In this document: positions 1-64,000 of the stretch, in pieces
Layout: every line of letters begins with the position of its first letter
Numbering within the stretch: the first letter of the stretch is position 1
Source of the DNA: Owenia fusiformis
Taxonomy: Eukaryota > Annelida > Polychaeta > Sabellida > Oweniidae
DNA length: 64,000 bases
Direction of reading: 5' to 3'
Assembly (NCBI GenBank): GCA_903813345.2
Contig: CAIIXF020000005.1
Span: 36,707,375 to 36,771,374 of the forward strand
Program-made: the position numbers and the translations under genes
The notes under the pieces: model-generated
Databases searched by the model: none
What the model was told of the DNA's origin: nothing
What the model saw: only the letters and a program-made list of their open reading frames with translations

Positions 1-510
1 ATAGAAAAAAATCTCTCAAATTACGCATATACTAATTTGAATGTGTGTTTTTATATTAATGGGACCTTCTAGAAAATGTCCTATAATTTATAAAGATGGA
101 CCAACATTCACTTATTATTCCTATGTAATATTGAAATGATAAGTTTCTTGAATTTTGAGAAATAAACTTTTTGATACCGTATGGTTAGGCTACTAGAATG
201 AAGGTCGGAAAATGAAATTCATACAAACGAGAGGAAAAGGCACAAATTAGATACCGTTGTAAAACTTATGACCCAACCTTTTCAAATCCACTTGCATCCA
301 AGTCTCAAATTTGTTACCAATAATGTCAAATGCCAGTTTCCATAGCAACCATTTGGATATTGTTAATAGATGTAATACATTATTAGCATATTCCACTCAT
401 TATTCGTCGATTCAAATTGTATCATAATGAAGCAATAAATATGCGATTAGCTCGTATGCAAATTACCTCATTTGCTAATTTTTTATGAAATCATATGATG
501 TGTATTTTAT
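1..510. other. AT-rich non-coding sequence
   Basis: No open frame, RNA or repeat structure that I could support. It is AT-rich spacer. Confidence 0.5.
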
Positions 511-1044
511 CGTACCTAAAAAGGTACGATACTGTTGTCTGCTTGGCGGGTGGGTGGCGTTTCATTTTTCTTGAAATCACGATTCCTGGAAAACCACTTA
601 ATGGATTCACTTCAAATTTTCACAAATGGTACATGGAAAGAAGTTCTAGAGCTGATTAACTTTTCGGTAGCCATCTTGCATTCTGGCGGCCATCTTGGAA
701 GTTTTTAGATAAATCTTGTCATCACAATTCCCAAAGATCCCTCAACATATTTATTTCAAATTTTTCACATGTTACTTGGTAAGAAGTTCTAGAGCTAATA
801 AACTTTTCAGAAGCCATCTTGCATTCTGGTCCCATTTCAGCGACTATCTTGCAATGTGGCAGCCATTTTGGAAGTTTTTGGATTAATTTTGTCATTGGCA
901 TTCCATGAAAACCACTAATGGCATTACTTCAAAACTTTACACATGTTACATGGAAAGATGTTCTACAGCTGATAAACATTTTGGTGGTCATCTAGCTTTT
1001 TGGGTAAAACAAGCCCTTACTGCCATTTATTAGGTACAATATTG
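511..1044. repeat. Degenerate tandem repeat between short inverted ends
   Basis: Three diverged copies of a roughly 150-180 bp unit begin near 589, 733 and 907. Each carries a phrase like ACATGGAAAGAAGTTCTA followed by 'gctgataaact' and 'gccatcttgcattctgg'. The block starts at a short palindrome (CGTACCTAAAAAGGTACG) and ends near TAGGTACAATATTG. No protein is encoded. It looks like an old repeat-derived element. Confidence 0.5.
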
Positions 1045-1139
1045 TTAACCCTGTGCCTTGTTCTACATTGCACTCATATATTTAGACACAATGTTGATTG
1101 GTATTGTAAACGTTACTGATTGTTACGCGGTAAACACGA

Positions 1140-2470
1140 TACAAATATATGTCATACTCCTCAACGAATATGGCATATTCACTTGCGGTGTATGACAGAT
1201 TCACCTGCGGTATATGGCATACACACTAACCAATGAGAATGCGATACAGAACTGTTCACAACTGTCAAATACATTGATTACTTAATCAACATCTTAGCGC
1301 ATTAAAAATATCAACTAATACAATTGAATAACATACACCAGTACGGTACGTATTTTGTTTTATCCCATACTTGGACGTGTTACAGGTACATAAAGCCGGT
1401 TTGTAAAAACTTATATTTTCATCAGCGGGCAGATATAGCTATACGTCCCGCTCCGAGCGGGCAGATATACTATATCTGCCCGCTACGTCATAATCGCCGC
1501 TCGCATATTTTTTCATAATTTGTAACGTTCGCGTAATGACTGTACACGACAATGGAGAAAACACAGACAATCGGGATCTGTTTGATGGTTTAAAAAATTG
1601 AAGGAGCATCCACCTAATCAATCAAAAATTCGAGAAAATAAATGTGGGAATATTTGAGGGAACAGGAGAACCCACCCACGGCCAAGAAAACAAAACTGGG
1701 CATGAATATTCTAAAATATTTCCACGATTGAACAATGTGAACCAAATGACCAAGATTGGTATGGGATAAACATATTATCCTATAGTCGGTTCAGGATATT
1801 GGGATTATCCCTTGGCCAATATAATGTATTTTCCCTCGGGACCTGCGGCCCTCGGGCAAATATATTATATTGGCCTCGGGATAATCCCAATATCCTGAAC
1901 CTCATATAGGATAATCTCTATTTATGTTGTTTGATGTATGTGTTACACACAAATACACACTTCAAGGGAAACATTATGATGCATAAATAAACGAACCTAC
2001 ATTCGTGACGCTTATAAATGACTTTTATAACTAAATCAACAGTTGGCAAAAGCCAGATAAAAACTTTAAAAGACCATGAGTATTTATATATTATATTGGC
2101 AATCACGATTTACACATTTCTGATCCTTTCAGGAGTATCATTCAACAATTTCATGTAATAAACATACTAAATCAATACAGGATTCATTTATATTAGTACT
2201 GGCTAACTATATTGGCAATCCGGCGTAATTTTACATTTAGAATAGATTCATTCGACCAATCAAATCGAGGCTTTCTGTATCACATATATTCCACAGGAAA
2301 GTATGACATATTCCGCCGTGAGTATCTGATATTCACTGAAATCAAAGCATCACATATTCACTGCGGAATATGCCATACTCACCTGCAGAATATGCCATAC
2401 TCATCTGCAGAATATGCCATATACTGCAGGCGAGTATGGCATATTAACCCGTATCACAAACATTGCACAA
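1140..2470. repeat. Dispersed short repeats and hairpins
   Basis: Copies of a phrase close to 'tatggcatattcacctgcgg' occur at about 1165-1215 and, in both orientations, at 2300-2445. A GC-rich palindrome built on AGCGGGCAGATATA lies at about 1420-1490. No gene was seen in this stretch. Confidence 0.45.
1773..1916. repeat. Foldback (MITE-like) element
   Basis: Arms 1773-1830 and 1857-1916 are near-perfect inverted repeats around a GC-rich centre (CCCTCGGGACCTGCGG). The core AGGATATTGGGATTATCCC is present in both arms in opposite orientation. There is no coding capacity, so it is probably a non-autonomous DNA element. Confidence 0.7.
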
Positions 2471-3159
2471 CCATGAACATATGCAATAATCCGCGTAACA
2501 ACTATAAGACTATGACTGGAATATATAAGCACTAGTGCTAAAGGGTAAGGACCAAAAATTGTTCAGAACGAAGTAAGAAAAAGAAAACATTTAAGTATAC
2601 ATCAGTCACAAGAAAAGCAAACATAAACTTCCCAAAACCATAAAAATTGTACAATTGAGGTTCTGACATTTTGTTAACAAACAAACTGTTTTGGTAACCA
2701 GCTTAATCGAATGGATTACCAATGAGATACAGACTGAATACAATTGAATTTACTGAAAGCACATTATTACAGAAGAGGGCCTCAAAAACTACTTGAATTC
2801 ACAATTTTGACACTGAAAAGCTAAGGTCATATTTTTGCGATTCTGACTCTACGCTTCCATAATATTCTTCGAGGCTCTTGCCGTCAGAGGGTATTTTAAC
2901 CTACTTTTGAGATTTTTATGGAAAGTAGGTCAAAACAAAAAGTTCTAAATAAATGCAATGTTTGAGGTGTCAAAATACTGGAAAATTTCTGAAATCAGAA
3001 TTGAAATCTGACTTCGAGTTTAGATTCTTTGATGTTTTGAAATCTTGAAAAGTCTACTTGATGATATCCTCATGTTAAGTCAATGGTGCGAACTTGATCA
3101 GCAACCCACTAAGCTACGTATTCAGATACATACCCAGCTACCTATACCGTATTTATAGT
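2471..3159. other. Non-coding spacer
   Basis: No gene, RNA or clear repeat was recognised in this AT-rich stretch. Confidence 0.4.
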
Positions 3160-3640
3160 GTATATAACATTAATAAGATTTCATTTTCAAGTCCTTAAGG
3201 GTTAGTGGTCTCAATTCTCCCAGTAATTTAAAAATAAGTGAAACAAATGAAGGCCTATACCTATTTTTCAATTTGTTTTAAAAAAAATTATGACTTTATA
3301 TATATTTATATTAGAAACAAGTCAAATTCTTTACTTCAGAGAATATTTTTAATTTATTGAGACTTTCGACTAAAATTTTGAAAAAGACTAAGGGATATTA
3401 GTCGAAAGTCTCAATAAATTAAAAATATTCTCTGAAGTAAAGAATTTGACTTGTTTCTGATATATTAACCAGAGAGATGAACTTACATAGAACTATATTT
3501 ATATTATATTTAAGGCATATATAATATATTTATGATTTCATTATAAAGTCCTTAGGGGTTAATAATCTAAATTCTCCCAGTGATTTAAAAATAAGTGAAG
3601 CGAATGAAGGCCTTAACCCCTAATTTTTTTAATTTTTTTT
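3160..3640. repeat. Direct repeats flanking a perfect hairpin
   Basis: Two ~120-bp direct copies (about 3160-3280 and 3518-3640) share phrases such as AAGTCCTTA, AATTCTCCCAGT and TTTAAAAATAAGTGAA. They bracket a perfect inverted repeat: arms 3313-3373 and 3398-3458 match over 61 bp with a 24-nt loop. Transcription of either strand would give a long duplex stem. No protein is encoded. Confidence 0.85.
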
Positions 3641-4643
3641 CGAAAGCTATGATTTTTTTCTCAACAGCTAATGAATGCAAAACTCCCTTGCTTTGCATAT
3701 GTATAGAGTACGTAACAAGGTAAAACTAGGATTTTTTTATACATGATTAAGTCGCTTTTTAGGAATATAATGGCGTTAACGTTAAATTACTGTGCGCATT
3801 TAATGCAAAATTTCAGATGAATAAGGGTTAAAAATATTTTTATTCACTCTGAATACCAAAGTTAAAGAGATACACAGATTGGGATACCTTATTACAAGCA
3901 GGAAATTGTACAATTACTTTCAAAAATTTGCAGGCATTTGAAAAATAATTTTTTCCTTAGGGGGGTCTATTTTTCAAGGGGAGGGGGTACCAAAAATGAT
4001 TTTTTTACATGTTCCACTAAATAGATTTTGGTAGATGTTTAGTATGTCATTTCGTCTGTTTATATGAATTGAAAAAAGAACATTTTATTACTATTGCAAT
4101 TAGTTTTGGGTCAAATGTTACTCTGACTGGACTATTGATGAATGGTCAGTTGCTGCTGCATTACATCAGGATTGTAACGATGGCAGCATGGCCCTATAGT
4201 CCTATGACAATCTTTAAATATTAACTTTCAACTGGGCATTCAAATTCACAAAATATGCCGCCATTGTGAACAAATATGAGGCAAAATAATGAATTATGTA
4301 TTTGCGTCAGTCATACTATGAACGCCTTATACTATATATGACCGCCTATAATATCAATAAATTAAGAGATGTTCCTTAAATAGTTTTTTGTATGTCAGAA
4401 TATTACTCTAGTTTTCAAATATGTGATCAGACTATGATAATACTGAAAATTTAAAAAGATATTAAAGAAAAAGTGACCATTGAACAATTCTGTCCGGGCT
4501 ACTGTCATGTCACTGATCTCATCCATATTTATAGCATATTATAGCACTTTCTACGGATACCTTATAAAAGTTTAGTTATAAAATACCGAAGACGAAGCTC
4601 TCTTTTAAGAAGTGAAGTCGAACGAATACAAAGGGTACTACCC
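3641..4643. other. Non-coding spacer
   Basis: AT-rich with short homopolymer runs. No supported gene. Confidence 0.4.
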
Positions 4644-5234
4644 TATAAAGGGCGTCAAATAAGTCTGCGGCTGTTCCCCCTTTACTGTTTTTAATTTAGT
4701 AAGAACATAGGGTTTTTATATATCATCTTAAAGGGAATTTAATTTGCTGATCACACACTACATTTTAGAGAAGTTGGTGAAATTCCAAATTCTTGAAAGC
4801 ATTTTTAGTGATGTTTATATTTCACATTTTTTAATAGTTCGTATGTTTCCCCCAAGTAGCTCAGACAGGCTCAATTCTATGTTCACAATCAAGGGTGTTG
4901 CACTTTCACGACTTCTAAGAGCTTTCTTGATACCTTTGAACAATGTTTCACGGCTATGATGTGTCTCCTCTGGTTGATCGGTCTTCAATTAATTTTTCGA
5001 TACTGTCCTTAATAATCACAGTATCAATTTTTCACCATTCATTCATTATCCTCGTAATCAATGGTCATTGGTCAACTACATTCTTCAAGAAACATTGTAG
5101 CAATTTTATTAGAAAGAGTTCATTAATGATTTTTTAAAGGTGATCAGCATTTTCCATAAACTATAGAATAATATATTGGATAAAGTATGATAACTTTTTA
5201 AGGGGGAGAACAGACTTATTTGACACCCTATATA
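4644..5234. mobile_element. TIR element, mariner-like remnant
   Basis: The left end TATAAAGGGCGTCAAATAAG and the right end (reverse complement TATATAGGGTGTCAAATAAG) form terminal inverted repeats of about 35 bp, beginning with TA. The ~590-bp interior has only short frames and no recognisable transposase. A further end-like sequence, TTTTTTTGGGACACCC, lies just outside at about 5308-5324 and suggests a second nested remnant. Family assignment rests only on the look of the ends. Confidence 0.6.
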
Positions 5235-5405
5235 GATCCTCAATAAAAATTTTCAAATTATTCGGCTCATTGTTTGCTGAGAAAATCGTTGCCAAAAAGC
5301 GGCTTAAATTTTTTTGGGACACCCGATATATCAAATGATAGATGGAGTCTCTTGATCACCAGATCGCAAATTGAGCAAAGAAAAATTCTAGTATGCCTAT
5401 ACAAT

Positions 5406-5778
5406 TATGAGGGTCGTTCAATAAGTACTATCTAGTGCAAATGGAGCAGATTTTACTTTTCATTCATTACTTTATTTTAGTCCAAATCTTTCTTGCAGAT
5501 GGTTATAAGACTGATACTTTTTATTCTTTTTTAACTAAAATACTTTATTTTTAGCAAGTAATGATAAGGAAAAATTGCTCCGGGTACTTATTCTAATCCC
5601 TACTCTCATCCATATATATTTAATTTGCTGTATCTTTAACAGAATAAATTCATAATAATTCGTCAGTATAAAGACATACATTTTGCCTTCAATTCCTGAA
5701 AATTCCATCTTGATTCCCTCACAAACAAGACAATAACTATAAGTTTCTTACTTTCGTATTTTTGAACCAACCCTCGTA
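5406..5778. mobile_element. Short mariner-like MITE
   Basis: The left end TATGAGGGTCGTTCAATAAG and the right end (reverse complement beginning TACGAGGGTTGGTTCAAAAA) match the general pattern of mariner inverted repeats and start at TA. The interior of about 370 bp is non-coding. Confidence 0.55.
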
Positions 5779-7129
5779 TGATGACGCTGTTTCTATTGCA
5801 AAACAATGATGATTAGTCAGTCATTCCATATATAAGGAGACATTTAAGGTTCCAAACTTTTGAAAAATGAACTTCGTTTCATTGCATTCATTTTCAGATT
5901 TTGATTTTGTTTTATGTATCCTCTATAAAATCCCCAAGTTTTGGCATTTTAACTTTTATATATCAAAAGTTACACTATTTTGAAAATAAGAGGTGTGAAA
6001 TTATAAAAAGCGTATAGTTTAAGATTCGTTCTCCATACCTGTACATGTTTTATTCTATGGGGATTTTAGCTAACTTGATATGCGATGTCTTCCTCTGGTA
6101 ATCTCTATTCTATAGATCATTGATAAATAATAGCTTTTTTCATTTTATTTACATCAGGACAATTTATAAATGTTATTCAAAGTGCTAGGATGTAATATCA
6201 AACGAAAAGTGATCGTAAAACATTGACAAATAATGATTCAATCTTGTTGAGCCACTTGATTTCTACGGGGACCTCAGAAATGAACAAATATTATAACTCC
6301 GAGTTAAAATTTCTACGGCGACCCTGCGGCCTCTAAAAAACTGGATACGCCACACGGAGGCCGCAAGGCGAGCGTAGTTTTCCTACGCTCGCCGCAGAAA
6401 TAAACTGATTTAATTGATCTGCGGTCGACGCACGCCCTCCGTACGGCAAATGTGACTGGGGTGTAAGAAACAAAACTATTAATTGCATTTGGGAAATCAC
6501 TTATCATTTTAATCAAAAAATAACATAAATTTACGTTGTAATGCATAAATGCAGTCCCTTCTTAAAAAAATTATTTTACAAAACGCAACACTGTCATGTA
6601 TTCTCATGATGTTTAACACAACATGTGAAAAGTTATTTTGGGCATACAATGAAACTATTGGATTTCGCTTTCAAATCATTATATATTTGTATGTGGCAAA
6701 AACATCTAGTAATAATCAGAAATAAGTTAAACTTGTCAGAGCAAAACAACGTCGCTTAAAGTAAAAAATTGACGCAATTGTTAATCCACCGAATCTTTCT
6801 CGTATATATCCAAAGTCTTAAAACACAAGCTCCTGTCCATTGTATTGTCACCATAAACCATTTTATATCTTTTAATAGAGATACAAAATTACTTTGAAAA
6901 TAATAACGTATCTTAATATCATTATCAAAACATTTTAACTCGATCAATATCATTTACTTATTTGTTTAGAAGTATATTATAAACTCGTGATATGACCAAC
7001 TACAAACAATAACAACTTCTTAAACAACAAAACAACAAAACATAAAATGCTTCATAGCAGAGGCAAATGAAAGAGAACGTCGCTTAAATCTAAGACATTT
7101 CGTTCCTTTACAAATGTCAAATGTTTACT
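5779..7129. other. Non-coding spacer with GC-rich palindromic patch
   Basis: Mostly AT-rich. At about 6310-6450 there is a GC-richer patch with inverted phrases (CGAGCGTAG / CTACGCTCG), probably a small element fragment. No gene is supported. Confidence 0.4.
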
Positions 7130-7264
7130 TCACTGGAATAAGGCTTTAGCCAACGTTTTGATGTGCTCCACTTTTGCAAGATCAATTGCATGTCACTGGC
7201 GGCGATTTTCATCATTCGTGCGTGCTTCCCAGTTGCAAGTGGGTCTGAAATTTTACACAAAATA

Positions 7265-7654
7265 TCATTTTCCTTGACCCAAATTAGATCTGTTTTCTTG
7301 GGCCATTGGAATAACTGCCTTTTTTCTCCATGAAATTAATTTCATATTCTCCGTCCTCCTCATCTCTGTCCACAATCTTTCCAATATACCAATTTCATCA
7401 TACAACGCAGCACAAAACTCATCTTTGTTGTATCTCATTGCTGATATTTCGTTGTGTACTTGTGCATTATTGTTTACATCACTTTTCTCTGAGCTGGATT
7501 GATTTTTAGACTTTGTATTAGTGAGTTTCGCTACAGTCCACTTGTCACAAAAGTCTCCGTTTAAACAGTGTTTGCAATAACAGCTGACATCGCTCATCAT
7601 GACAATGTTGTTCCCGATCCCAGAAATTGCATGTAGCTTGAATGTCCCTTTCAA
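7265..7654 (-). pseudogene. Unrecognised cysteine-cluster protein fragment
   Basis: A 129-codon minus-strand frame contains a compact cysteine cluster (CYCKHCLNGDFC) after a basic stretch. The frame stays open upstream in the sense direction to about 7700, with a lysine/glutamate-rich lead. Downstream, at about 7130-7220, another minus-strand frame (from DPLATGKHARMM) could be a second exon or a frame-shifted continuation. I do not recognise the family. Isolation in repeat-rich spacer and the lack of a clear start suggest a decayed mobile-element or multicopy gene fragment. Confidence 0.3.
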
Positions 7655-7699
7655 AGATTTGACTTTGTCACGAAGTTCAAGCTCATTCTTTTTGACTGC

Positions 7700-10555
7700 G
7701 CATCTTTCGGAACTTAAACAAATGAACTTGACAGCCTTCTTCTGATACGTTCCTTTTCAAGGTATTTTTGTCCCTCGATTCTTTTCTTTCTTTCTCTTTA
7801 ATTCTTTTGAATTTCTGCTTTAGTCTTGGCCATTTTCTGCAACAAATTGTGAATTCCCGGGTAAGTTACCACTATTAAGACTATTAAAACAAGTATTAAG
7901 CGACGTTATCAAAAGAAACGTTCCTTAATTGATATAAAACTCAAGTCGTAGCGATTTGGGAAAAAGTTGACATCATGTTTTAACAATGACCAATTAAGTT
8001 GTTTATTTAGAATATCTTTCAACCGAATCGGGATATCCTAGATCTTTGATTAACCAGCTTTGCTTAGGCAAAAGATACAGGTGTTGTACTTACGCGATTG
8101 CTGTATTATTTAGGGATTTTTAGGAAGAAATCCCATTTCATTTGACTGCAAATAAAGTATTGCGTATCATGAGATCACGTGATGATCTCCTCCACTGGGT
8201 TAGCAGCATTTATTGCTGAGTTAAAGAGAGAATCAGATATAGCGAGCAGGCTAAACAAAAATTGTCTCAATTTTAGAATATTTTTGGCTCATGTCATTCC
8301 TTGTCATGTCTATTTTCTAAAAATCACAAAACTGCATACTTTATTCATGGAAAACTAAAGATTTTTACAATAATGTATTATTTTTCTGAAAGAATGGTTA
8401 CCATTCTTATTATTTGGGAGAATTTTAGCCATTTTTGCACTTTGAATCATGAATAACTTCACCAATTTATAAGATATTGTGAATATTTTGGGAGATATTA
8501 TATTTGAGATTGTAAGGAATATATTGGTAGGTCAATTATACAAGTTGCTTGTAATTTTATCACCCCCTATAGATCTGATTCTGCCTTTAATCAACTTATT
8601 TCGCACTTTCCGTAACGTACCTTAATGCAACGTACAAGAGGAAAACTCATTACATGTTCCAATAAAGCAATATAACAGAGCGAACAAAGGTAATGAGCAC
8701 ATTGTATTGAATGTCCGCCTTGTCATATTCAAGAATTTATTTACTAATTCCATCAAGCTATTACAAAATGTTGGGAAATGTTGTAATGTACCTTAAAAGC
8801 CTTATCTTTTGGATTGAAAAATGATACCTTAAAGTGTGCGCCTGACCCGGCTACGTATAGCACAGAGTTTATACTGGCGGATTAGACTAGTTCATTTTTT
8901 ATATGTGTGTGAAAGCTTTCTCTTATTTGCGTTTTTTCGTTTAGTACGGTTTTGCTATAATTGCCGAGGTCATATAACCGGGATAAAACAATGATTATCG
9001 TTGACTGCCCACACACAAAACATACGTTGAGTGAACAGTGTTATTACAAACAACAGGCTTTAGAATACAAAGCGTAGTGTGATAATAAGCTGCACACTAC
9101 CACTGCTGCATGTACATATTACTAATTTACTAGGGCTCCCAAAGAGTGGATAGGGAGGTTGTGTTTGTCACTTTTAAATTTTACATTTCAAAATTGTCAT
9201 TTCACATGTCATAATTTGTTGGTTTCATTCGTTTAGCCAATCAAAACATTGTAAAACAATAAATTGTCTGTTACGTACAATCAATTTTGTTCAGTTTTGA
9301 TTAGTTGTCAGAATAAAGTTACGTTCATCTGAATCCATGTATCAAAACAAAAATCCTATTTTCACTTCAAAATACTTCAGTGAGATGAAGGCTCGGAATT
9401 GTCACATGCAATAACTTATTGTCGTATTCGTTATTTTATCTTCTCGATAGTAGCATTTAGTCGCACATTTGATGCCAGGTCACCTTGTCGCGTACCTCTT
9501 GGGGAACCCCACATTTATGTGTGTACTCATGGAAGTAAATTCCCCGGTGAAGCCGAGAGCCACAAACTTTTCAACAGGTTCGAAATGACCAATTTCTCTC
9601 ATATATACTCTAAATATTTTATTATTTAGCACCTACAAAGTATTGCTAATAACCATATGTAATAACAATAAGGAAACTTATCTGGCTACATATAAATTCA
9701 ATATCAACACTAGCTGTTCTCTCAACACGTCCTGGCTTACCTTGTGGTGACAAACCCTGGATTTTCGCTATTTATAGTTTATCAACACCTGGACGCATGC
9801 GCATTTTATACTTTATCGGGCACTTTAATGACCTATAACTTTTGTTCTGGATAGAATACAGTTTTGAAACTTTGCATGCATTTTGATAAATCATTTTCTA
9901 ATAAAATATCACTTTGGGTTAAACATTTAAGTGATTCGTGCATTCTCTAGAAATTGAAATATCTAAAGTGGTATTTTAGAAAAAAAACTGGCGACATGGG
10001 TTCCGGGCATCTGATTATTAGGTTAGAAAGGATTAAATTACTCGAAACGTTGGTAAAATACAGTATATACCCACAGGTATCTTTTCAGGAAGTTTGGATG
10101 TGTTCTGAAATCTATAACTACTTCAGTTATGCTTATAAAACATCACTATGCACTCTGGCGACATAACGTACCTGAGGAATTTGTCATCAAATTCTCACTT
10201 ACTACCAAACAATTAAAATTTGCTGTTTGGTGGTTGTACAAGTGGGTGTTGGTCCTAAGTAGATGTTCTTAAAAAGTTTCTATAAATATCTATTAACGCT
10301 TGAGAAAAAACCCTTGGCGACACGAATGTCTGCTTATATGTGGAATGATTGAGTACTAAGGCAATAAAACATCTGTGTATGCTTTATGTGAAATCATGCA
10401 TTATATTCCATTACCCATTACTCTACAGGGTGGTTTACTCGTGATTTTAAATGAATAAACACGTTGGAAAAAATTGTCCATTTTGTGGAATTAGGAATAC
10501 CATTGTCTTAAAATCTTGGGATACAGTACAATGAACTATTAGCGCATCTCGATAA
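7700..10555. other. Non-coding spacer
   Basis: No conserved domain or strong repeat was recognised. Short open frames here look random in composition. Confidence 0.4.
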
Positions 10556-10559
10556 TTAC

Positions 10560-12400
10560 TGGGGGAGGAGTATCTTTGTTCATTCTCAAAAACATAAAGA
10601 ACAAGCGAAGAGAGGACCTTATGTTACAATCAAGTTTATTTGAGTCCTTATCTTTTGAAATGATTAATGATTCTAAGAAAAAAATATTATACTTACGGCC
10701 ATTTACAAGCCGCCTAATACCAATCTAAATGACTTCAATTCCGATCTAAATCAACGTTTAGGCAGTCTCTAAAGAGAATACTGAAACTGTCTACACATTA
10801 GGGGATTTCAACTCTTAAAATCAGACTTGAAAAATGCTACTCAGGATTTTATTAATCTACTTTATTTATTCAGCCTTACTCCCCTTATATGTAGACCAAC
10901 TTGTTTAACTTATCAGTTATACCATGGCCAGTCTCATTGAAAACATATTTACGAATGCTCCAAACATACCTAAAGCTGGAATCATTCTTGAAGACATTTC
11001 TGATCACTTACCAATTTACTCAATTGCCTCAACCCACGTGCCAAAAATGCAAACTAATACTATACACAGTGCTATATGCTTCAGACAATTTTGCGAGACA
11101 AAAATGGCGATCATTTTGAAAATAGGCGAGCTTTTGAACCAGGAGTCATAGGGGAGTTTTTTGTATTGATGTTGAACAAAAAAACTTAAAACGGGAATCC
11201 TATCAACTTCACAAGACAGGTGGACAAATCAATGTTAACTAAAATGGCTGAAAATAAAAAAAAAACGGATATAACTTTTTGCTGATTTTTTGTAACAAAA
11301 TTATTTCATACAACTAATCTTCACGTTGACATGGCTTTTTACAATGCAGGACACCTGAATTTATTTGTAAAGCTAGGAAATGGGTCAAAAATGAATTTCG
11401 CGAGACAAAAATGGCGGCCATCTTGAAAATAGGCGAGCTTTTGAACCAGGAGTCATAGGGGAGTTTTCCGTATTGATGTTGAACAAAGATTACTTAAAAC
11501 GGGAATTAAAACGTGCCACTATTGTTGGTCCAAAAGTGGATTTCGCAAGACAGATGGACAAATCAATGTTAACTAAAATGGCTGAAAAAACGGATATAAT
11601 TTTTTGTAACAACATTATTTCATACAACTACTCTTCACATTGACATGGATTTTAACAATGCAGGATACCTGTCATTATTTGTAAATCTAGGAAATGGGTC
11701 AAAAATGAATTTCACGAGACAAAAATGGCGGCGATCTTGAAAATAGGAATCAAGTTGTTCCATTTGAGAAACTCAGATCAAAGAAAGCGTCTATATCATA
11801 TGGGATGCCTCAAGGATCTGCACTTGGACCTGTCTTATTTATACTTTATGTGAATGACATGTACAAATCTACTAATTTCTTTGATTTTATTATGTTTGCT
11901 GATGATACAAATCTGTTTACCTCTCATAAAACCATTGAAAGTCTATTTACTGTCTTCAATAATGAATTAAACAATATTGACGACTGGATTAAAACGAATA
12001 AACTTTCCTTAAATATTGATAAAACTTAATCAATCCTCTTTGGACCAAACAAAGAAACTAACATAATAACATTAAAAATTTGGCAAAACCCCATTCAACT
12101 TGTTAAAAATGTATCTTTCAAGTCTCACATTAAAATTATTGAAACTAAGATTTCTCAATGTATTGCTATTTTACACAGGGTCCACAACTTACTTACTTTA
12201 GAAATCACTTATGACAATTTAATACGCTCTTATTCATTCACATATGAACTAGGCCTACTATAATATTATTTGGGGAAATAACTATAAAAGCAATCTCTCT
12301 AAATTTCATACCTTACAAAAACGCTTTGTCCGCCTTGTGTTTGGCAAGGAACATGTTGAGCATTCTTTTATGTAAATACTTTTTATGATAATAAATAAAA
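10560..12400 (+). mobile_element. Broken non-LTR retrotransposon (LINE)
   Basis: Remnant of a LINE with an APE-type endonuclease and a reverse transcriptase. The endonuclease part (about 10560-11040, several frames and stops) shows GGGVSLFI, IYKPPNTN, a GDFN motif near 10801 and SDHLPI near 11000. The RT part (about 11746-12260) shows MPQGSALGPVLF followed by the FADDTNLF catalytic box. It then has an in-frame stop before a continuation whose frame encodes ILFGPNKETN. The RT N-terminal half is missing, and a foreign tandem repeat separates the two parts. Motif order fits CR1/Jockey-type elements; the clade is not certain. The element is inactive. Confidence 0.85.
11092..11745. repeat. Tandem ~310-bp repeat inside the LINE remnant
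   Basis: The phrase GCGAGACAAAAATGGCG or close variants recurs at about 11093, 11400 and 11712. Long similar tracts follow each copy, including 'gaaaataggcgagcttttgaaccaggagtcatagggg'-type text in the first two. This gives two full units of about 305-315 bp and a partial third. The array sits exactly between the endonuclease and RT parts of the LINE. Confidence 0.75.
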
Positions 12401-13975
12401 TACCACAACCTCTTTAAACGGAGCTTAATGGAACGCATCCCAAATCGATGAGAAAGTAACTTACATTAAATTTTCTATTAATTTTTCCCCTAATCTCAAA
12501 TTCGGTTCATTTGCATCGTCACTTTCCACTGGGTCTAGAGAGGTGGGGACAATCTAAACCTTGTGAATCAAGATGGTTCATTTTAGCAAAATCTCACTTT
12601 ATAAAACAAAAATCAAAGCGACAGTGACAAAAAAGACAGTGCCCGTGTTATGATTTTGATTTGGCGTTCAGCTGAAAAAGATGATTCCGAAAGCAAATAT
12701 GTTGATGTAAGAAATGTATGCGTGGCCCCTTCACACATTGGACACTCTTCATGCACGCCGAAATCATGATGAAGAAAGTTATCATAAAATTTGCAGTTGC
12801 TGCACTTTGTGTCACCCTGTATCGTGTATCCGAATCACGTTTACTTATGTATATGACGTTTCCCCTTTGTAGCTTTGTATAAAACACATAACACATGCAT
12901 ATATTCGAGCAGAGGTAGGCGGAAGCACGCGGTATCCTGAAAACTAATTACAAAATAATAAGAAAATATCATTACTATTGGATTCTAAGCATTGCTGACT
13001 TAACACTTAGGGCAGGTAAATGTAAGTAAATTTGTTTATCACAATATGTCAAATTAATATAAAAATAGCCCACTGTATTAAATATAAAACGTGTAAATCA
13101 TTAATTCAATAGTCGTTTATCATTCAAAAATGATCAATTATATTCATGATCATACTTGTACAATGTTCATATTACAATTTTACCAAGAACATTTTTAGTA
13201 CGTATACAATATACATGTAATTAGAATGACCACTACACTTATTTGGCTCATGTTATCCGTTTGTCTTAAGAGTAAAATGTCATCGTTTTAAAGAATTTTG
13301 AATTCATTTTAAATAATGTTCTCGGCAACTATGGCCCTATTATGGACAAAGGGGAGGGGATATCTGATACCAGAATTCATAGGTGAGCCTATCTCCATAT
13401 TCAAATAAACCCTTTACATTAGGAAAGGTTCGTGTATGAATTCTGGGTATTTCCTCGAGTGGCGGTGATTTCGTAACACAAGCTCACACAATTTTGTCAT
13501 CAAGTATCAATCATGGTAATATTGGTCCATTAGTGCAAAATTGAATGAGATTATACTATAAATTATATGAGGGTATGCGATCTTATAGATGTATGAGATG
13601 GATAATAAAAGTATGTCTCTCTTCATGAACATATTTGAACTTTTCATAGCAGAAATGCTACTTCATAGAAAAGCGCTTCCGAAGAATGAGACGAAGAATG
13701 AAGAAGTGGTATCGGCAAAGATCAGAAATCGATTGTTTTAACTAAATACGATGTACATGTCGAACTGAACAAAACAGGTCTTTAATCGAGAGAAACACTG
13801 TTCATAATTTACTGGGATGGTTTTCCCATTTTGCAGGTTTTAATACGGTAGTTTCAGGCGAGGGAATAAAAGTCCACTGTATGATGACTAATTCCAAGCA
13901 TTCAACTGCTGCACCAAAATCCTCTGAAGCATAAACTGTAATTTTGGTTTAATATTTTATTCAGGTCCATCAGAA
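12401..13975. other. Non-coding 5' flank of the GPCR gene
   Basis: No coding gene seen. A pyrimidine tract ending TTTATTCAG at about 13956-13964 lies 11 bases before the GPCR start codon and reads as a 3' splice site. A non-coding 5' exon therefore probably lies upstream, but I could not locate it. Confidence 0.4.
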
Positions 13976-15604
13976 ATGGGGTTACATATAACGATACTTG
14001 CAATATTCCTAGCCGTAGCGATGCATCGAAATCAAGGAATCACTGAAGACGAAATAGTTACTACCAGAGCCAAACGTGAAATGACGACAATGACTGGTCA
14101 ATCAGAAAGTACAGATGAAAGAGATAGCACGCCTGATTATGGAGATGTCACGACTAAATCTACAAGTGCAAGTGCAACAACTGTTCGAGGTGTCACGCAA
14201 GTACTCAATACGAACAGCTCGTCACTTGTGGATATGCAAGATAGAACTCTTACGACTGTAACAGACTTTGGACAAAACACATCTAACTCAAACATAAGTG
14301 GGGGTGATTTTACCACTCAAAGTAGTTCAGCCACGAATGTTTCGAGAACTGATGGAGTTCAATCCAGCACTCGGGTGATGGGAGACGCGTCAAATGTGAC
14401 GTCGACGATACCACCAACGTTCTTTCCATTAGAAGTTAGATTTCGTCAATGTTATGTGAGGAAAAATAGTTACAGCGTTGATGTTAGAGCGTTATGCTGC
14501 ACATATGAGGCTCATGGATATGACATGGACAGCTTAAAATTGAGTGAAAACAATTTGGCATATGTGGTTGTTGAATTTTGGTTTAGTTTGTTCTTATGCC
14601 TTTTTGGATTGGGTGGCAACATTATTTCTTTTATGGTATTGTCAAAAGAAAGAACAAACACAAGCATGTTTTTCCTTAGAGCTCTTGCAGCAAACGATGG
14701 CATATATTGTCTTTGGTATATCTTGTTTACACCTTACATTATAGCCTACGACAAAACCAAATGGATCAATTCGGGTTCCAGAATTTCAGATATTGCCCAT
14801 TGGATCCCATTAAACCAAGGCTATTTAGGTTTGGTCAACTTCATTCTTCAAACGATTTCCATCTGGTTGGTGGTCTTACTTACCATTGATCGTTTCATTG
14901 CCGTGTCGATGCCCTTACAGGCCAGGCTGTTGTGTACAATGAATAAGGCCAGGATTCAAGTTGGTATTTTGATTGTCCTTGTTATTGGTTTTGCCTTGCC
15001 AAAGGCTTTTCAGTTCACTTACTTTTTAATAGATAACGTATGCTTTAAAACACCAGGGACGCGTCTGTTAAAAATTAATTTTACCGACTTTGGAAAAACG
15101 TATGGCATGACTGTTGGATATGATATTATAGCAAGTGGTCTCTTGAGGTATATCATCCCAGTGTTTAGTGTTCTTATCATGAACATCCTTTTGATCAGAA
15201 TATTGGGAAATGCTTCGGCAAATCGTTCGGAATTGGTCAAAGGTGCCCATGACGGACAACAGGGCCGGGGAATCACCGTGATGTTGGTCACAGTTGCGAC
15301 CACATACACCTTATTACTTTTACCACTTGTTGGGATCAAAATTTTGAGGTCACTCTTCTTTTTTCAGCTCAACAAAGAGATATTTATTCACGAAAAACTT
15401 CGACTTTATGTATCCTATGCTAATTTGGCCGGTAACCTCTGCCTGCGTCTAAACTCTTCAATCAATTTTCTCCTTTACATTGTTGTAAGCCGGAAGTTTA
15501 GGAAGGGAATTGTAGCTTTATTTAGATGCGACAGAGTTACTGTAAAAGACACAAGCTTTTCTAATGCAACTCAAGCATCAAGGGCAAGTATTGTGTATAA
15601 ATAA
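13976..15604 (+). CDS. Rhodopsin-type GPCR with mucin-like N-terminus
   Basis: A 542-residue, single-exon seven-helix receptor, probably for a peptide. Residues 1-20 are a signal peptide. RAKR at 31-34 is a furin-type site. Residues 35-150 are Ser/Thr-rich with several N-glycosylation sequons. Helices lie at about 195-222, 229-257, 282-310, 323-348, 386-410, 431-460 and 474-503. Family marks are GN in TM1, LAAND in TM2, DRF for DRY at 305-307, and NSSINFLLY in place of NPxxY in TM7. The TM3 Cys that normally bonds to extracellular loop 2 is absent (Gln at about 281), although loop 2 has Cys356. Three Cys at 159, 174 and 175 precede TM1. The layout resembles invertebrate orphan, FMRFamide-like receptors; the ligand is unknown. 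An intron acceptor just upstream implies a separate 5'UTR exon. Confidence 0.9.
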   Translation: MGLHITILAIFLAVAMHRNQGITEDEIVTTRAKREMTTMTGQSESTDERDSTPDYGDVTTKSTSASATTVRGVTQVLNTNSSSLVDMQDRTLTTVTDFGQNTSNSNISGGDFTTQSSSATNVSRTDGVQSSTRVMGDASNVTSTIPPTFFPLEVRFRQCYVRKNSYSVDVRALCCTYEAHGYDMDSLKLSENNLAYVVVEFWFSLFLCLFGLGGNIISFMVLSKERTNTSMFFLRALAANDGIYCLWYILFTPYIIAYDKTKWINSGSRISDIAHWIPLNQGYLGLVNFILQTISIWLVVLLTIDRFIAVSMPLQARLLCTMNKARIQVGILIVLVIGFALPKAFQFTYFLIDNVCFKTPGTRLLKINFTDFGKTYGMTVGYDIIASGLLRYIIPVFSVLIMNILLIRILGNASANRSELVKGAHDGQQGRGITVMLVTVATTYTLLLLPLVGIKILRSLFFFQLNKEIFIHEKLRLYVSYANLAGNLCLRLNSSINFLLYIVVSRKFRKGIVALFRCDRVTVKDTSFSNATQASRASIVYK

Positions 15605-18600
15605 CAATATACATGGACATGGACCTTTTAAATGTTTGGTATGACTTTTGACAGTTTGAGGTATGGCAATGGTCACTTGGATTTTGGATTTTCCACTTTC
15701 TGGCATGAAAAAGGAAGTTATCTCACGCTTGTGGCATTGCATTAGTCTAGTCATATATGTTCTCAATTTGAAATTGTTTCGAATCGTTTCTGCAAAGATC
15801 TGCCTTCTTCAAAGTTTGAATATAATGAGCTTTCCCCCAGGAGTTGAACATTTGGTCTTATTTAAATGCCAACAACATTAAACTTTGTTGCTATGGGAAC
15901 GTATTGGGTGTGTTGTAACTCATACCTTTGACAGAAGATTGTTGTATGAAACTTTGGAAACAAGGTCAACTTAATTTAAATAGACGTACCTACGTTCGGA
16001 GCCAGTTGATAAAGGATCTAATGCACTCTCCGTTATGATTTCCCCATGAAGAAAATTTAATTCATATGATTTTTCAAAATGAACATACTGCTTCTATTAT
16101 TACATTTATATGTGCATTATTTGTTGACCTATATTCAGCACTTGAAAAATTAGGGTCAATATTCAATCAGGAAGTGTTAGGGGCGTAAATGCTAAATCAG
16201 CTAAACTTTTTATGTCTGTCAAAATCCATTTACATCCTACGCATCCTTACTTTCCCAAATATGTTATTAATTAATGAAATATTATAGTATTTGGACTTAC
16301 AAAGTTGTATGGCATTTGATAAGTGTTAAGGTTGTTTTTGGAGCATTTTTCTATAGCCTTTTTGTTGGAAAAAATGATGAAAAATGTGTTATCTTCTAAT
16401 GATCTCATCGATGAGATATACCATTTGTGTCGTGTAGTGAAATTATTTAATTTGCAATCGATTCAAGTCATATGTATTTTTGGTATATTTGTGATTATAA
16501 TGGCTTCTATCAATTGGCTATTTGGATATGATGATATCCTCATGGAGCACATCCAATGTCACGTCAATACATCCTTGCTGAACTTTATGACCTCAACCTC
16601 AGCCCATGTGAGTCCAGACGCTTACATATTAAGTGTTATGTGACATTGTATTCTACATGTTACACCTAAAGATGATCCATTCTGACCATGGGGGTATTTA
16701 CCCATAATTGCACCATGTCCTTTGATTTTTTGTAATTATGTTGCCTCTTCAAGTTGTAGCTCGTTGTGCCTATTATTGTACATTATAATGTTTATTTTGT
16801 TATATAGTATAACTATCTATGTTTACTCATGGGTTTTCAAGATGAATAAGAAGTATTTGAAACTACTTTCAAGTACCATTATACAGTTATAACCATTGGT
16901 TAGTCTATAGACTTACCAGTTCCCCCAAAAGTTTGGCGAAAGTAACTCCCCCTATTAGACGTCGTGTGTATTGAGCCTGTGCGCATGGTTTGATAATATA
17001 TCGGCCGTCTTCCACGGCCTATTCCAAAGGGGAGTCGCAGTTGCCAAACTTTTATGAGGGGAGTGTATTAATTTTTAAAGCCATATGCTTAATACCTTGT
17101 ATATTACAATATCTATATGGAGCTTACTGTTTTTCAAGTATCCATTTATTGTGTGATTCGTTTTAGATATGAAAATGTGTAAATGTTTGTTTAATTAATT
17201 AAGTATTTTAATACATTTTCTAGCGCCTTTTACTCAATGGGATTTTCTTATTTATTAAAATCATCTTTATATTTACTGTACATAATCATGGTGTGTGACT
17301 CATCACAAGGTAAAACATTTAAAATGGCATTTTATTAAATTGTAAATCTTATGAGAAATTGTTTTAATTTTAGGGATGTTTATTATTAATGTTACCAAGT
17401 GTCATCAAACTTAAGCCATGAAAGCCAAGTACATTCGGCATATATGCTGTTTTAGATGTGTTTTTTTCAAAATAAAATGACGATAAAAAAGACAAAGACG
17501 TTTAATTCGCGTGCTTTAGCCGTCTGTAGGCAAGACCTAACCAAATAATGTATAATGAAATTTTTGCAAGCAAATGAAGGAAAACATCTATAACTTATCA
17601 AATTGAAACTTAAACATAGAAGTATCCTATATATATTGTGCATATTATAACTGAGTTAAAGTTATAAATAAATTTACAAATATTCACTAACTTAGTCTGT
17701 TAAAGCATAATTTAGACAATAGCCAATTATTTCATTACTTCAGTGATCCAGTCCTGCCATAACACGGTGACTATCCAGGCCCCGTATATCGCGAGCAAGT
17801 TCCTGCTGACATCGCGAGCAATGAGCTCATGATAGAAGCGGGGTCTTGAGAGATATGATAAAATATAGTAATAGTTGAAGAACGTCGTTGCCCTGTAATT
17901 GAAATAGCCATCGTTCTATGCAAAAAGGCGATGTCAACGGGGCACGGATAGTCCCTACAAAGATTTTGGGCCCACCAAGGGGGGTCCCACTTGGATCCAC
18001 CAGTGCTACATGACTTTTTGACATTACTCTCCCCCTCCCCAAGACCGCCAAGGCATATCATGTGATATATGTCTGTATCTGTATGTGACTGATCTGAAGC
18101 GTTGCTTTGATTCTAAAAAACTCTAAGATTTAAGAATCAAATAAATTGCATCGTCAATAGACAGAAAGAATCCTGTTGTTTCTGCAAATACTACAGCTTA
18201 AACAGGTGTTAACGGGTCTGCATTCAAATCTCTGATTGCAGGCAGTTTGGGACTTTTTCAATCATCTTTTTTCACTCTTTTCCTCATAGCAATTTGATGC
18301 AGATGCATTGTAGATATTATTCATTTATTCACCTGTCTTAAACAAGGTTATACACAGCATACAACATATACTTATTAATTAATCGTGATGCTCTGATTAA
18401 GAGCTTTTATTAGCATATTGTTAAAAGGTGGTGCTTTAAAATAATCTTGATTTACGTCAAATGCAGTTTAGAAAGTTTTTATTAAATTTGAACGTGACAA
18501 TCACATCCAGAGTGAAATATCCTTTCTTGTGTTGGATGTTAATTTCATTTGTATAATAATCAGACACAAAGGGGCCGGTAATATGAAAATTAATCCACTA

Positions 18601-20000
18601 GAACTGATGAATATTCAAGTTTAAACTTTCACACTTTATCTGCCATGTTATCTGACCCGAATTAGCCACTGGTGGTGAAACTGGTAACCACCTACTGGTA
18701 TCTGTATAGCAAATACAACTTATATTGATAATATGAAAGCGTACTCCTAATATCATTTCTGGGCCAGATTTGTTTATTTTGATTCAAAAGTAAAATTCTT
18801 AACAATGGCAAAGGAAAATGCGCCTGTAAATATCTGCATTTCTTTTGGAAAAACTACATCGTTCTGCTGCTGTTGAAGCATGATATTGTCTGCCCATAGT
18901 CTACAAAGATTGTAATTATAGATTACCTACTTCAAAGGGTAACATTAGAAAATACTTTGGAAATTAACATGTAGTCTCATTGCCTCACTTGCTATCCCAT
19001 AACATAAATTACCTAAAAGTCAATTTTCACATAATTCTACGACAGCCGCCTAGCTATTTAATTGATATCTGCGGGATAATGTTGTTTAATAGTCATTTTA
19101 TTGTAATTAATATCGATATCATGTGTATATTTTACTACTTAGGCGATGATAATCTGTAGTGTGACGCAATTTTGTTTACAATTGGTAATATTTTATGGTA
19201 GAATTGGAACATTGTGTGGCCTAGTTCTGTAGTTACGTTGTGTGGCCTAGTTACGGAGTTGTTTAATCAACCATTTCATCTCAGGGGGGGGGGTTACTTT
19301 AGGGAATTTAAGTCAAAGTTCATATTTTCAGATGTTTTGTCATATTTAATAACATTTAACTCGCTTTTGCTTTCAACATTCCTGAGCTAGGAAGAATAAG
19401 CTTGTATTCGCAAATGCAATTAACGCAAATTGTTAACATCAATTGTTAGAAATATCTGTACATGTCAACTGAAACCCCCCAAAACAAGTCAGTCATTCAA
19501 TAAGTATATATGCCACAATAAGATATAAACAAGACATTAACATGAAAAATATTACCACCTGCCATTTGTTACAGACACCGACACCACCAAACACAAATAG
19601 ATGAACACAGTCCACAAAGAGTGGGAGACTCTAACAATATGCATCTAAGAACAGAGACAATCCACCAAATAACCAAATTCTGAGTCAAACTATTTTAAGA
19701 ACTATTTAAAACAGATCCAAATTACAATAATACATACACGATTTTCACAAAATAACTAGAACAGAAATAGCAGAAAGTCATCAAATATAAGTAAAAATAA
19801 TGTGTGCTCTAGAGCTCACTACACTAGAATACCAAACAACGTAGATTACTTTACTTAGAATTTTATTCCAAAATAGTTACAAAATACATTGAATACCATT
19901 GGAATTTTCTATGAGATACTGTACATATTAAAAATGTCAATTATGTGCACTGTAACATTGACCTACAAGTAACTTGTATACTGTATACCCATTCTGAATT
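15605..20000. other. GPCR 3' flank and non-coding spacer
   Basis: No recognisable coding exon. Candidate polyadenylation signals for the GPCR occur, for example AATAAA at about 17472. A small inverted repeat (AAAAGTTTGGC / GCCAAACTTTT) bounds about 16925-17060. A poly-G tract lies near 19285. Confidence 0.4.
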
Positions 20001-21203
20001 CATTTTTATTAAACAAGTACAAGAGGATAATATCACAGTTACAATTACTTAGTTAATATTCAATATAACTTTCCAATAAATCCTGCCACCTTTTAGTACT
20101 TCAAGGAAGCTGTACCATTGGCGAGATTGATGATGTCATTTGTTGTACTTTTTTCAAAATTAGCAATATGTTAATCCTATCTTTGCTTGGACAGATTGCT
20201 ACTTACAACCTATGACATCATTGATCTAGCTTCCTTGATGTGCCAAAAGGTGGCAGTGTTTAGTTCAAATGCACCATCATTACAGAAGTCAATTCATGAA
20301 GTTATGGTTGAATGGAGTTGTTTTCAATCAACAATAGGATTTACGTATTGCAAGTTTTGTGAAACTTCTTAGAGTTTCTTCGTAAACATTGCTCCTACAA
20401 ACAAAGACATGAATTATGCAGAAAATACATCAGGTTCTTCTGTAGTAAAAGGCGGCAGTGTTTGTAGAAAAGGACTTTTTAACAAGGCACCTGTAAGTGT
20501 TACATATCAATGATGTCGTTCTAGATAATCTTAAATGGTGAACACCATTACATAATAAATTCTTTTAGTCTAGATGAAGCTTGAATTATAGAATGGTAAA
20601 ATGCTAAATTACTGATTAATAATGTATCTCTCAAATACGTCCATAACAAAATCGGAACCTCAATACACAAGGTGTATACATGTGAGATTTGCAGATACAA
20701 TGTACAAAGTAATATGCAAGTTAAAAGCTTGGAATGGAAGTAAATATCCATATTTCTTGGCAAATGTGTATTTATACTTGGTATGTAACAGTACTTTCAT
20801 GTAAAATACTGTACAGGGATTTTCAATAACATAAATAAATGTGATTTATCTATGCTAGTATTAATTACTTATAAAGTATAAATAACTAAATGAGCGAACC
20901 TGATGTACAACAAATCCAAAAGGAAGAGCTCCATCCCATTTTTCATCATATCACTTATGTTCAACTATTCTTGCTGATATTGGTACATGTTGAACTGGTC
21001 TTCCCTGGAGTTAATCTTAGCCAATGTTTATGTTATATAGGCATTTAGAGGTAAGTTCACACATGCCCATATTTGGCTATATTGACATTTTCTACTCAAG
21101 AACATCTATGTTGACACTGTAATTAGATATGATGATCTGATATACTTTCTTATTAGTGATATACTTATAATTTTAAGCATTTCATTCTCATTCTAAACAT
21201 ACC

Positions 21204-21550
21204 CTAAAAGTTCTTCTTTAATAAATTATTTTCCGCTTTAAGGCGTTCGATTTCAGCGACAAGTTCCTCATTCACTGAATGATCTTGTACGATGTGTAAC
21301 AATTCTTGTTGCTGTATTTGAAACTGCCGCAACATTTCCATCTGGAGTCGACTGATGTCTTTATGAATTTGATCCTTGAAGTCATCGAGAGCATCTTCGA
21401 TCATATTTCGAATAAACTGAGTCTGAAACTGAGGTAAACTTGTCTCTACACCACCAACAGCACCCTCTGGTGGTACGTCATGCTCAGTGGTTTGCATATG
21501 GGACTCAATGTGGGCAGTACTAGATTCTTGGGGATTTCTTGTATATGACA
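21204..21550 (-). CDS. NEDD1: NEDD1 terminal exon: gamma-tubulin-complex-binding helix
   Basis: Last coding exon, 114 residues plus stop, entered in phase 1 after TTTCAG. Its second half is a long amphipathic helix. The FIRNMIEDALDDF and SVNEELVAEIERLK segments match the most conserved part of vertebrate NEDD1, the region known to bind the gamma-tubulin ring complex. No stops or frame breaks are seen, so the gene looks intact. Confidence 0.95.
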
Positions 21551-24500
21551 CTGAAATAGATGAATGCTTGCATTATTGTCAGGGAGAAAAGTGATGGAAA
21601 AAACTAAATATAATTGCATAAAGTTGATAGTTTGCATAGTTGATTAAAGTCTGAAATAAAAAGTCTGAAATACAGTTACATAAAGTCTGAAATATAGTTG
21701 CATAAAGTCTGAAATATTGTTGCATAAAGTCTAAAATATAGTTGCATAAAGTCTGAAATATATAGCTATTTAAAGTCTGAAATATAATTCCATGAAGTCT
21801 GAAATAATGTATAATTCAATAAAGTCTGAAAATGGGTAAATCTGGTAAATAGTAACTTTATTAAATAGTCCTATAGAAAAATGTGAATAACAGAAAGAAC
21901 TTTTCACGTAATTAAATTAAATGATTCTTTTAAAATCTGGAAAAAGTTTAAAATGTGGACATTTTTGGTCAATCTAGATTCATCAAGTTGGGTTATTTGT
22001 ACCTTGTACATTAGATGTACTTCTGGGTATGTTGTCAGCTTGGTCTCTAGGTGACTGCTTAAGTGGTTGCCTAGGTGATGTCTCAAGCTTTTTCTGCCTG
22101 GGCGATAGTGTGGCATTTATGGCATTCTGTTGAGTTGTCTATTAGGAAATAAGGGACAAATTTTAATGTTATTTAATAATACATGGAATAAACTATTTAA
22201 CCTATAAATATGTGATGTACATAGTTTCGGCATAAGAAAAAGCAGCAGTTTTGATTGAAACAAGAATCCTTGAGTTGATTTTTCATACAAAAAAGCTGAT
22301 GACAACCCTAACTGATGGTTGGCCAATGGCCCGGCCTTTTGCATACCGGGTATGTTAAAAGTTCTATTAATGTTATGAATGAATAGTTCATTGCAATTCG
22401 TATAATGAGACAGTAATACTATATTGAAATGTTCAAAAACTTTTTGAAACTACATGTACAGTGAAATTTCTATTAGTGGAACACCTCTGTTAGTGGAACA
22501 CTTTTCAGAGTCCCAAGACCAACTGAACAATTGTTAAATGAACCTCTGTAAGTGGAACACCTCCCAAGTGGAACACTTTTTAGAGGCACCAAAGGTAATC
22601 CGATTGGACAGGTTTTACTGTATATGTATACTCATATGATGAACCCTTGTTACATTAGTTCAATACTGCCATCTATTTTCATCTCAAACACAAATGAATT
22701 ACTATCCACAAACAACATTATCTTCAACAGTGACATCTTTATTCAATATTAGAATTTATCCTACTGAAATGTCAAATCATGAATCTCTATCAGTAGGGCT
22801 GGAGCTTTTTCAATTACTGAATGACTAAACCCCTCAACATATATGTACAAGCCATTCCAATACTGAATAAAACCTTGGTATTTTTCCATTTCATACACTT
22901 ACATATGGGGAAATGATTTCTTCATGTATTTTAGAAGAACCACTCCTAACTGTCAGCATACTGTCAGCAGCATCACCTGCTGTATCCTTAGCTGTCAACC
23001 TACTGTCTGATGCTGTATCTCTACTAGACAGTAAAGGAGACAATCCAATGCTGCCACCTATAGGTAGTTTTCTGTTTGTGCTGTTGCTCGTATTTGAGCT
23101 GTTTTCTCCCAGGGGACTGAGTACTCCATCTATAATGCATTCAATACTGGTTCATTTATCAGTGCTTTTCTTCAGAGTTCAGACTTAGAAAATGTATTCT
23201 ATCATTTGTTAGTCTTTCAAAGTTCTCTTCAAATTATAATTCAAATATGGATGAACTAATAGGTTCAAAGATAATTTTAAATTGTTGTATGGATGTAGCA
23301 TCAATACTGGGGAGAATCACATCTGCTACAGTTTATAACAGTAAGAAAAATAACTTTATGCATGGAATCGCAAAAGCAATGTGCAGTTTACTTCCAATTG
23401 AGGAATATTTCTCTTGCCATGATATTGTATAAATTTTTCAGGAAATTTGTACAATGACCAGTTCAACAACAAGCATAATGAAGTTACCTGTGTACTTGTT
23501 TGGTTTACTTTCATATGTGTCTGTGCCTATGACGTCTGGACGGTTTTCAGATCCATTCTCAGCATGTACACCAGCTGTAAAGAGAACCAGAGTTATAAAA
23601 GTGTCAATTGTATTTTGAAGCTTAAATTGTTTCATTTGAAATACTTAGCAGTGGTCTCCACAGGATCTTTTCTCAAGTGGATGCAAAATTCTCATCGTCA
23701 CAAATCAGACCAAAATTTGCAAAAGTATGCTTATTTTTCATGAATTTTCTCATTTTCAAGTGGGTGCAAATGGATTTTCAGGTGGGTGCAATCCTATTAT
23801 CAAAATCTCAGGTGGGTGCTGCGCCCACTTGCTTTAATGCTGGGGAGATCACTGCTTAGGATTGGTGAGCAAAAGTACATACAATAAAACCTATATATTT
23901 AAACACCTTTCAATAATAACACTTTTTTCTTGATCCCAATTTTCTTGAACTCCAATTGGACTCACTAAACTTTTAAATACCTTTAAATGTGAACACCTGC
24001 TGATTTGAACACTTTTGGCAAGTCCAGTTGTGTTTACATTAGTCAGGTGTTACTGTACAAGGCTAACATTTCAATATACATTCACATTTTCTAGGATATT
24101 CAAGGACATTGGCATTTTATTGTCATAAAATTTATTCTTATGCAAAACATGTCCAAGCATTAAAATGTAAAAGTCTAAGTCTTACAAAAATAAAATGTCA
24201 CAAGGAGTGGAAGCAAAAGTGCACAAAAAATAACACCCAGAGGCTGAAATCTTATTCCAACTTACTCTACACAACGTAGAACATGTAATGAGAAATATAA
24301 AACTAAGAGTATGTAAAGCACCCCTCGTCTCTTCTTGAAGGCAGTAAATATAATATCCAGTTTCAGCAAGTTCAAAGTCAACACTGTTCAGAATAACAGA
24401 AGCTAATAACAAATTTATTTTTTCCCTTCTTCCAAGTAAATTGACACAAAGTTGTTTATTTAATCTTTGAATTAAATAGACTATAAACATTTGCTTTAGA

Positions 24501-27500
24501 AATCAGGAAACAACAAACTCAGTGATTGGTTGGATGCTGATGCTAGCATCCCTATCTAAAAATAGAAAATAGCTTCAAAACAAACCTGAAATTGTACAAT
24601 ATATAAATAACCCAGCAATTTCATTTTCCTCAAATCACCAATTCAATCAGTATTTAACTAACATTGGAACAAGTAATCAAAAAATCACAATGAAGACACT
24701 GGTTGTGCTGCTTATCGCTGTGGGACTTTTGAATGTGAATTGCGCACCAACAACGGTTGCACCATCAGAGCAGACTACACTACCTAGCTATCAAGGCCAC
24801 GTTGAGAGTGCCAGTGGGAGTCACACATCCGTTTTATTCCCATCAGAGGTAGGTGTCATCAGACCTTTCATACAAATTATAATTGCATTTTTCTAATTTT
24901 GATGACATTTTGATATAGACTAATAATTGAATTACAGAATTTGACAACATCCTTTATATTATCTGTAATCACAATTGGGTGACAAAGATATATTTAATAT
25001 TAGAAATAGTCCTTATTAGTAGTTGTAAAATTTAGTTGCCATGGAAACGGGCGTCTAAAACATCATTGTCCCTCACTATGATTTAAAATATATATTTTTT
25101 CACTGAAAGTATATATAAACAAAGAGATTAAGGTATGACACGTCCTTATATACTGTGAACTATTAATCTCCTCAAATTCTCATTTTCACTCCTCGTCTAT
25201 TATCTGTAATCACAAATTGGCAGAAATGAGACAAGGAGTATTTCCATGGACATATACCTCCATGGTATTAGAAACTTTTATAACGCTCAGTTTCATCACT
25301 AATGGACCCATTGATATAACCCTAGTTATGCGCCTCATAATTTTAATTAAATCATTATTCAGAATGCCGACTCAGAAGTTATTGAGAAAGTGAAAGATCT
25401 CATTGAAACTGCAACAGAATTTGCAACAGGATCACACCAACTTATACACAGGGCAGCCACAAAAGGGTTAACTTACAATGACACAATGTCAGCTATAGAG
25501 GATTTGAAATCTCTCCAAGAAGACATAACTAATATCATCATCCAACTCTCCGATCTCACTGAAGGTATAAACCATCTTAAAGAATGGGATTCTTCTGCAG
25601 ATTATATGTATATTGGATGTTAGTTAATTTTTAATATTAAGATGATTGCAAAGTTTTTTGTTTCTGATAGCTTGCACATCGCGAACATCTATTGCTGTTT
25701 GTTTTAGACAAATCCCAAGATGCAAATGCTGAAGACGAGGATGAATCTGAGTATGACAAAACAATACGACTCAACAAAATATTTTTAGAAGCCCTCAAGA
25801 AAATCGAGTTGTCAAATGAAGATATTCTTCGCTCAATTGCAGATAAAGGTATGTACCCTATTTGTACTTCGTTCCAGAGTCCAGCAAGACAGCTCTCAGT
25901 ACACAATAGACCACTCAGAATCCGCACTATTTTTGCTTACCAGTTAGTCAATAGGGATGCAAGTTGCATATTATAAGAGAACTTGTAGTAAATGAACGGT
26001 GCTACCAAGGGATTGACTGTTCCCCAAACAATTAGGTTTTCCAGGGTCCTTATTACAAGTACAACTATTTCCAGTATACCTTAATACTCATTTGGCTAAA
26101 GAAATTCTATGGAGGGGAGAACTAATCTAATAAAATACTATAATTCTGCATGATTATGGAGTACCAATCAAAGGGGCACTGTGGGGTTCCAAAAACTTCA
26201 GATTGCATAGTATTTTGTGGTACTTGAAGGAAGTTCATCATGGTACATTCAAGAGTAACATATATTTTTATTATCTACAAAGAAATAGTCCCCCTGGATG
26301 AACATTATTTCAGCTGATATTCCTCTTGAAACGTGGTGAATCTTAAAAATCTATAAGTGGGACTTCCTTTATAGAAGCTTTGAACTGAATTTACACTTCT
26401 TAATGCTGAAACTGAGAGTTTATCCATACATTTTAAGAAAATAGGTATGTCAAAGAAGATGTTAAGCCAAATATTGACCTGATAGCGCTGAATAAATGAA
26501 AAATTCTAATTTTCTCTCTACAGTCCTTGTTGCCCCTTTTATACTGTCAGATCATTTATACATACCAATACTACTGACACAGATTTATATCACTGTATCT
26601 TTTGGTCTTTCAGCACTATTAGTTTCAAGAGAAAGCAGCTCCGATGATGAAAAAGATTCAAGCGAAGATGAAATTGATGAAGATGATAGCAATGAACAGG
26701 AGCGTAGAGTAAAAAGAGATACTGGGAATAGCAGAAAATATGACTCCACCGACACCCTTCCTAGGCAGAAAAGGTAAATTTGCATTCTAAAAAAATTTGC
26801 TCACTGAAGAGATCATAGTAACGTTGGACATTTTTTCAATTTTCCAAGGACTTTGACAACGATTTTCATTGTAAAATAGGAAGCTTTATACATCCACTAT
26901 TATAAGTATAATTTCCCATAAAAATGGGGCCTCGAAAGGGTAATAAAAAGACAATGATCTATCATCAAACAAACAACATTTTGACACACTCTATGTATAT
27001 AAGAGTACAAGCGGCCCAAGATGTAATATAATTTCTCTTGCGACAGTCATCATGGTTCAGTTGAACATACCTTAGTTTATATAACGTTAATAGAGATAGT
27101 AGATTGAACAATAATTGATTATGATTTCTTAAGGCGTTTGTAAAAAGAGTACAAAACAATACCCCTTACAACACATCGTGGTGGCTAAAGTCTTCATTGG
27201 CTTTCATATCTCCTATACTTGAGACTTCTTCAAACTCTTTGATGATCTGGGATATTGCAGAACCAGCTATCATCCATCGTTTCAGTGCAGTAGGATTCTC
27301 TGTTATTCTTATAGCCCCACCAGAACCCTTAATCAGAGCATAATTTTGCTCATGGGCCTGGTCTATAGGGATGGTTGAGAATGACCTAGGTGTCTTCTGA
27401 ACTGTAAAAATGACCTTCATTGAAACACTGATACAGGTCAGGGTGAGTTGTCTTCAATTGAACCATGTCCCTTAGGTGTATTGGGAGCCATCTGGAATAG

Positions 27501-30500
27501 TGTGTATGATCCATTACAAAAAACCAGGGCATCATCTTGGTCAAAGCAGATCTGTAGAGTTTAAAGTCTCTCTCTCTCTCTCAGGGATCTAACAAAGATC
27601 ATAAGCAGCATTTCAAGGCGCTGTGTTATAGCCCAGTATTTGAAATGGGGGGAATTATCTTCCCCTTCCCTTTTCCATTCTTCAAAGGATAGGGGGGCTA
27701 CATCACTGAGTTCGCCAACAGCTAGGTATATGTTGAAAGCTTTCTTCATTAGGATGCTGCCAACGTAATTTAACGTGCTCTTCAAGTCTTGGTTATATGG
27801 CTTCCCTTTAGGAAGGACTCTGCAGTACCAACTGATGCTGTATTTGACTGAGCAATTACATTTACCCAACCGCTGTCTGTCAGCCAATCACCAATCACTT
27901 TCTGGAATGCCATTTCTATATGGAGACCTCCAAACATGATCAAGTATTTGAGCCTGGCCATTGGAAAACCGGCCTTATCACAAAAATACAGAGCCAAAAA
28001 TGTGCCCAAGATTAAGAGGAAAATGTGCTAAATTCAAATCCCACTTTTTGGTCTATATATGCAAGGAAAAATTGTTAAGACATAAGCCATGGCTCATTTG
28101 AAAGGTCTCTTTGTGCTTTTTAAGATAAACAAAAAATCAGAATATTTAAGAAATCTGTGATAAGACCACTTTTCCTGTGGCCTGGCTCATTTATTTTCCC
28201 CATGTGTTTCAGGTTATATCCATTGAATGGTTTTCAGGGAAGCAAACAATGGTTGGTCAGCCGCAAGAACTGGTATTTGACCAGGATTTACTATATGTAT
28301 GTCACGTTTGACTATGTCCATACCATGTTTTAACATGGTTAGAGATTTTTTCCAAAAGATAATATATTTAAAATCCCTTCAGTGCAGAATCTATCATGCA
28401 TTTATTCTCAATCATATGTGTGACTCTCATATTGATATGTGTAATTATGAGTAACTCAATAAAAGCTTATAAAATAGTACATGGCTTAATACTGAACCTT
28501 GCTGAACACCCGTTTTAATAGTTAAATATATTGTAAAGTAGTTCCTATATCACAAGCAACTGTCTGGAATTCCCTTAAACAAATACAATTGATTAGAGCT
28601 AAAATACAACATTAATTCAAAGATAATTCAAATTTTTTAAAAATCTATATGTATTGGCGGCCATCTTGGTTTTTTTTCAGAACGAGGCTCCGGATCACTT
28701 GCTGCCTCAAGCCAATTTTTTACAATTGCCTTCAGCTACACTTGTACCAATTTTGGTGCTTCTATCATAAAAAGAATTATCGTAAGGTGATTAGGCTTAG
28801 CTATAAGCTTAGAACTGACAGATTACAAATCACATTTTTTCATATGTTTCCAGGTCATTTTACAATCCAAATACACGAACACCTCCGTTTATTATTCTAC
28901 AAAATAGGCGCTTTGAACGATATCACTATGGACGAGATTGGGAACACAAAAGAGACATTCTGTTTGCTGGCCGACGTTTCAAACCCATGGTTGTTTAGCG
29001 GTTTTAAAAAGTGCAGAGTATAGTTTGGCATTTTCAGACTACTTGATTATGACAATGTCACCACCTCCATTTAGTACAGATGCCAAACACCAGATGCCGA
29101 ATGCCAAATGCCTAACACAAAAAAATTGGAGACTCTAACAATACAGCACCACTAGTGGTTATGACATTAAAAATCTTGAAGTCTGAGCACCTGCCAATCA
29201 AAACACTTTTAGTTAGTCAAAGTTGAATTTGGATTAAACAGGTTTTACTGTCTTTTTTATTGTTGTACAAACCTTCTCTGATTGGTGAGAAAACGTCTCC
29301 ATTGGTACTGGTGCTAGGAGGGTGACTTGTCGTAACACCTGACTTGGATGATGTTACCTTAACACCTTTTGCTGAGAGAACAAAACAAACAAAGAACAGA
29401 AAACAGAAAATATTAAACTAACATGCAGTATCAGGGGTTTCAATACAAGTCATCTTTCAAATTAAGGACATTTTCTGTCAATCACTTATTGTCAATTGTT
29501 TACTCAAGAAAGAGGTTAACTTCTTTCTGGAATCTAGAGATCCTTAAAGCTCGAAAGACACAAAACCATTGCATTAATAGAAATAAAATGTTAACATTAG
29601 TATCAAAACTGAAATTATATTACAGCTAACTAAGGCAAATCATAAACTGCAGAGAAAATATAGTAATGATCGCAAGAATGTTATATGTAAGTTGTCAAAG
29701 ACTCAAACAAACAAGAGAAAAAATCTCAAACAAAAGAAAACAACATACTTGTGCATGTGTTGATTTTAAATTAAAAAAAATTACATTACTACTGAAGAGT
29801 TAAATTCAACACAAAAAATCTAAAACAAAAGTTTTAAAGTGTTATGATACACAAATGTTTTTGGTACAATCTCAACTTATGATTCTATTGTTTATTGTGA
29901 GATGAACAATGATTTGCGACAAAAATCATAAGCTAATGTTGTTCCAAAAACAGAGCCATGGCTTGTGCTTGCTTAGAAATACAAGCAGCACAAGTACATT
30001 GCCTGGTCAGGACTGGGGCTGTAGAAATACATGTATTTCCCTTACCTGTATTGGCTGTCTGTGACCTTTGTGGAGGTTTACTGCTAGATGGGACTGTTTT
30101 CTCTAACGTTGGTGTTGATCCTATTCTTGGTGTCCTGTTGCTCTCAGACTAAAATAGACACAGCAATGCAATGATAGCATATCACAAAATAGTACTAAAT
30201 ATTGCAAATATTAATGCCCGGGTCACATTTGCTCTGATCCATCGGCCGGCGCCCGGCCGATTGAGTTTTTTGTTCAATATTGTATTCAATTTTGAACAAA
30301 ATACTCAATCGACCGGGCGCCGTAGAGAAAATTGGAGCAAATGTGACCAAGGCATTACTGATCAATCTACATATATTAATTAAGTAAAACCAGGGGTTTC
30401 ATTAGCAGCAGGCAACGGTTTTCACAGGTTGTTTTCATAAAATCACCTGCTGTTTTTAGGGACTTTTCAACTTTTCCATGTTAAATTTATGATTTCCATT

Positions 30501-33500
30501 TATTTTGCCTGTTGTTTTCATTTGTTTAGCCTGTTGTGAGAAATTCTAGTGATCCCCTGAGCATAACTCCAAGAAGCTGCAAATTCCTTTATCATAAATG
30601 AATGTGATTACTGTCAATAAAAATTTTGCAACCATAACCACATTGAATATTTTAATACATTTTTTTGGAAAAGGGGCATTTGAAACTGCTACAATATATG
30701 AAATGTGCTACTGTTTCGTGGGTTGGATTATGATTATGGTTTCTGAATCTTAGCGATTTCCTTAGTAATTATTTCTTACATTTTCTTAGACTTTTTTCAA
30801 AGTCTTTTGGCATGCTTTTGGCACTTTACTATAACATTCAATGTATAAAACTCAGATTAATTTGATGTATAACATTCAGTATAACACAATGTACAACATT
30901 CAGTATAACACAATGTACAACAATTAGTGTCATTCAATGACAATGACTTTCAGTGTAATTTAATGTATAACATTCACTGTAATTCAGTGTATAACATTCA
31001 GTGTTATTCAATAAGTAACATTCAATGTAATAGAGTGAATAACATTCAGTGTAATTTAATGTATACAATTTAGTGTAATTCAATGTATAACATTCAGTGT
31101 TATTAAATATAAAAAAATTCAGTGTAATTCAAAGTATAACATTCATGTAATTCAAAGTATAACATTCATGTACTAGTAATTCAATATATAATATTCAACA
31201 TAATTCAATGTATAAAATTCAGTATAATTCAATGTATAACCTTCAATGTAACATAATGCATAAAATTCAGTGTAATTCAATTTGTAACATTCTGTGTCTA
31301 GTTCAATGTATAGCATTCAGCATAATTCAAAGACTATATCTTTGATAATGAGGCTAAAAGTAGCTTACGAGTTTTCTAGGTTTTCATTTAGTGCATTTTA
31401 TTTTGGACAGGTAAAGTTTTGTTTAGTTCAATATTACAGTTTATTTAGCTTTTTGTTTGATCTTGTTGTTCAAAATGTTTCAAATTCAATAATGCTCTTA
31501 ATAATATAATCTTATTTGAAGGAAATAAAACATTAATTGTAACAGGTCATATCACAATAAAATACTGTTATACGATGTTCATAATTCAATACTCAATAGT
31601 TCAATATTCAGGTATGTCTGTCTATTTATTCATATTCAACATATTACTCTGAACCTTCAGGTATAACAATTGCTTTAAGTGTCACCCATTTACCAAATAT
31701 TTACTTATGAGTTTTGTACTTAATAAATAGGTAAACAAAGGTCAACTTGTGTTTGTTTCCATATGTCTAGAGGGAGAATTTTTTATACAGTAAAACCTGT
31801 CTAATCTGAACACCCATGGGACCAGCCAAAAGCGTTCAAATTGGCAGGTGTTCAAATTTCGAGGATATTGTTGGTCGGGGGGGGGGGATTTTCATTGTTC
31901 AGTCCACTATATTGAACACTTAATACTTAGTCAGAAAACAATACATGTTGTTGATGAGTTTATTCTACAATAGGCCTATGTCCTACATGTATATGCTATG
32001 TTTTATTTACATTTTGAACAATTTCATTATTTTTGGAAAAATAACTCTTTAATTTGGGCAAAAACTTTGTAATACACTGAATAAGTATATGATAGTCTTG
32101 TACGAAATCTTATGCTTATTAAATGACTTATCTCATATTATGGTTACATAGCACTGCTTTACTTTAGCTTGAAAAAGTTCATTGTTGTTTGTTTCTTGGC
32201 ACTTTTAGCATTAGCAATATTTGAGTAGATACCCTCTTCAATTAAAAAGAATTTTTCATGAGTGCTCATTCAAGATGATGCATAATCCTTCAAAATATCA
32301 AGGGCATTCAGGATGGCAGATGTATGCCTTTATAGGAGACATTTTAGTGATAGGATATTACAAAGTTGAATTTTTTCTTTCTCTTTCTCGTGATATAATC
32401 TTGTCTGCAAATGTGTCTGTATTGTCTTTGTGATTATAAAACATTTACTGATTGAATCCTAGCTATCATAGCAGACACATGGGATATAAAACAGTTAAGA
32501 TTTGTTCATAATCCAAATCAAAAACATCCAGTTAATTTAAAATAAGGATAAACCAATTATCTCCCAGATTCTCACCTTTCTCTTAATCCAAATCAAAAAC
32601 ATCCAGGTTATTTCTAATAATGATAAAACAATTATAATCTTGTCTGCAAATGTGTCTGTGTTGTCTCTGTGATTATAAAACATTTACTGATTGAATCCTA
32701 GCTATCATAACAGACACATGGGATATAAAACAGTTAAGACTTGTTCATAATCCAAATCAAAAACATCCATTAATTTAAAATAAGGATAAACCAATTATCT
32801 CCCAGATTCTCACCTTTCTCTTAATCCAAATCAAAAACATCCAGGTAATTTCTAATAATGATAAAACAATTATAATCTTGACTGCAAATGTGTCTGTGTT
32901 GTCTCTGTGATTATAAAACATTTACTGATTGAATCCTAGCTATCATAACAGACACATGGGATATAAAACAGTTAAGACTTGTTCATAATCCAAATCAAAA
33001 ACATCCAGCAAATTTAAAATAAGGATAAACCAATTATCTTCTTGATTCACACATTTCTCTTAATCCAAACATAAAACATTCAGTTCTTTTCTAATAGGAT
33101 AAACCAATTAACTCCCGTATTCACACCTTTCCTGTTGTTTTCCACAATTAGGGATGTCATTGAGACTAAAAAAGTTGATTAGGACAATATTGGTTCTTTG
33201 ATTACATTGCATATGTAAAGATAATAAGAACTATAACATTGACTCAATATGTGGCTATTATTGAAATGTCCAGACATTTGATTTCTGATAAAATGTTCAG
33301 ATTAGACAGGTCAGTTTTTCAAATCTGGTTGTTCACTGTTCAGATTAGGAGGTGTTCAGATTTCAAGGTTTTTTTAACATGGGAGTCAATGGGAGGAAAA
33401 AATGGGACCGAAAAAAAGTGTTCAAATTGGAAGGTGTTCGGATTAGCCAGGTGTTCAGATATACAGGTTTTACTGTAAATAGCTATAGGTATTTACTGAT

Positions 33501-36500
33501 GTATTTATCAGCAGTTATAAAGGTCAAGGTCACTACATGCTATCAGCAATTCTCTCAATAATTTGTTAATATTCAACCGAAGGATTTTTAAAAAAAACCA
33601 GTAAATCAATGATTATCTAAAACTTTCGAGTAGAGAGATAACTTTATTGTAAAACCGTTAAACTACAGGAGCTAATTCAAATCTTTAAGAGTGTGAATTA
33701 ACACATGGTTTGATATAAAAATTAGAAAGAATGAGGAGTGCATCATCATCGCAGGATCTCAGAATGTCAGTCTGTACGTTATGCAATATGACTTTGAGAA
33801 ACCCTCGGATCCTTCCATGTTTACATGTATATTGTGTAGAATGTCTAGACAAACTGGTGGTAGGTGAACAAAGAAATTTAAAATGCCCAGAATGTAAGGA
33901 GGAACATGTGATACCAGAAGGAGGGGTGGAAGGCTTCAAGACTAGTTTCATACATGATGACATTTCCAGTACACTTTTCCAGACATATGATAAAGATGGT
34001 AAACCTACATGTTCTATATGTGTGACGCAAGATAAGAATACTGTAGCGAGAGTTATGTGTTTAAACTGTGGTAAAGTGTTGTGTGTAAAATGTAGGCAGT
34101 CACATGATCGTTTCATAGGTGACCATGCTATACTTAACCTGACTGGGGACAATACCGCAGATGAGAAAACTGCTCAGGAGTATAATATGAATGAACAAAA
34201 AGTGAATTGTCCAATTCACAAAAATAGTGTTTTAAATTGGTTCTGCGAGACTGACAAGACAGTCATATGTTCCGAATGTATCGCAATCAACCACAAAGGC
34301 CATGAATATGTGGACATACATGTGGCGGCAGAAAACAACAAAAAACGCATAGATGGTCTACTCCAAAATGGAGACAAAATGATAAGTGTATTTGACACTG
34401 CTATCAAAGAAGCTGAACAGTACAAAGAAAACATGCAGGCTACTGCCAATAACATAACAGATGTGCTGACAAATGATATGAATGCAGCCATATTTGCTAT
34501 CAGAGAGCGTTACACTGCTGGTATTGTTAAAGTAGTTGCAAGTATAGAAGATTGTACACAGCCAGCTGAAGACCACATTGAGCAGATTCAGCACCAGAAA
34601 GCCAACATTGAAAGGACCATTGACCGACTGCACACCATAATGGACAATGTCAATGATGCAGAGCTGGCAAATATCACAAGCGAAATTGACTCTAAAGCAA
34701 AGCAGTGGAAGAAAAACCAAACTTTTGTCTTTGAAGGTAAAACTCTTCGTATCAATTCAAAACGAGGAGAAATCAAACAAGACTCAATATTATTGGGCAA
34801 GGTCAATGTCAAGGTCAATGGTGACCAATCAAAAACTACATATACCTTTAAAGTTCCAATCATGCTTATAGCTGCATTCTTCATCATCTTTGGTATTGCT
34901 ATTAACCATAGAATACAAGTAGTTGGCAAAATGAGAGAACAAAACAGTGAGAACAATCATGCAACCAACAATTATGAGTTCAGTTCATATCTAGAGTACA
35001 CATATAATTATATCCATATGCCAGAAAAACATGAAAGACAATTTGATGAGCCCCAACATATGAACAGCCAAGGAAAAGCACATGATAGCGTTGACTTAGG
35101 ATATTAAATGTCTTCATATCCATGGTACTTTTGACTATAAATAGGGACCAATTTCATAAGGGATTTATTCACCAGCATCAAAATGTTCAAAAATTTATGA
35201 ATCATAATTTATAATTAACTTACTTTAAATTTCAATGTTGACTGGAATGCAAGGCCCTGTACAGAGGACTTATGTGCTTGTATAGACTGTATAGGTTTAT
35301 TGCCCTGCCTTAAGTCGTATGTATAGATCTTCCCCCGTGTTGAACCAACAGCCATTGTGACACCATCTTGGAGAATATCTATTGAGGTCAGGGGGTTTTC
35401 AGCAGTCATACTCTTTACACAACTGCAAAATATTATATCAGTTTATATAACACAGCTGCAAAATTGTGATGTCAGTTTATATAATACAGCTGTAATATTT
35501 TATGTCAGTTTATGTAATAAAGCTGCAAAATATCATATCAGCTTATACAATGCAACTGGTATATAATATCAGTTAATACAACACAGCAGCAATATATCAT
35601 ATCAGTTGATATAACACAGCTGCAATATTTAATGTCAGTTTATATAACACAGCTGCAATATTTAATGTCAGTTTATATAACACAGCTGCAAAATTTCAAG
35701 TCAGTTTATAATACAGCAGCAATATATCATGTCAGTTTACATAACATAGCTGCAAAATATTATGTCAGTTTAAATAAAAAGCTGCAAAATATTGTCAGCT
35801 TATATAACGCAGCTACAATTTCAATTTAAAAAACACAGCTGCAATATGTCATGTCAGTTCTAAATACAGCTGCAATATACTATGTCAGCATATATAACAC
35901 AGCCTGTATATAATGTCAGTTAATATAACACAGTTGCAATATGATATGTCAGTTCAAAAAACAGCTGCAATATATTATGTCAGCATATATAAAACAGTCT
36001 GTATATAATGTCAGTCTATGAAACACAGTTGCAATATGTTGTCATTTATACAACTCAGGTGCAATATATTGTCAGCATATAAAATAAATACAGCTGTGAT
36101 GTACGGTGTCAGTGGTAACGGTGTCAACGGTAACAGTGGTGGTATATCAGTAAATGGTATAAAACATTGTAACTTGTGTTTGTCAGTTCATACAGTTCAT
36201 AACATGATAAATTATCTAATGATTGGTAGAGACAGGATTCTTATATCAAAGTAACATTTTATATGCCATTTGAAGAAAGTAATCCTATTTTCTTTACTTT
36301 ATTGCTACATTTACTGTTATTGAAAATTGTATGTCGGATGTACGTTTGGCCCTAAAAGGGCATCAGTACTAATAAAATCCTATTATATATGTGTTAACAG
36401 TTGCTGTAATTCTAAAATTCGTCAAACCACACAGTTGTAATCTTATTTTGTTGCAATTGCAATATAGAAGAGAATATTTAGAGAATATTATATAAATATT

Positions 36501-39500
36501 GGTTTATTTCAATTTATTTGCACTGTGGACTGAATCGAGCAAAACAGTAGAATTTTATCCTCTATCATTTGAACATATCTGAAGAAAATCTAATGAGCGC
36601 TTTTTTCCTGGAATCGCGATGAGATTTATCAAAAACTTCCAAAATGGCAGCCAGAAAACAAGATACCCCCCTCAAAATCAGCTCTAGAACTTAAAATCCT
36701 CAATCATGTGCATTAATTTGAATAAAATCCAATAAAAATCTCATGACAATCATGATAACGATCAGATCACGGCATCAACACGATGACTATATCCCACAGG
36801 TGGTGTGATAAAAACTTAGTACATAAATAAACTTACGTTTTTCCCTGTACATCATAGCAAATAATTCTCTTATCCAGTCCTACACTCATAAGAAGCATCT
36901 CATTAATTGGAGAGAAACAGAGACCAGTTGCAGGAGCCCTGTGAGCTCCTTCAAAACTGTGAATGAGACGGTGGGAGTTTGCATCCCATAGGTTGAGTGC
37001 CCCATCATCTGAGATAGCTCCAAGTAAAGACTTTCTATAGTGGCTGTATTTCACTTGTTGGATGCCCTACAATAATGATATCATAGTATATGACCTTGAG
37101 AATAATGATGTCATGGTCAGGTATATGACCTTGAGAATAATGATGTCATGGTGTATGATCTTGAGAATAATGATGTCATGGTATATGACCTTGAGAATAA
37201 TGATGTCATGGTGTATGATCTTGAGAATAATGATGTCATGGTATATGACCTTGAGAATAATGATATCATAGTATATGACCTTGAGAATAATGATGTCATG
37301 GTATATGACCTTGAGAATAATGATGTTATGGTATATGACTTCAGAATATTGATTTCGTGGAATATAACCTTGAGAATAATGATATCATAGTATATGACCT
37401 TGAGAATAATGATGTCATGGTCAGGTTTATGACCTTGAGAATAATGATGTCATGGTATATGACTTAAGAATAATGATTTCATGGAATATAACCTTGAGAA
37501 TAATGATGTCATAGTATTAGACCTTGAGAATAATGATGTCATGGTGTATGATCTTGAGAATAATGATGTCATGGTATATGACCTTGATAATAATGATGTC
37601 AAGGTATATGACTTGAGAATAATGATGTCAAAGTATATGACTTGAGAATAATGATATCATAGTATATGACCTTGAGAATAATGATGTCATGGTATATGAC
37701 CTTGATAATAATGATGTCAAGGTTTATGACTTGAGAATAATGATGTCAAAGTATATGACTTGAGAATAATGATATCATAGTATATGACCTTGAGAATAAT
37801 GATGTCATGGTATATGACCTTGAGAATAATGATGTAATGGTATATGACTTCAGAATATTGATTTCGTGGAATATAACCTTGAGAATAATGATATCATAGT
37901 ATATGACCTTGAGAATAATGATGTCATGGTCAGGTATATGACCTTGAGAATAATGATGTCATGGTATATGACTTAAGAATAACGATTTCATGGAATATAA
38001 CCTTGAGAATAATGATGTCATAGTATATGACCTTGAGAATAATGATGTCATGGTGTATGATCTTGAGAATAATTATGTCATGGTATATGACCTTGATAAT
38101 AATGATGTCAAGGTATATGACTTGAGAATAATGATGTCAAAGTATATGACTTGAGAATAATGATGTCATAGCATATGACCTTGAGAATAATGATGTCATG
38201 GTGTATGATCTTGAGAATAATGATGTCATGGTATATGACCTTGAGAATAATGATGTCAAGGTATCTGACTTGAGAATAATGATTTCATGGAATATAACCT
38301 TGAGAATAATGATGTCATAGTTTATGACATTGAGAATAATGATGTCTTGGTATATGACGTTGAGTGTTGACCTTCATTTAGAGTATAATTTCACTTTATT
38401 TGAGAATGTCCCTCTTTGGCTAATATGCGTTAGTCAAACATATAGCTGAGTTTTGGCACCATTGGTGGTAAATACATATGGTTCCAATTATTTCTTTTGA
38501 GCAATTCACAATAGACATTATCATGCTCTGTACTAACTTGTGTTTTAGGTGTTGACATAGGATTGTAGCTTTGCCCTGTTATAACATTGAATATGATGAT
38601 CTCTCCACTCTGCCCTCCAGTGGTAATATGAGTGTCATTGCTATTGAACGCAACAGTGTTCACAGCTCCTTTGTGGCCCTGGAAATAAAACAATTTAACA
38701 TTATTGTCTTAATAACATGGAAAATAACATGAAGAAAGACAAAACAGAGGCCACATCTAGGTAAGGAGATAGGTAAATGGTGGTCCAAAGACAAACTGAC
38801 TTAATGTTAAATGAAGCTCTATAAATGGAACACCTCCCAGGTGAAACACCTAGAAGTACCAAAGGTGTTCCGCTTTAATTTCTTGGCTTGCTATTGTTAC
38901 AATAATTCACAAGTCAATTACTCCTGCTAAAGGGTATAAAATACAACGGCACTATGGTAATTGTAATATGAATTATACATACAGCAATTACTTTAGCAGT
39001 TTATCATTTTCAGAAATAACAACTACCATTAGTGGTTCGTGTATAAATAACTGAAGAAAATGTAAACTCCATGGATTAGCAATTCTCAATGAACAAAATA
39101 TGGTTCCCTAATTGAGGTTCTCATGAATCTGTAAGAAAATCACCATATGATATTTTGTCATACATTTTAAACCTTTGATATGCAGCAAGGCTACATGAAT
39201 GTAACTCAAGCTACATGAATATAACTCAAGCTACATAAATGTTTTTGTTGATATCCAATTAAAGGTGTTATAATGTATTTATACAAAGTCACTCATGCAA
39301 AAATACATTATTAATATTTCATGCGATCAATTATACAGGGTGTTTCAAAAAAAATACAGCCCACCTAACAATGCAGATCTTTGTAACAAATAGAGAATGA
39401 CAAATCTTGTTTGGCAGAATGAAAGTTTGTCCAATGTCCTTTAAGTTGACAAAGTTTCATCACTGTAGCATGTGTATGTTCTATTTGCTGGCCATTTAAA

Positions 39501-41618
39501 GAACCTGCCCCAAATTTCTACCACTTTTCTGAAGACAGACTTGCACACTTTGAATGATGTTGTTGACAACACACAGATTTACTGCAGTTGTGAACCTTTA
39601 AGTCACCAATTCCAATATTATGTGTGCCTTACCTCATAGGTTTTCTTCAATTTCTTTGTTTTCAGATCCCATATTCCACAGAGCCCATCCTTTCCTCCAC
39701 ATAGTAAATACCGAGAGTTTGAGTTGAAAATGGCGCATGTCTTTTGTTCCTGGAAAGCATTTTTGGATTTTAAATTTCATCACCTGGATTTATTTTATGA
39801 ATACAAAATCTTTAATGTCTACAGTACAGGTACATACAGTGCTCTGCGCAGGATTTTTTCTCAAGTGTGTCACAATTATCATTTTCAGACTACTTATCAA
39901 GATTGGATGTGAGATCAAAAATTATTTTAAATGTAAAAAGTGCAGATAAGTCATTAGTCAAACTCTAGCGAAGAGTTATAACATGTACATGTATACTTAC
40001 ATCTACAGCAATATCAAATGTGGAGTAAGCATTATTCTTTACGGCAGTTAGTACCACTTTCTTCCCCGACACTTGAGCAGATACCAGATGACTGTCTGTT
40101 CATCATAATAGGACAAATAAAATATTTTGGAACATGCTATTGACAAACACAGTGAATGACAAATTGAAATTCTAGAGTATTGGTTTATATTAAGGACAGA
40201 GAAGGAGATTTACCAAATCTAAGAGAGGCCATTAATACCTTTGAATCACTATATATAGTAATACAGTTTTTGAAGTAGCAATATTTTCCATCACTAAGAT
40301 TACAAAAATGATTGACCAATATTGTAAACTTGAATCATTATCCAATTAAATTTATCTTGAAGAATGTTTGTTATTTTCATGAATATAATCTCATGAAGTT
40401 TGGATAGAGTAACTCAAATAGTATAACCATAGTTGTTTAGAATTGATAATGTTCAATTAAAATAAACAATAAAAATAACATTTAGTCATTTCCATGATTT
40501 CAAAAAATTGCTTTGTACATGTTCTTGTTATTGTTCATGTGATATTATCCTGAAACTTTATTGGATAGCCAATCAACTTATATGCATAATACTGATTAAT
40601 TATTAATGAGTGGCAAGTAATATACAAATAGTGACTGCCATTGAGGGCAATAGTGTAAATGATTTCCCCGAGGGAATATCCTCTACAATGTACTATTCCC
40701 GAAGCCGCAGGCAGTCACTATTTGTTTTATTATATACCCTATACTGACTCGTGTTCCGTTTCCTCTGCGAAGGCCAAAAAGGCTTAGAAAGCCCCCTCCC
40801 CGGGTCCATTGTTAGCATTATAAGCTGTGACGTCATGAGATGCTCAACAGAAATTTTTGCCTCTGAGACTCTCACTTGACAAATTCAATCGCGTTTAACA
40901 TATGGAATAGATTATCATAACACTTGAAATTACACAGACGTATTGAGCTTAGGGAACTTTATACACGCTGCTTATATTGTATCGTTCACGCACGTCTGTC
41001 ATGGTGAACGAAGTTGATTTGTGTTTGTGCTCATCCTCCATTTTTCTGTTTTTCGTCTGCGCAGTGATGATGCGCAGACGTTTCCAAGGGTAATAGAACT
41101 TGCAATTGTGACGTCAGCAGGCAATAGTTCAAATGTATATTCCCGCTGACGTCACATTTGAGGGAATATAACTTTCCGAGGGAAATAGTAAATCTATTTC
41201 GGAACACGTGACTAGGTATTGACCAATCAGGATTAGTGTTACATATTGGGTATATAATAATAGCAAATAATTATGAGAGCTACTCACTTCTTTGTATTGA
41301 GAAAATGAAACCATTTGTTTATATAGATTTACAGTACTGAAGTATTTAGAATTCAATTCTTTTTTCCAGATGATAGCATGAGAATTACAAAGAACCCATT
41401 AAGCATGTTCTTAGAAGATAACATTTAGCACATTAAATTCACCCTCATTCTCATATGAAGATTAACTTTTTCTTGTTATAAAGGATACTGTCGTGACTCC
41501 AGGCTACTGTAGACAGATTGCCATCATGAGGGTTGAACTGCTTGACGAGAGAGGCACCTAGATTGTTCCATATCTTTACACAGTCTCCAGATGATGCCAA
41601 CAAGAGTTCACTAGCCAT
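21204..41618 (-). CDS. NEDD1: NEDD1 (GCP-WD), gamma-tubulin ring complex recruiter
   Basis: WD40 adaptor that carries the gamma-tubulin ring complex to centrosomes and spindle microtubules. I joined 12 coding exons, all phase-compatible with GT-AG ends: 41489-41618, 40001-40095, 39633-39749, 38538-38678, 36837-37066, 35224-35422, 30046-30148, 29273-29371, 23488-23574, 22903-23129, 22003-22138, 21204-21550 (1911 nt, 636 residues; human about 660). Exons 1-6 encode the propeller (LLASSGDCVKIW, KSLLGAISDDG, SPINEMLL, GLDKRIICYD). Exons 7-11 are a Ser/Pro-rich linker with FSPIRE and many SP sites. Exon 12 is the C-terminal helix (FIRNMIEDALDDFKDQIHKD, then VNEELVAEIERLK). The start ATG follows a 3' splice site at about 41639, so a 5'UTR exon lies upstream. 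Antisense genes sit in introns 6 and 8. A small missed linker exon remains possible. Confidence 0.95.
21645..21840. repeat. Minisatellite in NEDD1 intron 11
   Basis: About eight copies of a 22-25 bp unit close to CATAAAGTCTGAAATATAGTTG. It lies within the short intron between exons 11 and 12 and ends about 95 bp from the acceptor of exon 12. Confidence 0.8.
22446..22622. mobile_element. Small TIR element, TACAGTAAAACC family
   Basis: It begins TACAGTGAAATTTC and ends GGACAGGTTTTACTGTA, so the ends are inverted and start with TA. Internal copies of GTGGAACACCT echo the subterminal sequence. It is non-coding and lies in NEDD1 intron 10. The ends resemble pogo/Tigger-type DNA elements as I recall them. 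Confidence 0.65.
23646..23858. mobile_element. Small TIR element, TTAGCAGTGRTCTCC family
   Basis: The left end TTAGCAGTGGTCTCC and the right end GGAGATCACTGCTTA are near-perfect inverted repeats. The interior holds a thrice-repeated phrase around CAAGTGGGTGC / CAGGTGGGTGC. Non-coding, in NEDD1 intron 8. Confidence 0.65.
23882..24058. mobile_element. Second TACAGTAAAACC-family element
   Basis: It begins ACAATAAAACCTATATATTT and ends GTCAGGTGTTACTGTA, with internal AACACCT and GAACACTTTTGGC phrases shared with the other copies in this window. Non-coding. Confidence 0.55.
24602..24609 (+). promoter_or_regulatory. TATA box of the acidic precursor gene
   Basis: TATAAATA lies 88 bases before the ATG at 24690. 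It is correctly placed for a short 5'UTR starting around 24630-24650. A strong TATA box fits a highly or tissue-specifically expressed secretory gene. Position and sequence only. Confidence 0.5.
24690..26777 (+). CDS. Acidic secreted precursor with furin sites, four exons
   Basis: Unrecognised small secreted protein. Exon 1 (24690 to about 24850) encodes a signal peptide (MKTLVVLLIAVGLLNVNC) and a short Thr/Ser stretch. Exon 2 (25364-25565) is a helical segment (KVKDLIETATEFATG). Exon 3 (25708-25850) is acidic then helical (AEDEDESEYDKTIRLNKIF). Exon 4 (26614-26777) is strongly acidic (SSSDDEKDSSEDEIDEDDS), then has RRVKR and PRQKR, two furin-type sites flanking a 15-residue segment. Exons 2-4 join in phase 1. 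The exon 1 donor is unresolved: the good GAG|GTAGGT site gives the wrong phase, while a weaker GTAG|GTGTCA fits. The final TAA overlaps a possible donor (AAG|GTAAAT), so more exons are possible. It could be a peptide precursor or an acidic matrix protein. It lies antisense inside NEDD1 intron 8. Confidence 0.7.
27166..28009 (-). pseudogene. Decayed copy of a widespread repetitive ORF (IDQAHEQN family)
   Basis: Read on the minus strand in several frames, this stretch encodes in order: LKYLIMFGGLHIEMAFQKV; IGDWLTDSGW; SFLKGSHITKT; EEWKREGEDNSPHFKYW; EMLLMIFVRSLRE; LTKMMPWFFVMDHTHYSRWL; IDQAHEQNYALIKGSGGAI; ENPTALKRWMIAG. I recall this series from a large family of uncharacterised multicopy proteins in corals, molluscs and other marine invertebrates, of unknown mobile-element type. 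There are at least two frame breaks, one near 27425 after CFNEGH. A (TC)n run at about 27567-27584 distorts another segment. It has the same orientation as NEDD1 and lies inside intron 8. Not functional. Confidence 0.65.
29171..29250. mobile_element. Truncated TACAGTAAAACC-family end
   Basis: Ends in AAACAGGTTTTACTGT and contains GAGCACCTGCCAATC and AACACTTTTAG, as in the related elements. The other end was not found. NEDD1 intron 8, 21 bp from the donor of exon 8. Confidence 0.4.
30208..30358. repeat. Hairpin MITE next to NEDD1 exon 7
   Basis: The two halves are inverted copies. GTCACATTTGCTC and GGCGCCCGGCCGATTGAG on the left match the reverse complement of the right half. They are separated by an AT-rich turn. 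GC-rich ends in AT-rich surroundings mark it as a young insertion. It starts 60 bp upstream (in sense) of the acceptor of exon 7. Confidence 0.7.
30391..30559. mobile_element. Small TIR element
   Basis: Left end CAGGGGTTTCATTAG and right end CTAGTGATCCCCTG form inverted repeats around a 140-bp non-coding interior with repeated GCCTGTTGTTTTCAT-like phrases. Confidence 0.5.
30838..31345. repeat. Minisatellite in NEDD1 intron 6
   Basis: About twenty imperfect copies of a 25-27 bp unit close to AACATTCAGTGTAATTCAAT plus GTAT. Units vary by small substitutions and indels. Non-coding. Confidence 0.85.
31786..33477. mobile_element. 1.7-kb TIR element with internal triplication
   Basis: It begins TACAGTAAAACCTGTC and ends ATACAGGTTTTACTGTA, and about 28 bp at each end are inverted copies including TCTGAACACC. 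TA begins the left end and closes the right. The interior carries a ~238-bp tandem repeat in three copies starting near 32397, 32637 and 32875, each with CTTGTCTGCAAATGTGTCTG or a close variant. No transposase reading frame is visible, so it would need enzyme supplied by another copy. It lies in NEDD1 intron 6, just upstream of the TRIM gene. Confidence 0.75.
33731..35107 (+). CDS. TRIM-type RING E3 ligase with C-terminal membrane anchor
   Basis: Intronless 458-residue tripartite-motif protein, a probable ubiquitin ligase. The C3HC4 RING uses Cys15, 18, 30, His32, Cys35, 38, 52 and 55. A B-box 1 spans about 94-132. B-box 2 uses Cys160, His163, Cys172, 180, 183, His188 and His191. Coiled coil runs about 200-325. 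Residues 374-392 form a single hydrophobic helix (VPIMLIAAFFIIFGIAI), followed by a 66-residue polar tail. RING-B-box-coil-TM matches the plan of vertebrate TRIM59 and TRIM13, which sit in the ER membrane; those lack B-box 1 as far as I recall. Zinc ligands are complete. The gene lies antisense in NEDD1 intron 6, and its stop is only 117 bp from NEDD1 exon 6, so transcripts probably overlap. Confidence 0.92.
   Translation: MRSASSSQDLRMSVCTLCNMTLRNPRILPCLHVYCVECLDKLVVGEQRNLKCPECKEEHVIPEGGVEGFKTSFIHDDISSTLFQTYDKDGKPTCSICVTQDKNTVARVMCLNCGKVLCVKCRQSHDRFIGDHAILNLTGDNTADEKTAQEYNMNEQKVNCPIHKNSVLNWFCETDKTVICSECIAINHKGHEYVDIHVAAENNKKRIDGLLQNGDKMISVFDTAIKEAEQYKENMQATANNITDVLTNDMNAAIFAIRERYTAGIVKVVASIEDCTQPAEDHIEQIQHQKANIERTIDRLHTIMDNVNDAELANITSEIDSKAKQWKKNQTFVFEGKTLRINSKRGEIKQDSILLGKVNVKVNGDQSKTTYTFKVPIMLIAAFFIIFGIAINHRIQVVGKMREQNSENNHATNNYEFSSYLEYTYNYIHMPEKHERQFDEPQHMNSQGKAHDSVDLGY
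35424..36095. repeat. Minisatellite abutting the NEDD1 exon 6 acceptor
   Basis: About 20 copies of a 29-36 bp unit near CAGCTGCAATATTTAATGTC plus AGTTTATATAACA. On the NEDD1 strand many units read ATATTTTGCAG or ATATTGCAG followed by CTGTGTTATA. That closely copies the true exon 6 3' splice site (ATATTTTGCAG followed by TTGTGTAAA). The array fills nearly half of intron 5. Confidence 0.85.
37071..38363. repeat. 30-bp minisatellite filling NEDD1 intron 4
   Basis: About 43 units of 30 bp, consensus close to TGATGTCATGGTATATGACC plus TTGAGAATAA. A higher-order repeat of about 509 bp is visible: the variant ACTTCAGAATATTGATTTCG occurs at about 37338 and 37847. Because the unit is a multiple of three, both strands show long open frames that are artefacts. 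The array starts within 5 bp of the acceptor of NEDD1 exon 5. Confidence 0.95.
39333..39360. mobile_element. Isolated mariner-like end
   Basis: TACAGGGTGTTTCAAAAAAA has the form of a mariner/Tc1 terminal repeat. No partner end was found nearby. NEDD1 intron 3. Confidence 0.3.
40615..41262. mobile_element. TIR element plus nested hairpin in NEDD1 intron 1
   Basis: TATTATATACCC at about 40728 and its inverse GGGTATATAATA at about 41248 bound a ~530-bp GC-richer, non-coding block. The block contains TGACGTCA-type palindromes. Immediately left, AATAGTGACTGCC (about 40627) and GGCAGTCACTATT (about 40709) form a second, smaller inverted pair. Both lie in the first coding intron of NEDD1. Confidence 0.5.
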
Positions 41619-41747
41619 TGATACATGTACATCAGGTTCTGAAAACATGTCATATGTATATCCATCTTGTCTAAGTTTGCATGAAGAGCTCTGTAGCTAA
41701 AATATAGCAGATCGGACTGAGTTGACATCCCTGCCTAAAGAAAGCTT

Positions 41748-41920
41748 GTACAGTAAAACTTGTGAAGTGGAAAACCCCTGTGGAAGTGGAAGAATGCCTT
41801 TGTGAGCGGAACATTTTTCAGAGACCCAGACCAGAAAACATAATCTAACTATACATAATGAATCTCTGTAAGTGGAACACCTCCAAAGTGGAATTCTTAA
41901 GAGATAACAATGATGTTCCA
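41748..41920. mobile_element. TACAGTAAAACC-family element, one end lost
   Basis: It begins TACAGTAAAACTTGTG with internal GTGGAA and GGAACACCTCC phrases like the copies in the NEDD1 introns. The far end has decayed. It lies about 110 bp upstream of the first coding exon of NEDD1. Confidence 0.5.
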
Positions 41921-44025
41921 TACACCATGTTATCTGAAAAATATTTGTCTGAATAGTTCATGAATTAAAATGTAATCAAACCTTGACCTATGTGAGATAT
42001 TGCATAGAATTTTGTCTAAAATTGAAATCAATGCTTCCGGCCATTTTAAAAAACATCCGTGGTCATAAAACTTTATCTCGCTATAGTGAGAAATATTTAA
42101 AGATGGCAGCTTGGTCAGCAATGGTGAAATGGAGGAAATCTTCAGTAAACTGATTGTGATACTATACAAAAGGATCAATGAATATTCATCATAATTCTGT
42201 TTTTAATAGCAGTAGATCAGATAAAAAATTAATACAGGGAGGGCTTTATAGCTGACATGAGGCCAGAATAGTGAATATGGTGCATGCATGCACAAATAAA
42301 AAAGATTTCACTCTATTTCAAATAAAAAAGATCGCACAGCCACGTAAATGTAAAAATAGACTTTATAGTGGCTAAAGTGTGTGCTTGCGTGCTCGAATTA
42401 AAATGAAATAAAATCCAAATATCGGCATGTGTTTGGTAATATTACGTATCAAAACTTCCGGAACTTATGAGAAAGTGATTTGAGTCTGTTTTACATTAAA
42501 GGGACAAAGTGCGTAAATGGAGTCTCACTTTTGATCTTCATAGTATTTCCAATGGATAAATAAGTACCCGATCTTTCATTTGACACCAAAAACAGCTCAA
42601 ACAGACCACATCAGAGTTGACACTAGATCATGAAAAAATATTTTTGATCTATCAATTTATATGTGTCAAGTTTTTAGCCATGCCATAGAAAGATGGCAAT
42701 GTTGTTTGCATTAATTATCCATTCATTTTGATAGGATTTTCAAGCATACGCCATCTTTTAATCCAAGAGTTATTTAAAACATCCACAAATGTGAAAAGTG
42801 GTAATTCACTTTTTTCAGTCTCTGAACTTCAAATGCCGTTTTCTATGCGAGTAATTTATTTTTCAGTTAAGTATTATCCCAAATTAAAGTTTTTATCATA
42901 TTTGATTGGCTGCGTGAGTGACATGTCTCATATAATATTTTGTCCTTTTTTTCTTCCAAAATAGTCACATTGCCTGTTTAATAAATATCCCTTGAACAAT
43001 GTGCTTCATACTCAATGGTTGAAACAATAAAGTGGAGGCATTCATGAATGTTTACTAGGCTAACTTCCAAAAGGTCTCAATATTTAGCCAAGTCTTATTT
43101 TTGGATTTTAGCGAGTCAGTCAGGTCGTGAAAAAGTTACAAAGTGTCATGCTCTACTAGAACATCACTGATCATAGAATGAATTGATAAGATAGTAATTA
43201 AAATTTTGAAAAGAATGTTCAATGAATGAAAAGAATGTTCGATTCACAGATATTGGCCAGATCGTTTTGTAGTAGGATCTCATAGGCTCAAAGAATAATT
43301 CACAAGATACGACACTAAATTGGAAAATTTCAAAAAAATATGACCACCTTTCAAAAATGTTCCTCATACAAAATGGTACCTGCTTCCCCATGACATCCTT
43401 CAAGATCGGTCCTTCACTGCTTTCATAGCAGATAATGTAATGCAATGAATTACTCTTGGGCCAAGGATGCCCCATGACAGATTTTGCACTTATTTTATAG
43501 CTGAGATCTTCATCTTTCTATTTCTACTTGTTTGGTTCGAGTAAATGACCTATGGATGCAGTTATTTGACTTTTAATACGGCGAATATTTTTCACGAGAT
43601 CCGGACTCTTGTGTGTCCAAATATCATTGTGCTGATGACGTCACATTTCTGGAACCACGGGAGCACCATTCAGATTTGGACAGACAAGAGTCTGGCGATA
43701 AAATATCACTGTTTTTGGCCTCTTATCAACGCAGCATTGCCTGAATAACGGTCATTGGTGATAAAAAAGTTAAAGAATAACAAGATGCTTCGAATGAGGT
43801 ATGATTTGTCTCATATTTTTCAGAAATGGCTCCATAATCGTCATTTTAAAATTTGAAATTTTCTGAGGTGTCTCATCTTGAGGAATATTTATTGAGCTAC
43901 TGATCCTACTACAAAATAATCTGGCCGGGATCTATGGTTCGATTGAAGATAAAATCAATTTTTACAAAGACCCCCCACGAAGTGCGGTTCTTTGTACCTT
44001 ATTCCGGACATAAACCAGTGGATCG
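41921..44025. other. NEDD1 upstream region, no coding gene seen
   Basis: No conserved coding frame was recognised. NEDD1's non-coding 5' exon must lie here or further right, because a 3' splice site precedes the start codon. I could not place it with confidence. Confidence 0.35.
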
Positions 44026-44195
44026 GTCACGTGACCTAAAGACCGCCTTTATTACCTTATATGGCAAATTGTCAAGGGAACTACTAAGTCGTCATATGAC
44101 GCGATTACGGATCGATTGTGTTTCCAAGTAATGTCGTCATGTGACGTAGAACGCATTGTCCGCCATTGCTCTCAATTTTGTCTGAACGGGTAAGC
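44026..44195. promoter_or_regulatory. Probable promoter with three E-box palindromes
   Basis: GTCACGTGAC (44026-44035), GTCATATGAC (44091-44100) and GTCATGTGAC (44136-44145) share the frame GTCA-NN-TGAC, so each is a CANNTG E-box with the same flanks. CpG density is higher than in the surroundings. A CCGCCATT motif follows, and then a good plus-strand splice donor (ACGG|GTAAGCG) at 44189/44190. This would suit a promoter, perhaps a divergent one serving NEDD1 to the left and a plus-strand transcript to the right. No transcript evidence is available. Confidence 0.4.
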
Positions 44196-45854
44196 GTATT
44201 TTAACATTTCTGTCATTTAAAGCCTGGTTTTCAGTATTTATAATCGAATTTCACTTCAACTTGATTGTAGAAATGAATAGAATTGTAACTTCTTATTTTA
44301 CTGAATCATTATTCGAGCCAGAACATGAGAAGTGGCGCAAAATCAATTTATGAACTTGAAGAAATTTAGTTAGATCTAGGCCTAGGGCCTAGCCTACTCA
44401 TGGTTCAACGAGTTTTTCAGATGGTTCAAATAGTCAACACTGATATATTTAATGTTCTGTAAATGGTTAGTATGATGCTATGCTGGTCGCAAGGAGAGGT
44501 ATCAAAAGTTCAATGTCTGATAGGAAGCTAAATTAATCTAGTTTTGAGTTTGACCCACTCCCCCAAAAAACGTGATCGCGGACTTTTCGCGTGTGGACTT
44601 CAGTGGATTTTGGATTTTCATTGGGATATTACCATAACATACATGTATGTAGGCTACAATAACGAATTCTTAAAACATGTGACAACAACAGTAAACAGCA
44701 TTTGCAGAAAACATCAAGTAAACTCTTTATTTAAAACCAAAAATTGAAATGTTAAAATTTGTCTGATAGCAAACTGAAATGGCTTTGACCCCCCCCCCCC
44801 CCTTCTAGATTTATTTAGTTTTATAGGCTTATCTGTCGACATTGAACCTTAGATGCCTCCCGCCAGACTTATGTCACGAGACTGGCTATTACCATCTACA
44901 TAAGAAGTGAACGATAGTTTTTTAAACTGGAAGGTCAAGGTCGGAACTCAAATGAATATAGACTGCCCCAATTCATTTCTTTTTCAGAACAAGAACGCCA
45001 ACAACAACAAGATCCTATGCATAGGAACAACAAGTGCAACAAAAAATAACGCAAACAATTATAAAGGTTATGTCAACAAAGACATATATTACAAATCAGG
45101 TGTGAAATCGGCAAAACTTGGGCTCAGTAGACAATAAAAAAGTTTACTGTAGAAGTGTACATGCTAAGTTGTCAAGGTATGTATCAAATCAAGAGATCAA
45201 AAGACTAAAAGCTAATGTATATTTTGTAACAATAGAGAGGTAAAGCAATACCATTTTTATTCCATGAACCACAAACGTAAATCTATACATTACCGTTTTC
45301 GTTCTGTGAACGTGCTACTTTAAAAATGGAGGAAACGTAATTTGTAGGTCTTAAACTTAAAACTGGTTTATTTCTTTTTGCTAGTGGTCTCTGTTTTATT
45401 TTCTATTTATGACAAAGTAATAAGAGTGTTTCGACCCTTCCAAGCCGCGGTTTATGTTGCAAGAAGTACTAATACAATAATATTGTATTTAAAAAACTAT
45501 TAGTATGAACTGTACAGCTGTATGAATACATGAAATATCTTCATTCAAAGGTATAAATGTTGTACAAAGACAGGCAGGAAATGTATTGACTAAGGCCACA
45601 CATATAAGATATGCTTTTATCTCATATTTCCAGGGCACGGTAATAATAACAAAGGTCAAGAAGGATGATGTACATTAGAACTTTCCACAGCGTCCAAATG
45701 ATGTCACGACAAGATCCAATGAGTTTCAATCAGGGTCCAGATGTCATTCACTAGGGATTTAATTGGACTTTTTGAGATTTGTTGTATATTTTTGGGCTAT
45801 AAGACGCCACAATATACTGAAATATGTGCTTAAGTTACATGATTGTTTTATGTC
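44196..45854. other. Non-coding spacer
   Basis: Contains a poly-C tract near 44788-44803 and low-complexity A/C-rich text at 44990-45060. No supported coding gene. Confidence 0.35.
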
Positions 45855-48845
45855 ACCGTGTAGGCACGCGGTAGTATCTCTTCGGGACGTATCGAAACCA
45901 CTCCGTCCCGAAAAACCGTTAATTTGAATTTAAAACCTACCCCAGTGTTTGAAAATCAAGGATTGTGAGTCTCACACTTCACCGTTTTTCTTCAAACTTG
46001 TTCCGTACAAAGCTTCACAGAAATACCTTTCAGTCGATACATTGTTTTCGTGTACAAAGTACCTCGTTTTAGCGGCGTTTTGGTCCCCAGCTGCGAGATA
46101 AAGCACATTTTCATAACTTTCAACTGTAAGTCAAGTTATCTCGCCAGTCTTTTACCCATTCTCGCTCATAATTTCAGAATGGACTCCCATTACAACCTTC
46201 CATCGCTACGTTTTGATTTTTGGGCATCAAACGCAGCAGTTTCTAAATCATTCACACATCTCTTAAAATTTGACTAATACGTCCCGTCACCTTCCACTAC
46301 GCCCCGCCGAGTCTATGACTACAAACGTGGAGTTGTATTCTAAAACATTTTGTTCATCGTTGTGTAATTTTACATAGGTTTGCCTTGGTCGATTCTTAAC
46401 ACCAGTCTTAAGTTTAGCATACATACGGAGTATAACTATAACTGATTGCATGAAATTGATAATTTAAATGTTTGTGAAGATGTTGCTTTTTAACTTTTTA
46501 ATTATATGTAATTGTCCTGTATTTGATTTTGTGAGGAAACCAAGTGTCTGCTTTGAAACACAATAAAATCTGGAATCTTGTTTTGCTAATGTTCAACATA
46601 AATAATTTATAAATTATCGGCCGAGGGCAGATTAGAGCGGATCAATTCTCCTTTTCGCGGTTCGCTCTTTGAATCAGAACGTTCGCAAATATGCACTGAA
46701 AAAGCACTCAAAAAGCACAAAATTTGATTGGTCAATATTTTCCCACTATGCATTTCGCGTAGCTATTTGCGTGACACGAAAGTTCTAAATCAAACTAATT
46801 ACTCAATTTTGTTTTTACACCCGCACGCTAAATAAAACAATGACACCATCGTAAGTATTCTTCTTTGTCATTGCTTTAATAGTCAGTATACCGAGTTTAA
46901 TCAATAAAAGATTGTACAATGAACAACAAAATTCGGAAACGAGTACTATAGATTTGCTTTGCTGACCACTGAACAGATTGACCTATATAATAGCGACGCG
47001 TCTTCTTTGGTCTACTGCTCAGTTGTTTGTGGGTTTTCAACGTAACTCTATAATGTAATTTGAAGATGAATACTTTTATTCAGTTGTTGCATCGATGTCG
47101 CAGTTTGTAGTGCGGTAAGATTGGCATGAAAGTATTGAAAGTCGAATGGAATTGTTTTTTCCAATATGGCGACTAGTCTACTGATCACGTGACCTTCTCT
47201 TCCGGAATATTTTCTCACTTTTCAATCATCGTTTTCACCACGCTATGAATTAATACAATGAAAAAAATAGCTGTTATATTAAGATTAATGAGAGATCAAT
47301 CGTTTCTAATAATTTTTTCAGTACTCTCGTATGGGAATATGAACGAATATATCGTTTGAAAAATAGGTGTGAAAATCCCCATGTTAAACCTATGAGGGAA
47401 AATAAGGAAGTATAAATTTGTTCCTCCGCGAACTGCATCATGGGAAATATTTTGCCCTTATAAGGAAAGATTTTCGCGTCTTCTCTTTTGAAGAGGGAAC
47501 AACGATTTCGAGAATTAATGATGTACAAAAAGTAACATGTAAAAGAAAAAACGCTATACTATTGTCATGACTATTGCTCTCGACAGAAAGCTTCAATTTT
47601 CATTGCATCATATTTATTTATTTACCTGTATTTAAACAGAGTGGTTTTAAACATATGCAGTTACTACTTAAATGATAATTACACTATTTGCTTAATTCTA
47701 TGAAGAATGTTTTTATAGTTTTTAATATTCTATCGTCCAGCGTATTCTCTCCGAATTATTGATCTGGCTATGAATTTTATGCACTAAACATAAACATGTA
47801 ATACGTATCAGAATGATACTATACAATATTATATCACAAAGAACATTTTGTCATGACTATACATATTTTCTAAGTTCATCATCATGCCACAGTGTAAATG
47901 CATCATCATACAACACTAATTGGTATATAAACAACATCTACTGACTTGGTCTGATAATGTAATATAAAGATTTTAACTGTTGTGTGTCAACCTTTCTTCT
48001 GTATGATTCCATTGGATTACATTATGAAACGTGTACCATATAAAATGATACATGTTTCTAACGTTATGCTGAAAATAATATAATTGACATCACCCATCCT
48101 TTCGCATTTTAACATTTTTTCAAGGATAGGGCACTTTAAACGTTTCTTAAAAATATTTTCAATTGTTCAGTAATTAAAATCTTTATATTGCAATATCGGG
48201 AAATCTAAATTTTAGGGAGATTTTGGACCACTCTATTATAGGTATATTGAAAATGGACAAGAATGGGTAAATCTTAAAACACAATCCGATTGGTATTTAG
48301 AATCGACAATGGCAACCTACAAACGGACACATCGATGGACAAATTGTTTTAGAATGCAACTCTACGTGTATAGTGATAGACTCGGCGGGGCGTAGTGGAA
48401 GATGACGGGACGTATTGGTCAAATTTGAAGAGATGTGTGGATGATTTAGAAACTGCTGCGTTTGATGCCCAAAAATCAAGACGTAGCGATGGAAGGTTGT
48501 AATGGGAGTCCATTCTGAAATTATGGGCGAGAATGGGTAAAAGACTGGCGAGATAACTTGACTTACAGTTGAAAGTTATGAAAATTTGCTTTATCTCACA
48601 GCTGGGGACCAAAACGTCGCTAAAACGAGGTACTTTGTACACGAAAACAATGTATCGACTGAAAGGTATTTCTGTGAAGCTTTGTACGGAACAAGTTTGA
48701 AGAAAAACGGTGAAGTGTGAGACTCACAATCCTTGATTTTCAAACACTGGGGTAGGTTTTAAATTCATATTAACGGTTTTTTCGGGACGGAGTGGTTTCG
48801 ATACGTCCCGAAGAGATACTACCGCGTGGTAGGGATGGTGACATA
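45855..48845. mobile_element. 3-kb foldback element with ~550-bp arms
   Basis: Arm 45855-46405 is repeated in inverse at 48293-48845 at high identity, separated by about 1.9 kb of unique sequence. Both outer edges lie next to GTCACC / GGTGAC. In each arm a related frame (MYKVPRFS...VLVPSCEIK) is open outward-in: it stops early in the left arm (TAA) where the right arm has CAA and reads on. The spacer has no transposase-like frame. It does contain a CACGTG site and an ATATGGCGAC motif near 47165-47195. It could be a foldback transposon or a locally inverted duplication. Confidence 0.65.
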
Positions 48846-50640
48846 ATGAAGTTTGTTAGAGTTTATTCGTATATTTAAACTTTTTCCTGGTAAATGCAAT
48901 ACTGCATCAAAACACAAAAAAACAGATATAGAAATTGTGTTCACAGTTTGAAAATCTGATTTAAAACTCCTTGCAAAATGTAACATAACGTAAAAGAGCA
49001 CGAAGCGCTATCTATATTGTTCTTGGTAAAAAAGTCATTTACAAAAATAACAATTGAGTTCCTTACTTGTAAGTCACCCTACCCCATCCAGAACAGTATA
49101 CCAGTAGCCTAATAGTATAAGTGGCGCTACATTCTTCTGTGACAATATAACCATTTACTTAATAGATTCCATGATCCACTAAAAGCAACATTTCACTATC
49201 ACTCCATGATCTTTTCAGCCCCTTATAATACCTAACTTCGGGTCTTTGTAGTTTTTCAGTGATTTTTTCACTGGATTATCTTGTTAGGAGGGAAATTTTT
49301 CCAAGTGAAAAAATCCCCAAGAAACAAAATAATTGGCTCAGAACATATACACTTACTTCGACATTTAGAGTACGCTGGTTAGTGCGTTTAATTCTGCAAT
49401 AGGTAAATTGATAATTCTGTTTCCACGAAGCTTTAATCCAAGGAAAATGATTCAAAAAGTAGATTTTTATTTTGAATTTTGACTTCCGGTGAAACGTAAT
49501 GTCAAACTTCACTTTGTGGATCGAAAACATTGAAATAGAAGTTTTAACCATACGCGACATCTTTTATTTGTTGAGAAAATTTATTTATATAGGCCGAAAC
49601 TAGAAGTATTTTGTGCCAGTCTTTCGGGTCACTTTTTCAAAATAAGGCTTAAAAATAATAGATTGAAAAATTTGGCTTCTATTTGCAAAAAGTTGACACC
49701 AATTTTTACTTCCAAGAGCAGAGCTTAAACTGTTCAATTCAATTTCACAGGAACTTGTAGCACTATGACATGAGATACTTTACCCTTTGCATTCGTTCGA
49801 CTTTACTTCTTAAAAAGAGAGCTCCGTCTCCGTTTAACTAGACTCTGCACGCAGGGTAGAGATACTTATGCCAGATCTGAGTCAATATATATCTATCTAT
49901 AAAAAGGACGGTACCCTTCACCATTTCAGGGAACTGGAAGTTAGAAAGATATGAATTAGTGGTCAGAATTTTATAAATAGGGTTTCATTTGAAGAAAAAT
50001 CTTTCATCAATTATTAGTTTAGTCATTGTGTGTTGCTCAGAAACACACTTCGACACATTTGACTGACATGAATATCATAGAGTAATCCACAAAGGACCCT
50101 TTTTGGTACATCATACTATAAGCCAATATCTGATTCTAAATGGCCATGTAACAATTGCAAATGCAAATTCTTTCAACAAAGCATGGTGTTACATCTGACT
50201 TAAACATCTAGAGATTGACACAAATGTTTAGAGATAATAGAAATGTACTTGTGTCATCCGATGAGCTGATTAAGTCTCTTCATGATATTAATTCGTTTAA
50301 AGATTAAAACTTGCGGATTGTAAATGCTATATATAAATATGATTCTCAGGGGGGGGGGGGGGATTGGCCAAAACTTGAAATCTCCATGCAGGGAACACCT
50401 GTCTATAATGAACATTTTTGGCCAGTCCAGAGATCGAGCGTTCCCTGTTCGCAGGTTTTGCTGTATTTGAAAGAGCATGAAACCTAGTGATAATTAAGTC
50501 TAGCTTACTCAGCCAGATTACTCTTGCATTCCCCTAGTTCTTCCTAAGAAATAGCAACTCCGATTCGGCCAGTCTGGAAAAGATACAATGTACTTCAACT
50601 TGTTTAGTAGCCATGATCATATGTAACTTGGCGTATGCAC
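48846..50640. other. Non-coding spacer
   Basis: No recognised gene. A poly-G tract at about 50348-50362 is followed by a fragment of the TACAGTAAAACC family (GGGAACACCTGTC ... GCAGGTTTTGCTGTA, about 50390-50465). Confidence 0.35.
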
Positions 50641-50644
50641 ATAC

Positions 50645-51062
50645 CGAACGTTCGTCTCGGTAACAAAATGTCGGAACGTCGAAGGTACGATTTTTCTTTT
50701 TTGCTTATTTCGCTCGTTGTAGGCAGAATACCCACGACATTTTTATAAAAATAGCTCAGAAGACAGAATCGTCGATTTAATTCCTTACTTAAGTTACATA
50801 AACGGTAAGGGTTAAAAGTGCAGATCTTAACTGTTTTTCGAAATACCGTTTCTGTCACTTAATTGAGGGATTAAATCGACGATCGATTCCGTTGTCTTCT
50901 GAACTATTTGTTCGCAAATGTGTACATTTTCTTAATCATATGATACTGATACACGTTTGTGATAAAAATGTCGCATGAATTCTGCCTACAACGTGTGAAA
51001 TAAGGAAAAAATAAAAATCGTGCCTTCGACGTTCCGACATTTTGTTACCGAAACGGTTCCAG
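50645..51062. repeat. Foldback MITE
   Basis: CGGTAACAAAATGTCGGAAC at about 50658 is mirrored by its reverse complement ending near 51052. Further inverted matches inside (GTAGGCAGAAT / ATTCTGCCTAC; CAGAAGACA / TGTCTTCTG) show arms of about 150-190 bp. Non-coding. Confidence 0.7.
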
Positions 51063-51579
51063 CGTAATCGAGTGGATCACCAGTGGTATGGTTAGCTTGT
51101 AATGAGGCACATGTATTCGGCTTGTAATGAGGTGCATATTTGTTAGTTGTTTAGTGCGTGTTGTCCATCATATACTTATATTCTACGATGGTGGTTAACG
51201 ATAACATATGAATCCCACCCTGCTATGTTTACACTTACAGAAACTTCAAATCGATCATGATTCGTGGCGAGCAAATCGAATATAAAATATTGATACTTAT
51301 ATATTTTCGTGGGTTATCAAAAGAAAGCAGTAAGATCTTTACAATGTTTGAATATCAGCTGAATATAAATAATATTTATATTGGATATAAATAATAAATA
51401 AATAATAAAGTAATTATATATAATAAATATAGTTACGCATTATAATACGTAATCAGGTAATAAAAAACACAATTAACGATATACTTCACGTGGAAACATA
51501 CACACATTTGGGAGGGGTTGATGCCATGGGATATTTTTAAAATTGTTTACAGAGGGGAGTGTTTAGATAACAGCAAGTG

Positions 51580-54500
51580 ATGGATACCGTACCTATAATT
51601 AGTATAGTAAGTACATACGGCACTCTATGGACCAGACGGGCCACTAAGAATCTTAAACAGATCAGTAAATATCTTTGGACTAATTTCAAACTATTTCACA
51701 GAGAACAAATTGAAACACATACATTTCAAGGTAAGTACGCACGAGATTGGGAATTGGGAGTATGCATGCAAATACATGTTCATGTTTGCTGTATACAGTG
51801 CTTTATATTTCAAGTGAGGATCATGCATGGTGAAATTACACCGGTTAGTTAGCAAGGATGCTATAATGCCCAATGGTCAATGTTAGGAGTAGTATGCAAT
51901 GCAATCATAACCCTAGCCAGGTGATTGGTTCGTAAACGCACATTAATTATAAGTGAATCCAAAGATTAATAAGATGTTCTGCGCTGTATATAATACTACT
52001 CTGTGTTATATTAGACGTAGGTCTACATCAACACACCTCAGAAATGAAAGCATGCGCATAGTTTTATGATATCTTCATTTTAGGACGATCAAATTTCATC
52101 AAAGTACATCGAATTATTTCTTGCTGAGAGCTGTGATTTAGTGGGTTTAAAATAACAAATAGTGATTGAGGTTCGTCACAGATCTTGTAGAACGATCATG
52201 TTTCAACAATATCAGATATAAATTACAACTCATGTCTTCGTTTTTGGAAAATACTTCATTAAACCTACGTATGAAGTGCTTATAAAGTTATCAATATCAA
52301 AGAAAAAACCATGGCAACAGAATCATCCCGCATATGCAAACCAGATCTAGATATGTGATGAGTATCAGAATTGCAATAATGTTTTATAATGATTTATAAA
52401 GAAAGTTTTATGATGATTTATAAAGAAAGTTTTATGATGATTTATAAAGAAAGTTTTATCTAATCGTCATCTCTTAGAGAATTCACTTTTAAGTAGTTTA
52501 TATAAGAACACATGCCTTGTACATACAGTGTTTCTGAGATATATTCACCGCGGTAATTTATTCTATTTCATTAAATTTTGTACCTTATCATGAAATGTGG
52601 CGATGGGGGTCTTACTCTATTTGCGAGAATGAGATATACATAGTTATGTCAGATATCGAGGAAAATCCAAAAATAGAGCACTCTGGAACGTTATCTCCGT
52701 GTTTACGTACATTCTTCTATTTAGCATCTCTAGTGTATCACTCACAGCTTTACATACAAGGGGCTTATGAGCGTAGATCATACACAGATGCGCGAACGTT
52801 TTCCAAAATACCTTTCACCTGTAACGGTACATGCTGACTTGAGGAGTAGACAGGAAACCACAAATGTTTTGGTTTATATATTTTGAGGTAATGAGCTCAT
52901 CGTGGTGACTAAATAGTTTCTTCTTGGTTGTGGAAATCAATCACTTTATGGAGTGACTGAAGTTTCTTGCAAAAACAGACAAAACCGGCGTTACAAGTTT
53001 AAAATGTTCTGTTGACCTGTTAAGCATGTCCAACCCACATCTTTCTCATTCGTATCAGTTTAGACCTCAATAGGACCTCGCAGTAAAAAACTGCATGTAT
53101 AATTTCTGCTTGTTCGCACTTGCGGATTTTTTATCTTTATTTTGGATACGGATCTAGTTTTGCTCAGATCACCGTCTCCACTGGCCAAACCTCCTCATAC
53201 CAAATCTTGTAGTACCGAATTCTCTTAATTTAATTCTATTGCATGCATGCTTGCATCATCTCTATTATGATACTAAAATCACACAAGAACTACCAAAAGT
53301 GTGCAATAGCATACTAATAGGGTACAATAGGGTACCTACCCTTTAATTTGAAGGGCTCCTTTGATATCATACGCATGCGCAATGTAGGCCTAAGTTACAA
53401 CACGTTTCTATTTTTGCATGAAGACTATCTAATATTTAGTGAGCACAGCTGCATCTTAGACACCGGACTCAGGATATTTTCATGCAAAAGGGGAAATCAG
53501 ACATAAGATAAGTCATTTTGGCAACGTTTTGGCGAGACTGACATTATTAAGGATATATTCACCATAATGGTAAATATGAAACATAACCCGGAGTCATTAA
53601 GATAAGCAATAACTAATAACTGATCATGATTTTATCAATTTCAGCAACTTTAATCTTAGAATTCTTCTGACTCACTATGTATGTTTATGTGACCTATTTA
53701 CTGAAAATCATTATAATGCTTTTAATTCACGCTTATTATTTAGGATAATTCATTAACTGTTATAAAAAATTATATCTAGTAGGCCTAGTTGCAGTTTTGT
53801 TCTGGCATTTTGATAGACCTACGAAGATTATAACCACGCATCGTTTTGACATATCATTTTAATTTTTAGCATATTTTACTTGGCAGTCCTATAGACGATG
53901 AGCATGTAGGAGAACTTTAATGAGTGGTATCACATTGTCGTAACATGTTATGCTCTAAATATGTTTATTTTTATATTTTCAAATGCAGACTGATCCTACA
54001 CAAGCAGCAACAATAAATTCAGGTAACTAAGTTGACTTATTTGCATTAATTGTTAATTGGTTATCATCAATTTATGGTAGTTTATGGTACTCATTAAACG
54101 TTAACTTGCCACAGTAGGCTATTACAACTAGTTGATGTCTACATTATATGTATGTCATTATGAAAAAATATACACGATACAAGAATGCATAATTATGAAA
54201 ACATATATAATGAAATACACTGATTACTATATCATTTAAACTTTAATTTGATTATTTATGAAATAGTACTCATTGGGGCATTGTCAGTCATATTTGGATT
54301 AATTATTTTATTACAAAGGCCTTTAAATTAGATTTAAACAAGGGCCTTGTTGGACGATTGGACGTAATGCGAGTCTTAATGATATCAAAAGTTAGAAGAT
54401 TTGATAGCTTGTCGACCCATACCTCATATATCAATGCCAGAATGAACTCCATAAAATGGACATAATAATGCCACCAAGAACCTTACCAGAGAGTAAAATA

Positions 54501-56433
54501 TATTATTTTTCACATTTTGCTTGTCATACGATTTTATACTAGAGAATATCGTAGAAAAAGTGGATATTTGATAAATATCCGCAAAAGATTAATTTATAAT
54601 TTAGAGCGCTTAATTTTTGTTTTGGAAAGGGAATGAACCATGCATAGCCTGGGTACATATTATTCTTCTGGATTAAACCCAATCCGACTGTAACTACGTG
54701 TAATGATTTAAAGTTTCATCGTGCCAGTTAGATGTTTATGGAATCCTATCTGGAAATTCTCACTAACTCCACAGAGATAGAGATAATTTGTATATAGAAT
54801 GGCCTACATATTTGCACCTGTCTACCGGTTATACTGTGCAGTAATCATCATTCATACTCTTCTTAACACTTACCCAGAGTGACTTAGCTTGCAAAATAGG
54901 GCACTGCTTACTTGTTGCATAGGTGCTACTGTTTATATCTTTATGTTGTTATGTTGTGAATCATACATTGGACGCCTTTAATTGAACTTTAATTTCTGTA
55001 CGGAAAATAAAGAACGAATTACACACAAAACCACATTGTTTGATTAATTTTTTTGAGAAGCATCATCGGTCAGGTTTTGAGATAAAATATGACTTCTTCA
55101 TTATCTTTGGTATCGTGTTACGCAGATTGATTTTATTGATTTGAATTCTCAATTTAACTTTTAATTTTATCTTATACCTCCAGGAGAGATAATTGGCGAA
55201 CAGATACAGCCAACAACGGAAGGTGATCGTGATATGGGCGCATGTGCCAGTATGAATAAATCCGATTCTCCAAATGTGTCCCCAGCAGGAAGTCAGAATC
55301 CATTATCAGGTGCCCCCACTGAGAAGCCAACAGAGAAGGCTGGCCCACCCCCAGAGGTGAGCGCTGAGGGAGTACCGAGTGAACCACCCCCGCCCTACAC
55401 TGTTACAGATGAGACACAGGCACAAACAGCTGCTGATGTAGAACCTTCACCAGCTGTGGAGGATATTCCGCCACCCGTTGAAACAACAGAAGAGGCAGTC
55501 GCTGTTGAAACTACAGAATCGAAACCAGCTGCTGAAGCAACAGAAGCACCAGTCAATGTTGAAACAACAGAAACACCAGTACCTACTGAAACAACAGAAG
55601 AACCAGCAGTACCCGCTGAAACAACTGAAGCCACAGAAACGCCAGCACCGACAGAAACAATAGAAGAACCAGTCACCACTGAAGCAACAGAGGCCACAGA
55701 AACGCCAGCACCGACAGAAACAATAGAAGAACCAGAAACGCCAGCACAGACAGAAGAGGAACCAATAGCCGCTGACACTACAGAAGCCACAGAAACTCAA
55801 CCTCCCGTCGAATCAGAAGAGGTACCGGTTACTGCTGAAACAACTGAATCGACAGAGGCCCCACCAGTGACTGAAACATCAGACGAACCTGTAGTTGTAG
55901 ATGCGACAGAATCACCAACAGCAGTTCAACCAACCGAAGTACCTGACGCAGCTGATCCAACGGACACTACAGAAACATCAGAACCTGCTGAAGTATCGGA
56001 AACACAGCAAGCCATTGCTGAATCTTCAGAATCGACAGAAACTCCACCTCAAGTTGCAACACCTGAGGCCCCAGTTGCTGATAAAATTACAGACACTCCA
56101 ACACAATCTGAAACCGCAGAAGAATCCGCCGCTAGTGAAACAGTAAGTGACACTCCCGTAAAAAGTGAAACTGATACAACCGCAGAAACAACTGATGCAA
56201 CAGATGCACCTGGTCCAGTTGTAGACGCTGTACCAGAGGATGACGGAGAATACAAGGAAATGCCACTACAGCAAACGGTAGTGATCAAAACGTACACGCT
56301 AGCATTGAAACTCCAGAGAGATATCGCCAAGATGCAATTGGAGTTATCAAGCTTACAGAGTAACCTTCGGCATGCCAATGATGACTTGCAAGAACTACTG
56401 GACTTTACACTGAAACAGATGAATACTGAATAA
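51580..56433 (+). CDS. Acidic Thr/Glu/Pro-repeat protein with C-terminal coiled coil
   Basis: Unrecognised. The large exon (55184-56433) carries ~270 residues of degenerate ETTEAP/TETPAPTETIEEP-type repeats, including a 63-bp perfect-frame duplication (55630 and 55693). It also has a PPPPY WW-domain-binding motif before the repeats and ends in a ~60-residue amphipathic coiled coil (KLQRDIAKMQLELSSLQSNL). Two starts are possible. ATG 55234 gives MGACAS, a classic N-myristoylation plus palmitoylation type start (399 residues). Alternatively, exons 51580-51606 (MDTVPIISI, donor ATA|GTAAGT) and 53989-54022 join in phase to 55184 and give 436 residues, making MGACAS internal. Without a signal peptide a cytoplasmic, membrane-tethered scaffold is a reasonable guess. 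Tandem with the acidic gene at 58.2 kb. Confidence 0.75.
52383..52461. repeat. Three-copy 24-bp tandem repeat
   Basis: ATGATTTATAAAGAAAGTTT recurs three times in near-perfect tandem. It lies inside the putative first intron of the acidic repeat gene. Confidence 0.8.
52462..53988. other. Intron 1 sequence, nothing recognised
   Basis: No conserved coding or repeat structure was seen up to the small exon at 53989. Confidence 0.3.
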
Positions 56434-58152
56434 ATGCTGTTAGTGAATTACACACTTCTAATCAGTCAAAATACGAAACCATGTGACGAAGGCATGGGGA
56501 AAACTAACACTATCATATCGATGGATATAGTAAAGGTTTCAACTTTCGAGATTGAGTGTAGCAAAAACGGTTCTTTATTATTAAAATCAAATGATAATCG
56601 CAAACAATTATTAAGTGACGACTTATATACTAGCATTGGCTTGATATGCGTACATAATATACCATGTGAAGATGATCTGACACTAAACGCAAGCGCACAA
56701 ACCCAAATAATTAGTTTGTTGAACAGAAGTACATGTAATAGCTGAGGATATTGTGAATATTGTATCTCACAAGTGACAAAAGTAGTGTATCGTGTTATAT
56801 TACTGTATTAATTTGTTTGTACCTCATATTCTTTTAACGAAACCAAGATAATAATTTAGAACTTCAACAATTTAGATGTTTTTAATTTAATTTTCATCGA
56901 ATTAAACTATCAAATTAATATTATTATATCAGACATGTTGCCAATGCTAAATCTCAATAAAAATGAGACTCGCGGCGCGGCGAGAACTAAATAGCAAATG
57001 GACTTGAGTTATATAATTTGTAATTGTTTGGTTTTGTTGCGATTTACCTCTTATTATCAAAATGTAGAATACTAAAAGTTCCCGTTTCCATCATCAAATT
57101 GACAGGTATGCAAAATTTCATATATTGACCTTCACAGCTCTAGCTCTACAGAACACGCCGTCTGCAAAAGAGATGATTTTGTAACGAACTTGGGGAAATA
57201 CGATGATTGGCAATTCAATGTAAATACGAGTGTTCTGCAAGTTCGTCTTGACAAAAAATTTGAAATGTGAAGGAAACTCATCACATGAAAATGTTAATGT
57301 TTTTCTCAAAAAATCCAATGTAATTTTTCGTTTTTTCGAGTTAAGTAATTATTTCCGGAATTTCATCCAGGAAACCCGGAATGTTTGGGCAGTGAGAATA
57401 TAACAAATAAAACTTATAAAAATAATCGAAACACGCACAAGGCAACTGCGCGACGTCATATTCTAGTTAGTAAATCCGTGGATTCCCATATGACATCACT
57501 CCGCAGTTCATTGTATTTTATGACGTAATCAATAGGGTCATTATGGTAACGTTGCCTATGTTTTTTTGCCATTCTTGAGACAACAAAGAAATTCTTTCAA
57601 GTCATCTTAACAAGTTGTGATAACAAAATATTCCTGTATTTATCGAAATGGAAATCCTGAGGAAAAACAGGAGGGGCTTGATCACTGTTGCTCCAGCGAA
57701 TGAGGTAAACGTACTTGTTTTTATGTTCATGTAATCTGCAAGATCGTCTTGACAAAAAAATGAAATGTGAAGGAAAATTTAAATTTTTTATTGACTCAAC
57801 TTTTATGAAAAACGAAAATTCCCTCACATTCAAAACCTAGCATTTAAAATATAACAGTAAAATATAGAACCTTCAAGAACAAAGATCAGTTTACCTTTTT
57901 AAAGTTTAAAAGGCCTTATTGAAAAATAAGTCCGAATTTGATAACGTCCAGAACTGCAAGCTGAAATGCATTGTGATTAGCTCTTCTTTATCGATGATCA
58001 GGTGCAACGTTCACCCAGTCATGTTTTGTGATTCTGACTCTTACATTAGGCCATATTAATTGTAATCGATCGGGACCGTTGGCACCGTTCCTGTTTGAGA
58101 TCATTGGTTTGGATGTTGAATTTTGCTTTACAATCTGACTTTATTTTTCAAA
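56434..58152. other. 3' flank and spacer
   Basis: An AATAAA lies at about 56956 and could end the acidic-repeat transcript. Two copies of a phrase (CTGCAAGNTCGTCTTGACAA followed by GAAATGTGAAGGAAA) at about 57237 and 57738 mark a dispersed repeat. Confidence 0.4.
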
Positions 58153-59285
58153 ATGCTAAATACACTTTTTAGACTTCCCATTTGGCCAATGTACTTGCAT
58201 GACTCAGAGAACGACTTCGATAGTTACAACCTGAGACATAAAAAAACTATGCCAGAATATATGAATTTCCTTGTGACAATTAATATTTTCATCATCCAGG
58301 CCAACACAGTGGACAATTCTTACGTCAACGACGAGTGGCTCCGGGATGTGGAAGGAGCTAGCAAGAAGAAAGAATGTGTCTTCAAAAATGATCTTCTAGA
58401 AGAAAGAAATGCCGAGAATGGTCTTGAAGAAGACACAAGCAAACTTAAAAAGAAAGGAATTGTAGAAGAAGAAGAAGAAGAAGAAAAAGAAAAAGAAGAA
58501 GAGGAAGCCAAGCTTGAAGAAGACACAAGCGCGCTTAAAAAGGAAGAGGGTGTTTTAACGAATGTTCATGTAGAAGTAGAAGAGGAAGTCGGAAACGAAA
58601 TCGAGGAGATCATGAATGATCAAAACTACGGACAACTAGAAATCGTAGGTCAATCGATCGAGAATGGCCAAAAAGAGAACAGTTTGACCAGCGACGGAAT
58701 TTCACCGGACAAAGAAGGCCAAGCCCTTGCGAAGAGTCCGACTTTAATGTCGCTCGTTTCATTGGATCTAGAAGAAGATTGGCTTGAAAGTTCATTTAAC
58801 AACACCCCAATTATTGATCAACAAGACGAAGAGCCAGCCTGCTCATGTTTCCCCTGGGCATGTACCATGAAAGGTAAATTATATTCCTAGGTCTTGTAAT
58901 GGCACTTACATGTATTTGCGATTGATATTAGGGAGTTTAAGCTTGCATATAAAATCTAAACGCCAACTTATACGTATGACCAATCGCCCATACAAACGCA
59001 TCGCTTAAAAACTTTCCGTTCAAGTTCAGGTTGTGAAAAACATTGCCTCTCTTAAAAAGTTAAAAGAGAAAGGGTTTGTTTCAAAGTGTGATATCAGAAG
59101 TGAAATGGTTTTGACTATGAGGTATGCGTGATGTTTAAGGCTATTTTTCAAAATAGAAAATGTTTGGAAAGAATTTATTGATGTATTTTTAAAATCCATG
59201 TATTTCTCATTTTATTTCAATTGCAGATCGCTTCAAGAAAGTCAGGGGATTTTTCAGCAACATTTTCCAAAGAAAAAGGAAGTAA
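58153..59285 (+). CDS. Acidic protein with CSCFPWAC motif and basic tail exon
   Basis: Unrecognised. The main exon ends at 58873 (ATGAAAG|GTAAAT) and joins in phase to 59227-59285. The join replaces an early stop with a basic, amphipathic tail (DRFKKVRGFFSNIFQRKRK). The body is Glu/Lys-rich with a polyglutamate run near 58470-58505 and an internal duplication (LEEDTSKLKKK, LEEDTSALKKE). CSCFPWAC near the end is a compact cysteine cluster suited to palmitoylation. The start is unclear. ATG 58153 gives 259 residues. ATG 58261 gives 223 residues with a signal-like MNFLVTINIFIIQA. Alternatively an acceptor (CATCCAG at about 58299) would make this a downstream exon of a longer gene. Upstream neighbour is another acidic protein. 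Confidence 0.6.
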
Positions 59286-60555
59286 ATAGGAGAAAACAGA
59301 CTCTTAAGACATGATTAAGCATGATTACACGGAGCATACCCCGTCGTTTTAGAATTAAACTTATTCTTAATTTGATATGGGATGGATCATGGGTTATTCT
59401 TAATTTGATAGGGATGGATCATGGGTCACGATTATATTTGTTTTCGAAGCTTTTTCTGAATGAATGAATTAAATATGAAAAAGCGTTATATTTTGTATTC
59501 AATCTAACTTGCGAAATGTATGTGTGGTAGAAACCATGTAATTATCATCTGGCCACATTACTACTGATCGGTCGAGCTGTGACAGCTTGATTAATAACTT
59601 CACCCAGGGCCAAGACTGTGGGGTTTTAATCTTTGGCTGTCGAGGTTTATTAAAATCACAGGACGTCACCGGAAGTGTCCGGGTGGCTATCAACCCATCC
59701 GCTTTGGGGTTCAACTCCCCATGCGTCCATTTGTTGTGATTTTTAGTGTCATATTGTAGCATGTAGGGTTTCTAAAGAAAGGCGATAATGGCTTACTAAG
59801 AGGTGACATTGGTTTGTCGTCAGGATGTAGTTATTAGCTCGCTACGTTCTTGGCCGATCAAAATTTTCAGAAACAATTATTTTAATTTCTTGTGTTATAA
59901 CAGAAGATGTTTGGTAATTAAAATAAAAATATATTCCATGCTGTTTCCTCGAACACACGTTCTAGGGAGGACAGGGATCAGGTTTCAGTAACTCATCTGT
60001 ATCACGTTTTTTGGTTTTACGGGGTATGCTCAAGGTGTCTTATCAATGCACATGCGTAGTGATTATATATGGTGTTCAGATGTATACTACTAGGTATAAG
60101 TGTGTAGAAAGTCAATAAATCCATTGAACATAAGAATAAAATGTGTTTCTTTTTAATCACCTCATCTTTGATGTGTATGACAGAATATACAATTGCCGAT
60201 AATGTTGACAATGGCAATTTGTAAAAATGTAACCGATTGATTTTTAGAAATAAATGTGAAGTATGTAAAAAACACAAAAAAACAGAATATACAGAAACTA
60301 GAAAAGTTATACTAGTAATTATTTAAATATTTTGTACATCTAAGATCATTCACATTTTTATGCACATGGATCTTCCTGATACAAACAGTCTCTCTATTCC
60401 TTGGGATAGTAGAGATTGAATTCCACAATGAGTAGCACTTTCTATTCGAAACCTGATTTAAGATACCACCTAAGGCTTAAGCCCTTAACCCACCCTTGAA
60501 CCATCATATTGAAGGTAAAGATGATGCCACTCAAATTATGATGAGTCACATGACC
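59286..60555. other. Spacer with a tRNA-like patch
   Basis: Mostly AT-rich. At 59661-59728, GGACGTC...TGCGTCC could form an acceptor stem and TGGGG-TTCAACT-CCCCA a perfect T arm. The anticodon arm does not fold with a 7-base loop, so this is at best a tRNA-derived relic. Confidence 0.25.
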
Positions 60556-60675
60556 AATGCTGAATGATAAACATGATAAATGATAAACATGATGGTGATA
60601 AACATGATAAATGATAAACATGATGGTGATAAACATGATTAATGATAAACGTGATAAATGATAAACATGATATGC
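60556..60675. repeat. Simple tandem repeat
   Basis: Alternating GATAAACATGATAAAT and GATAAACATGATGGT units. A shorter related stretch lies at about 60958-61000. Confidence 0.85.
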
Positions 60676-61164
60676 CCATCACATAACAATTTACAAAATG
60701 AATTATTTTTGTCTGTTGTCTACAAAAACAAGTACTTATCATAGATGATGAACTTTTAAAACTTTTGTTACGTGATTTTAGATTAGTGCGCCATACTGGA
60801 AAATTCCTGAATGCTGCTATCAAAAGAGCAAGCTTCAATTAATAATCTTATCATAATATTGTTTTCAAATATATTGTGCAATGTGCCCCATAAGCTTAAA
60901 ATAGGCTGGGTATACTATACGAGGCACTTTAATAAATATATATACATACATACATATATGACATGATTAATGATAAATAATAAACATGATTAATGATAAA
61001 TACATCCTGGTCGAGCCGAGCAAACTTTAACAACAACTATTGGTTAAGTCTTTTTTCTCTGAGTACCAAGATGGTTACATCTGCTCAAGGATCAATTATT
61101 GCATAGCTCTGTATTTCATAGTCCTCCATATCGTATTTTATGACAATTGGTCCTCTTTTGATTT

Positions 61165-63854
61165 TCATAGTGAAAACATAGTTTGAGCTTCATCCATTAA
61201 GTCCATCATATCTGACGAAGACACAGTGTAACTATAAGGATTCACTAAGACAGGGAAGTAATAAAGTGGTTTGAGATCACTAGATAATTCCCAAATTATC
61301 TGAAAATCAAAATGTTTCTGGTTTAATTGTACAGCATATCATAGACGTAATCAAAATGGAATTGACTAGTTAATTATTACTTGGAAAATTTTACAGAGAA
61401 ATAACAATTCAGACTGAAAATAAAGTCTGATGATAAAATAATTTTGCTTTTAACTTAATTTTTGGCTCTATTTGCTTCGCCTATTTTTAGGTCCTGGCTA
61501 TGTTAACAAATAACTTATAAAGTCACCGCAGTTTTGTATTATTCCTATGAATACACTTTGTACATTGTAAATAAAGATTCAATGACATTCTTCACAGAAA
61601 TTCAAAATCTATAATAACATACCTCAATATAGGGAAACCCTGGTTTCTTCCCTCCAAGCTTTGCGAAATAGGATGCGGAGTGCAGTTGTGCCTTGTAGGC
61701 GCCATACCTTACAGCATCCCCTTCTAGCATCATTCCCGCTTTTCCCATTGTATCGGTAATGCTAGAATGAATTCATTATCTTGAGTTAGATTTCAATGCT
61801 TAACAAAACTATCAACTGGTGGTATTGCTAGTGATGATTATAAGCTAATCCTTAGAATTTTTGGGGAAAAAATCGAGAATCAAAAACCTATCAAGAAAAA
61901 AGAGATTACAGTACTTCTTTAATCCCGGTTACAATGGAGTTTATTTTAGAAAATAGATTTAACAAAAATGATATACGAGCTGAAAATATCTACAAACTCC
62001 GATGCTACCTTACATGAATATACACACCATTGGCTCATTTTAAATTTTGATATTTACCTAGTATGAATATGAGTCCAACCACTCATCTGATGGTTATAGT
62101 AAATTGACATGGTCATATTATGAGCTGGTCTACCGATTGACGTATCTGTCACCATTGCCAATATTGTAATATTTTGACAGATTGTGTCTTGTGCATTGGT
62201 AAAAACTGGTTCGCCCGCTGGTACGTCGTCAAAAGCGGGCGTATTTACAATAGCTGTTGGTGTTATTGTTGAAGTTGTGGGCTCGTCTAAAATCATATCA
62301 TTCAATTCAAACATCAAATTATCTCACTTCTAGTATTTAATTATTGATCACCCATTCCAAAAGTGTTGCAAAATAGCTTCATCTACAGTACTCCATGATA
62401 TACTATGTACTTGACTTATTGAACTAATTCACACTTAATACACTTACCATCAAGTCTTTCGTAATAGTCTATGAAGGGATGGTACTGCGGAGCAAAAGGT
62501 GTGTTAGGATCATTGTGATTTGAGCTCGATAGCATGCACTCGCTTGTCTCTTGCACATAGTCCACCGACTTGCAATAGAATTTAGCATATTGGACGCACG
62601 CTTGGAGGCATCCCAAACGTGCCATGTTAGTCAATTTGACGTCGTTGTTTCCTGGTAGATATGATTTAGGGAAAGGTATCCAGAATCCACCACCACTTTG
62701 AATATATGGCCTTGAAGTTCTGCGTTCTTCTAAAACATCAATTAGCTGAATAAATCTAAGGTAAAGTTTGAATTAATATTTTGCGTGAATTTAACTGAAA
62801 TGATATAAGTTAGCAAATAATCAAAACAAAAATAAGCACGATAGTAAAATGAAAATGCCAAACTGATTTAAAAATGGAAATACATCGAAATGAAATACAC
62901 AGAAAATCTTACTTCTATAAGACGTGTATCCTTCTCCAAACACAAGCATCAAATCATCAATTGCAACATCACCTTTCCAACTCTTCCCGCGTGTCACCTC
63001 AAATATGATGTCAAAATCCCTTCTGGCAACCTGAACAGGAATATCAATTTCAGCATATCTCCAATCTGAGTTTTCTTGTGGACCTGAAATGGAGATCAAG
63101 AGAAATCTTCGAAAATGTTAAAAATATGAAGACCAAAAATTATCTGAACACCATCTCATTTCGGTATGTGTTCTCTGTCATTTGTATCATCTGAATGTAA
63201 GGTCCCAGGCCACCTACACAACACGGTGTAAACAAGGATAAATGAGCTCATGAATGAGGTATTGATTCATGAGTTGATATAATGTTTTACCTAATACGTG
63301 AAACCTCGAAACAACTTGGTGATCAGAGCTGTTGGTCATTACATCAAGTTTTCCAACGTCTTGTCCGAAAGCGTGGTAGAAAAACATCAGTTTGCCATCC
63401 TCTGTAGTGTTATTATGTCCCTTCACATTAAGTACTGCTTGTGTTTGGTCGTTAAACTCTACTGGAGGGGAGACATCCGTGTATAAGTAGTAACCTGTGA
63501 AATGAAAAATTACAGTTTAAGTTAACGAGGGAATCCCATGTCAAAATCACTGTTTAGCTTATTTCCAAAAATGTCGCATGGGATAAGTACAACAAATCGT
63601 AAAATCAGTTTAGAAAAACAAATGAATAGGTCAAAGTTATAAATACCATTACAATTACTGTTTTTTGGAACTTTTCTGAACTTCTGAGAACTTAATTATG
63701 ACTTGACATATGTTTGACTTACCGTTTCCAGAGGTATGGTCCCAACTAGGTCCTGTACCTCTTGTTTGCGTCTCCCCCTTGTTTCTTTTCCACTTGAACC
63801 CATGACTGCTTAAGTTGAGACCACAGCTGCTAACCTCAAAGTCGCAACTAAATG
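61165..63854 (-). CDS. MAM + PAN/Apple + transthyretin-like extracellular protein (5' end cut)
   Basis: Seven exons join in phase: 63723-63854, 63291-63494, 62913-63083, 62448-62729, 62058-62286, 61623-61761, 61165-61299. The first three form a MAM domain (FSCDFEVSSCG, GTGPSWDHT, LMFFYHAFGQDVG, AIDDLMLVFG); the third and fourth MAM cysteines are absent. The fourth exon is a PAN/Apple domain (four Cys, GCLQAC...YCKSVDY...SEC). After a Thr/Pro linker, the last three exons encode a transthyretin/HIUase fold: MVTDTSIGRPAHNMTM, SYFAKLGGKKPGFPYIE, YYFPVLVNPYSYT. The hydrolase residues appear lost (N-terminal His to Met, Arg to Lys, second His to Tyr, no terminal YRGS). The upstream acceptor TTACTTACAG is in phase 1 like most introns here, so the gene probably continues beyond the window. 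Alternatively ATG 63918 reads straight in and could give a short signal peptide. Confidence 0.88.
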
Positions 63855-64000
63855 CTGTAAGTAAAAGTGCAAATTTAAATTTCACAACACCATGTATACG
63901 AAGCGTTAGATTGAGCATCTATTGACACTAGGGCATATTCTCTTTTAATCAAACATAGCCAAGATTCTTGTATAGTTTGCATTCACTGTCCGGTATATTC

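Follow-up and report, generated by a model that had tools for sequence, protein, structure and literature searches.

The standard textbook example of an enzyme fold turned into a secreted non-enzyme is vertebrate transthyretin (TTR). Secreted proteins that are transthyretin-like by name also occur in nematodes (the TTR-52 type), where they form a different Pfam family, PF01060. Extracellular modular proteins with MAM, PAN and VWA domains are built from phase-1 exon-shuffled parts and carry mucin-like stretches, and none of them is known to end in a transthyretin domain. In the account given in PMC4324301, vertebrate TTR arose from 5-hydroxyisourate hydrolase (HIUase) through changes in the active site. 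PMC8272043 describes this site as two His, one Arg and a C-terminal YRGS motif, and both sources present HIUase and TTR as tetramers, with the active site of HIUase located between subunits (PMC4324301, PMC8272043). A multidomain setting is described for the Arabidopsis TTL protein, in which the HIUase domain is fused to OHCU decarboxylase; there, however, HIUase is joined to another enzyme of its own pathway, and the isoform in question is peroxisomal, not secreted (PMC4324301). In the tabulated part of PMC6742230, TTR and PAN proteins occupy separate rows.

The window analyzed here is a 64 kb stretch of contig C5 of the annelid Owenia fusiformis (C5:36707375-36771374), and the genome searched comprised 498 Mb in 525 contigs. 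PMC9539403 gives this species 12 chromosomes. A search for COX1 in the genome found none, whereas Eryth_link_C (PF16915), a family of annelid haemoglobin linkers, matches at three places above its cut-off, in keeping with an annelid. None of 14 control genomes has a match, a comparison of little weight because those of them known by name are prokaryotes. On the minus strand, from 63854 to 61165, seven exons with AG/GT borders join into one open frame of 429 aa. A preliminary description had proposed seven phase-matched exons encoding MAM, PAN and a TTR-like domain, and all seven are present:

63723-63854, minus strand: MAM exon 1, phase 1 at both ends, Pfam MAM
63291-63494, minus strand: MAM exon 2, joined in frame, Pfam MAM
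62913-63083, minus strand: MAM exon 3, joined in frame, Pfam MAM
62448-62729, minus strand: PAN_1 domain exon, symmetrical phase 1-1, Pfam
62058-62286, minus strand: TTR-like exon 1, Thr-rich linker and first strands, phase 2 at its end
61623-61761, minus strand: TTR-like exon 2, phase 2 to phase 0, with introns common to the organism's own HIUase
61165-61299, minus strand: TTR-like exon 3, C-terminal tail, stop codon at the exon end (61165)

In the product of this gene, termed gene A, Pfam recognizes MAM (E 9.8e-24, 84.4 bits, cut-off 26.4), PAN_1 (E 5.8e-8, 32.9 bits, cut-off 21.4) and, at the C-terminus, Transthyretin (PF00576; E 4e-14, 53.6 bits, cut-off 25.3). The single extra match in the 429 residues, to PITM1-3 (0.017), is weak and falls below the cut-off. 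A profile check of the last ~150 residues had been proposed, and the last 167 aa alone score 55.7 bits with PF00576, well over its cut-off. When the same residues were searched against the PDB, the top chains were a HIUase-TTR ancestor (7kcn, E 5.6e-11) and a TTR ancestor, followed by HIUases and TTRs. With the Pfam scores above their cut-offs and these PDB matches, the view that a transthyretin-family domain terminates a secreted-type modular protein with MAM and PAN domains has held up. The combination is real, and chance is excluded because of the profile scores, a tandem paralogue that shares all 13 exons other than the Thr/Pro-rich one, and a dN/dS of 0.22 in the TTR core. The preliminary description knew of no earlier account of this architecture, and no paper describing MAM-PAN-TTR was found in the open-licence literature either; it may stand unnamed in domain-architecture databases. 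What the gene model predicts is a known superfamily member in a new setting. We consider it roughly 60% probable that the gene whose 3' half lies in the window encodes a large, mucin-like modular protein of secreted type that ends in a degenerate HIUase/TTR domain, and that this domain was captured, has spread, is non-hydrolytic and serves in assembly or binding.

Gene A extends past the right edge of the window, with its first exon 7.0 kb farther on at C5:36778417, and has 14 exons in total. The encoded protein has the order signal-peptide-like segment, X, Thr/Pro-rich stretch, X, Ig-like, MAM, PAN, TTR. The first exon is hydrophobic and signal-peptide-like in gene A and in its paralogue, gene B, as judged by eye. 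Module X consists of two exons encoding ~160 residues without a Pfam match and is present twice in gene A, the Thr/Pro-rich exon measures 786 bases, and the next domain is called Ig-like only because it scores 12.1 bits with Ig_2 at a cut-off of 27. Read by eye, the joints between modules are in phase 1 throughout, and the inner introns cut MAM twice (phase 1), X once (phase 0) and TTR in phases 2 and 0. Symmetrical phase-1 parts are a known mark of shuffled extracellular modules. Module X recurs elsewhere in the genome, with strong matches at C2:19083102-19089842 and C1:55197749-55206233, the latter (E 4e-16) inside an open frame 2987 codons long, and weaker ones at C2:30668926-30691170, down to E 0.14, one of them in a frame of 3597 codons. 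In gene A, a minisatellite with a unit of ~80 bases fills much of the intron that separates the Ig-like exon from MAM exon 1 (L001, ~320-2250, starting from the right edge of the window).

The tandem paralogue, gene B (C5:36790618-36805088), repeats 13 of the 14 exons of gene A in the same phases, namely those for the signal-peptide-like segment, both X modules, the Ig-like part, MAM, PAN and TTR; the Thr/Pro-rich exon is the one that has diverged between the two genes. In addition, gene B contains two VWA-like frames between Thr/Pro-rich stretches, and the one that was scanned is a VWA domain (6.8e-43). Between A and B, dN/dS is 0.22 for the TTR core (128 codons) and 0.24 for the TTR exons, compared with 0.42 for MAM, 0.26 for PAN, 0.25 for the Ig-like exon, and 0.27 and 0.32 for the X modules. 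Judged by these ratios, the TTR exons are constrained like the rest of the gene.

Further copies were found at other loci. A genome-wide profile search with PF00576 returned the canonical HIUase only; each derived copy is spread across three exons, which taken singly presumably score too low. A genome search with the domain of gene A itself (E <= 1) recovered only the tandem pair. The other sets were reached through a MAM-PAN query, small profiles and tblastn on the loci, and a query with set E. Altogether ten sets of TTR-like domains (A-J) were found at four loci, nine of them distinct and J identical to I, so that by prediction up to ten large secreted-type proteins carry this TTR-like tail. 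Two types can be told apart: A-D belong to genes with a MAM-PAN-TTR architecture, and the six sets E-J lie in a cluster with PAN, EGF and VWC parts. Gene C (C8:4.804-4.807 Mb, ~4.81) is of the MAM-PAN-TTR type, with 30.5 bits for its TTR domain in PF00576 (cut-off 25.3); no convincing Ig or X match was found in the ~12 kb upstream. Gene D (C5:32.417-32.429 Mb) comprises X, Ig, MAM, PAN, a Thr/Pro stretch and TTR exons 1 and 2. Its Ig domain is Ig-like only (Ig_2, 23.1 bits, cut-off 27), and its TTR domain, assembled from two of three exons, reaches 24.0 bits, just below the PF00576 cut-off of 25.3; a search of 9.4 kb downstream by profile and motif detected no third TTR exon.

The cluster at C5:41.391-41.474 Mb, which was reached from PAN matches, contains sets E, F, G, H, I and J. 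Set E is preceded by two PAN exons and by EGF and VWC parts, and those of them that were scanned all exceed their Pfam cut-offs. The TTR domain of set E reaches 35.9 bits (cut-off 25.3). According to tblastn, all six sets have PAN in their neighborhood (a partial match in the case of J), EGF is found close to every set except G, and VWC close to E, G and H. The Pfam scan of the TTR domain covered A, C, D and E, and B and F-J were matched by tblastn or our own profile. The four scanned domains matched PF00576 and not the family of the secreted nematode TTR-52 type proteins. The stretches with I and J are identical at 3601 of 3601 bases compared, with a spacing of 5093 bases (C5:41400500-41409693; L097, L101), and J could reflect a very recent duplication or an artefact of the assembly. 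In set G, TTR exon 1 occurs seven times in tandem, with the final copy truncated (C5:41437926-41438729; L103, L104).

The joining of PAN to TTR in gene A is predicted from the DNA sequence, and this leaves room for a reading in which a MAM-PAN gene is followed by a separate small TTR-like gene. Such an arrangement is highly improbable. A separate TTR protein could not start in TTR-like exon 1 of gene A, because the first Met of this exon lies inside the domain, and in A, B, C and D the PAN exon is followed by the TTR exons on the same strand, in the same order and in matching phase 1, at three loci. Across the genome, 16 PAN-type matches were obtained (E <= 1e-6; 146 of 169 candidates scored), four in genes A-D and 12 in the C5 cluster. 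All of them thus lie in TTR-bearing loci, which favors a single PAN-TTR core.

Ancestry shared with HIUase is recorded in the gene structure as well as in the profiles. The one canonical HIUase gene found lies on C7 (126 bits) and has two introns, one just before VTNSDGR (phase 2) and one after FYPYVE (phase 0). The derived sets were compared by eye and have introns at the same places, intron I in phase 2 in 10/10 sets and intron II in phase 0 in 9/9, the latter count covering the sets with a third exon, which D lacks. Both places presumably agree with those of vertebrate TTR. Profile-profile comparison with hhalign matched the MAM-PAN type to HIUase/TTR at 98.7% and the cluster type at 97.6%, and the two types to each other at 73.5%. 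The predicted TTR-like domain belongs to the HIUase/transthyretin superfamily, and it resembles HIUase in that the profile match extends across nearly the whole domain. It differs in that the derived sets lack the first His, the Arg and the YRGS motif, and in forming the tail of a large secreted-type protein, whereas HIUase is a free enzyme. At the HIUase locus itself (L009:2075-3300), several decayed tandem copies of the first coding exon were noted by eye upstream of the intact one.

These losses were quantified in a residue alignment of the nine distinct derived sets and 14 HIUase controls (12 bacterial, the zebrafish and the own enzyme). Both His, the Arg and the Tyr are kept in all 14 controls. 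Of the nine derived sets, none keeps the first catalytic His and none the Arg, and YRGS is absent from all eight readable sets (D is without the last columns). The second catalytic His persists in 5/8 (E-I), and the Tyr of YRGS in 2/8 (B and C). Gene A also stays 32 bits short of the HIUase equivalog model TIGR02962 (55.8 bits, cut-off 87.45). In the mutagenesis data given in PMC4324301, the exchanges H6A, H95A and Y108F each stopped rapid hydrolysis by the Salmonella enzyme. Owing to the residue losses, the TIGR02962 shortfall and the behavior of these mutants, hydrolysis of 5-hydroxyisourate by the derived domains is very unlikely. The second His in E-I and the Tyr in B and C would be expected remnants if the domain were still active as a secreted HIUase, or as another hydrolase, tethered to the matrix. 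Yet we regard such an activity as very improbable, given the loss of the first His and the Arg in 9/9 sets and of YRGS in 8/8, the score of gene A below the equivalog cut-off, the effect of the Salmonella exchanges (PMC4324301, same data), and the existence of a canonical HIUase elsewhere in the genome.

Loss of catalysis might also herald decay, with a functionless domain riding along with useful MAM and PAN parts. The long branches of the derived domains in phylogenetic trees, the failure to find a third exon in D, and the repeated and partly truncated exon 1 in G would fit this scenario. Against it stand the intact open frames and splice sites and the low dN/dS values, 0.22 for A/B and 0.11-0.19 for the six pairs among E-H, although the E-H values may be lowered in part by gene conversion, as exon 3 differs at only 1-4 of 87 bases in DNA. 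Decay is therefore quite improbable in our view. The complete identity of exon 3 among E-H (0/29 residues differ) was considered as a sign of a conserved dimer interface, but this candidate was dropped because the DNA is almost equally identical and gene conversion explains the pattern as well.

Most likely the domain would serve outside the cell as a stable sandwich used in assembly or binding, with no enzymatic activity. By analogy, the tetrameric state of HIUase and TTR points to an assembly module or a partner-binding site as the most likely role. According to the preferred model, exons of an intron-bearing HIUase-type gene would have been captured into a gene for secreted modular proteins, and this gene would have spread via duplication and exchange of phase-1 modules. 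The PAN exon, as read from the sequence, would be spliced to the TTR exons in one message, and the TTR-like domain would no longer hydrolyze 5-hydroxyisourate. Somewhat less certain than capture, spread and inactivity is the further step that the domain, placed at the C-terminus, serves in assembly by pairing or cross-linking the proteins of a matrix or of mucus. Alternatively, and with similar caution, the groove of the old active site might have become a site for another partner.

A different use of the same fold would be the carriage of small ligands: the domains would pair across a channel and hold a small aromatic molecule on a matrix protein, much as TTR holds thyroid hormone. Membership in the TTR family and the replacement of the catalytic His and Arg, as in TTR, are consistent with this idea. 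The column compared in this context, presumably that of TTR Lys15, contains M, T, T and E, and N in E-I, which speaks against it, and at the former active-site positions the residues are not the same in the two types, nor within A-D. Because these former active-site columns vary from copy to copy, assembly or partner binding is rated above a carrier function, which appears unlikely, even though the descent of vertebrate TTR itself from HIUase by active-site changes (as recounted in PMC4324301) provides a precedent.

The origin of the derived domains relative to vertebrate TTR was addressed with trees of 18 and later 25 rows, which included 12 bacterial rows hand-picked for variety from 80 loci kept of 113 bacterial relatives and excluded the PDB ancestor sequences. 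The branches of the derived domains reach up to 6.5 changes per site, and the tree program issued a long-branch warning. In the best tree of 25 rows, A-D come next to vertebrate TTR (support 56/82), whereas E-I stand elsewhere. All nine derived sets group together in 36% of the 200 bootstrap trees (AU p 0.345 for such a clade). In these long-branch trees, grouping with vertebrate TTR yields AU p values of 0.37 (A, B) and 0.421 (A-I), and grouping with the own HIUase 0.189 (A, B) and 0.242 (A-I). There may have been one capture or two, as the two types match at only 73.5% and the best tree, which is unsupported, splits A-D from E-I. The suggestion that an invertebrate separately converted this fold was thus borne out in one part only: the C-terminal TTR domain, the secreted-type protein and the change of the first His and the Arg in 9/9 sets agree with a conversion, whereas the trees, which do not place the domain, neither support nor reject a common descent with vertebrate TTR after HIUase (AU p 0.37 and 0.421). 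We would give somewhat less than even odds to the full scenario, in which a protostome lineage, without any link to vertebrate TTR, became the second to convert the HIUase fold into a non-catalytic module outside the cell, and in which this module joined a PAN-containing core, and was spread by exon shuffling and duplication into two secreted matrix or mucus families as an oligomerization or binding part.

Vertebrate TTR is likewise a non-enzymatic descendant of this fold outside the cell, but it consists of one domain, whereas the domains described here are fused to MAM, PAN, Ig-like, VWA, EGF or VWC parts. A second and expanded invertebrate case, if true, would allow an independent comparison of which residues have to be lost, which core has to be kept and whether it is the tetramer that is reused. 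Since an ordinary HIUase with the same introns has been kept beside the derived copies, an ancestor-like enzyme and its putative descendants can be compared in one genome. Transthyretin-family matches in invertebrates may be matrix parts rather than purine enzymes.

The remainder of the window contains several other features. A single open frame on the plus strand (13928-15604) encodes a seven-transmembrane GPCR domain (Srw, 2.3e-15) preceded by a Thr/Ser-rich N-terminus. One open frame at 33719-35107 (plus strand) combines RING and B-box domains (TRIM-like), with a hydrophobic stretch near the C-terminus seen by eye, and a repetitive frame of 422 aa, rich in Thr, Glu and Pro and without a Pfam match, lies at 55165-56433 (plus strand). 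The open frames at 45969-46277 (plus strand) and 48349-48723 (minus strand) are nearly identical and oppositely oriented, and thus indicate an inverted repeat whose copies are ~2 kb apart.
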